From contig JACPSE010000140.1 in assembly GCA_016193465.1 (NCBI GenBank), positions 1 to 49,202 of the forward strand: a stretch of DNA of 49,202 bases, given 5' to 3'. The notes below the pieces were generated by a model. That model was not told the DNA's origin. It made no database searches and saw only the letters and a program-made list of their open reading frames with translations. A program made the translations under genes and the position numbers. The stretch's first letter is position 1. The number at the start of each line of letters is the position of its first letter. Of this stretch, positions 1 through 49,202 are shown in pieces. The DNA comes from Deltaproteobacteria bacterium (GTDB taxonomy: Bacteria > Desulfobacterota > Binatia > UBA9968).

Positions 1-40
1 CCGACTCTTCCTCCCCGCCATTGCCGGGTGTTTTTTCTGT

Positions 41-69
41 TTGACAGCCCCCGTCTCGTAGAATAGTCT
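41..69 (+). promoter_or_regulatory. Possible sigma70-type promoter
   Basis: A perfect TTGACA lies at 41-46, followed after 17 bases by TAGTCT (64-69), a weak -10. It would start an RNA of about 100 bases ending at the hairpin-plus-T-tract at 145-177, or a leader for the SBBP-repeat gene starting at 207. The -35 is good and the -10 poor, so this is only a candidate. Confidence 0.3.
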
Positions 70-144
70 GAGGCCCGTTTATTGAGCTTCTATGTTTAAG
101 CTGGGTCATTTGATCCAGTCGCATCTTGGATACGTATTACAATA

Positions 145-177
145 GCCCGGACTGGGTCTCGCCAGCCGGGCATTTTT
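145..177 (+). terminator. Intrinsic terminator-like hairpin upstream of SBBP gene
   Basis: GCCCGG (145-150) and CTGG (152-155) pair with CCAG (162-165) and CCGGGC (166-171), giving ten base pairs with one bulged A and a 6-base loop. TTTTT follows at 173-177. The shape is that of a rho-independent terminator. It sits 30 bases before the SBBP-protein start, so it either ends an upstream transcript or a short RNA begun near base 75, or acts as an attenuator. The ribosome-binding sequence of the next gene lies just past it. Confidence 0.6.
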
Positions 178-206
178 ATTGTCGCGAGACTAGGGAGGAG
201 GCAGCC

Positions 207-1136
207 ATGAGACCCAATAAGAAAGCGTCCGGATGGATAAATTGTCTGTGTGTGAATGTAACTCTTCTACTTGCGTTTCTGCTCATAAACCCCGCTAACG
301 CCAAACCGCCGACCACTGCTGCCTCTCCGCATGTTCCCGATGTTACCAAAAACCGAATTCAAGCTACGTTTCTAACAGCCCCGTTACACTTTGAGGCCAA
401 CCGGGGCCAGACCGATGGGCGGGTAAAGTTTCTCGCTCGTGGCAGTGGCTACACTCTTTTCCTTACATCTACCGAATTTGTCCTCGCGCTGCGCAAGCCG
501 GATGATAAGCAATCAGCTATCAGCCGTCAGCTTTCTGCGCAATCTAAACCGACCGACTCAAAACTCGAAACTCCAAACTCGAAACTTGAAACCGTTGTTC
601 GTATGAAGCTCGTCGGGGCGAACTCGGATACCAAAGTAGCGGGGTTGGAACAACTGCCAGGCAAGGTCAACTACTTCATCGGTAACGACCCGAAAAAGTG
701 GCGGACAAACATTCCGACTTACAAGCGACTCGAATACAAGGACGTCTATCCCGGCATCAATTTGGTCTTTTACGGCAACCAACGACAGCTTGAATACGAC
801 TTTGTTGTTTCGCCCGGTGCCGATCCCTCAGTAATCCAATTAGCCTTTGAAGGTGCAGATAAAATTAAGGTAGACACGAGGGGAGATCTCATCCTGCAAA
901 CTGCCTTAGGTGATCTGCGTCTCCACAAACCTCTCGTCTATCAGGAAATCGCCGGCGTCCGGCGCGAAATCTCCGGCAGCTATGTTGATCTTGGCTTCCG
1001 GGATGAGGTCTCGACACTTAAAACTCAACACTCAAAACTCAAAACTCGGAATCACTTCGTTGGTTTTCAAGTCGCCGCATATGATACGAACAGGCCCCTC
1101 ATCATCGATCCGGTGTTGCCGGCAACGCCTACGTGA
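207..1136 (+). CDS. SBBP-repeat protein, N-terminal fragment (signal peptide + N-terminal domain)
   Basis: The start at 207 is chosen because GGGAGGAG lies at 193-200; an upstream in-frame start at 126 has no ribosome-binding sequence and would bury the signal peptide. Residues 1-33 form a Sec signal peptide with a long hydrophobic core (VTLLLAFLLI) ending NANA. The next 250 residues carry the FEANRGQ and FLARGSGYTLFL motifs of the conserved domain preceding SBBP repeats, recently catalogued in Pfam as a DUF (identity from memory). Two stretches rich in Ser, Lys and Leu (SKLETPNSKLET and TQHSKLKTRN) are translations of 7-bp DNA repeats and look inserted. The frame ends soon after IDPVL, where an SBBP repeat should begin. 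Confidence 0.65.
   Translation: MRPNKKASGWINCLCVNVTLLLAFLLINPANAKPPTTAASPHVPDVTKNRIQATFLTAPLHFEANRGQTDGRVKFLARGSGYTLFLTSTEFVLALRKPDDKQSAISRQLSAQSKPTDSKLETPNSKLETVVRMKLVGANSDTKVAGLEQLPGKVNYFIGNDPKKWRTNIPTYKRLEYKDVYPGINLVFYGNQRQLEYDFVVSPGADPSVIQLAFEGADKIKVDTRGDLILQTALGDLRLHKPLVYQEIAGVRREISGSYVDLGFRDEVSTLKTQHSKLKTRNHFVGFQVAAYDTNRPLIIDPVLPATPT
506..593 (+). repeat. Short-period tandem repeat tract A, inside the SBBP gene
   Basis: Two tracts sit side by side. 508-540 repeats a caatcagc/tatcagc-type unit. 557-592 has five 7-bp units of the form CTCNAAA (ctcaaaa, ctcgaaa, ctccaaa, ctcgaaa, cttgaaa). The tract is read through in frame as a low-complexity insert in the N-terminal domain. It is one member of the class described in the findings. 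Confidence 0.75.
1013..1048 (+). repeat. 7-bp tandem repeat tract B, inside the SBBP gene
   Basis: Five degenerate 7-bp units related to actcaaa (acttaaa, actcaac, actcaaa, actcaaa, actcgga). The unit resembles that of the tract at 557-592 in the same gene. It is translated as a Ser/Lys/Thr-rich insert about 20 residues before the conserved IDPV motif. Confidence 0.75.
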
Positions 1137-2461
1137 CGGGGCTGACCAGTTCCACTAACTTTCCTACAGTGAATCCCTACCAGGACAACTTCGCAGGCGG
1201 TTCCACCCCGGATGCTTTCGGTGATGCCTTCGTAACGAAGCTGGACCCGACAGGTTCGGTCGTCTACTCGACCTATTTGGGCGGCAGGGACAACGAAGAT
1301 GCCTCTGGCATCGCCGTCGACGCTTCCGGTAACAGCTACGTGACGGGATCAAGCACTTCCACCAACTTCCCCACGACAGAGGGGGCGTTTCAGCGTGCTA
1401 AGAGCGGTCCCTACGATGTCTTCGTGACGAAATTGAATTCGCAGGGCAACGGTCTCGTCTATTCGACTTACTTAGGCGGTACTGGACCCGAGACTGGTTT
1501 CGGCATAAGCGTGGATTGCTCCGGCAACGCCCATATTACGGGCTGGACTTATTCAACCGACTTCCCTACGCAGAATGCCTTCCAGCCCCAGCATGGTGGT
1601 GGGCCTCAGGACGACATCCGCGACGCCTTCATGACCAAGATGAGTTCGGATGGCAAGAGCCTCGTGTACTCCACTTATCTAGGCGGGAATGGTGTTGACG
1701 TTGGCTGGGACATCACTGCGGACTGCACCGGTAACGCCTATGTGACCGGAGAGACCTGGTCCTCCAACTTCCCCACAACCGCCGGGGCTTTCCAAACCGC
1801 TTTTGGTGGTGGCATTGGTGATGCCTTCGTGACAAAGCTCAGTCCGGCCGGCTCAGTCGTTTACTCCACCTACGTGGGCGGCAGCGGGTACGAGGGAGGT
1901 ATAGGCATTGCCGTCGACTTTAACGGCAATGTCTATGTTACCGGGTCGACCCCGTCGCCCGACTTCCCCACGACCGCAGGATCCTTTCAGACCGTTCTCC
2001 GCGGCACAAATGATGTGTTCGTAGTGAAGCTGAACCCGCAAGGCAACGCACTTGTTTACTCCACCTACGTGGGTGGCAGCGGGTTCGAGGCAGGCAGAGG
2101 AATTGCTGTGGACTCCTCCGGCGCCGCCTACGTGGCGGGGATCACCAATTCGACCGACTTTCCAACAAGGAATCCCATCCAGGCTACTAACGGCGGCGGG
2201 GTCGATACCTTCGTGATGAAACTGAACCCCTCGGGCAACGCGCTTGTTTACTCAACCTACTTGGGTGGCAGTGGCGGCTATGAACCTGAGGCCAAAATTG
2301 GTCTGGACTCCTGCGGTAACGCCTATGTGGCGGGGATCACCGATTCGACGGACTTTCCTACAGCCAACCCCTTCCAGGCCGCTTTTGGCGGTTTCAATGA
2401 TGCCTTCGTGGCGAAAATCGGCACTGATGCGAATACCTTCTTCCAACGGCTGGCTCGATAG
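1133..2461 (+). CDS. SBBP-repeat fragment (YSTYLGG beta-propeller repeats)
   Basis: The frame is already coding from 1118 (AGNAYVTG); 1133 is only the first possible start codon (GTG), with no ribosome-binding sequence, so this is a continuation of the preceding fragment. Six full repeats of about 60-65 residues follow, each with VYSTYLGG or VYSTYVGG, then GNxYVTG, then a FPT turn and a DAFVTKL strand. This is the SBBP ('beta-propeller repeat') family found in large secreted proteins of environmental bacteria. DNA identity between repeats is high (for example around 2050-2090 and 2245-2280), which favours recombination and misassembly. The frame runs into TAG at 2459-2461 while the protein sense continues in the neighbouring frame. 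Confidence 0.6.
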   Translation: MTGLTSSTNFPTVNPYQDNFAGGSTPDAFGDAFVTKLDPTGSVVYSTYLGGRDNEDASGIAVDASGNSYVTGSSTSTNFPTTEGAFQRAKSGPYDVFVTKLNSQGNGLVYSTYLGGTGPETGFGISVDCSGNAHITGWTYSTDFPTQNAFQPQHGGGPQDDIRDAFMTKMSSDGKSLVYSTYLGGNGVDVGWDITADCTGNAYVTGETWSSNFPTTAGAFQTAFGGGIGDAFVTKLSPAGSVVYSTYVGGSGYEGGIGIAVDFNGNVYVTGSTPSPDFPTTAGSFQTVLRGTNDVFVVKLNPQGNALVYSTYVGGSGFEAGRGIAVDSSGAAYVAGITNSTDFPTRNPIQATNGGGVDTFVMKLNPSGNALVYSTYLGGSGGYEPEAKIGLDSCGNAYVAGITDSTDFPTANPFQAAFGGFNDAFVAKIGTDANTFFQRLAR

Positions 2462-4250
2462 CCCCAATAACAGCGTCGGCAACCTCTCAATTCTATCCGG
2501 CCAGCTCACCGCGGTAGGGGTTGGTGCCAACGTCGCGGGCATCTATCGTCCTTTCTCCTTCGCTACGCCAGTTTCTGTGTCGGCGACGGTGGCAGAGAGT
2601 AGTGGGTACGGCGGGCTTCCTAGATCGTATACCGCGATATTTGAGATCCGGAGTAACGGCGCATGGACTAGTGGTTATTGGCTTGACTTTGTGCGCTCGG
2701 ACAGCAATTACAACGATTCGCTTATCCAACTGGGCGACGGCGCTAATGTTATTGCTCGTTTCTACCCGAGCATCCAGTTTGGTCCCGTCCTCAACTTGAA
2801 CTTCACGTTCAACGTTGACGGCAGCGTCGTCGGTACGGTAGCCCAGAACGGTCAGACGGAGAGCTTCTCGTTCTCCCCACACGCCATCCAGAGCACGGGC
2901 GATCACTTCCTCGTTGCGTTGTCTGGCCCGGACGGCAGGGCCACGACCAATCCTATTTACCATCGCCTTGACGATCTCACAATCCGCGGGACGTGTAGTC
3001 CCTCCGCGCCTCCCGTTGCCAACGCGGGACCTGATCAGGCAGTGGCCGAAGGGTCCGTAGCGACTTTGGATGGGTCTGCGAGTACAGGAGCGAATTTAAC
3101 TTTCGGTTGGGTTCAGCTAGCCGGACCGTCTGTTGTTTTGAACAATCCGTCAAGCCCGGCGCCGACCTTTACGGCACCGCTGTTGCCGGGCGGATTTGGC
3201 AGTCAGACACTCACATTCCAACTCACGGTCACAAGTGGCAGTCAGACAAGTTCAGATACCGTGGATGTGAAGGTCGTGAACGTGAATCATGCGCCGGTGG
3301 CTCAGGCCGGAGCGGATCAGGTTGTTAGGGAAGGTAGCCAGGTCACGCTTTCTGGCATCAATAGCTTTGATCCGGATGGTGACCCAATTTTGTACCAGTG
3401 GATACAGACGTTCGGGACACCAGCGGCACTAAGCGGCGCGGGCAGTCCCCAGGCGACGTTCACCGCTCCGCTGATCCCTGGCGGTGTGAGCGGTACAGAG
3501 ATTCTAAGATTTGCCTTAACCGTTTCTGACGGTGCGCTCTCGCACACGGATGAGGTCCAGGTAACCGTGGAGCAGGAAAACCATACGCCGGTGGCGAATG
3601 CAGGAGATGGCCAGACTGTAAGGCCGGGCGTGGTTGTTACCCTGAACGGGAGTGGAAGTTTTGACCCGGATAATGATCCTATCACATATCAATGGACTCA
3701 AGTGGGAGGACCGGCAGTTGTGTTGTCCAACCCGACAACGGCGACGCCGAGTCTCACTACTCCGGCCGTAGCCAGCACAACTCAGCTAACCTTCCGCTTG
3801 ACTGTCAGCGACAGTCTGCTGATTAGTAATCCTGCGGATGTGGTTGTTACCGTCATCAACGGTCCGCCACTGTGTGGACTGGCGCAGGCTACACCGGGTC
3901 TCCTATGGCCACCGAATCATGGCATGAGAGAAGTCAGCATCAGCGGAGTAACCGACCCGGACAATGATGGAGTGGCGGTTGCGATTACGAGCGTCACGCA
4001 GGATGAACCGGTCAATGGGCTAGGTGATGGAGACACGAGTCCTGATGCTGTAATCATGGGGAACAAGGTTTTGCTTCGGGCCGAGCGCTCTGGAAAAGGG
4101 AATGGAAGAGTCTATCAGGTTAGCTTCTCGGCCAATGACGCAGAGGGAGGCGTGTGCACAGGCTCGGTGAAGGTGGGTGTCCCTCAAAGTATGAAGCCGG
4201 GCATGAGTGCCGTTGACGACGGTCAGCTTCACGACTCCACCCTCCCATAG
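2442..4250 (+). CDS. SBBP-repeat protein, C-terminal fragment with PKD-type domains
   Basis: Meaningful sequence begins around 2442 (SNGWLDSP). The same frame is open back to 2244, but that part overlaps the SBBP repeats and is not coding. The first 190 residues resemble a jelly-roll/laminin-G-like module. Three PKD or K319-like immunoglobulin domains of about 90 residues follow, with recognisable starts at PVANAGPDQ, PVAQAGADQ and PVANAGDGQ. The last 110 residues carry LWPPNHGM, a C-terminal module common in such proteins. There is no LPXTG or PEP-CTERM anchor. As Ig-like adhesive modules joined to propeller repeats, the intact product would be a secreted or surface-attached protein. Its exact role is unknown. 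Confidence 0.6.
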   Translation, partial: SNGWLDSPNNSVGNLSILSGQLTAVGVGANVAGIYRPFSFATPVSVSATVAESSGYGGLPRSYTAIFEIRSNGAWTSGYWLDFVRSDSNYNDSLIQLGDGANVIARFYPSIQFGPVLNLNFTFNVDGSVVGTVAQNGQTESFSFSPHAIQSTGDHFLVALSGPDGRATTNPIYHRLDDLTIRGTCSPSAPPVANAGPDQAVAEGSVATLDGSASTGANLTFGWVQLAGPSVVLNNPSSPAPTFTAPLLPGGFGSQTLTFQLTVTSGSQTSSDTVDVKVVNVNHAPVAQAGADQVVREGSQVTLSGINSFDPDGDPILYQWIQTFGTPAALSGAGSPQATFTAPLIPGGVSGTEILRFALTVSDGALSHTDEVQVTVEQENHTPVANAGDGQTVRPGVVVTLNGSGSFDPDNDPITYQWTQVGGPAVVLSNPTTATPSLTTPAVASTTQLTFRLTVSDSLLISNPADVVVTVINGPPLCGLAQATPGLLWPPNHGMREVSISGVTDPDNDGVAVAITSVTQDEPVNGLGDGDTSPDAVIMGNKVLLRAERSGKGNGRVYQVSFSANDAEGGVCTGSVKVGVPQSMKPGMSAVDDGQLHDSTLP

Positions 4251-4276
4251 GAGATCTTTGCCGCATTGAAATAACA

Positions 4277-4302
4277 AAGGGCCGCTGGTGTCAGCGGCCC
4301 TT
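4277..4302. terminator. Bidirectional hairpin between convergent genes
   Basis: An 11-bp perfect stem (AAGGGCCGCTG with CAGCGGCCCTT) closes a 4-base loop. It lies between the plus-strand SBBP gene (stop 4250) and the minus-strand DUF5615 gene, whose TAA stop (4301-4303) overlaps its edge. The minus-strand exit is T-rich (TTTGTTATTTC); the plus-strand exit is not, so it best serves the minus-strand transcript. Confidence 0.7.
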
Positions 4303-4648
4303 AATCCTTCAGCCAAAGTACCCTGTCCCGTACCTCTTCGGCTGTATGACGGCTCAAAAAGCGGAGGGTTCTTTGAAGCAGATCTCTCAGTGGAATCTGG
4401 TCAGAAAGGATAATGCCAGCGTGCTCCTTTCCCTGTTCGCGATATTGTTTGTCTAGGAGTACGTAATCTCGGATGTTATGAGTTAAGATCACGCGCCCTT
4501 GGCTGGCAGCATAAGCGAGCTGTTCTGGGTCACTCCTCCCTCCGCGACCGACGTCCAGAACATGGAGGGCATCATACCCGCGCTGCCGGAGGATCTCGCC
4601 AAGCACCACTCGCACGTCCTCATCTAGCAGCAGGGTAATGTTGGCCAT
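4301..4648 (-). CDS. DUF5615 family PIN-like toxin
   Basis: 115 residues, the usual size for this family of PIN-like (Mut7-C-related) putative ribonucleases. The N-terminal acidic cluster LLLDEDV (D9, E10, D11) and the later LTHNIRDY (D61) match the two acidic motifs that would hold the metal. The basic-aromatic tail after residue 65 fits as well. The start codon overlaps the stop of the upstream DUF433 gene (TAATG), so the two are translationally coupled, as in toxin-antitoxin operons. Toxin activity is inferred from the family and the pairing; a housekeeping nuclease role is possible. An 11-bp hairpin covers its stop. Confidence 0.75.
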   Translation of the reverse strand: MANITLLLDEDVRVVLGEILRQRGYDALHVLDVGRGGRSDPEQLAYAASQGRVILTHNIRDYVLLDKQYREQGKEHAGIILSDQIPLRDLLQRTLRFLSRHTAEEVRDRVLWLKD

Positions 4649-4932
4649 TACACGTCCTTTTGTGCTCTCAACCTCTCCTCGGTGTTCTCCTTCAGTTCTC
4701 GGTCAGTGTCTTCTTTGTGATCATAATAGTAGGAAAGTGCGTCGTAGACTTGTGCCAGCGTCAAATGGGAAAACTCACGGACCAACTCTTCAGGGGAAAG
4801 TCCCTGTCTTAGGACATAATTCACTATAGACCGCACAGGAAATTTTGTGCCTTTAATTACTGGGCTTCCGCCGCAATAATCCTTGTGCGAAACAATATAT
4901 GGGTGCACGTTCTCTTGAACAGCCTGCGTCAT
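4648..4932 (-). CDS. DUF433 family antitoxin-like protein
   Basis: 94 residues. The first 25 hold the IVSHKDYCGGSPVIKGTKFPV segment typical of DUF433 (CGG.P.I.GTR), followed by a helix-turn-helix-like region (LSPEELVREF, LTLAQVYDALSYYYDH). The charged C-terminal tail (residues 70-94) probably binds the toxin. It is the first gene of the pair, with GAGGGAGG eight bases before the ATG. DUF433 proteins commonly pair with DUF5615 proteins, act as antitoxins and repress their own operon. DNA binding by this copy is inferred. Confidence 0.75.
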   Translation of the reverse strand: MTQAVQENVHPYIVSHKDYCGGSPVIKGTKFPVRSIVNYVLRQGLSPEELVREFSHLTLAQVYDALSYYYDHKEDTDRELKENTEERLRAQKDV

Positions 4933-5056
4933 AGATAGCCTCCCTCAAAATGATACCAGTGCGGTTTTCTCTATCCTAGCCGAAGATAGTAAAAGAGGTA
5001 TGCAATGATGTCAAATAGGCTGATAAAGTAGGGAATCTTCAAAGTTGCCCTTTCCC

Positions 5057-5905
5057 TCACCTTCCTTTCGGGTCCAAAATATCCCTCAACCCATTTCCCA
5101 GGAAGTTAAAGGCGAGGATGGTGAGAAAAATCGCCAGCCCCGGAAAAAGGATCATGTGCGGGTAGCTCCGCATGGCGCGCCAGCCGTCCTGCGCCAGCGT
5201 CCCCCAACTGGTTCCCCATTCGCTGTAGGGATCGTTGATCCCCAGGCCAATAAAGCTAAGAGTGGACTCCGCCAGAATTGCTCCTGGAATGCTAAATGTT
5301 AGAGTAACCAGAATAGGGGCCATGATGTTGGGAAGGATGTGGCGCGCGATGATCCTCAAGTGCGAGGCGCCGACGGCCCTGGCCCCTTCGACGTAGATGA
5401 ATTCTTTGGCTTGCAGTACCTGTCCCCTGGCGATCCGGGCAAAGCGAACCCAGGTCACAAGTCCAAGGGCTATGAGGACGCCCGCGATGTTGCGTCCGAA
5501 GACCAGCGAGAGAAGGATAAAAATGAGGAGATCGGGCAAACCGTAGCAGACATCTACGATCCGCATGAGAAGATGATCTAACGGGCCTCCGACGTAGCCC
5601 GATGCGAGGCCGTACACGGTCCCTAGGAGCAGGGCGATGAGGGCGGTCCCGATGCCCACCGTTATGGAAACGCGCGCGCCGTAAAGGATGCGGGTGAAAA
5701 GGTCTCTCCCCAGTCCGTCAGTTCCCATCCAGTGACTCCATCCGGGGGCTTCCAGGATGCGCTGCTCATCCAATCCCCCCGGGCTGTAAGGGGAAACCAC
5801 CGGGGCGAGAAAACCGCTAAGGCAGACTCCCAGAATAAACAGGAGGCACCCTAGAGTGCCTGGTTCCCGCGCCAGTCCGCTCCACAGGCCTTTGCTCTTT
5901 TTCAT
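5057..5905 (-). CDS. dppC: Peptide/nickel-type ABC transporter permease, DppC/OppC family
   Basis: 282 residues, normal for the family. A cytoplasmic N-terminus is followed by one membrane helix (LGCLLFILGVCLSGFLAP), a periplasmic segment with the DppC-type GTDGLGRD motif, then five helices. The EAA loop that docks the ATPase is visible as EGARAVGASHLRIIARHILPN. It forms an inner-membrane heterodimer with the DppB-like protein encoded 10 bases upstream. No ATPase genes follow: the gene ends about 125 bases before the DUF433 gene, so the ATPases must be encoded elsewhere. Substrate (peptide, nickel, glycoside) cannot be read from the permease. Confidence 0.88.
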   Translation of the reverse strand: MKKSKGLWSGLAREPGTLGCLLFILGVCLSGFLAPVVSPYSPGGLDEQRILEAPGWSHWMGTDGLGRDLFTRILYGARVSITVGIGTALIALLLGTVYGLASGYVGGPLDHLLMRIVDVCYGLPDLLIFILLSLVFGRNIAGVLIALGLVTWVRFARIARGQVLQAKEFIYVEGARAVGASHLRIIARHILPNIMAPILVTLTFSIPGAILAESTLSFIGLGINDPYSEWGTSWGTLAQDGWRAMRSYPHMILFPGLAIFLTILAFNFLGNGLRDILDPKGR

Positions 5906-5915
5906 TGCTTGGAAC

Positions 5916-6833
5916 TCAGTGACTTTTTATCCTCGGGTCCACCAGTGAATAGCACAGGTCCACTAAAAGATTGGCGCCTACCAGGAGCACGGTATATACG
6001 AGCGTTACCCCCATGATCAGGGGATAGTCGCGGTCTGTTACCGCCGTGATGAAGAACCTTCCCATGCCCGGGATGGCGAAGATATATTCGACAACGAAAG
6101 AGCCAGTTATAAGAGTCGCGGCAAGAGGACCGAGCACGGTCAGCGTCGGGATGAGAGAATTGTTCAAGGCGTGCTTAAAGAGGACAGCACTGTCCTTCAG
6201 CCCTTTGGCCCGCGCCGTCCGGATAAAGTCCTCTCCCAAAGTCTCGAGCAGAGTGGACCGGAGGAGGTAAAAGAAGTAGGCGGCTGGCGCCGCCCCGAGG
6301 GTAATCGTTGGCAGGACCACGCTGGTCAAGTTCTCCCATCTTCCGGCCTGGAACCATCCGAGCTGCACGGAAAAAAGCCAGATCAGCAACGCGCCGAGGA
6401 TAAAATGCGGCAGGGAGATTCCCAGGGTGGCCAGGAGCAGGCACCAGCGGTCCGTCCAGGAGTTATGGTAATAGGCAGCGCATATCCCCACGGGAAAGGA
6501 AAATGCCAGGGCGAAAACGAGGGCGAGAATTCCAAGCAAGGCCGAGATAGGGAAGGTCTCGACGACGATATCACTGACGCTGCGGTCGAGGTATTTGTAA
6601 GAAGGGCCGAGATCTCCTCTCAAGATCCCTCCCAGGTAGCGCGCGTACTGCCTGGACCAGGGCTCGTCGAGATGGTATTTCGCGGCGATATTTGCCAGCA
6701 CCTCAGGCGGGAGGCGTCGCTCCCGATCGAACGGGCCGCCCGGCGTGATACGCATAAGCACAAAGGTAAGGGTGACGACCACCCATAGGACCACGATACC
6801 ATGAAGGAGCCGTCTCAAAAGATAGCGGGCCAT
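5916..6833 (-). CDS. dppB: Peptide/nickel-type ABC transporter permease, DppB/OppB family
   Basis: 305 residues with six predicted helices. The first spans residues 8-28, followed by the family motif TPGGPFD and the large periplasmic loop with YHLDEPW.RQY and GDLG.S. The cytoplasmic EAA loop reads DFIRTARAKGLKDSAVLFKH. The C-terminal DYPLIMGVTLVYTVLLV and DPRI are typical. It lies 36 bases after the binding-protein gene and 10 bases before dppC on the same strand, forming one operon. Together the three proteins make the membrane and capture parts of an importer. 'DppB' denotes the family, not a proven substrate. Confidence 0.88.
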   Translation of the reverse strand: MARYLLRRLLHGIVVLWVVVTLTFVLMRITPGGPFDRERRLPPEVLANIAAKYHLDEPWSRQYARYLGGILRGDLGPSYKYLDRSVSDIVVETFPISALLGILALVFALAFSFPVGICAAYYHNSWTDRWCLLLATLGISLPHFILGALLIWLFSVQLGWFQAGRWENLTSVVLPTITLGAAPAAYFFYLLRSTLLETLGEDFIRTARAKGLKDSAVLFKHALNNSLIPTLTVLGPLAATLITGSFVVEYIFAIPGMGRFFITAVTDRDYPLIMGVTLVYTVLLVGANLLVDLCYSLVDPRIKSH

Positions 6834-6842
6834 TTTTGCCAG

Positions 6843-6930
6843 CTCAGCTAAGAAGCCATCAGCATTCAGCTATCTGCCAGCCAATCGCCAGAAACCTTTG
6901 GCTGACTGCCGATCGCTGACCGCTGGAAGC
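6843..6930. repeat. Short-period repeat tract C at the end of the binding-lipoprotein gene
   Basis: On the minus strand the unit is of the cagcgatc/cagtcagcc/tagctgaatg type, repeated with drift on both sides of a short spacer. It covers the last ~20 codons and stop of the binding-protein gene and most of the 36-base gap before dppB, so it lies inside an operon rather than at its end. Confidence 0.6.
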
Positions 6931-8522
6931 TTGCTTTCCTTCGGTTTTACATCCTTGAGTACCAGCCGACCCATGGAGCTGTATTCCAGGCCAGAGTAAC
7001 GCGGTTTCAGCACGGTGCTCTCTGCGGTGGTGAAGAGGGGCGTGATTGGGATATCTCTCTCGCAAAGGATCTTTTGCGCCTCGTCGTAGAGCCTGATTCG
7101 TCTCTTTGGGTTAAATTCTCTCGCGGCTAGCTCCAGAAGTTCGTCATAGCGGGGATTCTTCCAGCGCGTGTTGTTGTTCCCGCTGAGCGAGGTGAAGAGC
7201 TTCATGAAATTATCCGGGTCCGGATAATCAGCCCCCCAGCCAAGACGGAATATGTGCGGCGGGTCGGTCTGGAGTTTCTTGAGATAGACCTTCCATTCCT
7301 GATTTTCCAGGCGCACCAGGATGCCCAAGTTTCTCTTCCACATTCCCTGGACAGCCTCGGCGACGATCTTGTGATCCTCGTCGGTGTTATAGGCTAACGT
7401 GACCGGAGGGAATCCCTTGCCGTCCGGATAGCCGGCTTCCCTCAAGAGCCTCCTGGCCTCGGGCGGGTTGTACATGAGACCGATTCTAGGATTGTGGCCC
7501 AGCATGCCGGAGGGAATCCAAGAGCTTGCGGGCTGCTCTCCGCCGTGGAGGATTTTAGGAAAGACGCTCCGATCGATGGCCATAGAAAAGGCCCTGCGCA
7601 CGCGCACGTCATCAAAAGGTTTGCGGTCCGTGATGAAGCCGTAGTAGTAGCCGCGGAGCTGCGGCACGCGCTGAAATCCGGCGACTTTAGACAGGCGCGG
7701 TTTTTCAAGAATCGGGATGCTGTGGTTGTCAAGGAAATCGAGCTGGCCCTGTTCGTACATCGCCAGGGCTGTGGTCTTTTCATTGACCATGAACATTTCC
7801 ACTTTTTCCACGGCCGGCTTGCCCAGGAAAAAGTTGGGGTTGGCGCTGAGCTGGATCTCGTTTTCATGTTTCCATGAAGTGAGCAGAAAAGGGCCGTTGG
7901 TGACGATATTGCCCGGCTCTGTCCATTTGGACCCGAACTTCTCGATTATGTCCTGGCGCTGGGGATAGGTGACCTCAAAGGTGGTGATGGAGAGAAAATA
8001 AGAGGCAGGATGTTTCAATTGTACCTGCAGCGTCCAATCGCCCGCAGCCTTGACGCCCACGAGCCGCTCATCGGTGATCTTTCCCTCATGGTATTCTTGA
8101 GCGTTCAAGATATCGAAGAGGATATAGGCATACTCGGAGGCCGTTTTTGGATTTAACAGCCGCTTCCACGAATACTCGAAGTCCTGCGCCCGGACTTTCT
8201 GCCCGTCACTCCACGCGACGTCATCGCGCAAATGGAAAACGATCCTTTTCCCTCCATCGAGGATATCCCAGGATTTGGCTACCACCGGCGCGGGCTTGAG
8301 GCTCTTGTCGAATTCGGCCAGCCCCACCACGAGGTTGGCGATCACGTTAAAGGAGACGTGATCCGTGGCTAGAGACCAATCAAGGCTTGGAGGCTCGGTG
8401 CCCAGGTTGACCCGGAAAACTTTTTGGTTACCGCTTGGGGAGAAGGGGTTGCAGGACGAGACGAAGATCAGAGAGAAAAAAGCCAGGGCGAAAAGACCGC
8501 GTTTTCTTAGTGGTTTTATCAA
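6870..8522 (-). CDS. Extracellular solute-binding lipoprotein, SBP_bac_5 (DppA/OppA) family
   Basis: 550 residues. The N-terminus is a lipoprotein signal (positive MIKPLRKR, hydrophobic core, lipobox VSSC with C24 as the lipidated residue). The mature protein has the family-5 hallmarks: LGTEPPSLDW, AKSWDILDGGKRIVFHLRDDVAWSDG, NGPFLLTSW and an RRAFSMAIDR helix. It feeds the DppB/DppC permeases encoded just downstream. The last ~20 residues (from about LPAVSDRQ) are translated from a short-period DNA repeat that also supplies the TAG stop, so the original C-terminus was probably different. No convincing ribosome-binding sequence precedes the ATG. Substrate unknown; the adjacent dipeptidase suggests peptides. 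Confidence 0.87.
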   Translation of the reverse strand: MIKPLRKRGLFALAFFSLIFVSSCNPFSPSGNQKVFRVNLGTEPPSLDWSLATDHVSFNVIANLVVGLAEFDKSLKPAPVVAKSWDILDGGKRIVFHLRDDVAWSDGQKVRAQDFEYSWKRLLNPKTASEYAYILFDILNAQEYHEGKITDERLVGVKAAGDWTLQVQLKHPASYFLSITTFEVTYPQRQDIIEKFGSKWTEPGNIVTNGPFLLTSWKHENEIQLSANPNFFLGKPAVEKVEMFMVNEKTTALAMYEQGQLDFLDNHSIPILEKPRLSKVAGFQRVPQLRGYYYGFITDRKPFDDVRVRRAFSMAIDRSVFPKILHGGEQPASSWIPSGMLGHNPRIGLMYNPPEARRLLREAGYPDGKGFPPVTLAYNTDEDHKIVAEAVQGMWKRNLGILVRLENQEWKVYLKKLQTDPPHIFRLGWGADYPDPDNFMKLFTSLSGNNNTRWKNPRYDELLELAAREFNPKRRIRLYDEAQKILCERDIPITPLFTTAESTVLKPRYSGLEYSSMGRLVLKDVKPKESKLPAVSDRQSAKGFWRLAGR

Positions 8523-8604
8523 GGGAAATTATGCTTGCTTCCGGTTAGTTTTGCAGTTATTAGTACCCCAATAGGCGATCTTCTTCAAGCCGCCGGGAGC
8601 GAAA

Positions 8605-9636
8605 ATGAATCCAAAGGAGATGCTGGAGAAATACATTGTCGTCGAGGGCCATCGCGATGTTTATGAGCAGCTCTATCGGCGCTCGGTCGGAGAGGAAACG
8701 CCGCTGCGAGACGCGATTGCGCCCCGGCTGATCCGCGACGGGGTCAATGTCTGCGTCTACGCGATCAGCGGCGATTCCTATTCGCACACGGAGAATACCG
8801 GGAGATATCTCGAGACCGCCCTGGAAAACATAGACATGTTTCTGAAAGAGGCCCCGAAATCCGACGGGATGATCTCGCTTGTCCGGACAAAATCGGATCT
8901 TCCCGATGCGGTTCGTCCGGGGAATATCTCTTTTATCCTGCACTTTGAGGGGGGAATGCCGCTCCAGGGCAGTATCCGCCAACTCAGAAATTTTTATCGC
9001 CTGGGTCTCCGCTCGATGCAGCTTACCTGGAATTTCCGCAACGAATTGGGCGATGGCGTCTGGGAAAACCGAACCAAAGGCGGGATCACCCGCTTTGGAG
9101 TAGAGGTGATCCGGGAGATGAACCGTCTCGGGATGGTGGTCGATCTCGCCCATATGAACCGCGAGGGTTTTTTTCAGGCCCTGGAAGTGGCTCAGGCGCC
9201 GCTCATCGTCAGTCATGCCAATGCCTGCGGCATGTTGGATAATCCGCGTAACCTCGGCGACGATCAGATCAAGGCGATCGCCGATCAGGGAGGGCTCGTC
9301 GGGATTCTGGCGCTACCCGAGCGGGTGGCCAAGAAGGATGCCACCCTCGAAGATCTGCTAAGACATCTCGATTATATGGTCGAGCTGGTTGGGGTTGAGC
9401 GCGTGGCCCTGGGGATGGATTTCATAAAATACGACGGGCCGCGGACGCTCAAGGATCAGCACCATCCGCTGCACCAGCGCGCCTACGTGAAAGATTTCGA
9501 AGAGATCGAGGATCTGCCTAAGCTCGTTGCGGGACTGGTGCGCCACGGATATAAGGAAAGAGAGATCGCCTTGATCCTGGGCGGAAACTACCTGCGGGTA
9601 CTGAAGGCCATTTTGCCTGAGCAATCCGTAATCTGA
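8605..9636 (+). CDS. Membrane dipeptidase (renal dipeptidase-like, peptidase M19)
   Basis: 343 residues. The zinc ligands of the M19 amidohydrolase fold are all present: H16 and D18 (GHRD), E115 (HFEGG), H183 (DLAHM) and H204 (VSHAN). The GMDF loop near residue 270 corresponds to the usual GSDFDG. M19 enzymes hydrolyse dipeptides, often with D- or dehydro-residues, and some members act on beta-lactams or N-acyl amides. No signal peptide is seen, so a cytoplasmic enzyme is likely. GGGAG precedes the ATG by eight bases. It is divergent from the peptide-type importer (82-base gap), which suggests uptake and hydrolysis of the same compound. Confidence 0.88.
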   Translation: MNPKEMLEKYIVVEGHRDVYEQLYRRSVGEETPLRDAIAPRLIRDGVNVCVYAISGDSYSHTENTGRYLETALENIDMFLKEAPKSDGMISLVRTKSDLPDAVRPGNISFILHFEGGMPLQGSIRQLRNFYRLGLRSMQLTWNFRNELGDGVWENRTKGGITRFGVEVIREMNRLGMVVDLAHMNREGFFQALEVAQAPLIVSHANACGMLDNPRNLGDDQIKAIADQGGLVGILALPERVAKKDATLEDLLRHLDYMVELVGVERVALGMDFIKYDGPRTLKDQHHPLHQRAYVKDFEEIEDLPKLVAGLVRHGYKEREIALILGGNYLRVLKAILPEQSVI

Positions 9637-9662
9637 GAATTTTATTTTTAGGAGGATTTACC

Positions 9663-10610
9663 ATGCGCCGATGGATAAAGGTAGTTGCATTTTTTATTTT
9701 GCTTCTTCCTCAAATGGCTGCGGCTCAATCCAAGATAGTCGTCGGTCTCTCTTCTGTCAACATAGCCTTTTTGCCCATCTACGTGACCCAAGAGAAGGGC
9801 TTTTTCAAGGAGGAGGGTTTGGAAGTCCTCTTTGTCATGTTCAACGCCGGGGCGACAAATCTCCAGGCACTGATCGGAGGCGACATCCAGATCATGGGAA
9901 GCGCGTTCGTGGAGACGATAGGGGGCAGAGCAGCGGGCGTGGACGTTAAGAACTTTTGGGGAATCTGCAATCTCATGCCTTTTCAGCTTTACTCGCAGCC
10001 CGATTTCAAGTCCATGAAACAGGCGAAAGGAAAGCGCTTCGCGATCAGCCGCTTTGGGTCGTTGACGGATTTTCTCACGCGAGCCACGCTGCAGCATTTT
10101 GGCATTGATCCCAAGGAGGTCACGATCCTTCAGATCGGCAGCACACCGGCTCGCTTTGCGGCGCTCACTGCTAAAGGCGTAGATGCCAGCATCGTGTGGT
10201 TTCCGGTGACCGAGATCGCCAAGTCCAAGGGGTTTGCCAAACTTCTGGATCTAAAGGAGGTCTTCCCGGAATGGCCCTATGAGACCTTTGCGGCCAAGGA
10301 ATCCTGGCTGACGAAGGAAAAGGGAACGGCCACCAGGTTCCTGCGAGCCTATCAGCGGGGCGTGAAACACACCCTAGAGAACAAGGAAGACGCGGTCCGG
10401 GCGATCCAGAAGTACGTGAAGATGGACCCTGCCTATGCGCCGTTGGGCTACGATGAGTATCGCAACTCTTTTCCAGTCAACGGAGAGATAGCCGAGAAGG
10501 CGATCCCCGTGGTTGTCGAGCAGGAATTTGAGACCGGGAGGATAAAGAAAAAAGTCTCGCTGGATGATTTAGTGGACCGCTCATTCATGAGCTTAATAGG
10601 AGGAAAGTAA
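9663..10610 (+). CDS. ABC transporter substrate-binding protein, NMT1/THI5-like (TauA/SsuA type)
   Basis: 315 residues with a cleavable signal peptide (residues 1-21, ending AAA-QS). The mature part begins KIVVGLSSVNIAFLPIYVTQEKGFFKEEGLEV, the classic opening of this family, and carries GGDIQIMGSAFVE and the SLTDFLTRATL segment. Relatives bind sulfonates, nitrate, pyrimidine precursors or aromatic acids. AGGAGG lies eight bases before the ATG, and the gene starts 26 bases after the dipeptidase stop, so they may be cotranscribed. There are no cognate permease or ATPase genes nearby. Such orphan binding proteins are expanded next to UbiD genes in this type of genome, so delivery of an aromatic or heterocyclic acid is a reasonable guess. 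Confidence 0.82.
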   Translation: MRRWIKVVAFFILLLPQMAAAQSKIVVGLSSVNIAFLPIYVTQEKGFFKEEGLEVLFVMFNAGATNLQALIGGDIQIMGSAFVETIGGRAAGVDVKNFWGICNLMPFQLYSQPDFKSMKQAKGKRFAISRFGSLTDFLTRATLQHFGIDPKEVTILQIGSTPARFAALTAKGVDASIVWFPVTEIAKSKGFAKLLDLKEVFPEWPYETFAAKESWLTKEKGTATRFLRAYQRGVKHTLENKEDAVRAIQKYVKMDPAYAPLGYDEYRNSFPVNGEIAEKAIPVVVEQEFETGRIKKKVSLDDLVDRSFMSLIGGK

Positions 10611-10805
10611 AAGAGAAGATTTTGGAAAAAATGCCGCCAGGCCGCTCAATCTGTAACCTCCTACTTTCCCAATAGCAAGTCTCCGCGCAACCTCGAGATG
10701 CCCTTGGGGTCGATCCCATTGACAAAAGGCAGGGCTCACGATAGGAATGCTTTATAAAATTTTGGATAACTAAATTTATAATTTCTCTCAAACGAGGAGG
10801 ATCGC

Positions 10806-12254
10806 ATGCCCAAGAGTCTCAGGACCTTTCTGGAAGATTGCCGCAGGGAGATCCCCAACGAAATCGTGCACATTACAAAAGAGGTAGATCCGGCTCATTA
10901 CGACGTCACCGCCATTATCAAGCATCTGGGGGCACAAAAAAAATTCCCCATTCTCATCTTCGACCGTCCGTTAAACCTGCACGGGCGGCCCAGCGGCGAT
11001 TTTAAACTGGTGATGAACTGCGAAATCTCGCAGCGCAAGGGCCAGATCGCCCTTGGCGTGTCCAAGGAGATGGATCGCACTCAAATGGCCGAGGTCTGTT
11101 TGGAGCGAGAGGAGCATAGGATTGCGCCCGTTATTGTCGACAGGAAGCAGGCGCCGGTCAAAGAGGTGGTGAAGGCGGGGAAAGATGTGGACATATTCGA
11201 GCTGCCGGTAATGCGCCACCACTACATGGACGGCGGTCCCTATATTGTATTGTCGACGGTTACTAAGGACCGAAAGACCGGGATTTACAACTGCTCTTAC
11301 CATCGCATGGAAATCAAGACGGAGAACACCACGGCGCTCTACGCCTCGCCGCGCCACCTATGGAAGATCTTTCGCGATCATGAGGACAATGATCTGGAAT
11401 GCCCGGTGGCTACGGTCCTGGGTCATCACCCCGCTTACCACATGGGGGCCTGCTATAGCGGCCCGTTTGAGGTCAGCGAATATGAAGTGATCGGCGGTTA
11501 TCTTCAGGAACCGCTTCGTCTTACGCCATCTGAAACCTGGGGCGAGGATTTCCTCATTCCGGCGGACGCCGAGATCGTTATCGAAGGGGCCCTGATGCCC
11601 GGCAAGCGGGTGGTCGAGGGGCCCTTTGGTGAGGCGCCCGGCTATCTGGGTCCGCAACGCTACACGACCTGCGCTGAATATCAGGTGCGGGCCATCAACT
11701 ACCGCAAGGGTGGCATGTACCAATCCGTGATCACGCCGGAGGGGGACAAGCCGTGGATGGATCTGCCCCGCGAAGGGGCTTACCTCAGGCGCTGCCGCGA
11801 GGCGGTTCCCGGCGTGACGGCCGTCTGCAAGATGGGACGCCACGCCCATTATAACGTTTTCATCTCGATGAAGAAGATGTCGGAAGGGGATCCCGGCCGG
11901 GCTGCGGCCGCGGCGCTCACCTTTGATCATACCAAGAATGTCTTTGTCTTCGATGACGATATCGATGTCTTCAACGCGACCGATATCCTCTGGGCGCTGG
12001 CGACACGCGTGCAGCCGCACTGCCAGATATCGATCCTCCAGCCGCTGTTTCGTGGCAACTTCCTGGACCCCTCGCTGGTGGATGAGATCAAGACCTCGGG
12101 GATGATCGTGGACGCCACGAAGCCGCTCGATCGTCCCTTTTCGCCGGTCTCCAAGTGCCCGGACGATGCCATGGAGCGGATCAAGCTGGAAGATTATATC
12201 CCCGGTGAGGTCTTGCAGCATATCCCGATCGACCGGACCACATATTGGTGCTAG
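10806..12254 (+). CDS. UbiD family (prenylated-FMN) decarboxylase
   Basis: 482 residues. The family's catalytic triad is visible and correctly spaced: R167 in YHRMEI, E271 and E276 in VEGPFGEAPGYLG, with N162 five residues before the arginine (a Mn/K-site ligand in characterised members). UbiD enzymes interconvert alpha,beta-unsaturated or aromatic carboxylic acids and their decarboxylated products in the cytoplasm using prenylated FMN. The UbiX prenyltransferase that makes the cofactor is not in the window. AGGAGG lies seven bases before the ATG. The neighbours (48-residue zinc ribbon, Mo hydroxylase) suggest a role in aromatic or heteroaromatic acid breakdown rather than ubiquinone synthesis. 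The stop codon opens a long inverted repeat. Confidence 0.9.
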   Translation: MPKSLRTFLEDCRREIPNEIVHITKEVDPAHYDVTAIIKHLGAQKKFPILIFDRPLNLHGRPSGDFKLVMNCEISQRKGQIALGVSKEMDRTQMAEVCLEREEHRIAPVIVDRKQAPVKEVVKAGKDVDIFELPVMRHHYMDGGPYIVLSTVTKDRKTGIYNCSYHRMEIKTENTTALYASPRHLWKIFRDHEDNDLECPVATVLGHHPAYHMGACYSGPFEVSEYEVIGGYLQEPLRLTPSETWGEDFLIPADAEIVIEGALMPGKRVVEGPFGEAPGYLGPQRYTTCAEYQVRAINYRKGGMYQSVITPEGDKPWMDLPREGAYLRRCREAVPGVTAVCKMGRHAHYNVFISMKKMSEGDPGRAAAAALTFDHTKNVFVFDDDIDVFNATDILWALATRVQPHCQISILQPLFRGNFLDPSLVDEIKTSGMIVDATKPLDRPFSPVSKCPDDAMERIKLEDYIPGEVLQHIPIDRTTYWC

Positions 12255-12342
12255 ATCGTGGCTCGTGCTCGTTTCTCGTGATCGTGAAGAACATAGATTT
12301 CTGCTGTTTTAACGAGCACGACCACGAACACGAATCACGACC
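12252..12342. repeat. Imperfect inverted repeat D built of 6-7-bp units
   Basis: The left arm at 12254-12286 (tcgtggctcgtgctcg type) is complementary over about 33 bases, with scattered mismatches, to the right arm at about 12310-12341 (gagcac, gaccac, gaacac, gaatcac units). The spacer is about 22 bases. It begins at the UbiD stop codon and ends just before the ribosome-binding sequence of the zinc-ribbon gene. Confidence 0.75.
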
Positions 12343-12355
12343 GACAGGAGGAAAA

Positions 12356-12502
12356 ATGGGTCAAGCCGTAGAAATTACTTGCCCGAAGTGCAAGAAGGTC
12401 TTTGTCGCCAATCCCCACATGCTGGGTTCCGGCATGGACTTTCATTGCCCGTTCTGCGATCTCTATTTTCCCGAGAAAGATAGCGTGAAGATCAGGAAGT
12501 AG
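12356..12502 (+). CDS. Small zinc-ribbon protein, possible UbiD accessory subunit
   Basis: 48 residues, starting at the ATG that follows CAGGAGG by four bases; an upstream in-frame start would lie in the inverted repeat. Four cysteines form a zinc ribbon: C9-x2-C12 and C31-x2-C34. It sits between a UbiD decarboxylase and a Mo hydroxylase large subunit on the same strand. Hydroxybenzoate/vanillate decarboxylases of the BsdBCD/VdcBCD type carry a small, cysteine-rich third subunit (BsdD/VdcD) beside the UbiD subunit, so this could be an analogue. That role is inference from position and Cys pattern; no sequence match was computed. A general zinc-ribbon of unknown function is the alternative. 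Confidence 0.7.
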   Translation: MGQAVEITCPKCKKVFVANPHMLGSGMDFHCPFCDLYFPEKDSVKIRK

Positions 12503-12567
12503 GCGGAAGACAGTAGGCAGTAGGGAAAAACCTGCCCGCCTCGCGTCTGTCGCCTCGCCCGGTCGGA
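12500..12567. repeat. Short-period inverted repeat E after the zinc-ribbon gene
   Basis: The 7-bp unit cagtagg is repeated at 12511-12524. The flanking ggcggaagacagtaggcag (from 12503) is roughly complementary to the stretch around 12532-12562, spaced by a few A residues. The TAG stop of the zinc-ribbon gene begins the tract. The second arm is weaker than in other copies. Confidence 0.5.
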
Positions 12568-12577
12568 ACAACCAGAG

Positions 12578-14884
12578 ATGAAACAAAGGCACGCTTTTAC
12601 CATTGCCGGCACCGCCGCCCCGCGCCTGGACGGAGTGGAGAAGGTGACCGGAAAGGCCCGCTATACCGGGGACCTCGATCTCCCCGGGATGGGCTTTGCC
12701 AAGATCCTTAGAAGTTCCTTGCCCCATGCCAGGCTTATCCGCATCGATGCCCGCAAGGCTGAGGCCCTGCCGGGTGTCTATACGGTGCTCACGCGCGCTG
12801 ACATCACCGGCCTCAACTACCTGTATGGCGCCACTTACAAAGATCAATCGATCGTCGCCGTTGACAAGGTAAGGTACGCGGGGGATCCCGTCGCCGCCGT
12901 GCTGGCGGTGGACGAGGCCACAGCGGAAGAGGCTCTCACGCTCATCGATGTCGAATACGAAGATCTTCCTGCCGTGACCAATATCGAGGAAGCTATCGCG
13001 CCGGGCGCCCCTTTGGTCCACGAAGGGGAATCCTTCAAGGCCGAGCTTCGAGGCTCGCAGTATGGCGCGCCGGAGAAATTCAAGGGGACCAACGTCTGTT
13101 ACTATTTTGGCTACAGCCGCGGAGACACGGAAGAGGGATTTAAAAACGCGGATTACGTCTACGAAGACACCTTCCGCTTTCCGAAGGTCCAACATTGCTC
13201 GTTGGAGCCCCATGTGACCCTGGCCAGCTTTGAAGAAGGCCGGTTGGCGGTTTGGACCGCGTGCCAGGATCCTTTTACCCTGCGCGACCATCTCGCCGGC
13301 ATTTTCAATCTTCCCATGAGCCGGGTGCGCGTCATTGTTCCTTATGTGGGCGGCGCCTATGGGGGAAAACTCTATGTTAAGGGGGAGCCGATCGCCGCCG
13401 CCCTCTCCTGGAAGGCGCGCCGTCCGGTCAAGCTGGTGCTCCATGTCAGCGAGAGTTTCAAGACGATCACCCGCCACCCGGCGCGTGTCCGCATAAAAAC
13501 CGGAGTGACCCGCGCCGGCCGCCTGGTAGCCAGGGAATGCGAAGTGCACATGGACACAGGCGCTTACGCCGATGCCGGACCAAGAGTGACACAGAAGGCC
13601 GGCTATCGCGCCCTGGGTCCGTACCGTATCCCGTGCACAAAAGTCGCCGCCTACAGCGTCTATACCAACACGGTTCCCGCGGGGGCGTTCCGCGGCTTTG
13701 GCTCGGTTCAGGTGACCTGGGCCTGCGAATCTCAGATGGATTTGATCGCTGAAAGGCTGGGGATGGATGCGCTGGAATTGCGCCTGAAAAATCTCCTTAA
13801 AAAGGGCGAGAGCTATAGCCGCGGGGACACACCGGTAGACTGTGACCTCAAGGAAGGGTTGCTCAAGGTAGCCGAGGCGCTGGAGTGGGGGCGGAAGCCT
13901 TCCAGTCCATACACCGGCAAAGGATTGAGCTGCTGTATCAAAGATGCCGGAGGCACGTTCAAAATCGCCGGGGCGATGGTGAAGATGTCCTCGGATGGCA
14001 GCGTGGGGCTGCTGACCGGTACGGTCGAGCTCGGTCAGGGATCGTGTACGGCGCTGAGTCAGGTGGTGGCAGAGGAGCTGGCGATGGATCTGGATCAAAT
14101 CTCGGTGGCCCAGCTCGATACGGATGTCACCCCTTACGACGTCTCCACCAGCGCGAGCAGTTCTATGACGGTCATGGGACTTGCGGTGCAGAGAGCAGCG
14201 CAAGATCTCAAGAAACAGCTTCTGCGCGCCGCCGCCAAGGTCATGGGCAAGAAAGCGGCCCAGCTAGCGCTTAAAAGCGGCAAAGTGTGCAGTCGGGGTG
14301 GCCGGGGCGTACCTTACGGCAACGTCATTGCTGACTATTTCGGAAGCAAGGCAGGAGAAATCATCGGCAGAGGGACGTATCGGGACGTAATAAGCAAAAA
14401 GGCCGTGCTGGGATCGCCCACGACCTTTTGGGAGGTAGGCTGGGGAGGCGCCGAGGTTCAAGTGGACCCGGAAACGGGTGCGATTCAGGTTCTGAAATAT
14501 ATCTCGGCAGCGGACGTCGGGAAGGCGATCAATCCGGTCCAGTGTGAGGGGCAGGACGAAGGCGCCGTTTTTTTTGGTCTCGGCCATACGCTCTACGAAG
14601 AGATGATTTATGAAGATGGCCAGCTACTCAATCCCAATCTGGTGGATTATCGGGTCCCTGCCTTTTGCCACTTGCCCAGGGAGTTTCATTCGATTCTGAT
14701 AGAAAACGGCAATGGCCCGGGGCCCTTCGGGGCCAAAGGGATGGGTGAAGGAGGTCTTCTTCCAGTCGCTTCGGCTATCGCCAACGCCGTTTCCAATGCT
14801 GTCGGTGTTCGCCTCTACGATCTGCCGCTTACTCCTGTGAAAGTTTGGCGCGCCCTGCAGGCGAAAGGTCCTGCCCGGAAGTAA
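12578..14884 (+). CDS. Molybdenum hydroxylase large subunit (xanthine dehydrogenase/CoxL family), stand-alone
   Basis: 768 residues, full length. The N-terminal a/b-hammerhead domain (residues 10-120) is followed by the molybdenum-cofactor-binding domains. Visible motifs are VGGAYGGK (about residue 262), GAFRGFGS (the substrate-channel Phe-Arg motif) and GAKGMGEGG near the end, whose E724 corresponds to the catalytic glutamate. These enzymes hydroxylate aromatic heterocycles or aldehydes, or reduce 4-hydroxybenzoyl-CoA, with electrons passing to FeS and FAD subunits. No FeS or FAD gene adjoins this copy; the nearest are at 21.9-23.3 kb. It may share those subunits. Position between two UbiD genes suggests action on the same pathway. 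Substrate unknown. Confidence 0.88.
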   Translation: MKQRHAFTIAGTAAPRLDGVEKVTGKARYTGDLDLPGMGFAKILRSSLPHARLIRIDARKAEALPGVYTVLTRADITGLNYLYGATYKDQSIVAVDKVRYAGDPVAAVLAVDEATAEEALTLIDVEYEDLPAVTNIEEAIAPGAPLVHEGESFKAELRGSQYGAPEKFKGTNVCYYFGYSRGDTEEGFKNADYVYEDTFRFPKVQHCSLEPHVTLASFEEGRLAVWTACQDPFTLRDHLAGIFNLPMSRVRVIVPYVGGAYGGKLYVKGEPIAAALSWKARRPVKLVLHVSESFKTITRHPARVRIKTGVTRAGRLVARECEVHMDTGAYADAGPRVTQKAGYRALGPYRIPCTKVAAYSVYTNTVPAGAFRGFGSVQVTWACESQMDLIAERLGMDALELRLKNLLKKGESYSRGDTPVDCDLKEGLLKVAEALEWGRKPSSPYTGKGLSCCIKDAGGTFKIAGAMVKMSSDGSVGLLTGTVELGQGSCTALSQVVAEELAMDLDQISVAQLDTDVTPYDVSTSASSSMTVMGLAVQRAAQDLKKQLLRAAAKVMGKKAAQLALKSGKVCSRGGRGVPYGNVIADYFGSKAGEIIGRGTYRDVISKKAVLGSPTTFWEVGWGGAEVQVDPETGAIQVLKYISAADVGKAINPVQCEGQDEGAVFFGLGHTLYEEMIYEDGQLLNPNLVDYRVPAFCHLPREFHSILIENGNGPGPFGAKGMGEGGLLPVASAIANAVSNAVGVRLYDLPLTPVKVWRALQAKGPARK

Positions 14885-15161
14885 GGGTATCATGGGTAGC
14901 CTTCTTCGCCCCTTTCCTCTGGGGCCGGAATTACAAGGTAGAGGCCATTGACTTGGTTCACTATCTGGTTGCCAGCCAGCGCGTCCTCGTTTTCTTTTCA
15001 ACACTATCGCTTTTGCCTGGAGCCGGAAGCGCCATTGCGGAAGGCCGGAACTGGCACCGGATGCCAGAAAAGTATGTATCTGCGGCGGAATTCCCTGACA
15101 TGACTTTGTTCAGTGGTTATGGTAGCGTGATCATAGATGTTCGTTTATCGCTAAGGAGGCG

Positions 15162-16640
15162 ATGATGGCTCGGGCAGAGGAGGTTGGAGTGCCTCAAGGG
15201 AAGATGGCCTATCGGGGCTTGCGCGATTGGCTCGAACAGGTGGCCAGGGCGGGCGAGCTGCTGCGCATTAACGGCGCCCATTGGGATAAGGAGATGGGAG
15301 CGATCACGCACATGCTGACGGAGAAGAGCAAAGGAAATGCGCCGGCCATTCTCTTCGACGAAGTTCCGGGTTATCCGAAAGGATTCAGAACCTTATACGG
15401 CCAGTTTTCCTCCATCAAGAGAGTTGCCCTGACCTTGGGCCTGCCGCTGGAATACGGGAGAAAAGTGGACATCGTGAAGGCCTATCACGAGCGCATGCAG
15501 AACATGACGCTGATCAAGCCCAGGACGGTTAAAACCGGCCCCATCTTTGATAACGTGCTCGAAGGCGATAAGGCGGATGTGCTCAAGTTTCCGGTCCCGA
15601 TCCATCACCAGTTGGATAAATCGCGATATGTCGGAACCGCGGACTTAGTAATCACCAAAGACCCTGACAGTGATTGGTACAATCTGGGCGCCTATCGCTG
15701 CCAGGTATATGACGGCAAGACCATCGGCTGTCAGATCACCGAAGGGAAGCATGGGAGGATCCACCGCGACAAATATTTTGAGCGCGGCCAGAGCATGAAG
15801 GTAGTGGTTGTATGCGGGCAGGACCCTCTGCTCTATATGCTTTCGGCAAGTCCTCTGCCGAAAGGAGTCTCGGAGTACGACTTTGCCGGCGGCCTCAGAG
15901 GCGAGCCAGTAGAGGTCGTCAAGGGTCCTTATACGGGGTTTCCGATTCCTGCGGACGCCGAGATCGCGATCGAAGGCGAGGTTGTGCCTGGTCATGTCCA
16001 GCCGGAGGGCCCCTTTGGCGAGTGGATGGGCTATTACTCTGATGACGTTGTCCCCCGTCCGTATATCGATGTCAAAACCGTTCTGTGCCGCGATAACCCC
16101 ATTCTTACCTGCGCGCCGCAGCACAAGCCCGTGGACGAGACCGGGCTGCTTAAGGGAATTGCGGGCGCGGCAGAGATCTGGAAGGCGCTGGAGGCGTGCG
16201 GCCTCCCGGATATCTTGGGCGTGTGGAATCATGAGGGAGGACCGGCCACGCGCTTCACAGCGATTCAGATCCGCCAGCGCTATCCGGGCCATGCGCGCAA
16301 TGTCCTTCACGTTGCCTCTTCCTGCGCGGCCGGGGCTTACAACGGCAAATGGACGGTCGTGGTGGACGACGATATCGACTGCTCGGACCTGGATCAGGTC
16401 CTTTGGGCTATGTGCACGCGTTTCGATCCGATCGCCGACATTGATATTATTCAGAAGGCGTGGTCCTCGGGGCGCGACCCGATGTTTCTACCGGGAAATT
16501 TCAACAACCGGATTCTCATCGATGCGTGCATTCCTTACGACCGGAAACTCAAGGGGAAGTTTCCTCCCGTTGTGGACGTCAGCCCAGAGCTGAGAGCGAA
16601 GCTCAAGGCCAAGTGGGGTAAGATTCTCGCCGCTTCTTAA
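15162..16640 (+). CDS. UbiD family (prenylated-FMN) decarboxylase, second copy
   Basis: 492 residues. AAGGAGG at 15153-15159 lies two bases from the first ATG (15162) and five from the next (15165), so translation probably starts at the second. N174 and R179 (NLGAYR) and E282 and E287 (EGPFGEW) reproduce the triad spacing of characterised UbiD enzymes. It is divergent from the copy at 10.8 kb (for example FGEWMGYY in place of FGEAPGYL), so the two probably act on different acids or as different steps. The 277 bases before it (14885-15161) contain no gene I can support. It is probably cotranscribed with the upstream Mo hydroxylase or driven from that gap. Confidence 0.9.
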   Translation: MMARAEEVGVPQGKMAYRGLRDWLEQVARAGELLRINGAHWDKEMGAITHMLTEKSKGNAPAILFDEVPGYPKGFRTLYGQFSSIKRVALTLGLPLEYGRKVDIVKAYHERMQNMTLIKPRTVKTGPIFDNVLEGDKADVLKFPVPIHHQLDKSRYVGTADLVITKDPDSDWYNLGAYRCQVYDGKTIGCQITEGKHGRIHRDKYFERGQSMKVVVVCGQDPLLYMLSASPLPKGVSEYDFAGGLRGEPVEVVKGPYTGFPIPADAEIAIEGEVVPGHVQPEGPFGEWMGYYSDDVVPRPYIDVKTVLCRDNPILTCAPQHKPVDETGLLKGIAGAAEIWKALEACGLPDILGVWNHEGGPATRFTAIQIRQRYPGHARNVLHVASSCAAGAYNGKWTVVVDDDIDCSDLDQVLWAMCTRFDPIADIDIIQKAWSSGRDPMFLPGNFNNRILIDACIPYDRKLKGKFPPVVDVSPELRAKLKAKWGKILAAS

Positions 16641-16741
16641 TCTCCATCAATAGCGGCCGCCGGAAACGGGGGCAGGGCCGTCGAGGCAGTTCTGGTGTCG
16701 CCGCCGGGCATTACTGCCGCTCTTCCAAATCCAGGCTCTTC

Positions 16742-17968
16742 TCAGCTCCCGTGCGCTTTCTTCGGTTCGCGCAGGAACAAGAGTATGACCATGCCCAGGA
16801 GGTAGGTGACAGAAATCACGCTGAAGGCGTGGCTGAAGCCGAAGCCTTCCATGATCCATCCTGTGAGCAAGGTCCAAAACGGCGCTGAGGCAAAGCCGAT
16901 GAAGTAATAGAGACTGAAAGCCGCGTCCAGGGTTTTTTCCTCAGCGACGTCGCTTAACAACGCCTGGGTCAGTGTTTGGCGTGACGTTACTACCGTGCCG
17001 TAAAGGACGAGATTAGCAAGCAGCCAAGGTGAGACCGTGGACTGCCAAGCGAGCCATAAGGTGGTAACCGCCGATAGGAAAAGAGAAACCTGAATGGTGT
17101 GAGACCGACTAAAGCGATCCGAAACCCACCCCCAGAAGATCGGCCCAACAAGTCCCCCGATCTGAAGCACTGTGAACAGAAAAGCTGCGTAGCCAACGTG
17201 GACATGAAGGTCATTGACAAAATGGGGGATGAGGTAAGTAACATTGATCCCCTGTCCTCGTCCCGCGGCGCCTGCCATCAAGACGAGAGAGACGACCAAA
17301 ATATTCCTGTTCTTCAAGCATTGCTTGTAGGCCTCCCATCCTTGGTAGGAAAGTCTCGATTTTTTTCCCTGCAAAGGGGCGTGACGCAGCTTGCCCCGCA
17401 AAAGGAAACAGGCGGTTCCCATCAAAACGCTGGGTATGCCGACAAGATAGAAAACCCCCCTCCAGCCCATGTACAGCAAAAGAATCCCGGCCAGTGTCGG
17501 CGCCAAAAGCGTTCCGAGGTTGCCCGCGATGCTGTGAATGGCCAGGGCCCGTCCCCTGGCGCCACCGTAGTACGACGCCAGCATGCTTGATCCTATGGGG
17601 TGCTGGGGGCTGGCGCCAAGCCCGCCGAGCAGCCGCGTGCCGAAGACGAAGCGATAACTCGGGGCCAATCCTGTGGCCACGACGGAGAGACCTAGTGTGA
17701 CGTTACCCAGGCCTAAGATATCGGCCCTTTTGATCCGCATCGCAATGAAACCGTAGGTGGCCTGGAGCAAATTGCTGACCATGTTATACGCGGCCGTGAG
17801 GAAACCGATCTCGATATAGCCAAAGCCCAACTCTTTCATCATGAAGGGATAGAGGACTCCGACCATGGACGACTGAAAATGGTTGAGGAGATGGGAGCCG
17901 CACACGATGCCAAAAACAGCTTTACGTTCAATGGGATTCTCTTTAGACGTGTCACCTGGACCGGTCAT
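16742..17968 (-). CDS. MFS transporter
   Basis: 408 residues with about 12 hydrophobic helices and a central cytoplasmic loop (residues 195-225) containing a basic cluster. The MFS loop-2/3 region reads ATYGFIAMRIKRADILG and the corresponding loop in the second half GWVSDRFSRS. The family moves small solutes by proton symport or antiport across the inner membrane. It is convergent with the second UbiD gene (101-base gap) and followed upstream on its own strand by the ene-reductase. Context suggests import of the acid degraded here or efflux of a product; substrate not readable from sequence. Confidence 0.82.
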   Translation of the reverse strand: MTGPGDTSKENPIERKAVFGIVCGSHLLNHFQSSMVGVLYPFMMKELGFGYIEIGFLTAAYNMVSNLLQATYGFIAMRIKRADILGLGNVTLGLSVVATGLAPSYRFVFGTRLLGGLGASPQHPIGSSMLASYYGGARGRALAIHSIAGNLGTLLAPTLAGILLLYMGWRGVFYLVGIPSVLMGTACFLLRGKLRHAPLQGKKSRLSYQGWEAYKQCLKNRNILVVSLVLMAGAAGRGQGINVTYLIPHFVNDLHVHVGYAAFLFTVLQIGGLVGPIFWGWVSDRFSRSHTIQVSLFLSAVTTLWLAWQSTVSPWLLANLVLYGTVVTSRQTLTQALLSDVAEEKTLDAAFSLYYFIGFASAPFWTLLTGWIMEGFGFSHAFSVISVTYLLGMVILLFLREPKKAHGS

Positions 17969-18125
17969 TTCTTGTTCCTATTCAACAAAAAAAATTTACT
18001 ATACACACTCGCGGCAAAACTTAAAAGGCCCGGCCGCGTTGGCAGCCAAAATTAAGGGTGATCTCTACGCCGCGCGTAGCTCGATGCTCCCGTGTATCCA
18101 GCCATTTCACGCATGCCCCGCTATC

Positions 18126-19313
18126 TTAGAGGCTGGCATTCTCTGGAAGCTCGGAAGGGCGCGCCGTCTGCGGCAGAAAAGGATCGGGAGCCGCCAGCTT
18201 CCCTTCCGGCCACCGGGAGCAGGTTACCTTTTCAAATCGGGAGTCCGCCTCGAGACACCAGTTGCAGGCCGTGCAGCGCACGATTTCTTTCTCTCGCCCT
18301 TGCCGCGCTTTTACGGGCCAGTCTGGATCGCAAAGGAGGGCGCGGCACAAGCCTATCAGATCGGCCCTGCCTTCCTTCAATATCTGTTCAGCCTGGTAGG
18401 GAGTCTTGATCTTCCCTGCGGCGACAACGGGCACATCAAATCCGCCGTCACGGACATACCGGCGGATTCCCTCAGCGACATAGACATGCGTCATGTCGGG
18501 AAACCACCACCAGGGACTCATACGATGGCCGCTGTAGCCGGACATCGGATCCGGAGGCATGTTTGGCTGTGGCGTCGCCGCGTCTTCGAATCTACTTCCC
18601 GCGGATACGCTGATGTAATCAACCCCAAGTCGGGCAAACCTTCTGGCGATCCGGGTACTTTGAAACAGCGTATTCCCATCGACGGTGAAGTCCTCGCCGT
18701 TTATTCTAATGCCAACAGGAAATTCATCACCTGCCACTTTGCGCACCGCTCGATAGACTTCTATGGGCAACCGCATTCTGTTCTCTAATTTTCCTCCGTA
18801 TTTGTCTGTCCTTTTATTGGAGCGAGAGAGAAATGAGGCCAGGGTATAAGCGTGCGCCATATGAATTTCAATAAAATCAAACCCGACAGACTTCGCGCGC
18901 TGGGCTGCTGCTGCGTGCTGCTCGACAATGATCGGCAGCTCCTCAGGCTTGAAATCCTCAACCTTTTGTCTCCAGCCGCTCCTGGCTATTTTTAAAAAGT
19001 GCATAATTTGAATGCCGATCTTTGGTTCCGGGTTTGCCTGGCGGATCGCGTCTACCAGGGCCCTTAATCCCTCGGTAAAGCGGTCATCGCTAATGCGGAG
19101 GTTATAGGAGCTTCTGGAAGGCAATATGACAGCCGCCTCCACGACAATAGAACCTACCCCGCCTTTTGCTTCCCGCTCATACCTTTGCTTGAGGAGATCC
19201 GTGACAAATCCGTCCTCCGTAGCTAGCCCGGAGACCATGGAAGTCCGCATGAGCCTGTTAGGCAATGCCACGCCTCTCATGGTTATGGCTGAAAAGATGT
19301 TTTCGTACGGCAT
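18126..19313 (-). CDS. NADH:flavin oxidoreductase / Old Yellow Enzyme family, with 4Fe-4S cysteines
   Basis: 395 residues. The N-terminal TIM barrel binds FMN. H151 and H154 (IHMAHAY) sit where OYE-like enzymes bind the substrate carbonyl, followed by SNKRTDKYGG.LENR. A C-terminal cysteine cluster (C347, C350, C353, C365) resembles the 4Fe-4S site of 2,4-dienoyl-CoA reductases and trimethylamine dehydrogenase, though spacing between the second and third Cys is two rather than three. The protein stops about 30 residues after the cluster, lacking the FAD/NAD(P)H domain of those enzymes, so it needs a separate electron donor. Likely role: reduction of an activated C=C bond in ring breakdown. Confidence 0.85.
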   Translation of the reverse strand: MPYENIFSAITMRGVALPNRLMRTSMVSGLATEDGFVTDLLKQRYEREAKGGVGSIVVEAAVILPSRSSYNLRISDDRFTEGLRALVDAIRQANPEPKIGIQIMHFLKIARSGWRQKVEDFKPEELPIIVEQHAAAAQRAKSVGFDFIEIHMAHAYTLASFLSRSNKRTDKYGGKLENRMRLPIEVYRAVRKVAGDEFPVGIRINGEDFTVDGNTLFQSTRIARRFARLGVDYISVSAGSRFEDAATPQPNMPPDPMSGYSGHRMSPWWWFPDMTHVYVAEGIRRYVRDGGFDVPVVAAGKIKTPYQAEQILKEGRADLIGLCRALLCDPDWPVKARQGREKEIVRCTACNWCLEADSRFEKVTCSRWPEGKLAAPDPFLPQTARPSELPENASL

Positions 19314-19636
19314 CGTTTTTTCCTCTTTGAAAACTGGATTATCCCAAGGCCGTGTAAATGTCTATCTCTGTCTTTAAATTTTTGGTGCTGCGGCTGAATT
19401 TCGGCGCTTTTCCTGGATTTGGAAAACCAGCAGGGGCGTGGTCAAGTTTTATGCCAGAGAGGTTGATATTTGTCGTTGTCCAGAGTATGGAATAGTAGTT
19501 GCGTCCGCAGGTGGCGGTACTCTGTTTCGAATCCCACGACTATACCCTAGGCTCTTCAAGGCGGGCCAGGATTGCTTAGGAGCGAGCTCTACGTTGCCAG
19601 TGTCCGTAACTATTATTTGCCACCGAGGGGATCCCT
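19314..19636. other. Divergent intergenic region
   Basis: 323 bases between the divergent ene-reductase and the second Mo hydroxylase operon. It should hold the promoters for both. No convincing -35/-10 pair, operator palindrome or RNA gene was found. A tRNA-like TTCGAATC at 19525-19532 lacks pairing arms. Confidence 0.5.
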
Positions 19637-21913
19637 ATGTCTGACTACTACGCGGTAGGAAAGTCTGTGTCCCGTGTTGATGCCACGGCCAAAGTGACTG
19701 GTGAAGCTGTTTACACGGCTGACGTTATGCTGCCCGGAATGCTTTACGGCATGGCCAAGCGCTCCCCCTATGCGCATGCCCGCATCGTGCGCATTGACAG
19801 CCGCAAGGCTGAAGCTCTCCCCGGTGTCAGGGCGGTGATCACAGCCGAGAACGTGCCCGGTGTCTTGCTGGGGTTAAAGCTCCAGGATGTGCCAATTTTA
19901 GCCCGCAACGAGGCGCGGTTTGCCGGGGAGAAAGTGGCCGCGGTCGCCGCCGTCGACGAAGAGACCGCGCGTGAGGCGATAAACCTGATCGAGGTGGAGT
20001 ATGAGGAGCTGCCGGCCATTACGGATGTGGAAGAGGCGATGAAGGACGGCGCGCCCCTTGTCCACGACAACCTTCACACCTATGCGGGACTTCCGGCTCC
20101 TGTGAAGCACACAAACATTTTTTTTCACGAGACATTCTCTAAGGGAGACACGGCTCAGGGTTTTGCCCAGGCCGATCTGGTTTTCGAGCAAACCTTCACA
20201 ACTCCGATCGTGCACCAGGGATACATGGAGCCGCACGCGGCGCTGGTTGATATCGCCCCTGACGGCGGCGTGACCGTGTGGAGCTCCGTCAAGGTGCCGT
20301 TTCGGGTGCGCGCCATTATGGCGGAAATTATCGGCCTGCCGATTACCCGGGTGAGGGTGATCCCCGGCTTCGTGGGCGGGGATTTCGGCGGCAAGGGCAT
20401 GGTCCTTGACGAGCCCCTGTGCTACTACCTGGCGCGCAAATCTGGGCGTCCGGTTAAAATGGTCATGTCCCGGCAGGAGGAGTTTCTGGCTGCCAGTCCA
20501 CGGCACGCCAGCATCATTCGGCTCAAAGCGGGTGTCAGCAAGTCGGCAGAGCTTGTGGCATGGGAAGCGAATGCCGTCTTCGACTCGGGAGCCTACGCAG
20601 GTTATAAACCCGGTGTGGGGCTGGGGGGCACAAAGAAGCTGGCCGGCGCTTACCGCGTTCCCCACGTGCGCATTGACGGCTACTACGTCTACACCCACAC
20701 GGTTCCCTGCGGGCACTGCCGCGCACCGGGGGATCCTCAGGCCTCTTTTGCGGTGGAATCTTTCATAGACATGATTGCGTCCCGTCTAAAGCTTGATCCC
20801 TTCTGCTTTCGCTGGTTAAACGCGCTGGAAGAGGGGGATCTCTCGCCGACTGGAGAGCCCTGGAAAGCCATTAACCTGAAAGAGACCATGACCGCCGCCG
20901 TCAACGCGAGCGGCTGGGGCAAGCCCAAGCCGCGCAAGCACTACGGTATCGGGATTGCCTGCGCGGAGAGACCTACAGGCACAGGGGAATCGAGTGCCGT
21001 GGTCATCGTGAGCGGAGACGGTAGCGTAAATCTAATCACGGGATCATCAGATCCTGGAACAGGCTCCCGGACGATCCTCTGTCAGATCGTGGCCGAGGCG
21101 CTAAAGGTTCCCATGGACCGGATCACCATCAATCTGGTGGACACGGATTCGGCTCCCTATGATCAGGGTGCCGGAGGGGGGAGAACGACTTTTGTTGCCG
21201 GGCTCTCCGCATACCGCGCCGCCCTCGAGGTGAGAAAGCAGCTCGTTGCGAGCGCCGCCAAGCTTTTGAAATGTCCGCAGGAGCAGGCGCAGGATCTCAT
21301 CGAAGCCAGAGATGGTTTCCTATTCGTAAAATCGGATCCTAATAAAAAAATCTCCTACAGTCAGGCCGTGCGCGCGGCCGGCAAGTCTCAGCTTATCGGC
21401 GAGGAGACCTTTTCCTGCAAGGAGATGGATGACACCTGCTTTGCCACCCACATTGCCGAGGTGCAAGTGGACGCGGAGAGGGGAGTCGTTGAGGTGCTGC
21501 GCATCACCGCCGCCCACGACATCGGTTTTGCCATCAACCCGGCGGCGGCCGAGGGGCAGATCGAAGGCGGAATCGTGCAAGGGGTCGGCTTTGCGCTCTT
21601 GGAGGAGATGCAGCGTGCTGAGGGGAAGGTGGCAAACCCCACTCTGACCGATTACAAGCTGTGCACTTCCCTGGACGCGCCCGAAATTGTCACGCTGCTG
21701 GTCGAGGGGGCGCCCGGGGCCGGTCCCTTCCATGCGAAGGCGATCGGCGAGATCCCCACCTGCCCCATCGCTCCTGCGGTAGCCAACGCTATCTTCGACG
21801 CGGTTGGGGTGCGGATTACCGAGCTGCCGATCACCGGGGAAAAGATCGTGAAGGCCTTGAAAGAATCAGGCGCCTCTCGGCCGGTACCCGTGGCCGTGGG
21901 AAAGGAGCGCTGA
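19637..21913 (+). CDS. Molybdenum hydroxylase large subunit (xanthine dehydrogenase/CoxL family)
   Basis: 758 residues. First gene of a complete three-subunit operon in the order large, FAD, FeS. Motifs are GFVGGDFGGK (about residue 250), CRAPGDPQ in place of the usual FRGxG loop, and AKAIGEIP with E705 as the catalytic glutamate. The loop difference from the stand-alone copy at 12.6 kb (GAFRGFG) points to a different substrate. Such enzymes hydroxylate heterocycles, aldehydes or CO, or reductively dehydroxylate hydroxybenzoyl-CoA; the CoxL AYRCSFR motif is absent, so CO is excluded. The FAD subunit starts one base after the stop. Confidence 0.9.
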   Translation: MSDYYAVGKSVSRVDATAKVTGEAVYTADVMLPGMLYGMAKRSPYAHARIVRIDSRKAEALPGVRAVITAENVPGVLLGLKLQDVPILARNEARFAGEKVAAVAAVDEETAREAINLIEVEYEELPAITDVEEAMKDGAPLVHDNLHTYAGLPAPVKHTNIFFHETFSKGDTAQGFAQADLVFEQTFTTPIVHQGYMEPHAALVDIAPDGGVTVWSSVKVPFRVRAIMAEIIGLPITRVRVIPGFVGGDFGGKGMVLDEPLCYYLARKSGRPVKMVMSRQEEFLAASPRHASIIRLKAGVSKSAELVAWEANAVFDSGAYAGYKPGVGLGGTKKLAGAYRVPHVRIDGYYVYTHTVPCGHCRAPGDPQASFAVESFIDMIASRLKLDPFCFRWLNALEEGDLSPTGEPWKAINLKETMTAAVNASGWGKPKPRKHYGIGIACAERPTGTGESSAVVIVSGDGSVNLITGSSDPGTGSRTILCQIVAEALKVPMDRITINLVDTDSAPYDQGAGGGRTTFVAGLSAYRAALEVRKQLVASAAKLLKCPQEQAQDLIEARDGFLFVKSDPNKKISYSQAVRAAGKSQLIGEETFSCKEMDDTCFATHIAEVQVDAERGVVEVLRITAAHDIGFAINPAAAEGQIEGGIVQGVGFALLEEMQRAEGKVANPTLTDYKLCTSLDAPEIVTLLVEGAPGAGPFHAKAIGEIPTCPIAPAVANAIFDAVGVRITELPITGEKIVKALKESGASRPVPVAVGKER

Positions 21914-21914
21914 C

Positions 21915-22805
21915 ATGGGATTTGAGCTGTTACAGCCTCGAAGCCTCGCGGAGGCCCTGGAGATGAAAAAGAGCTACGGAGAGGAAGCCAAGGTCCTGGC
22001 TGGCGGGACCGATTTTCTGGTCCTCTTGAAAGATCAAAAACTGAAAGCCGAAGTCGTCATGAGCCTACGCGGGATCCGCGAGCTGAATTTTATCCGGCAC
22101 GAGGAGGGAAAAGGTGTCACGCTGGGCGCTCTTGCCACGCATGGGGCTGTTGCCGCCTCTGCGATCATCCGCCAGCGCTTTCCGGACCTGGCCGAGGCCT
22201 GCGCGCAGGTGGGCGCGGTACAGGTTCAGAACCTTGGGACGGTGGGGGGGAATTTGTGCAATGCCTCCCCGGCGGCCGACGCCGCTCCCCCTTTGCTGCT
22301 CATGGATGCGTCCCTCATCCTCGCCAGTGCCCGAGGAGAAAGAAGAATCTCCATCCACGATTTTTTCCAGGGACCGCGGCGGACCGTTCTCCAGGCCGAT
22401 GAAATCCTAAAAGAGATTTTTATACCGCAAATCCCGGGTCGCCGGGGCGCGACCTATCTCAAGCTGGGGCGGCGCAAGGCCATGGAGATCGCCATCGTCG
22501 GAATCGGTGTCGCTATTCACCTGAACGGTTCCGATCAGGTTGTCTCCGATTGCCGGATCGCCCTGGGCTCGGTCGCGCCCACTCCTCTGCGGGCCCGCCA
22601 CGGGGAAGAGATCCTCAGGAATCAGGAGATCAGAGATGAACTGATCGAAGAGGCTGCCGAAGTGGCCGCGGAAGAGGCTTCTCCCATTTCGGACGTGCGC
22701 GCCAGCCGGGAGTACCGGCTGGACATGATCCGGGTACTCTGCCGCCGGGCAATCCCTGCGGCGCTTGCTAGCGCGCGGGGCAACAAAGTGGAGGGTTTGT
22801 CGTGA
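21915..22805 (+). CDS. Molybdenum hydroxylase FAD-binding subunit (CoxM/XdhB type)
   Basis: 296 residues, normal length. The two FAD pyrophosphate-binding loops are present: AGGTDFLVLL near residues 29-38 and TVGGNLCNASPAADAAP near residues 110-126. The C-terminal CO-dehydrogenase flavoprotein domain follows. It passes electrons from the FeS subunit to the external acceptor. Its ATG lies one base after the large-subunit stop and its TGA overlaps the GTG start of the FeS subunit by four bases, so the three are translated as a unit. Confidence 0.93.
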   Translation: MGFELLQPRSLAEALEMKKSYGEEAKVLAGGTDFLVLLKDQKLKAEVVMSLRGIRELNFIRHEEGKGVTLGALATHGAVAASAIIRQRFPDLAEACAQVGAVQVQNLGTVGGNLCNASPAADAAPPLLLMDASLILASARGERRISIHDFFQGPRRTVLQADEILKEIFIPQIPGRRGATYLKLGRRKAMEIAIVGIGVAIHLNGSDQVVSDCRIALGSVAPTPLRARHGEEILRNQEIRDELIEEAAEVAAEEASPISDVRASREYRLDMIRVLCRRAIPAALASARGNKVEGLS

Positions 22806-23272
22806 AGATTCCAGTGACGCTCAAAGTAAATGGTGAGACCTACGACCTCGTGATCGCTCCCTACCGCACCCTCCTCGATGTGCTGCGGGAAGAGCTTCAA
22901 CTTACGGGCAGCAAGAAGGGATGCGACGTAGGAGACTGTGGCGCCTGCACGGTCCTGCTGGATGGCAAGCCAGTAAACGCTTGCCTCGTCCTGGCCGCCA
23001 CGGTCCAGGATTCCGATATCTTAACGATCGAGGGACTGGCTCAAAACGGCAAACTGCACCCGCTGCAGGAGGCCTTTATCAAGGAAGGGGCCGTACAGTG
23101 CGGTTTTTGTATTCCCGGAATTCTCATGTCCCTGAAGGCGCTGCTGGACGAAAACCCGTCCCCGACCGGGGAGGAAGTCAAGGCGGCCATGGCGGGAAAT
23201 CTCTGCCGCTGTACAGGCTACTCCAAGATGTTCAAGGCGGTCGAATCAGCCACCAGCGGCTTAGGCCGGTAA
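22802..23272 (+). CDS. Molybdenum hydroxylase 2Fe-2S subunit (CoxS/XdhC type)
   Basis: 156 residues starting at GTG, overlapping the previous stop (GTGA). The plant-type ferredoxin domain holds the first cluster (C41, C46, C49, C61) and the helical domain the second (C100, C103, C135, C137 in QCGFC and CRCTGY). It carries electrons from the molybdenum centre to FAD. A hairpin of about 11 pairs (23253-23263 with 23276-23287, one bulge) spans the stop codon but lacks a T-tract. No maturation gene (XdhC/CoxF type) follows. Confidence 0.94.
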   Translation: MKIPVTLKVNGETYDLVIAPYRTLLDVLREELQLTGSKKGCDVGDCGACTVLLDGKPVNACLVLAATVQDSDILTIEGLAQNGKLHPLQEAFIKEGAVQCGFCIPGILMSLKALLDENPSPTGEEVKAAMAGNLCRCTGYSKMFKAVESATSGLGR

Positions 23273-23421
23273 AGATAAGGCCGCTGGCGATCACGATGCC
23301 GACAGTCTCTTTTTCTACCTCAGGATAAAACTGGCCAATCTCGCCCTGGATTTCTAAGGTCTTTGCTATGGGGTGACGACACGGCAGTAGTGTTTGATGT
23401 TGTGCCGGCCAACGCCGTAGC

Positions 23422-24261
23422 TCACGGGTGCCCGCTTGCGGGCGTCCCCTGTAGCGTCGGATTAACTCTACTTCCCACTTCGGTGATCCATCGCGCGATC
23501 TCGTCGCGCGATCCGGAAGGTGCATTGAGGTGACTCGAATCCGGCTCGTACAACTTAGTGAGCGAGTTGCTGGGAAGAGCGCTGAACATCGACTCTTTGA
23601 CTTTGCGCAAACCCGGATAGTCTCCCTTCGGTCCAATATAAAGGACTGGAACTCTCGGGCTCATGGTTTTCACCGCCATCGTTTGGTTCATGGCGCCATC
23701 GGGATCGAACCAGCTGAAGTAAATGGCCGGCGTTGTGGTTACCGGAGTTATGCCTTTGGTGCCCTCGTAATCATAAAATTTTGTCTTCTCATCGCCTTTC
23801 CCCTCGGCGATAAGCTTGCGCGCCAGTGCCACCGACTCCCCAAGTTTTTCCCGGAAGGTGGAGTTCCCAACGTCCCCGCCCGGCGCAATTGCGGTAACAC
23901 CATCAACTACGTACTTGCCGCCAAAATAGAGTGCGAACAGCCCTCCTTGGCTGTGCCCAGCGACAAACAGCTTCTTTGCCCCTTTGCTCCGTAGGATCCC
24001 AAGCGCGGATTCGACCTCCTTTTCCGCAACGCTCACGTTCACGTCATAAACGCGCCGCCCAGACCAAGGCATTTCCAGATTGGCGACGAGGTACCCTTTC
24101 TCTTCGAGCGAAGATGCCAGACTCGAGACATACCTCGTAGGCGAGCCTCCCTTGCCATGCATGATCACGATGCCGATTCCTGGCGCTGGCGTTTGAGCGG
24201 CTGATGAATGAGATATCCCTGCGGCAATGACGGCTAGAGCCAGAGTGATGCAGATACGCAT
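23422..24261 (-). CDS. Secreted alpha/beta hydrolase
   Basis: 279 residues. A signal peptide (residues 1-22, ending SSAAQ) targets it to the periplasm. The nucleophile elbow is GHSQGG with S104; the oxyanion region is MHGKGGS; a late histidine in SSHLNAP (about residue 250) probably completes the triad. It belongs to the broad serine-hydrolase fold; ester, lipid or peptide substrates are all possible. The ATG directly abuts a doubled 9-bp repeat at the end of the transposase remnant, with no ribosome-binding sequence, so the native start region may have been displaced. Its 3' end (ending GTPASGHP) overlaps a small GC-rich palindrome near 23427-23447. Confidence 0.72.
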   Translation of the reverse strand: MRICITLALAVIAAGISHSSAAQTPAPGIGIVIMHGKGGSPTRYVSSLASSLEEKGYLVANLEMPWSGRRVYDVNVSVAEKEVESALGILRSKGAKKLFVAGHSQGGLFALYFGGKYVVDGVTAIAPGGDVGNSTFREKLGESVALARKLIAEGKGDEKTKFYDYEGTKGITPVTTTPAIYFSWFDPDGAMNQTMAVKTMSPRVPVLYIGPKGDYPGLRKVKESMFSALPSNSLTKLYEPDSSHLNAPSGSRDEIARWITEVGSRVNPTLQGTPASGHP

Positions 24262-24262
24262 A

Positions 24263-24289
24263 GTGTAATTGGTGTAATTGGGGTCAGAC
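24263..24289. repeat. Doubled 9-bp repeat at one end of the transposase remnant
   Basis: gtgtaattg occurs twice in tandem (24263-24271, 24272-24280) and is followed by gggtcagac. An aattggggtcaga-type sequence is often seen at the ends of REP-associated transposase genes (from general familiarity, not checked), which fits the adjacent gene. Confidence 0.55.
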
Positions 24290-24291
24290 TT

Positions 24292-24627
24292 CTACGACTC
24301 AACAATTCTGGCAAGTCTCTCTACGTTCCGTGCAACCTGCTCGTCGGACTGCATCCGCTCGAATAGCCGCGCGAGGCTGTAGGATTGCTGAAGCCCCTGC
24401 ATGAATTTAGCCAAGGGCTGATCGGAACTCTCCAGCAATAGATGGACATGATTGGGCATCAAACAGTAAGCGTAGACTGAATAACCATATTTTCTACGGT
24501 ACTTGGCCAGTCGTTCTATGTAGGCCTGATAGTCCTGGTCGTTAAGGAAGGTTTTCTGTCTTTGGTTTCCTCGAACAATGACATGGTAGAGCAGAGCGGG
24601 AGCGAACAATCGTGGACGACGAGCCAA
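24292..24627 (-). pseudogene. REP-associated tyrosine transposase (Y1_Tnp/RAYT), truncated
   Basis: 111 residues against the roughly 200-300 usual for this family. The N-terminal Y1 fold is recognisable: [20 protein letters not shown], then the HUH motif in CLMPNHVHLLLES. After QQSYSLARLF the sequence jumps to an unrelated-looking tail (ERMQSDEQVARNVERLARIVES), so the middle and C-terminal parts are lost. The start codon would be TTG with no good ribosome-binding sequence. HUH transposases of this kind move or maintain REP hairpins. This copy is probably inactive. It lies directly against a tyrosine-integrase remnant on the same strand. Confidence 0.75.
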
Positions 24628-24780
24628 CCCCTATCTCCTCTATCTCCTCGTGGGTGTAAATCATGGTCGTACTGACATCGGTGTGCCCGAGCAGTTCCTG
24701 GACCGTCCGAATGTCATACCCGTCTTCTAGCAAGCCCGCGGCGATGCGTTCAAACCGTTCGATTCGTTTGAGTCGCTGCG
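24628..24780 (-). pseudogene. Integron-type tyrosine recombinase, C-terminal remnant
   Basis: About 35 residues are recognisable: [21 protein letters not shown] followed by TTMIYTH. This is the conserved last part of the integron integrase/XerCD-like catalytic domain; the Tyr of IYTH is the nucleophile and the His of LLGH is another active-site residue. Everything upstream (including the RHSFATH box) has been replaced by a short-period repeat (24751-24785), and downstream the frame enters a doubled 9-bp repeat (gaggagata, twice on the minus strand) and the transposase remnant. Non-functional relic of a mobile integrase. Confidence 0.75.
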
Positions 24781-24785
24781 GTTCT
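24751..24785. repeat. 9-bp-period repeat tract next to the integrase remnant
   Basis: Units gttcaaacc, gttcgattc and gtttgagtc follow in register every nine bases. The unit resembles that of the inverted repeat at 25390-25490. The tract lies where the integrase remnant breaks off and ends at the carbonic anhydrase-like stop codon. Confidence 0.55.
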
Positions 24786-25311
24786 AACCGATCACTTTGT
24801 AAGCCCCGCCGAGGTAGTTTCGGCACAGGTTGGTATAAGTGGAAGCGCCCATCTTGATCCAGTTCAGGGCCTCGCCGCTGATTTCCTTTCTTACTTTAGC
24901 TGGACTTCCCGCAGCCAGGACGCGAGGAGGGATCTTGGTGTGGGGCACCACCACGCTCCCTGCGGCTATGAGCGACTCTTCCCCGATCTCCGTGTCCTCC
25001 AGCACCGTGACGTTCATACCGATGATGGCCCCGCGGTGGACAAGACATCCTTCTATGATAGCCCCGTGCCCTACGGTGACGTCCTCTTCTAAAATGGTTG
25101 GGACCTCGCCCGAGTGAATGACGCAGTTGTCCTGGACGCTCGTGCGCGGGCCCACCACGATGGGATATTCGTTTTGATCGGATCTAAGAACCGCGCCGAA
25201 CCAGACACTCGCGTCGTCTCCGACAGTGACATCGCCGATAAGGACCGCGGTCGGGGCGATGAAGGCCCGGGGAGAAATATTCGGTCTATGTCCCTTGTAT
25301 TCAATGATCAT
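24784..25311 (-). CDS. Gamma-carbonic anhydrase-like hexapeptide-repeat protein (YrdA/PaaY type)
   Basis: 175 residues forming a left-handed beta-helix of hexapeptide repeats followed by a C-terminal helix. Two of the three usual zinc histidines are clear: H66 (IHSGEV) and H82 (VGHGAI). At the position of the third, relatives have HGC but this protein has EGC (E87); a histidine five residues on (H92) may or may not substitute. Carbonic anhydrase activity is therefore doubtful; PaaY-like thioesterase or structural roles are alternatives. The TAG stop borders a short-period repeat tract. No clear partner gene; the next gene on the strand is LhgO. Confidence 0.85.
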
Positions 25312-25389
25312 GAATAATCTACCTCCGCCGCAATTTGCGACCCAAGATATTTGACGGGGAACTGGAAATCAAGGTGCGAAAAAAGCGCA

Positions 25390-25490
25390 CGTTCAATTCG
25401 TTTAAGCTGTTTAAGCCGTTTGAGCCGTTGAAGCCGGACGTTCTTAACAATTTGAACGAATTGAACTGTTTGAACGGCTTTAACTGTTTA
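25390..25490. repeat. Inverted repeat F made of 9-bp units
   Basis: The left arm (25390-25437) reads gttcaattc, gtttaagct, gtttaagcc, gtttgagcc, gttgaagcc in strict 9-base register. The right arm (25443-25490) reads aatttgaac, gaattgaac, tgtttgaac, ggctttaac and is complementary to the left. The TAA stop of LhgO falls inside the right arm. It fills most of the gap between the LhgO and carbonic anhydrase-like genes. Confidence 0.8.
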
Positions 25491-26694
25491 GCGAGAAGGT
25501 TTTACCCGCCATCTCGACGATCTTTCTACCAATGGCGAGCGACGCGGTGGCGCCGGGTGAAGGGGCGTTGAGCACGTGGATGGCGTTGCCGGTCTGGGTT
25601 ATGACAAAGTCATCCAGGAGCGCCCCCGCCGGCGAAACCGCCTGGGCCCTGACTCCTGTACCGCCAGGAGCCAGGTCCTCGGGTCTCACCTCTGGGACCA
25701 GTCGTTGCAGCGCCTTGACAAAGGCCCGCTTACTTACGGACCGGTGCATTTCTTCTAACCCCATTCTCCAGTGATTTCCCGCCAGCGACCAGAAACCTTT
25801 ATAGGAAAGCGTCTCCCATAGATCGCCGAGATGGATATGGTTTTTTTGATACCCTTCGCGGGCAAAGGCCAAAACCGCATTAGGACCCGCTTCAACTTCT
25901 CCACGGATCGTTCGGGTGAAATGAACCCCGAGGAATGGAAATTTTGGGTCGGGCACGGGATAAATGAGTCCCCTAACCAGAGATTGCCTCACCGGAACAA
26001 TTTTGTAGTATTCTCCACGGAAAGGGACGATGCGAAGATCCTCGCGGCCCATCATCCTGGCCACGCGGTCGGAGTAGAGCCCGGCGCAATTGATCAAATA
26101 CCTGGAGCGGAATTCTCGATGAGAAGTCTGGATCATCAGGCCGCCGTCCACCGAGGCAATCTCCTTTACCTCTTGGGAAGTAAGGATCTCTCCGCCCAGT
26201 GTCTGGATCCTCGTGGCGTAGGCCTCGGCAACCTTGGTGAAGTCGATGATGCCGGTTGTCGGCACGTAGAGCGCCCTGACTGCGACGGCGCGCGGCTCGA
26301 TCTCCTTCAACCGCTCCGGGCCGATCATTTCCAAACCCTCCACCCCATTGGCCGCGCCCCGGCGCGACAGTTCCTCGAGTCGGGGGAGTTCTTTCTCTTC
26401 GGTTGCCACGACGACCTTGCCACAGAGGTCGTAAGGGATGGCGTGACGGTGGCAGAATTCGAGCAGGGCCTTTCTCCCGACGACACAAGTTTGGGCTTTC
26501 AGCGATCCGGGACGGTAATAGATCCCTGAGTGGATGACACCGCTATTGTGCCCGGTCTGATGCCTGGCAAGTTGAGCCTCTTTTTCCAGCAGGAGCAGTT
26601 TTATCGCCGGATATTTTTCGGCCGCTTCCATGGCCGTAGCCAGCCCCACGATGCCGCCGCCAATTACGGTTAGATGAAACAGTTGCGAGTTCAT
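25480..26694 (-). CDS. lhgO: L-2-hydroxyglutarate oxidase/dehydrogenase
   Basis: 404 residues. A Rossmann FAD-binding motif (VIGGGIVGLATA, G12-G17) opens the DAO-fold, followed by the family's HQTGHNSGVIHSGIYY segment, EIEPRAVA, the TGIIDF motif and the C-terminal VSPAGALLDDF and NAPSPGATASLAIG. The enzyme oxidises L-2-hydroxyglutarate to 2-oxoglutarate and delivers electrons to the membrane quinone pool. The last few codons and the stop lie within the 9-bp inverted repeat. No regulator (CsiR) or GabD/T genes nearby, so here it is probably a metabolite-repair enzyme. Confidence 0.9.
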   Translation of the reverse strand: MNSQLFHLTVIGGGIVGLATAMEAAEKYPAIKLLLLEKEAQLARHQTGHNSGVIHSGIYYRPGSLKAQTCVVGRKALLEFCHRHAIPYDLCGKVVVATEEKELPRLEELSRRGAANGVEGLEMIGPERLKEIEPRAVAVRALYVPTTGIIDFTKVAEAYATRIQTLGGEILTSQEVKEIASVDGGLMIQTSHREFRSRYLINCAGLYSDRVARMMGREDLRIVPFRGEYYKIVPVRQSLVRGLIYPVPDPKFPFLGVHFTRTIRGEVEAGPNAVLAFAREGYQKNHIHLGDLWETLSYKGFWSLAGNHWRMGLEEMHRSVSKRAFVKALQRLVPEVRPEDLAPGGTGVRAQAVSPAGALLDDFVITQTGNAIHVLNAPSPGATASLAIGRKIVEMAGKTFSLNS

Positions 26695-26745
26695 CTCTTC
26701 ACTGGAGAGGGTGTTACGAACCTCCAGGGCAGGGAGAATCCCCTC

Positions 26746-27762
26746 TTATTGATGCGCCGCCGGGGTCACTTCCACGACGCCGGCGCCCCGGATACCGCTC
26801 CGTTTTAATTTCTGCAGGGCATGGTTGATTTGTGCCAGCAAAAAAATCTCGACTTCTGTTCGGAGCGGGATTTCGCCGGCCAGCGCGAGGAGCTCCTCAG
26901 CATCGCGGCGGGTGGCATTTGCGACGCTTCGAATCTTCCGCTCGTGGTACAATAGTCTCGCATAGTCGATTTCAGGAATCGGTGTCATCGTGATGCCCGC
27001 CAGGACCACCGTTCCGCCTCTTTCTAGCACCCGCAGTGCGTCGGGCACCAGTTCTCCCGCGGGCGCAAAGATGATCGCCGCTTGGAGTCTCTCTGGAGGG
27101 GAATCTTCGGCCCGTCCCACCCATGCCGCACCCATTTCCCTGGCGTGCTCTTGGTGGTCGCGGCTCCGTGTGAAAACACAGACCTCGCAGTCCCAATAGC
27201 GCGCGATCTGGATCACGATATGCGCGGAGGCGCCGAAGCCGAACAACCCAAGCCGCCCGCCTCTGCGGATTTCACTCAGCCTCAGGGCGCGGTAGCCGAT
27301 CACGCCCGCGCACAACAGGGGCGCTGCCTGGCGGTCGGAAAAATCGCTCGGGAGGGAATAAGCGAACGCCTCATCAACGGTGGCGAATTCCCCATAGCCC
27401 CCGTCCGCCTGGAGGCCTGTGAACTCGGCTGCCTCGCAGAGGTTTTCATTCCCGTCCCGACAATAGCGGCACTTTCCGCATGCCCGGTGCAGCCACGCGA
27501 CACCGACCCGGTCGCCCTCCTTGAACCGCCTGGCCTCTCTCCCCAGCCCTTCGACGACACCGACGATCTGATGACCTGGCACGACCGGCAATTTCGGGAG
27601 ATGAATGTCGCCCTCTGCAATGTGCAGGTCCGTGTGGCACATGCCGCATACCCGGACCTGGACGCGGACTTCATGATCCCGCGGCAACGGCTTTGGGATG
27701 TCGGTGAGGATGAGAGGGTTCTCGTCGATGGGTTTGGGGCTACGCAGCAGCGCGGCGAGCAT
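26746..27762 (-). CDS. Zinc-dependent alcohol dehydrogenase (MDR superfamily)
   Basis: 338 residues from the chosen ATG. An open frame extends 59 codons upstream but that part overlaps the mlaC end and has no family similarity. Catalytic zinc ligands C39 (CGMCHTDLH) and H64 (PGHQIVG) and the structural zinc site C95, C98, C101, C109 are present. The NAD(P)-binding turn is GLFGFGASAHI, a variant of GxGxxG. It oxidises alcohols or reduces aldehydes in the cytoplasm. It starts 26 bases after mlaC on the same strand, so it may be a passenger of the mla operon. No strong ribosome-binding sequence is seen. Confidence 0.87.
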   Translation of the reverse strand: MLAALLRSPKPIDENPLILTDIPKPLPRDHEVRVQVRVCGMCHTDLHIAEGDIHLPKLPVVPGHQIVGVVEGLGREARRFKEGDRVGVAWLHRACGKCRYCRDGNENLCEAAEFTGLQADGGYGEFATVDEAFAYSLPSDFSDRQAAPLLCAGVIGYRALRLSEIRRGGRLGLFGFGASAHIVIQIARYWDCEVCVFTRSRDHQEHAREMGAAWVGRAEDSPPERLQAAIIFAPAGELVPDALRVLERGGTVVLAGITMTPIPEIDYARLLYHERKIRSVANATRRDAEELLALAGEIPLRTEVEIFLLAQINHALQKLKRSGIRGAGVVEVTPAAHQ

Positions 27763-27788
27763 AGGAGTAAAAGAGAAATGGGACGGCC

Positions 27789-28412
27789 CTATTTTTTTTC
27801 CCCTGCCACCTCTATTTGCTTTTCCTTCATTCTGCGGATGAGCTCCTCGTAAGATGAGTTCGTGATAATGCGGCTGAACTGCGAGCGATAGTTGTTCACC
27901 AGGCTGATGTTTTCGACCACAACGTCGTAGACCTTCCACTCCCCGTTTACAAGGTGGACCTTATAGTTCAGGGAGAACTCTTCTCCCTTATCCGTCACGA
28001 TACGGCTGTTCACCTCGGCATAATCCTTGTCCAAGTTCTCCCGCAGATAGGCAAATGTTTCGTCGCTGTAGGACTCTATCCGGTCAATATAGGCCCGCTC
28101 CAATAAATCCGTGTAGAGCCGCACGAATTCCTCCTGCTCCTTCGGCGTGAGTCTCCGCCATTGCGCTCCGAGCGAGCGTCTCGCCATCTCCGCGAAGTCA
28201 AACCGGGCGGAGATGACCTGTCTTAGCTGGTCGCGGCGCTCCCTGGTTCTGGCTGTAGATTTAAGTTGCGGATTTTTAAGGACGGTTAGCAGCTTGTCCA
28301 CGCTGGCCCGGATCTGTTCCGTAGGAGCGCCGGCGCTCGAGTACGAAGGGACCAAAACATAAAAGAACAAGAGCAATAGGGCTATGGATGCCGACTTATA
28401 CTTTTTCTTCAT
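27789..28412 (-). CDS. mlaC: Phospholipid ABC transporter periplasmic protein MlaC
   Basis: 207 residues with a signal peptide (residues 1-27, ending SSAGA). The mature protein is the MlaC/Ttg2D fold: QLRQVISARFDFAEMARRSLG, WRRLTPKEQEEFVRLYTDLLERAY, then the strand-rich half with WKVYDVVVENISLVNNYR. It ferries phospholipids between the outer membrane and the MlaFED complex. The ATG overlaps the mlaD stop by four bases. MlaA and MlaB are not in the window. Confidence 0.92.
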   Translation of the reverse strand: MKKKYKSASIALLLLFFYVLVPSYSSAGAPTEQIRASVDKLLTVLKNPQLKSTARTRERRDQLRQVISARFDFAEMARRSLGAQWRRLTPKEQEEFVRLYTDLLERAYIDRIESYSDETFAYLRENLDKDYAEVNSRIVTDKGEEFSLNYKVHLVNGEWKVYDVVVENISLVNNYRSQFSRIITNSSYEELIRRMKEKQIEVAGEKK

Positions 28413-28873
28413 TTCTTCTCGCTTTTCGATGTCAAGTCTCCCCCAATGTATTTCCCGATCACATCGGAGATATCCGGCGGCGACTCCGTCTCACGGATCT
28501 TTTCTCCTTGGCCGAGCACCTTGTCCGAGCCTCCCGGGGTAATCATCACGAACTTGTCGCCGATGAGTCCTCTAGCCCTGACCGATGCTATCACGTCCTC
28601 TTGAAGCTTCACCTGGGGCTCGACCCTGATGCCCAGACGTGCTCGGTCCTCGGCGAGGGAGATGGTTTCCACCTTTCCCACCTTGACGCCGGCGATCTCG
28701 ACAGGGTCGCCCACTTTCAGGCCGGCAACTGAGGCGAAATCAGCATACACGACATAGCCGTTATTGCCTAACACCTCCAGCTTGCCCAGCCGGATGGCGA
28801 GATAGCCAAGACAGACGATCCCGACAAGGACAAAAACACCTACCGTCAGCTCCGTTCGCGTTTGATTGGCCAA
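28409..28873 (-). CDS. mlaD: Phospholipid ABC transporter MCE-domain protein MlaD
   Basis: 154 residues. One N-terminal membrane helix (VGVFVLVGIVCLGYLAI) anchors the MCE domain (residues 38-115: FASVAGLKVGDPVEIAGVKVG and ARGLIGDKFVMITPGG). MlaD forms a hexameric ring over MlaE that receives or delivers phospholipid from MlaC. It starts 9 bases after mlaF and its stop overlaps mlaC (ATGA), confirming the operon. Confidence 0.93.
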   Translation of the reverse strand: MANQTRTELTVGVFVLVGIVCLGYLAIRLGKLEVLGNNGYVVYADFASVAGLKVGDPVEIAGVKVGKVETISLAEDRARLGIRVEPQVKLQEDVIASVRARGLIGDKFVMITPGGSDKVLGQGEKIRETESPPDISDVIGKYIGGDLTSKSEKK

Positions 28874-28882
28874 AAGAATCTC

Positions 28883-29629
28883 CTAAAGGGCCTGGATCGG
28901 ACCCTCAATCTCCCCCCGGATAAACTGTTGCACCACTGGATTTTGCGACGTCTGGAACTCCTCTGTGGGGCTGATCTCCTCGATAACCCCGTTGGCAAGT
29001 ATAGCGACATAATCCGAGATTTCAAAGACTTGGGGAATCGTGTGGCTCACCACGACTCCCGTAAAGCCGAAAGTCTCCTGCGTTCTGGCGATGAGCTGAT
29101 GGATGCCGGTCGCCAATACCGGGTCGAGGCCGGTCGTGGGCTCGTCAAAGAGAACAATCTCAGGGTCCATGATCAGCGCGCGGGCCAGCCCGGCGCGTTT
29201 TTTCATGCCGCCGCTCAGCTCTGCCGGATATTTGTACCCCATGCCCTCCAACCCTACCTGGTCCAGACGCTCTTCCACCTTTTTGTGAATCTGAGATTCG
29301 TTCATCTGGGTCTTTTCTCTCAAGGGGAAGGCGATGTTATCGAAGATGGTCATGGAGTCGAGCAGCGCAGCCCCCTGAAAAAGGACGCCGAATCGCCCGC
29401 GCATTTCGTATAACTCTTTCCGCCTGAGCTTGGTGATATCCACGTTATCCACGAGAACTTCACCTCGGTCCGGCAGCAGAAGGGCGTTTAAATGTTTGAG
29501 CAGAACGGTTTTGCCGCAACCGCTCGTCCCCACGATCGTGGTGATCTTCCCGGTTGTGAAATCCAGGTTTACGCCTCTTAGCACCTGTTGACCGCCAAAG
29601 CTCTTATGCACGTCAACGACCCGTATCAT
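28883..29629 (-). CDS. mlaF: Phospholipid ABC transporter ATPase MlaF
   Basis: 248 residues from the ATG at 29629. The frame extends ten codons to a TTG at 29659, without support; the ATG gives the normal family start (MIRVVDVHKSFG). Walker A is GTSGCGKT (residues 34-41), the signature LSGGM, Walker B IVLFDEPTTGLDP and the switch histidine VVSHT. The cytoplasmic ATPase of the MlaFED complex, pairing with MlaE encoded 54 bases upstream. The usual C-terminal extension contacting a neighbouring MlaF is present. Confidence 0.93.
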   Translation of the reverse strand: MIRVVDVHKSFGGQQVLRGVNLDFTTGKITTIVGTSGCGKTVLLKHLNALLLPDRGEVLVDNVDITKLRRKELYEMRGRFGVLFQGAALLDSMTIFDNIAFPLREKTQMNESQIHKKVEERLDQVGLEGMGYKYPAELSGGMKKRAGLARALIMDPEIVLFDEPTTGLDPVLATGIHQLIARTQETFGFTGVVVSHTIPQVFEISDYVAILANGVIEEISPTEEFQTSQNPVVQQFIRGEIEGPIQAL

Positions 29630-29683
29630 CCTGTCACCAGGCCGTTGAAAAAAGCCCAAGAGATGAGGTTTTCATTACTTTCA

Positions 29684-30454
29684 TCACAGCATGACCGATG
29701 TCAAGAAATAGTCCCACACAAGGATCATGACAAAGGAAAGCACCACCGACTCGGTGGTCGCCTGGCTTACCCCGGTGGCCATCGGAGGGGCGTGGAAGCC
29801 TTTGTAGCAGCAGACCCAGGTGATGATCAAGCCAAAACTCAAAGACTTCATAAATCCGCTGTAAACATCGTTGAAAACGACGCTGCTTTCCATACCGGAA
29901 AAATAGCTGCCGGAGCTGACTCCCAGGAGCCCGACGCCCACCAGATAGGCGCCGTAAATTCCCACCACATCGAAGATCGCGGTGAGCATGGGCATCGCGA
30001 GCAAACTGGCGATGATCCGGGGAGACACCAGATACTTGATCGGATTGATGGCCATGGAATAAAGCGCGTCGATTTGTTCCGTGGCCCGCATGGTACCGAG
30101 TTCCGCGGCCATGGCGGAGCCTGTGCGTCCCGTAACCATGAAGGCCGAAAGCACCGGACCCAGCTCGCGCACCAGCCCTAGCGCCGCCGCCGAGCCCAGC
30201 CAGCTTTCGGCGTTGAACTTTCTCAAGCTATAATAGCCTTGGAAACCCATGACCATTCCGGTAAAGAAGCCGGATAGGAGGACCACCGAGAGGGAATCCA
30301 CACCGATGGTCTTGATGTGATGGATAATGAGGCGAAGCTTGGCTGGCGGGCGGAACGCCAGTATCAATGCGGAGAGGAGGAATAGGAACATCTTCCCCAT
30401 CTCGGTCAATTGGCGGAGGGTGAATCGGCCGATGTGCGTTAAGAGCGAAAGCAT
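29684..30454 (-). CDS. mlaE: Phospholipid ABC transporter permease MlaE
   Basis: 256 residues with an amphipathic N-terminal segment and five membrane helices. Family motifs are GFFTGMVMGFQGYYSL, the coupling-helix region LGPVLSAFMVTGRTGSAMAAELGTM and ATEQIDAL. First gene of the mla operon, divergent from the TrmN6-like gene with a 51-base gap that must hold both promoters; on the mla strand a TTGCAA followed after 17 bases by TATTAG is a possible promoter. The complex maintains outer-membrane lipid asymmetry, implying a diderm cell. Confidence 0.93.
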   Translation of the reverse strand: MLSLLTHIGRFTLRQLTEMGKMFLFLLSALILAFRPPAKLRLIIHHIKTIGVDSLSVVLLSGFFTGMVMGFQGYYSLRKFNAESWLGSAAALGLVRELGPVLSAFMVTGRTGSAMAAELGTMRATEQIDALYSMAINPIKYLVSPRIIASLLAMPMLTAIFDVVGIYGAYLVGVGLLGVSSGSYFSGMESSVVFNDVYSGFMKSLSFGLIITWVCCYKGFHAPPMATGVSQATTESVVLSFVMILVWDYFLTSVML

Positions 30455-30505
30455 GAACCCTGTTGTAAAAAAGAGTCAGACAGCACCACGCTAATATAAA
30501 AATCT

Positions 30506-31267
30506 ATGGTATTTTGCAAGGGAAGGATGCACCGCCCGGGATGCTCGCGTGACGAAACGCTGGATACGCTCTTCCAGGGCCAACTGAAGATCGTTCAGAG
30601 AAAGAGAGGATATCGCTTCTCAATTGACGCGGTATTGCTCGCGCACTTTGTGAAACTCCGTGATGGTGAAGAGGTTGTTGACCTGGGCACTGGGAATGGC
30701 GTTATCCCGCTGGTCCTCGCCTGCCTTTACTCTACGGTGCGGGTTGTTGGCCTGGAGTTGCAAGAGGAGATGGTTGAGAGGGCGCTCAGGAACGTGGATT
30801 TGAATCGCCTGGGAGAGAGGGTGAGAATCGTCCAGGGAGATATCTGCTCGGTCGAGAAGCTTTTTTCTCCGGAAAGTTTTGACGCGGTGGTTTGCAATCC
30901 GCCATACCGGGGTGCGGCCACCGGACGGATGAACCCTGATCCGGAAAAACGTATTGCCCGCCACGAAATCAAGAGCCGTCTTGCAGACTTTCTCCGCGCC
31001 GGGTCCTATCTGCTGCGGGGTGGGGGACGCATGGCCCTGGTGTATCCGGCAACCCGGATGGTAGATCTGCTCCAAACAATGAGGCAAGAAGAGATAGAGC
31101 CCAAGCGCCTTAGGCTGGTCCAGTCATTTGAAAAGTCGACGGCTACGCTCGTACTGGTAGAAGGGGTGAAGGGGGCCGGGAGCGAGCTTAAAGTCCTATC
31201 GCCCCTCGTCGTGTATACGAGAGACAAAAAATATACCCGAGAGGTGAGGGCTATCCTGGGGGAGTGA
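30506..31267 (+). CDS. tRNA1(Val) (adenine-N6)-methyltransferase-like protein (TrmN6/YfiC)
   Basis: 253 residues. The N-terminal segment LFQGQLKIVQRKRGYRFSIDAVLLAHF is typical of TrmN6 relatives; VDLGTGNGVIPLVLA is SAM-binding motif I and NPPY (about residue 130) the amino-methyltransferase catalytic motif. Family members methylate N6 of A37 in tRNA1(Val); the exact tRNA target here is inferred. A second ATG at 30527 has AAGGGAAGG just before it and may be the real start; if 30506 is used the message would be almost leaderless. The stop is four bases from the convergent DUF721 gene. Confidence 0.87.
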   Translation: MVFCKGRMHRPGCSRDETLDTLFQGQLKIVQRKRGYRFSIDAVLLAHFVKLRDGEEVVDLGTGNGVIPLVLACLYSTVRVVGLELQEEMVERALRNVDLNRLGERVRIVQGDICSVEKLFSPESFDAVVCNPPYRGAATGRMNPDPEKRIARHEIKSRLADFLRAGSYLLRGGGRMALVYPATRMVDLLQTMRQEEIEPKRLRLVQSFEKSTATLVLVEGVKGAGSELKVLSPLVVYTRDKKYTREVRAILGE

Positions 31268-31271
31268 AGAC

Positions 31272-31745
31272 TTATCTGTTTTTCCCTTTCCGGGAATGGG
31301 CGGTAAAAAGTCTTTGTAAGGCCCGCCGGATTTCCGGGTCCTTGATAGCATGGAGCTGCTCTTCAGCGAAATTCGGTTGAGAGGGGCAGAGGACAGATGC
31401 AGGGGGTTCTTGGGCTTTCGACTTGGCTATTTCCGTATCCAGTTTACCAACAAAGAAAAAGATGTTTTTTACCACCTGCCTCCCTAAGCTCTCATTGAGC
31501 TTCTCCGCAATCATTTCCTTCATATACTGTAGTTCCTGCATCCAGGTGGAGCTGGCAACCTTAACAAAGAGGGTGCCGTTACGGATCTTTTCCGGCTGGG
31601 CATTGCGGGCAATCGTGGCCCCGACAATTTCGTTCCAGACGGGCCATACGCCGTATTCCTCCAACCTTGGGGACAGATCTAGTCTCTTGAGAGACTTATC
31701 TAGGATCTCTCCCAGCTTGTCTATTTGGGAGCGATTTTTTGCCAT
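31272..31745 (-). CDS. DUF721 (DciA-like) protein
   Basis: 157 residues. The DUF721 domain covers residues 10-100: VWPVWNEIVGATIARNAQPEKIRNGTLFVKVASSTWMQEL, where the paired Trp and the strand LFVKVASS are typical. DciA proteins load the replicative helicase DnaB in bacteria lacking DnaC. The C-terminal half is poorly conserved and predicted flexible. It is convergent with the methyltransferase and divergent from nrdJ. Helicase loading is known for other family members; here it is inferred. Confidence 0.82.
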   Translation of the reverse strand: MAKNRSQIDKLGEILDKSLKRLDLSPRLEEYGVWPVWNEIVGATIARNAQPEKIRNGTLFVKVASSTWMQELQYMKEMIAEKLNESLGRQVVKNIFFFVGKLDTEIAKSKAQEPPASVLCPSQPNFAEEQLHAIKDPEIRRALQRLFTAHSRKGKNR

Positions 31746-31932
31746 TTTTTTAGCCTACCACATTGCAAGGCAAGATGACAACAGCCGAAATTTCTTATAA
31801 AATCATGTTATCAAATTAGTTGAAAAGCTGTTGATTACCCGGGGAATAGGCAGACAGCGAGTCTCCAAGCGTCTGATTTTACTTACTCTTTTCAGGGGTT
31901 TGGAGAAGTCCACAGAAAAATAAAAATTTTTC

Positions 31933-31962
31933 TTGACAACACAATATGTGGTGGTCCATAAT
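31933..31962 (+). promoter_or_regulatory. Probable sigma70 promoter of nrdJ
   Basis: TTGACA (31933-31938), an 18-base spacer, then CATAAT (31957-31962). Transcription would start near 31969, leaving a leader of about 165 bases before the nrdJ ATG. The spacer contains a near-consensus NrdR box. Bases 31746-31932, upstream, hold no gene. Confidence 0.65.
31939..31954 (+). promoter_or_regulatory. NrdR box 1, between -35 and -10 of nrdJ
   Basis: ACACAATATGTGGTGG matches the NrdR consensus (acaCwAtATaTwGtgt, from memory) at 13 of 16 positions. It fills the promoter spacer, so bound NrdR would block RNA polymerase. NrdR is the general repressor of bacterial ribonucleotide reductase genes; no nrdR gene is in the window. 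Confidence 0.6.
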
Positions 31963-31969
31963 GCCAATT

Positions 31970-31985
31970 ATACAAAATGATGGAG
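31970..31985 (+). promoter_or_regulatory. Possible NrdR box 2
   Basis: A weaker match (9 of 16) begins exactly 31 bases after box 1. NrdR boxes usually come as a pair about three helical turns apart, so the spacing supports it although the sequence is degenerate. Confidence 0.35.
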
Positions 31986-32003
31986 TTTATCTTTGTAGAT
32001 TTG

Positions 32004-32059
32004 CTGCCTATTTTGCCAGTTCCGCCATTTGCTTTCCCGACTAGAGGGCGGATAGGCAG
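32004..32059 (+). promoter_or_regulatory. Structured element in the nrdJ leader
   Basis: CTGCCTAT (32004-32011) pairs with ATAGGCAG (32052-32059), and CCGCC (32022-32026) with GGCGG (32047-32051), giving 13 pairs with a 10-base bulge on one side and a 20-base loop. The ATAGGCAGAC of its 3' strand also occurs upstream at 31846-31855. No cobalamin-riboswitch motif was recognised, so function is unknown. Confidence 0.4.
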
Positions 32060-32136
32060 ACGGTTTTAGTCTCTTCCTAAATTATAATAGCGTTTTATTA
32101 TTTATTGTAGGGAGAATCGAGAAAGGAGGGGGAGGC

Positions 32137-34893
32137 ATGGCTACCACGGCATCGAGGATGACAGAAAAGAAGGCCATCCAGACGGATTCGAGGGTCAAGA
32201 ATGGGCTCAGATTGCAACGTTATTTCACGCATGCAGACAAGAACCCCTATGATGAGGTTGAATGGGACGTTCGCGCCGCGACCATCGTCAACGAAAAAGG
32301 GAAAGTGGTTTTTGAACAGGCCAATGTGGAAATTCCTAAGTCCTGGTCTCAGATGGCCGCCAATGTGGTGGTCTCCAAGTACTTCCGCGGTCCCTTGGGT
32401 AGCCCGCAGAGGGAGCACAGCGTCCGCCAACTGATAAGCAGGGTGGTCAGTACTGTGAGCGCTTGGGGAAGGGCTGATGGCTATTTGGCGAGCGAGGAAG
32501 AGGCGCGAGTCTTCGGCGATGAGCTGACCCATATCCTCCTCCATCAGAAGGCCTGCTTTAACAGCCCGGTGTGGTTTAACTGTGGCATTGAGGAGAAACC
32601 GCAGTGCTCCGCCTGCTTTATCCTCTCAGTTGAGGACACGATGGAATCGATCCTTGACTGGTATCGGAAAGAAGGGATTATCTTTAAGGGGGGTTCAGGA
32701 TCCGGCGTCAATCTCTCTGGAATCCGTTCGTCTAAAGAGCAGCTTGCGGGAGGCGGTACCGCTTCCGGACCGGTCTCCTTCATGAGGGCGGCTGATGCCT
32801 CGGCCGGGGTCATCAAATCCGGCGGAAAGACCCGGCGCGCCGCCAAGATGGTAGTCCTCAACGCCGACCACCCTGACATCGTGGAGTTTGTCAAGTGTAA
32901 GGTAGAGGAAGAAAAGAAAGCCTGGGCCCTCATCGAGGCGGGATACGATTCCAGCCTGGACGGGCCGGCCTACGGGAGCGTTTTCTTTCAGAACGCCAAC
33001 AACTCAGTGCGGCTAACCGATGAGTTTATGCAGGCGGTGCTGGAGGACCGCGAGTGGAAAACGCGCTATGTAACCACCGGTGGGATTTGCGATACCTATA
33101 AGGCTTGCGATATTCTCCGCATGATTGCCGAAGGGACCTTTCTTTGCGGCGATCCCGGGATGCAGTTTGACACAACTATCAACGACTGGCATACCTGCTC
33201 CAATACCGGCCGCATCAACGCATCGAACCCCTGTTCAGAGTACATGCATCTGGACAACTCCGCATGCAACCTGGCTTCGTTAAACCTGCTTAAATTTCTC
33301 CGCGACGACGATGTCTTCGATGTCGAGGCCTTCCGCCACGCTGTGGATATCATGATTCTTGCCCAGGATATTCTGGTGGACAACGCTTCCTACCCGACGC
33401 CTGAGATCGCTGCCAATGCCCACGCATTCCGTGAATTGGGCTTGGGTTATGCCAATCTCGGCGCTCTGCTCATGTCTTTGGGCCTTCCCTACGATTCCGA
33501 AGCCGGCAGAGGGTATGCCGCTGCCATTACAGCTCTGATGTCAGGGGAGGGATATCTTCAGTCCGCTCGCATAGCCGGAGGGATAGGTCCCTTTTCCGGG
33601 TTTGACGTTAACCGCCAGCCGATGCTCCGGGTGCTGAACAAGCATCGGTCCCATGCTTACAAGATCTCTCCGTCTCATGTTCCCCTGGATCTCCTGACCG
33701 CCGCCCGAGAAGTATGGGATATGACCTGCGAGGCGGGAGAGCAATACGGCGTGAGGAACTCCCAGATATCCGTCCTGGCGCCTACGGGAACAATAGCGTT
33801 CATGATGGACTGCGATACTACCGGCGTCGAGCCGGATATCGCTCTCGTTAAGTACAAGAAGCTGGTCGGAGGCGGCCATTTTACGATCGTCAACAACACG
33901 GTACCGCGCGCTCTGAGGCGACTCGGATACGACGTGAAACAGATTCAAGAGATTGTGGAGTACATCGATGAGCATCAAACCATCGAGGGCGCCCCTCACC
34001 TTAAAGATGAGGATCTTTCGGTCTTTGACTGCGCCTTCAAGCCGGTCAATGGGAGCCGCTCGATCCAGTATATGGGTCACTTGCGCATGATGGGAGCCGT
34101 GCAGCCGTTTATTTCCGGGGCGATCTCCAAGACCATCAACATGCCCAGTGACGTGACCGTGGAAGAGATCATGCAGGCCTATATCGAGGCCTGGAAACTG
34201 GGGGTGAAGGCCGTGGCTATCTACCGAGACGGTTCGAAGCGGACCCAGCCTCTTAATACCTCCAAGGAAGAGGACAAGGCGCCAAAACCGGAAGCGAAAG
34301 AGTCCCGTCCCTTTAGGCGTAAGCTTCCAGACGAAAGGAGGTCGATCACGCACAAGTTCGACATCGCTGGACACGAGGGCTACATAACAGTGGGGATGTA
34401 TGAGGATGGCCAGCCCGGAGAGATTTTCATCACCATGTCCAAAGAAGGCTCCACGATATCGGGCTTAATGGATTCCTTCGCTACGGCGATCTCGATGGCT
34501 CTGCAGTACGGAGTCCCTTTGAGGGTCCTGGTGGACAAGTTCAGCCATATGCGCTTTGAGCCCTCGGGTTTTACCAAAAATCCGGATATCCCGATGGCGA
34601 AGTCAATCATGGATTACATCTTCCGCTGGCTTGCCACAAAGTTTTTGGACGGGGAGGCGCAGCAGGAGGTCGGTATCGTTAAGGGCGGGCGGGAAGAAGA
34701 TGACACCAATAAGAAAGTGGTCCCGCTTAACGCTCAGGGCCCGCGCGGGGGAGCGCCAGTCACGGCGATCAGCAACATCACCAGTCTGTATCAGCAGGAT
34801 GCCCCGCCCTGTCCGGATTGTGGGGCGATCATGATCCGCAGCGGCGCTTGTTACAAGTGTATGAACTGCGGAGCTGTGAGTGGATGCTCGTGA
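32137..34893 (+). CDS. nrdJ: Adenosylcobalamin-dependent (class II) ribonucleoside-diphosphate reductase
   Basis: 918 residues. The enzyme makes deoxyribonucleotides using a B12-derived thiyl radical, without oxygen or a metal-radical subunit. Active-site residues are in place: C160 (SACFILS) and C377 (SACNLAS) as the redox pair, and C366/E368 in NPCSE for the radical Cys and Glu. FNSPVWFNCG and FKGGSGSGVNLS are class II markers. After residue 700 comes the TSCPD-type domain and a C-terminal zinc-binding tail with CPDCG and CYKCMNCG that re-reduces the active site. No ATP-cone is obvious at the N-terminus. GAGAAAGGAGGGGG precedes the ATG. Regulation by NrdR is suggested by the upstream boxes. 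Confidence 0.95.
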   Translation: MATTASRMTEKKAIQTDSRVKNGLRLQRYFTHADKNPYDEVEWDVRAATIVNEKGKVVFEQANVEIPKSWSQMAANVVVSKYFRGPLGSPQREHSVRQLISRVVSTVSAWGRADGYLASEEEARVFGDELTHILLHQKACFNSPVWFNCGIEEKPQCSACFILSVEDTMESILDWYRKEGIIFKGGSGSGVNLSGIRSSKEQLAGGGTASGPVSFMRAADASAGVIKSGGKTRRAAKMVVLNADHPDIVEFVKCKVEEEKKAWALIEAGYDSSLDGPAYGSVFFQNANNSVRLTDEFMQAVLEDREWKTRYVTTGGICDTYKACDILRMIAEGTFLCGDPGMQFDTTINDWHTCSNTGRINASNPCSEYMHLDNSACNLASLNLLKFLRDDDVFDVEAFRHAVDIMILAQDILVDNASYPTPEIAANAHAFRELGLGYANLGALLMSLGLPYDSEAGRGYAAAITALMSGEGYLQSARIAGGIGPFSGFDVNRQPMLRVLNKHRSHAYKISPSHVPLDLLTAAREVWDMTCEAGEQYGVRNSQISVLAPTGTIAFMMDCDTTGVEPDIALVKYKKLVGGGHFTIVNNTVPRALRRLGYDVKQIQEIVEYIDEHQTIEGAPHLKDEDLSVFDCAFKPVNGSRSIQYMGHLRMMGAVQPFISGAISKTINMPSDVTVEEIMQAYIEAWKLGVKAVAIYRDGSKRTQPLNTSKEEDKAPKPEAKESRPFRRKLPDERRSITHKFDIAGHEGYITVGMYEDGQPGEIFITMSKEGSTISGLMDSFATAISMALQYGVPLRVLVDKFSHMRFEPSGFTKNPDIPMAKSIMDYIFRWLATKFLDGEAQQEVGIVKGGREEDDTNKKVVPLNAQGPRGGAPVTAISNITSLYQQDAPPCPDCGAIMIRSGACYKCMNCGAVSGCS

Positions 34894-34929
34894 TCAGGCC
34901 CTGGACGGCGAGCTTTACTGCCGAGGTTG

Positions 34930-35259
34930 ATGGGAGAGGTTAAGTCTTTCTGTACGCGGTCTTATATCGCCGCTAAGCTCTGCACGTACTGCGGCAGGCG
35001 GCTTTCGTTTTTTGGGGGAAGATTCGACTCGAAAGTTAAGGACTATATTGTTCCTCTTGGCAAGGGCGGGCAAGATCTTCCCGCGAACATTGTCGCAAGC
35101 TGCAAGGAGTGTCACGTCGTAAAAGGGGACTATCTCAATTATAGTCTCCTGCCCCTTTTTCTGAACCGCCCGCGACTGATCGCCGATATCAAACGCTACC
35201 TTAAGGAAGTCAGACAAGTTGTGGGCTACCGCGCCTCTATGATGGATCTCCAGAGGTGA
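34930..35259 (+). CDS. HNH endonuclease-like protein with altered active-site His
   Basis: 109 residues from the ATG (a TTG one codon earlier is less likely). Two CxxC pairs (C18/C21 and C58/C61) form the zinc site of the HNH/McrA fold. The core reads KDYIVPLGKGG, then ANIVASCKECHVVKGD. In active members the motif is DHIVP; here the catalytic His is Tyr (Y39), while the later Asn (N53) and Lys (K65) remain. It may therefore be a non-cleaving nucleic-acid binder. It follows nrdJ by 36 bases and probably shares its transcript; a C-terminal helix (residues 75-100) is basic. Confidence 0.72.
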   Translation: MGEVKSFCTRSYIAAKLCTYCGRRLSFFGGRFDSKVKDYIVPLGKGGQDLPANIVASCKECHVVKGDYLNYSLLPLFLNRPRLIADIKRYLKEVRQVVGYRASMMDLQR

Positions 35260-35275
35260 GGGGCTGGCAGGGCGC

Positions 35276-35875
35276 CTACTTCTTCTCCAGGTGCAGTACC
35301 CCGTTTTGAGTATCAATGTCCATCCGGAAGTTGCTCAAGAAGTTCAATCCTAAAAGCCCTGAGATGCCGGGATCGGGAAAGACATCGTGAACCGCCGCCG
35401 TAAGATCCTTAACCTGGAGCCCTCCCACATCTATCGAGCCGAGGATCACCAAAGGGGCCTGGATAATACCGTTCGCAGTCTGAAAAGGGATGGTAGGAAG
35501 TTTCTTCTCCAGGTCGATTTCTAACTCCTTGGCAATAGCCTGGGAAATCATCGTATAGCTTGCCCCCGTATCCACGACAAATTTGGCTGCGGCCTTTTCG
35601 TTGATGGTCGCCGGGACGATCACCACAGCACCCCTCTTCTGAAAGGGAACCGATGCCTTGTCGAAGAAAGCAGGTTTTGAGGCCTCCTCACTCCTCGGAG
35701 TTTCCCTCGCCTTTATCCTCGTAGCGTTGGCCCTGAACTTCTCGGGGATGTTGTGCAGGTTGTCGGTGAAATGGACAACTCCCTTTTCGTCTACCCACCG
35801 GAGGATGTCGGCGGCGACGGAAGGGCCGGGAAGAGAGAATAGCAGCGCAACTAGAAGGGCGGCATAAAATCGCAT
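35276..35875 (-). CDS. Periplasmic retropepsin-like aspartic protease with DUF4124 domain
   Basis: 199 residues. A signal peptide (residues 1-22) is followed by a DUF4124 segment (ILRWVDEKGVVHFTDNLHNIPEKFR) and then a single-lobe aspartyl protease domain: FVVDTGASYTMIS with D102 as the catalytic residue, and GLLGLNFLSNFRMDID near the end. Such clan AA proteins act as dimers in the periplasm; their substrates are mostly unknown. It is convergent with the HNH gene (16-base gap). Confidence 0.85.
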   Translation of the reverse strand: MRFYAALLVALLFSLPGPSVAADILRWVDEKGVVHFTDNLHNIPEKFRANATRIKARETPRSEEASKPAFFDKASVPFQKRGAVVIVPATINEKAAAKFVVDTGASYTMISQAIAKELEIDLEKKLPTIPFQTANGIIQAPLVILGSIDVGGLQVKDLTAAVHDVFPDPGISGLLGLNFLSNFRMDIDTQNGVLHLEKK

Positions 35876-35944
35876 TGTTCTGCTCTAATGTATCATAAAC
35901 GGCTTGACGAGAAAAACGCCTTTTTCCCCGCTTTTTCTTCGCGC

Positions 35945-35974
35945 TTGACAAAGCGCTAGGAGCCCCTCCATAGT
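35945..35974 (+). promoter_or_regulatory. Promoter for the small membrane protein gene (possibly leaderless)
   Basis: TTGACA (35945-35950), 18 bases, CATAGT (35969-35974). The ATG of the next gene lies at 35984, only nine bases past the -10, and no ribosome-binding sequence precedes it, so the message may begin at or within a few bases of the start codon. Confidence 0.5.
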
Positions 35975-35983
35975 AGAAGCCTC

Positions 35984-36322
35984 ATGGAAGGGCAAAAGGA
36001 AAAAAGCCCCTGGCTTGCAGCTATCCTGACTCTATTGGTACCTGGATTGGGGCAGGCCTACGCCGGTAGATACGATCGGGGTCTAGTGATCTTAGCGGTT
36101 ACCGTGTTCTACAGTTTTTTTATTCTTCAGACCTTCACACTCATGGAAGCCCATTTATTGGCCGAAGGCGAGACGCTATTCACCTGGGCCAAGGAGAACT
36201 TTGTCCGTCTCGGCGTCAGCGGGTTACGTATGTTTTCCTGCGTCTTGCTGGCGATGATCCTTTACGTTTGGGTTATTGTGGACGCTTATCGTTCGGTGGC
36301 CGAGTCGCGTCGGGGAGATTGA
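35984..36322 (+). CDS. Small membrane protein (DUF5683/TM2-like)
   Basis: 112 residues. After a charged start (MEGQKEKSPW) come three hydrophobic helices. The first carries LLVPGLGQAYAGRYDRGL, the PGxGQxYxG-type motif of DUF5683/TM2-like proteins. A short periplasmic or cytoplasmic stretch (residues 56-78) precedes the last helix (SCVLLAMILYVWVIVDAYR). Function unknown. It lies 180 bases upstream of rpsO; that gap (36323-36504) shows no gene. Confidence 0.7.
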   Translation: MEGQKEKSPWLAAILTLLVPGLGQAYAGRYDRGLVILAVTVFYSFFILQTFTLMEAHLLAEGETLFTWAKENFVRLGVSGLRMFSCVLLAMILYVWVIVDAYRSVAESRRGD

Positions 36323-36504
36323 GGGTTCTAGTTCGAAAGCGACGAACCTTTGCGGCAACAAGGGCAGAGACCGTGGGGGAGGCTTACGGCCACATCATCC
36401 GGCCAGAGCGCAAGTTTTCAGCGCCATGCTGCTTTACAAGGTCAAGGTAGTGTGCTAAAAAAATGGTAAATAGAGAGGAAAGAGAGAAGACAAACGGAGG
36501 ATAC

Positions 36505-36774
36505 ATGGGGATTGCTCAGCAGCAGAGGAAAGAGGTTATTGAGCAGTTCAGACTCCATCAGACCGATACCGGCTCGCCCGAGGTGCAGGTTGCGCTGCTC
36601 AGCCAGCGCATCGATCACCTTACGGAGCACTTCAAGATTCATGTTAAGGATCACCACTCCCGCCGGGGCCTCCTTATGCTTGTAGGCCAGAGGAGGAGGC
36701 TTCTCGATTATCTCAAGAAGAACGATTACGAGAGATACCAAAGTCTGATCCATCGGCTGGGTATAAGGAAGTAG
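36505..36774 (+). CDS. rpsO: 30S ribosomal protein S15
   Basis: 89 residues, exactly the standard size, starting at the ATG five bases after CGGAGG; a frame extending 14 codons upstream is not used. Typical sequences are [42 protein letters not shown] and [16 protein letters not shown]. Binds 16S rRNA at the h20/h22 junction. Directly followed by pnp, the conserved rpsO-pnp arrangement; in other bacteria S15 represses its own translation. Confidence 0.97.
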
Positions 36775-36843
36775 TGGTCACCGGCTGGAAGTCCCCTTCC
36801 TTTATTTTTCCGTGAAATCCCTCTCCCTAGAAGGGATCTAAAC

Positions 36844-38988
36844 ATGGCAAAAAGAATTGAGGTCGAATACTATGGCCGTCCCCTATCCATAGAGGTGGGC
36901 AAGATGGCAAAGCAGGCAGACGGTTCTGCCCTGGTCCGCTATGGCGAGACAGTGGTGCTGGCGACGGCGGTAGCGGTTAAAGACGTAAAAGGGGATACCG
37001 ATTTTTTCCCCTTGACGGTGGACTACCAAGAAAAGACCTTCGCCGCAGGAAAAATCCCGGGAGGTTTCTTTAAGCGGGAAGGGCGGCCGTCGGAAAAAGA
37101 GATTTTGACCTGCCGGCTTATTGACAGGTCCATCCGGCCGCTTTTTTCTGATGGTCTGAGATCTGAGACGCAGGTCATTGCCACGGTCCTCTCCGCGGAC
37201 AAAGAGAACGACCCCGATTTGGTCGCCCTGCTGGGGGCATCCGTTGCCCTGGAGGTGTCTGATATCCCCTTTAAGGGGCCGCTTGCTGGCGTCAGGATCG
37301 GAAGGGTTGAGGGTCAATGGGTTGTCAATCCGACTCAGAGTCAGCTCCAGGACAGCGATCTGGATATTTTCCTTTCGGGCAGTCGCGACGCCATTGTCAT
37401 GGTAGAAGGCGGGGCACGGATGGTACCGGAGGATACGATCCTGGAGGCCTTGTTCCTGGGCCATAAGGCCATCCAGCCGCTTTTAGATTATCAAGAAGAG
37501 ATCAAGCGAGAGGTGGGGAAAAGCAAGCGCCCCGTCCCGATTGTCGAGCGGGATCGGACACTGGTCCAACGCGTTGACGAGTTGGCTCGCAATAAAATCC
37601 TTGAAGCCATTGCCATTCCGGAGAAGCAGGAGCGTTACAAGCGCCTCGACGAGGTTAAGGGCGAGGTCCTTGCCCAGGCCCGGCTCGAACGCCCGGAAAA
37701 AGAAAAGGAGATTAAGGCGATCTTTGAGGACTTGAGAAAGGACTATTTCCGCCAGCTCATTGTCAAAGAGCGGCGCCGGATCGATGGCAGGGGCCTGAAG
37801 GATGTCCGCCCGATCACTTGTGAGGTGGAGGTCCTGCCCCGCACCCATGGTTCCGCCCTCTTTACCAGGGGTGAGACACAGGCCCTGGTTGTTACTACTT
37901 TGGGGACCACTTCCGACGAGCAAAAGATCGATGCCCTGATCGGCGAGCACTACAAGAAATTCATGCTCCACTATAACTTCCCTCCCTATAGTGTCGGAGA
38001 GGTGAAATTCCTTCGTGGCCCGAGCCGGAGAGATATTGGCCACGGCGCTTTGGCGGAGCGGGCGCTGCTTCCCGTCATTCCCAAAGAGGAAGAGTTTCCT
38101 TACACCCTTCGTGTCGTCTCGGAGGTCTTGGAGTCCAATGGCTCTACCTCTATGGCCACCGTGTGCGGGGGTTCCCTTTCCCTCATGGATGCCGGTGTGC
38201 CGGTGACGGGGCCGGTGGCTGGCATCGCCATGGGTTTGATCAAAGAAGCGGATCAGGTGCGCGTGCTTTCGGATATCCTGGGAGATGAAGACTACTTGGG
38301 AGACATGGATTTTAAAGTAGCCGGGACCCGGCAAGGGATCACGGCCCTGCAAATGGATGTCAAGATCAGCGGCGTCAGCCGGGAGATCTTGTGTGAGGCC
38401 CTCTATCAAGCGAGAGAGGGCAGGCTCGGCATTCTTGACGTGATGGATGCCGCGATCTCGGAGCCGCGCAGAGAGATATCCGGCCATGCGCCCAGGATCA
38501 TTACGCTGAAGGTCAAACAGGAAAAGATTCGCGAGATCATCGGCCCGGGAGGCAAAGTCATTCGCGGCATCGTCGAGGAGACGGGCGTCAAAATGGATGT
38601 GGAGGATGATGGGACGGTAACGATTGCGTCCAGCGATGAGGCGGCTACTCGCAGGGCCGTGGAGATGATCCAGAGAATCACGGCCGAGGCCGAGATCGGA
38701 AAGATCTACAAGGGCACCGTGCGGAAGATCGTAGACTTCGGCGCCTTTGTGGAGATCCTGCCGGGCACGGATGGTCTCGTGCATATCTCTCAGTTGGCGC
38801 CCGAGCGTGTGCGCCGGGTGAGCGATGTGCTCAAGGAAGGGGACGAGGTGATGGTCAAGGTTTTGGAGATCGATAGACAGGGCAAGATTAGGCTCAGCCG
38901 CAAAGATGCGCTTGCGGAAGCGGGCAAATCCCAACAGCCCCGAGGTCCCAGGGCTCATCACGACGATCCAGTGCCGGGAGAACACTAA
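36844..38988 (+). CDS. pnp: Polyribonucleotide nucleotidyltransferase (PNPase)
   Basis: 714 residues, full length. Two RNase PH domains (about 10-230 and 315-545) flank a helical linker. The second holds the catalytic region ([30 protein letters not shown]). A KH domain follows with the [10 protein letters not shown] loop, then an S1 domain ([22 protein letters not shown]) and a short charged tail. It degrades RNA 3' to 5' by phosphorolysis as a trimer and works with RNase E or in decay complexes. It follows rpsO by 69 bases. The next gene, an M16 peptidase, starts 17 bases downstream, a common arrangement. Confidence 0.97.
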
Positions 38989-39005
38989 ACGGCATCTTTC
39001 TCTCC

Positions 39006-40274
39006 ATGTTTACCAAGACCGTCCTGGACAACGGCATTCGCGTCCTTTCCAAAGAAATGCCAGACACCCGTTCCGTGAGCCTGGGGATCTGGGTAGAGAA
39101 CGGGTCACGCCACGAGCTGCGCCACCAAAACGGGATCTCCCACTTCATCGAGCACCTCTTTTTCAAAGGGACGGAACAGCGCACTGCGGCACGCATCGCA
39201 GAAGAGATGGATGCCGTCGGTGGCGTGCTGAATGCCTTTACCGCGAAGGAGTACACCTGTTACTACGCCAAAGTGCTGGACGAGAATCTCCCCTTGGCGA
39301 TCGATCTCTTGACGGATATCTTTCTCCATTCGGTTTTTAACCGGCAGGAGATCGAGCGGGAAAGATCGGTGATCTTGCAGGAGATCTCCCAGGCTGAAGA
39401 CACCCCCGACGATTATGTCCATGATCTTTTCAGTCTCGATTTTTTCCAAGGCCATCCGTTGGGCCGTCCCATTTGCGGAGAAGCCGCGACGGTCTTGAAT
39501 TTTCACCGCGAAGATTTTCTCCAGTTTGTTCATGAGCGCTACCTCCCTGGCCGGGTCATTGTTGCCGCGGCGGGTCATCTCCGCCATAGCGATTTAGGCC
39601 GCGCGATGGAGGAGAAGCTGGCGGCTCAGTCCTCAGTCCCCAGTCCCTTATCCCCAGTCCCCGGCAACGGGGACTCTCCCACGCTGCAGAGTGGAATCTT
39701 CCAGCATGCAAAGCCGTTGGAGCAAGTCCATCTGTGTCTCGGTGTTGCCGGCATCCACCAGGCCCATCCTATGCGCTATGCCGCCTATATCCTCAACACG
39801 ATCCTTGGCGGCGGAATGAGTTCGCGACTTTTTCAGGAAATCCGAGAGAAAAGGGGAAGGGCCTATTCCGTTTATTCTTTTTTATCCGCCTATAAGGACG
39901 TGGGATACCTCGGAGTCTATGCCGGCACCAGTCCCGAATGGGTTGAGGAAGTTGTGGACCTCATTCTACAGGAGATGCGCCGGTTAGCGGCCGGAGGGAT
40001 CGGGGAGGAGGAGCTGGAACGCACCAAGAACCAGTTAATCGGAAGCATGATCTTGGGTCTTGAGACTTCAGATTCGTGGATGAGCCATATCGCCAAAAAC
40101 GAGGTCTATTTCGGCAGGGCCATTTCTCCCGAGGATATCTCTCGGGGAATTCGATCGGTCTCGCGCTCTGACATAGTCGAGCTGGCTAGCACCATCCTTC
40201 GACCAGAAGGGATGGCATTGACCCTTTTGGGTGATGTCGGGAAGAGAAAACTAGCTTTCAGCCTGTCAGTATAA
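39006..40274 (+). CDS. M16 family zinc peptidase (mitochondrial processing peptidase-like)
   Basis: 422 residues. The inverted zinc motif HxxEH is H46-F-I-E49-H50, with the distal glutamate in SVILQEISQAEDTPDD. Two homologous halves are present; the second has GGGMSSRLFQEIREKRGRAYSVYSF. A low-complexity stretch at about residues 207-222 (Ser/Pro-rich) sits in the linker between them and is translated from 7-bp DNA repeats, so it looks like a late insertion. Relatives next to pnp (YmxG-type) are cytoplasmic and of unknown substrate. Part of the pnp transcript. Confidence 0.9.
   Translation: MFTKTVLDNGIRVLSKEMPDTRSVSLGIWVENGSRHELRHQNGISHFIEHLFFKGTEQRTAARIAEEMDAVGGVLNAFTAKEYTCYYAKVLDENLPLAIDLLTDIFLHSVFNRQEIERERSVILQEISQAEDTPDDYVHDLFSLDFFQGHPLGRPICGEAATVLNFHREDFLQFVHERYLPGRVIVAAAGHLRHSDLGRAMEEKLAAQSSVPSPLSPVPGNGDSPTLQSGIFQHAKPLEQVHLCLGVAGIHQAHPMRYAAYILNTILGGGMSSRLFQEIREKRGRAYSVYSFLSAYKDVGYLGVYAGTSPEWVEEVVDLILQEMRRLAAGGIGEEELERTKNQLIGSMILGLETSDSWMSHIAKNEVYFGRAISPEDISRGIRSVSRSDIVELASTILRPEGMALTLLGDVGKRKLAFSLSV
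39626..39662 (+). repeat. 7-bp repeat tract inside the M16 peptidase gene
   Basis: Units cagtcct, cagtccc, cagtccc, ttatccc, cagtccc in 7-base register. The length keeps the gene in frame, giving a Ser/Pro-rich linker between the two halves of the peptidase. Confidence 0.75.
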
Positions 40275-40279
40275 TTAAG

Positions 40280-40365
40280 TGCAAAATGAAAACTGAAAAG
40301 TGCAAAAGGCAAAATTTCCGCTTCCTCCTCCATTTTGCACTTTAAGATTTACATTTTGCATTGAG
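40280..40365. repeat. Inverted 7-bp-unit repeat G between M16 peptidase and dut
   Basis: The left arm (40280-40314) has tgcaaaa, tgaaaac, tgaaaag, tgcaaaa, ggcaaaa. The right arm (40331-40365) has cattttg, cacttta, agattta, cattttg, cattgag, complementary to the left. The spacer of about 16 bases is pyrimidine-rich. The tract starts six bases after the peptidase stop and ends 20 bases before the dut ATG. Confidence 0.8.
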
Positions 40366-40384
40366 GGTTCGTTCTCTCGTGCAA

Positions 40385-40840
40385 ATGGAAGAAGTCCGAA
40401 TTCAAATAATGCGGGTGCGCGAAAGCAGAGATCCCCTTCCTTTGCCTGCCTATAGGACTGAGGGAGCCGCGGGAATGGATCTCGCCGCGGATTTGGAAGG
40501 AGACGTGGTGCTAGCGCCACTGGAGCGTGCACTGATACCGACCGGTATTGCGGTGGCGTTGCCCGCGGGCTTTGAGGCCCAGATTCGCCCTCGAAGCGGT
40601 CGTGCCTTGAGAGAAGGGGTTACGCTGGTCAATAGCCCCGGGACCATCGACTCGGATTACCGCGGGGAAATTCAGTTGATCGCTGTCAATTTGGGGAAAG
40701 AGCCGGTTGTGGTACGTCGCGGGGAGAGGGTAGCGCAGATGATAGTGCAACGGGTCTGCAAGGCGCGATGGCAGGAGGTAAGCGAACTCCTCCCTTCGCG
40801 ACGTCAGGAGGGCGGTTTCGGACACACCGATAAGGCGTGA
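40385..40840 (+). CDS. dut: Deoxyuridine 5'-triphosphate nucleotidohydrolase (dUTPase)
   Basis: 151 residues from the ATG at 40385; an upstream TTG lies in the repeat. All five motifs are found: AAGMDLAA (28-35), RPRSGRA (68-74), GTIDSDYRGE (86-95), RGERVAQM (112-119) and GGFGHT (143-148), the last with His where Ser is usual. The trimer hydrolyses dUTP to dUMP, keeping uracil out of DNA and feeding dTMP synthesis. The ribosome-binding sequence is weak. The TGA stop borders a short-period repeat. Confidence 0.94.
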   Translation: MEEVRIQIMRVRESRDPLPLPAYRTEGAAGMDLAADLEGDVVLAPLERALIPTGIAVALPAGFEAQIRPRSGRALREGVTLVNSPGTIDSDYRGEIQLIAVNLGKEPVVVRRGERVAQMIVQRVCKARWQEVSELLPSRRQEGGFGHTDKA

Positions 40841-40940
40841 GGCGAAAGGCAACAGTTACAGTAGGCAGTAAGCAGACAGCAGTCGGCGGGAAGAGTTTCC
40901 GCGTTCTACTACCGCCTAGTGCCTACTGCCTGTTGCCTTC
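40841..40940. repeat. Inverted 7-bp-unit repeat H between dut and purB
   Basis: The left arm has cagtagg, cagtaag, cagacag, cagtcgg (about 40859-40887) preceded by ggcaaca. The right arm (about 40904-40939) has taccgcc, tagtgcc, tactgcc, tgttgcc, complementary to the left. It starts right after the dut stop and ends nine bases before the purB ATG, so it forms nearly the whole purB 5' region. Confidence 0.82.
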
Positions 40941-40948
40941 TTAATTTT

Positions 40949-42241
40949 ATGATTGAGCGTTACACCTGTCCAGAGATGGCTCGGATCTGGTCCGAGCAAA
41001 ACCAGTTTCAGATGTGGCTTGAGGTGGAGATTCTGGCCGCCGAGGCGCTGGCGCACTTGGGCAAGGTGCCAAAGGCGGCGGTTGCCCGGATCAGAAAAAG
41101 GGCCCGATTTAGGATAGCCCGGATGCGCAAGATCGAAAAGGAAGTGCGGCATGAGATGATCGCTTTTTTGAGTTCCGTCGCGGAGTCTTTGGGCGACGAT
41201 GCGCGTTTTCTCCATATGGGCATGACCTCTTCTGATGTCATGGATACTGCTTTGGCGTTGCAGCTTAAGGAGGCTGCTGCGCTCCTAGCTGAGGACGTGC
41301 GGGGACTCATGAGCGTGCTCAGACAACAGGCCTTTAAATACAAGCGGGTGCCAATGATCGGGCGCACCCATGGGATCCATGCCGAACCCATTACTTTCGG
41401 TCTTAAGCTGGCCCTATGGCACGAAGAGATGAGGCGCAATTTAGCCCGGCTGGAAAGGGCCGCTGATGAGGTCAGCGTGGGGATGATCTCCGGGGCCGTC
41501 GGCACATTCGCGCAGATATCGCCAAAGGTGGAAGCCTATGTCTGCAAGAAAAGCGGTCTCAAGCCCGCCTCTGTCTCCAATCAGATTATTCAGCGCGACC
41601 GCCATGCCTTCTTCTTTGCTACCCTGGCCGTGATTGCGGGTTCCGTGGAAAAATTTGCCGTCGAGGTTCGTCACCTCCAAAGGACGGAAGTCCAGGAGGC
41701 CGAAGAGCCGTTCACTAAGGGGCAGAAAGGGTCGTCGGCGATGCCCCATAAGAGGAACCCGATTCTCTCGGAAAACGTCTCAGGTCTGGCGCGGCTGATG
41801 CGCTCCTATGCCGCGGCGGCTCTCGAGAACATTCCTCTCTGGCACGAACGGGACATCAGCCACTCTTCCGTGGAGCGGGTGGTCGCCCCGGATGCGACGA
41901 TCCTGCTCGATTTCATGCTTCGGCGGATGACCTATATTCTGAAAGATCTCTGCGTCTACCCCGAAAACATGAGGCGTAACCTGGAAAGGAGCGGCGGGGC
42001 GATTTTCTCGGAGCGCGTGCTGCTCAGCCTCGTGGACAAAGGGTTGTCGCGTGATGTCGCCTACAGGATGGTTCAACGCCATGCCCTGAAAGCGGGCAAA
42101 GACGGCGGAGACCTCAAGCGCGAGGTCTTGCGGGACCCCGAAATGCGCCGCTATCTTTCGGCCCGCGATATTGAACAAATTTGGGATTTGAAACATTATC
42201 TGAAAAACGTCGACTTCATTTTCAATCGAGTCTTTCATTGA
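40949..42241 (+). CDS. purB: Adenylosuccinate lyase
   Basis: 430 residues from MIERYTCPEMARIW, the usual family start; an upstream in-frame start would translate the repeat. The fumarase/aspartase signature KGSSAMPHKRNPI (about residue 262) contains the mobile catalytic Ser loop. HMGMTSSDVMDTA and GRTHGIHAEPITFG carry the other active-site histidines. The tetramer cleaves SAICAR and adenylosuccinate, releasing fumarate. No ribosome-binding sequence is visible; the start is preceded by a T-rich stretch and the 7-bp repeat. Confidence 0.95.
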   Translation: MIERYTCPEMARIWSEQNQFQMWLEVEILAAEALAHLGKVPKAAVARIRKRARFRIARMRKIEKEVRHEMIAFLSSVAESLGDDARFLHMGMTSSDVMDTALALQLKEAAALLAEDVRGLMSVLRQQAFKYKRVPMIGRTHGIHAEPITFGLKLALWHEEMRRNLARLERAADEVSVGMISGAVGTFAQISPKVEAYVCKKSGLKPASVSNQIIQRDRHAFFFATLAVIAGSVEKFAVEVRHLQRTEVQEAEEPFTKGQKGSSAMPHKRNPILSENVSGLARLMRSYAAAALENIPLWHERDISHSSVERVVAPDATILLDFMLRRMTYILKDLCVYPENMRRNLERSGGAIFSERVLLSLVDKGLSRDVAYRMVQRHALKAGKDGGDLKREVLRDPEMRRYLSARDIEQIWDLKHYLKNVDFIFNRVFH

Positions 42242-42280
42242 GAGCGCCTTCGGGTTTTTGGCAGAGGGAAGAGTTGCTCC

Positions 42281-42520
42281 ATGCGGGTTAAAATTTTCGT
42301 TTGCCTCAAAGATGGGGTTTTGGACCCCCAAGGGAAAGCGGTAGCGCACTCGCTCCATTCGCTCGGCTATCAAGAGGTTCAGGACGTGCGGATGGGAAAA
42401 TACCTTGAGATTTCTCTGGACGTGCCGTCCCGTCAGGCCGCCGAGCTCAAGATCCGTGAGATGTGCGACAAGTTGCTCGCCAATCCGGTGATCGAGGATT
42501 ACCGCTTTGAAATTGAGTAG
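42281..42520 (+). CDS. purS: FGAM synthetase subunit PurS
   Basis: 79 residues. MRVKIFVCLKDGVLDPQGKAVAHSLHSLGYQEVQDVRMGKYLEI is the standard PurS pattern. The small protein bridges PurQ and PurL and helps channel ammonia. GAGGGAAGAG precedes the ATG. The TAG stop is part of a cag-TAG-g-type repeat unit. Confidence 0.95.
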   Translation: MRVKIFVCLKDGVLDPQGKAVAHSLHSLGYQEVQDVRMGKYLEISLDVPSRQAAELKIREMCDKLLANPVIEDYRFEIE

Positions 42521-42617
42521 GCGGAAGGCAACAGGCGTGAGGCAACAGGCAAACGCCAGGAACGTAAAATCTTTGGCCGATTGACGAACAACGAGTAACG
42601 AATCACGAGTAACGAAA
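42518..42617. repeat. Short-period repeat tract I between purS and purQ
   Basis: Two different tracts are joined. 42519-42560 contains ggcggaa, ggcaaca, ggcgtga, ggcaaca, ggcaaac units. 42585-42617 contains aacgagt, aacgaat, cacgagt, aacgaaa in 7-base register. The two do not pair with each other. The tract includes the purS stop and ends directly at the purQ ATG. Confidence 0.75.
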
Positions 42618-42618
42618 C

Positions 42619-43335
42619 ATGCGTTGGGGTGTTATCGTCTTTCCCGGCTGCTGCGACGAGCAAGATGTCTACGATTGCCTAAAGCACAATTTGGGGCAAA
42701 GGGTCGAGTTTCTCTGGCACAAGGATCGTCTGAACGGCGGGTTCGACTGCATCGTCCTGCCGGGAGGATTCTCCTACGGTGATTATCTCCGCTGCGGCGC
42801 AATGGCGCGTTTTTCTCCGATCATGCAAGGAGTTGTGGAGTTTGCGCGCCTGGGCGGTCTGGTCCTGGGAATCTGCAATGGCTTTCAGATCCTCTGCGAG
42901 GCCGGCCTCCTGCCCGGAGCGCTGGTGCGCAATGCCTCTTTGCAGTTTATCTGCCGTCAGGTTTTCTTGCGCGTGGAAGAAAGCGACACTCCGTTTACCT
43001 GCGCTGCCAAGAAAGGGCAGCTCTTGAGGCTTCCAATCAAGCACGGCGAGGGCTGCTATTACGCGGATCCTGGTACGCTGGAGCGTCTGCATAAGAATCG
43101 CCAGGTCCTGGTCCGCTACGTGGATGGCAAAGGAAGGACTTCGCCCTCGGCCAATCCGAATGGTTCTCTCGATCACATCGCCGGTGTTTGCAACGACGGG
43201 AGAAATGTCTTCGGGCTCATGCCTCATCCGGAGGACGCGGGAGAGAAAATCCTGGGGAGTGAGGACGGACTCAAGATTTTCTCCTCGGTGATAGCTGCTT
43301 GCGACAAGCGGGAGAAAAGGGCGTGGCTCGGCTAG
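42619..43335 (+). CDS. purQ: FGAM synthetase glutaminase subunit PurQ
   Basis: 238 residues. Class I glutamine amidotransferase with nucleophile C86 in LGICNGFQ and H203/E205 in MPHPED. It supplies ammonia to Pur[20 protein letters not shown] is characteristic of PurQ. No ribosome-binding sequence is present: the bases before the ATG are the 7-bp repeat (aacgaaac). The end of the gene overlaps the purL start by 13 bases. Confidence 0.95.
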
Positions 43336-45575
43336 GCGCGAAACCATACGACCAACCGTCCATCAACGCTGAAATCATCGCCAGCCATGGTCTCAGCGAG
43401 GATGAGTATAAGAGGATCGTCGAGATCCTGGGACGAGAGCCCAACTACACCGAGCTGGGGGTCTTCTCTGTGATGTGGTCGGAGCACTGCAGCTATAAGA
43501 GCTCCAAAGTCCACCTCAAGTTGCTCCCCACGGATGGGCCGGCAGTGCTTCAGGGGCCCGGGGAGAACGCCGGCATTGTGGATATCGGCAACGGGCAGGT
43601 GGCGGTCTTTAAGATGGAGAGCCACAACCACCCTTCTTTCATCGAGCCCTACCAGGGAGCGGCCACCGGAGTCGGAGGAATTTTGCGAGACATATTCACA
43701 ATGGGGGCGCGCCCTATTGCCTCCTTGAATTCGCTCCGTTTTGGCAGCTTCGATCATCCCCGAACGCCGTATCTGCTGAGCGGCGTGGTCTCGGGGATCG
43801 GAGGGTACGGCAACTGCGTGGGGGTTCCCACGGTGGGGGGGGAGCTTTTTTTCGACGAGTCCTACAACGCCAATATCCTGGTGAACGCTTTCACGCTCGG
43901 CATTGCGGAGAAAAGGCGCATATTTAAAGGGACGGCAAAGGGAGCCGGTAACTCTCTGATCTATGTTGGGGCCAAGACCGGGAGAGACGGCATCCACGGT
44001 GCCACCATGGCCTCCGAGGCCTTCTCCGAAGAGTCGGAAAAACGGAGACCGACGGTCCAGGTGGGCGATCCTTTCACCGAGAAGCTTCTTCTAGAGGCAT
44101 GTCTCGAGCTGATGAAGGGCCATTGCCTGGTGGGAATCCAGGATATGGGCGCCGCCGGACTCACGAGCTCGGCCGCGGAGATGGCCGCGCGTGGGGGAAG
44201 TGGGGTGGAACTCGATCTCTCCCGCGTTCCGCTGAGGGAGCGACGGATGACTCCATATGAGATTCTCCTGTCAGAGTCGCAGGAGCGGATGTTGCTGGTC
44301 GCAAAAAAGGGCAAGGAAAATGAGGTCAAACGCATTTTCGAGAAGTGGGATCTCGATGCGGTAGTGGTTGGCAAAGTGACGCGCGACAGGCTGTTCCGCG
44401 CTTTCTTCGATGGGGCAGAGGTGGTCCGCATCCCGGTTGTCGCGCTGAGCTCTGACGCGCCCGTCTATAGTCGGCCAGCGGAGCGGCCGCAAGGCCAGGA
44501 TGAATTGCAGCGGCTGGATTTGGAGAAGATCGAGGTGCCCAAAGATCTCGGCGCGACTCTGAAGCTCCTTCTGGAGTCGCCAAATGTTGCCTCCAAGGAG
44601 TGGGTCTTCCGGCAGTATGACCACTTCGTCCGTAGCAACACCGTGGTGGCGCCGGGCGCGGATGCCGCGGTGATACGTATCAAGGGAACCGACAAGGCCC
44701 TGGCTCTTACCGTGGATGGTAACGGCCGCTATTGTTATCTGGATCCGTATGTTGGAGGGATTTTGGCAGTGGCGGAGGCGGCTCGGAATCTCGCCTGCGT
44801 GGGCGCTCGGCCTCTTGGGCTGACCGATTGCCTCAACTTTGGCAGCCCGGAGAGGCCGGATGTCATGTGGCAATTCTCCCAGGTTCTCCAGGGCATGCGG
44901 GATGCCTGCATCACATTGGGCGTGCCTGTTGTGAGCGGCAACGTGAGCTTCTATAATGAAACTGACGGCGTGCCTATCTATCCAACCCCCACGGTGGGGA
45001 TGGTTGGTCTCCTGCAGAAGGTGGAGCGGCATGCAACGCCGTGGTTTAAGTCTTCGGGTGATTTAGTAGTGCTCCTGGGACGCAATCGGGAAGAGCTTGG
45101 GGGGAGCGAGTATCTGAAGGTTGTTCATGGGATAGTAAAGGGTACTCCTCCCTGGATCGATTTGAGGTTGGAGCGGGCGGTACAACAGTGTTGTATTAAG
45201 GCTATCGAGAAAGGCATTATTCGCTCTGCTCATGACATGTCCGAGGGCGGGCTGGGGGTAACGCTGGCAGAGTGCTGCATCAGCGGGCCTGAGAAGCCCC
45301 TAGGGGTAAGGGTCGAGCTCCGGGAGATGATGCGCGGTGATGCCCGTCTATTTGGGGAGTCGCAGTCGCGTATCATTGTCACTTTGAGGGAGAAAGAGCT
45401 CAATCGTTTTAGGCAGATCGCCGTTAAAGAAGGGGCGCCGATGCAGGTAATTGGCGAGGTCGGCGGCGGGCATCTGGCGGTTCATCCCCTGGTCCGAGTG
45501 CCAGTGGACGAGCTCAGGGCCGTATGGTTGGGTGGTCTGGAAAGACGGCTTCGAGGGCAGGGTAAAGAGTTGTAG
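43323..45575 (+). CDS. purL: FGAM synthetase large subunit PurL (small-type)
   Basis: 750 residues, the size of the PurS/PurQ-dependent form. The start is taken as GTG at 43323, with GGAG eight bases upstream; a TTG eight codons earlier is also in frame. [42 protein letters not shown] and the second AIRS-like half ([20 protein letters not shown]) mark the ATP-grasp-like AIRS duplication. It converts FGAR, ATP and ammonia to FGAM. The TAG stop lies inside a 32-base palindrome. Confidence 0.95.
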
Positions 45576-45601
45576 GGGCGTATCGCGATACGCCCGTACA
45601 A
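45570..45601. repeat. 32-bp palindrome containing the purL stop codon
   Basis: TTGTA-G-GGGCGTATCG pairs with CGATACGCCC-G-TACAA: a palindrome with a single mismatched pair and almost no loop. There is no T-tract. This GTAGGGGCG...CGCCC(C)TAC type is a familiar REP-like sequence in many environmental genomes (from memory). It may slow polymerase between purL and purF. Confidence 0.75.
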
Positions 45602-45655
45602 GGGAGGAAAGGTTGAAGGAAGCTGGCAAGAGTAGTCAAGAGGTGGTTTCAGGAG

Positions 45656-47083
45656 ATGTTCGATAAATTCCACGATGAGTGCGCTGTCATGGGGATCTTC
45701 GGCCACCCCGAGGCGGCCAACATGGTTTACCTCGGCCTCTACGCTCTTCAACACCGGGGACAGGAATCTTCCGGCATCGTCTCCTCCGACGGCAAAGCCC
45801 TCATCTCTCATCGCCAGATGGGGCTGGTGGCGGATATCTTCAAAGAGGATGTCATCAAGCGCCTCGAAGGCTCCAGCGCGATTGGCCACAACCGCTATTC
45901 TACCAGCGGCCAGAGCCATCTCAAAAACGCGCAGCCGTTTGTTGTTGAATATGCTCAAGGTCCGATTGCGATATCCCACAATGGCAACCTGGTCAACGCC
46001 GGGATGCTGCGTGATGAGTTAGAGGCCTACGGCTCCATCTTTCAGTCCACCTCTGACACTGAGGTGATCATCCATCTCATCGCCACCTCCAAGGAAGCGA
46101 CTCTCATGGGCAGGATTGTCGAGGCGTTGAGCCGCGTCAGGGGGGCCTACTCGCTTCTCTTCTTGACGCTGGACCGGATGATCGCGGCGCGTGATCCGAT
46201 GGGGTTTCGGCCGTTGGTTCTGGGAAAGTTTAAGGTTGGGCGGAATCGGAATGGCTATGTGGTAGCCTCAGAGAGCTGTGCGCTGGATTTGATCGAGGCC
46301 GAATATCTGAGAGAAGTGGAGCCCGGGGAAATCATCACCTTCGGCCCCAAGGGGATGGAATCGTTGAAGCCGTTTCCGCCGGTCCCTCATGCAAAGTGCA
46401 TCTTTGAATACATTTACTTTTCCCGCCCAGACAGCAATCTCTACGGTCGCAACGTCTATCAGGTAAGAAAGGAGCTGGGCCGGCAGCTCGCGCGCGAAAA
46501 CCCGGTGCAGGCAGACCTGGTAACCCCGGTGCCGGATTCCGGTGTGCCCGCGGCGATTGGCTACTCGGAGCAATCCGGCCTTCCACTGGAGTTCGGGCTG
46601 ATCCGCAATCACTATGTGGGGCGGACCTTCATCGAGCCGCAGCAGTCGATTCGACACTTCGGCGTCAAGATAAAACTCAATGCCCAGCGCGAGGTGCTGA
46701 AAGGGAAGAGGGTAGTGGTGGTGGATGACTCGATCGTGCGCGGGACTACCAGCCGCAAGATCATCCGGATGCTGCGCGATGCCGGCGCGAAAGAAGTTCA
46801 CATGCGGATCAGCTCCCCGCCGACGATCAGCCCCTGCTATTACGGGATTGATACCCCCACCCGTTCGGAGCTGATTGCATCCTCCAGTTCCGTGGAGGAG
46901 ATCCGCAAGTTCATCGAAGCGGACAGCCTCGGCTATATCAGCCGCGAGGGCATGTACGGTTTTCTAGACGGTCGGACCGACGGTTTTTGCGATGCCTGCT
47001 TCAGCGGCAACTATCCGGTCCACTTCGACGACGAAGGCCACACCCGCCAGCTCCACCTCTTCGAGGCCACACAGCAGCGGTGA
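45656..47083 (+). CDS. purF: Amidophosphoribosyltransferase
   Basis: 475 residues. A short propeptide (MFDKFHDE) precedes the Ntn nucleophile C9 of the glutaminase domain (RGQESSGI, GHNRYSTSG, SHNGNLVN). The PRPP loop is VVVVDDSIVRGTTS. Four cysteines (in HAKCIFEY, ISPCYYG and FCDAC) match the 4Fe-4S site of the Bacillus-type enzyme. It starts purine synthesis by making phosphoribosylamine. AGGAG directly abuts the ATG, an unusually short spacing; no other in-frame start exists. Confidence 0.96.
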   Translation: MFDKFHDECAVMGIFGHPEAANMVYLGLYALQHRGQESSGIVSSDGKALISHRQMGLVADIFKEDVIKRLEGSSAIGHNRYSTSGQSHLKNAQPFVVEYAQGPIAISHNGNLVNAGMLRDELEAYGSIFQSTSDTEVIIHLIATSKEATLMGRIVEALSRVRGAYSLLFLTLDRMIAARDPMGFRPLVLGKFKVGRNRNGYVVASESCALDLIEAEYLREVEPGEIITFGPKGMESLKPFPPVPHAKCIFEYIYFSRPDSNLYGRNVYQVRKELGRQLARENPVQADLVTPVPDSGVPAAIGYSEQSGLPLEFGLIRNHYVGRTFIEPQQSIRHFGVKIKLNAQREVLKGKRVVVVDDSIVRGTTSRKIIRMLRDAGAKEVHMRISSPPTISPCYYGIDTPTRSELIASSSSVEEIRKFIEADSLGYISREGMYGFLDGRTDGFCDACFSGNYPVHFDDEGHTRQLHLFEATQQR

Positions 47084-47146
47084 ATTGTCGAACCAAAGAG
47101 AATAGTTTCGTCACGCTTTAATTTCTGCCCGAAACGGACAAAAATA

Positions 47147-47180
47147 GGCCAAGGCAAACGGCGGACCGATTACCTTGGCC
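47147..47180. terminator. Hairpin between purF and the SWIB gene
   Basis: GGCCAAGG (47147-47154) pairs with CCTTGGCC (47173-47180) around an 18-base loop. On the minus strand the exit is TATTTTTG, so it suits termination of the SWIB transcript; on the plus strand it follows purF with only ATTCTT. Confidence 0.6.
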
Positions 47181-47211
47181 ATTCTTGGGTGGAATTTAAC
47201 GAACTAGAGAG

Positions 47212-47478
47212 CTACTTCAAGTGTCGACTGACCAGCTTGGTCATCTCGAACATGGTGACCTGTTTCTTGCCGCCGAAAACCACTTTCAGGTTATCGTCGG
47301 CATTGATCATGGTCTTCTTCTTTTTGTCCTGAAGCCCTCTGCGCTTGATGTAGGCCCAGAGCTTCTTGGTCACCTGCGTGCGAGGCAGAGGTTTGCTGCC
47401 GACAACTGCTGCCAGAGAAGAATCGGGTTGCACAGGCTTCATGAATGCAGCGTTCGGTTTGCGTTTTTTTGCGGCCAT
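47212..47478 (-). CDS. SWIB/MDM2 domain protein
   Basis: 88 residues. A Lys/Arg-rich N-terminus (MAAKKRKP) is followed by the SWIB fold: LPRTQVTKKLWAYIKRRGLQD, then KKTMINADDNLKVVFGGKKQVTMFEMTKLVSRHL. AAGGAGG lies before the ATG. SWIB domains are known from eukaryotic chromatin remodellers and from chlamydial and other bacterial proteins, where DNA association has been suggested; the bacterial function is largely unknown. A single-domain, basic protein like this could be nucleoid-associated. Isolated between purF (convergent) and hydantoinase B. Confidence 0.88.
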   Translation of the reverse strand: MAAKKRKPNAAFMKPVQPDSSLAAVVGSKPLPRTQVTKKLWAYIKRRGLQDKKKKTMINADDNLKVVFGGKKQVTMFEMTKLVSRHLK

Positions 47479-47553
47479 TGTTTCCTCCTTGAAGCGATTT
47501 ATTTACTAGCCCGTTCTTATACCAGAGGTGATTTCTTTTTGCTAGCTTTTTTT

Positions 47554-49202
47554 TCATTTCTTTCCCCGTAGCCTAAGGGTCCCTGCCTGGTCCAGGACAG
47601 GCTCGCCATTTTTCAGCTCCAGGGCTACTCCGTAATCGAGTCTCGCGCTCTCCATCGAGACGTAAATTTGCCGCACGTCCTCAAGGACCCATTCCGGGGG
47701 TCGCTCCCGAGGATTACCTATTCCGCCGCCGCCCGGCCTTTCCAGACGGAGGAGGTCCCCTTGTTGCAGGACGTAATCGCCGAAGCGCGAGGGAAGTCTC
47801 TTTTCCCCCTCGGCGCCGGGGTTGATAATGCAGGCCCCTCTGCCACCCTGTTTCCCTCTTTCGTGGCCCCAAGGCGCTATCAGGTGCTTGTCCGTGCGCA
47901 ACGAGAAACGGACCTCGTCTTGAAGGACGCGGTACTCCCGGACGAAACCCAGGCCGCCGCGCCAGCAGCCGGCACCACCGGAGTCGGGTAGCAATTCGAA
48001 GCGCTCTACCCGGGTGGGGAATTCTGATTCGATAATCTCAACCGGAGCTGTCTTACAATTGCTCAAGTGGAACGCTGTCGCCGATACCCCGTCTTTGCCC
48101 CACCGGGCGCCGGTGCCGCCGGTAAAGATCTCATAGTGGACATAGGCTCTTTTGCCCCCTGTGCTCTGCCCTCCCAGGACCATGGCGGCGCTGCCCGAGC
48201 CTCCGGCGATTCTCTTCCCAGGGACGAAACGGCCCAGGGCCTTGAAGATCGCCTCCACGACCACATGGGCGGTGGGCATATAGGTGTTGACCGCGGCAGG
48301 AAAGCGGGGATCGAGCACGCTCCCCTCGCGAAAGGTGGTCCTCACCAAGCGGCCTAGTCCCTGGTTGATGGGAAGGTAGGGGTCGATCAGACAAATGATA
48401 GCATAGGTGCAGCAGGCTTGTACCAGAGGGGGGCGGATGTTGGCTGGGCCCCTGGTCTGATCGCCGGAGCGGCTGAAGTCGAAGCGGATCTGGTCTCCTC
48501 TCTTTTCCACGGCGACATGAATTCGTATCGGACTCTCGAGATCGATGCCATCATGATCGATAAAACCCTCTCCCTCTGCCTCTCCATCCGGCCAGGAGGC
48601 GACTGCCTGGCGCACGATGCTCTCGGTGTGTAGGGAGAGTTGTTCGGTGCAAGCCAGCACGGTTTCTTTCCCGTAGCGCTCCATGAGCTCGGAAAACCTT
48701 CTCTCCCCCAGGCGGTTGGATCCCACTTGCCCACGGAGATCCCCAATCACCAGCTCCGGCGTGCGACTGTTGGCGGTAATGATCGACTCGATCTCTTTAA
48801 CCGTTTGCAGCCGGGAGGCATACTTTACCGGCGGCAAATGGAGACCTTCCTGAAAGATCTCACGGGCCTGCCCCGAGCCGCTGCCAGGGACGGTGCCGCC
48901 GATATCGCTTTTGTGGGCCATGTTGGCGGCAAAGCCGACCCACTCCCCGCGGTAAAAGATCGGCGTCAGCACCGCCATGTCCGGGGCATGAGGACTCCCC
49001 CCCAGGTAAGGGTGATTGGTGATGAAGGCATCCCCTTCCTGGATCTCGGAAGGGGAATAGGTTTTCAGCACACCCTGGGCGCAGGCGGGAAAGGCGCCCA
49101 TGTGAAGGGGCAGGACAACATGCTGGGCGACGACATCTCCGTTGCAGTTTAAGATGGCGCAGCTGGCGTCCTGGGATTCGCGGATGATGGTGGAGAAGCC
49201 GG
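47554..49202 (-). CDS. hyuB: Hydantoinase B/oxoprolinase family protein, 5' end outside window
   Basis: The frame stays open from the stop at 47554 to the window edge, giving about 549 residues; the true start lies beyond 49202. The first visible residues (FSTIIRESQDASCAILNCNGDVVAQ) are the normal opening segment of HyuB, so few residues are missing. DAFITNHPYLGGSPHAPD, HKSDIGGTVPGS and the C-terminal RPGGGGIGNP are family motifs. With HyuA it forms an ATP-dependent hydantoinase, 5-oxoprolinase or acetophenone-carboxylase-type enzyme; HyuA should lie just beyond the edge. It may belong functionally with the heterocycle island. Confidence 0.92.
   Translation of the reverse strand, partial: GFSTIIRESQDASCAILNCNGDVVAQHVVLPLHMGAFPACAQGVLKTYSPSEIQEGDAFITNHPYLGGSPHAPDMAVLTPIFYRGEWVGFAANMAHKSDIGGTVPGSGSGQAREIFQEGLHLPPVKYASRLQTVKEIESIITANSRTPELVIGDLRGQVGSNRLGERRFSELMERYGKETVLACTEQLSLHTESIVRQAVASWPDGEAEGEGFIDHDGIDLESPIRIHVAVEKRGDQIRFDFSRSGDQTRGPANIRPPLVQACCTYAIICLIDPYLPINQGLGRLVRTTFREGSVLDPRFPAAVNTYMPTAHVVVEAIFKALGRFVPGKRIAGGSGSAAMVLGGQSTGGKRAYVHYEIFTGGTGARWGKDGVSATAFHLSNCKTAPVEIIESEFPTRVERFELLPDSGGAGCWRGGLGFVREYRVLQDEVRFSLRTDKHLIAPWGHERGKQGGRGACIINPGAEGEKRLPSRFGDYVLQQGDLLRLERPGGGGIGNPRERPPEWVLEDVRQIYVSMESARLDYGVALELKNGEPVLDQAGTLRLRGKK

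Follow-up and report, generated by a model that had tools for sequence, protein, structure and literature searches.

Some UbiD enzymes are hard to isolate in active form, and small putative UbiD accessory genes have been reported in other species (both according to the available part of PMC10865409, the latter citing Lupa 2005). VdcD, BsdD and ShdD (NF041205; PDB 7ae4, 7ae5, 7ae7) constitute subunit D of the non-oxidative hydroxyarylic acid decarboxylases. As far as the accessible text of PMC8379154 describes it, the VdcC hexamer is decorated with VdcD, a zinc ribbon (C3, C6, C28 and C31) in tight complex with VdcC. On its own, VdcC is inactive or nearly so, and the contacts between the two proteins suggest a role of VdcD in holding the loops with the catalytic ERE motif (PMC8379154). 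Activity is reported to fall when VdcD is present in sub-stoichiometric amounts. Two further small UbiD helpers are known from partly available sources, namely the prFMNH2-binding chaperone LpdD, reported as a dimer similar to the proteasome chaperone Pba3/4, whose gene is co-transcribed with the UbiX homologue lpdB (PMC10865409), and the prFMN maturase PhdC/YclD, of which PhdC is a member of the dimeric flavin reductase family (PMC13040415). Among the matches listed from the open-licence literature, there was work on VdcD, LpdD and PhdC and nothing on the ribbon family described below.

The window, that is, the whole stretch of 49,202 nt analysed here, carries a small gene whose product, MGQAVEITCPKCKKVFVANPHMLGSGMDFHCPFCDLYFPEKDSVKIRK, has two CxxC knuckles and lies between a UbiD (UbiD1) and the large subunit of a molybdenum hydroxylase (Table 1). 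The first-pass annotation had described a 48-residue CxxC...CxxC protein in this position, and both the layout and the four cysteines are confirmed. UbiD1 itself scores 162.7 bits against PF01977 (gathering score 23.3) and has the R, E and E triad, which makes it a UbiD on both counts. The gap between UbiD1 and the ribbon gene measures 101 bases; the length of this spacer differs greatly among relatives.

Table 1 Features surrounding the ribbon gene in the window
Feature	Position	Strand	Remarks
UbiD1, proposed catalytic partner, 482 aa	10806..12254	+	Pfam E 8.4e-48; R-E-E triad present
11-nt perfect inverted repeat in the UbiD1-ZnR spacer	12263-12273 / 12311-12321 (12263..12321)		
Shine-Dalgarno AGGAGG	12346..12351	+	4 nt upstream of ZnR ATG
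ZnR, 48-aa predicted zinc ribbon	12356..12502	+	C9/C12/C31/C34; proposed small UbiD subunit
MoL1, molybdenum-hydroxylase large subunit	12578..14884	+	Downstream of ZnR; lineage-specific neighbour

The small frame is a genuine protein gene under purifying selection. Specifically, the median pN/pS between the window gene and 25 relatives is 0.10 (at a mean pS of about 0.79 over all pairs, which is near saturation), and a Shine-Dalgarno-like stretch lies within 20 nt of the start in 25 of 26 orthologues, bearing out the good translation signals that had been ascribed to the frame. The four cysteines are invariant in all 26 rows of alignment A1 and in all 30 rows of alignment A2. Judged by their sequences, two matches were kept out of A1, one of them (L005) presumably a Trm112-like protein and the other (L008) a domain within a bigger protein, and a further match (L055) was set aside as a piece of a bigger protein. 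A2 was restricted to rows with a neighbouring UbiD, which in the case of L161 lies downstream, and L006 was dropped from it. Two other readings of the same bases were discarded: a longer frame with a TTG start (12245, 85 aa) is disfavoured because close relatives start at MGQ, and the big antisense frame at 12335-14203 is taken as spurious.

The ribbon is widespread in the family to which the window belongs, with full-length matches in 21 of 25 genomes (the window's own included), those from the other genomes being 79-96% identical. The own genome furthermore contains divergent copies besides the window gene, and each of these stands behind its own UbiD. A profile search across the phylum returned matches in at least 15 of 395 genomes (E <= 1e-6), and a search of a second phylum, that of an Anaerolineales genome (locus L053) and taken as Chloroflexota, returned them in at least 14 of 400 (E <= 1e-8); both genome counts are lower bounds because only part of the candidates per genome was scored. 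The ribbon was not found in plasmid records, and matches to UbiD1 in 212 plasmid records were all less than 60% identical, reaching at most about 32% in the best 30 of the 212.

Sequence searches in four genome sets gave 78 ribbon matches, 64 of which directly adjoin a UbiD. Specifically, adjacency was found for 5 of 6 matches in the own genome, 26 of 28 in the family, 15 of 22 in the phylum and 18 of 22 in the second phylum, with 63 of the 64 UbiDs upstream of the ribbon and one downstream at 121 nt. Each match was counted once; the tally excludes a Binatia-centred search, which covered the identical phylum and had genomes partly in common with the phylum search, and another set of 19 loci that overlaps the family search. 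The figure for the second phylum comes from a search that used sequence alone, with a profile (A2) that leans towards UbiD-linked proteins because it was built from UbiD-linked rows. The remaining 14 matches can be accounted for. Three stop at a contig edge (L016, L019, L172), one is preceded by a UbiD remnant of 19 C-terminal residues and is hence no true orphan (L006), one is preceded by a truncated UbiD 3' end, as read by eye from the translation (L176), and one has a UbiD 1.2 kb downstream (L187). The seven weakest phylum matches (L144-L149 and L155; E 8e-8 to 1e-6) lie away from UbiD and are apparently other, unrelated zinc domains, which leaves L181, a good match lacking a UbiD within 9 kb, as a true exception. 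Homologues situated mainly away from UbiD genes had been named beforehand as the outcome that would speak against a UbiD subunit, and the distribution is the opposite: the ribbon is tied to UbiD across at least two phyla. The locus of L006 (G000:C69:1084-1304, also L090) appears as a decayed duplicate that consists of the UbiD remnant and a near-copy of its ribbon and stands, by eye, behind an enoyl-CoA hydratase-like frame.

The other neighbour in the window fares differently. The pairing with UbiD stood up, whereas the Mo hydroxylase, beside which the gene had also been placed, is not a general partner, because four Binatia-type loci (L049-L052) and the Anaerolineales locus L053 retain the UbiD-ribbon pair without it. 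A second Mo-hydroxylase large subunit in the window (19637-21913) is followed by both an FAD and a 2Fe-2S subunit, unlike MoL1. Relatives of the window's FAD and 2Fe-2S subunits were looked for near MoL1 in nine loci (L038-L042, L046-L048, L054) and found in none of the nine within the DNA available around them. The last of these loci, on a contig named as Syntrophobacter sp. SbD2 (CAMDBU010000039.1), probably comes from a mislabelled bin and belongs to the window's own family (G012:C39).

The spacing of the two genes is often tight, with a median gap to the upstream UbiD of 22 nt in the own genome, 57 nt in the family, 5.5 nt in the phylum and 16 nt in the second phylum. UbiD stop and ribbon start overlap or are no more than 20 nt apart in 2, 7, 9 and 11 cases in the same order. 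In one genome (G436; L177/L199), UbiD, a linker of about 35 residues and the ribbon share a single open frame. This fusion is a single metagenome case and may contain a separate internal start. The AlphaFold model of the 556-aa fusion (pLDDT 83.0, pTM 0.75) has a pLDDT of about 80 in the ribbon part and below 50 in the linker (467-500), and as such predicts a folded ribbon after a disordered linker.

The ribbon also follows a particular kind of UbiD. Of the 61 UbiD matches in the own genome, five have a ribbon of the new kind behind them and one has a VdcD. UbiD is strongly expanded throughout the 25 family genomes (G000-G024), with 17 to 80 matches per genome. In a tree of 96 UbiDs, 39 of the 40 ZnR-linked rows fall into one group of 43 (bootstrap 84, SH-aLRT 91), to which UbiD1 belongs and which is enclosed in a wider group of 46 rows (98/94); L184 is the sole ZnR-linked UbiD outside, and the five VdcD-linked UbiDs form a separate branch (100/99). 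The rows from other genomes had been picked for having a ribbon, whereas the 57 own-genome rows (UbiDs of more than 400 aa) were unselected, and among these all five ribbon-linked UbiDs are found within the nine group members (chance 3.0e-5). The four other own-genome members of the group (C129:44249, C141, C156 and C235) have no ribbon; hidden ones near these four were looked for and not found. Such gaps are what would favour an accidental or degenerating frame, or a passenger gene with no functional tie to UbiD, an explanation that is contradicted by the low median pN/pS, the conserved start and Shine-Dalgarno sequence and the adjacency in two phyla and that we consider next to impossible. 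Additionally, the pairwise distances of UbiDs and ribbons are correlated over 40 pairs (r = 0.75, with none of 2000 permutations as high), a correlation that shared ancestry alone can yield and to which ancestry contributes; for distant pairs (UbiD identity <45%) it amounts to r = 0.32. Taken together, the adjacency, the fusion and the correlated distances support the proposal of a new small UbiD subunit, with the complex itself as the conjectural part.

Specifically, the 48-aa protein is likely to act as an accessory subunit, a zinc ribbon bound to UbiD1 that holds this prFMN-dependent (de)carboxylase in its active form, much as VdcD does for VdcC. The analogy on which binding and stabilisation are predicated consists of the same knuckles, the same gene position and the presence of R-E-E in UbiD1. 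In such a model, the four cysteines would bind zinc and the ribbon would form a stable complex with UbiD, probably with one ribbon per UbiD in the hexamer. It would contact the UbiD loops that bear the catalytic Arg-Glu-Glu and thereby stabilise the active form, so that UbiD1 would require it for activity. A short tail with a recurring [DE]SPxI stretch could take the place of the long proline-rich tail of VdcD.

Does the ribbon stay on the enzyme, or does it prepare the enzyme and then leave? A maturation factor of the latter type, loading or oxidising prFMN or inserting a divalent metal, would have precedents in LpdD and PhdC, which are small UbiD helpers, as the ribbon is proposed to be (available parts of PMC10865409 and PMC13040415). 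With 61 UbiD matches and one UbiX-sized flavoprotein in the own genome, cofactor supply is common to many UbiDs, so that clade-specific helpers would make sense. On the other side, a dedicated subunit accounts better for the one-to-one pairing, for the fusion and for the fact that UbiD paralogues have separate ribbons, and LpdD and PhdC are not described as zinc ribbons in the parts of these sources that are available; a maturation factor is an unlikely explanation. The UbiX-sized flavoprotein corresponds to an open frame of 219 aa, and a longer one of 412 aa is also present.

The two knuckles themselves allow other readings. Two CxxC knuckles can hold iron as well as zinc, and the knuckles of rubredoxins carry glycines, which are missing from the window ribbon; its nearest models, furthermore, are zinc-ribbon or zinc-finger families, none above its cut-off. 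A rubredoxin-like carrier, whose four cysteines would hold iron and accept electrons from prFMNH2 during O2-free oxidative maturation, is accordingly a very improbable candidate, even if O2-free oxidative maturation of prFMN is given as an open point in the available part of PMC10865409. DNA or RNA binding is common among small zinc ribbons, and the weak structural neighbours of the window ribbon point in that direction. The AlphaFold model of the window ribbon (48 residues, four short strands, pLDDT 77, pTM 0.51) gave nothing at E <= 0.001 with Foldseek, and its best VIA-align hit came from the small-subunit preribosome of yeast, again a ribbon (Z 4.7, rmsd 2.7 over 45 residues), with weak neighbours that are mostly ribosomal S27e-type and also include LysW and ZitP. 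A small nucleic-acid-binding regulator that accompanies catabolic operons would be compatible with these neighbours, but the ribbon tracks one UbiD group across operons and phyla and not one type of operon, and in one case it is fused to UbiD; we regard such a regulator as hardly plausible.

The triads of the linked UbiDs raise a more far-reaching version of the preferred subunit reading. The triad is not R-E-E in 11 of 40 ZnR-linked UbiDs, versus 6 of 51 unlinked UbiDs of the own genome, in counts that ignore kinship. Eight of the 40 have Lys in place of the triad Arg together with V, A, C or L in place of the first Glu and form a branch (L143, L151, L157, L169, L171, L173, L174 and L182); the others have T-H-D (C132:7103 and L029) or R-N-D (L195). 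It is conceivable, at rather long odds, that the ribbons are a second, separately evolved zinc-ribbon class without which a large UbiD subfamily cannot work, and that in the branches with altered triads the ribbon contributes or restores a portion of the active site, for chemistry beyond that known from UbiDs.

The subunit reading has potential implications for experiments on these enzymes. If an entire UbiD group found in uncultured Deltaproteobacteria, Binatia and Chloroflexota depends on a small ribbon (about 50-75 residues), which family models do not name, then expression of the UbiD on its own will fail or mislead. Knowing which of the 61 own-genome UbiDs need a second subunit would, in turn, make their functions testable, and the occurrence of VdcD-type and ZnR-type pairs within one genome offers a natural comparison. 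The own VdcD gene stands directly behind a VdcC-type UbiD and about 2.4 kb downstream of a ribbon of the new kind, and both types of pair adjoin in one cluster (G000:C129:24500-28600; L087).

How, then, does the ribbon relate to the known families? For the window ribbon, no model reached its cut-off among the NCBIfam matches or the best 25 of 31 Pfam matches. YnfU (NF038384) is the best NCBIfam resemblance at 25.5 bits (cut-off 36), which does not make the ribbon a member; DUF7836 scores 24.7 bits (cut-off 26.7) and the MJ0042-type zinc finger (TIGR02098) 15.0 bits (cut-off 20.9), and the names of the YnfU and MJ0042-type families state no link to UbiD. The likeness to BsdD/VdcD on which the original proposal was modelled holds for gene position beside UbiD and fails for sequence. 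The VdcD model NF041205 (cut-off 30 bits) matches a single gene of the own genome, C129:28387, at 54.3 bits; it is absent from the NCBIfam matches of the window ribbon and from the first 25 of the 40 families matched by A2 members, and the profile-profile comparison of A2 with VdcD gave a probability of 2.2%. By sequence, the window ribbon is therefore not a member of VdcD. Searching the sequences of the PDB with the A2 profile returned zinc fingers, with no VdcD chain among the best 60 of 106, and VdcD was not listed in the fold search, an absence that is no proof either way.

The enzymes differ along with their ribbons. At 216.9 bits, UbiD1 falls short of the VdcC model cut-off of 650, and the partner UbiDs sit elsewhere in the tree than the VdcC branch. 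Of the VdcC salt-bridge residues, aligned by eye, R133 has a counterpart in UbiD1, whereas E31 and D173 have none. W35, R36 and E39 are invariant in all six VdcD rows (alignment A4), and the window ribbon has F38, P39 and D42 at those offsets, again by eye. The knuckles are separated by 18 residues in the window ribbon and 21 in VdcD, and the last cysteine is followed by 14 residues in the former and a long proline-rich tail in the latter, with longer C-terminal tails in some relatives of the ribbon. Common to both are the small size, the two CxxC knuckles, the gene directly behind UbiD and the zinc ribbon, for which zinc is a prediction in the present case, and a distant common ancestry of the two is possible. 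Overall, the results suggest an uncharted small subunit for one UbiD branch, a new ribbon family that accompanies a UbiD group other than that of VdcC.
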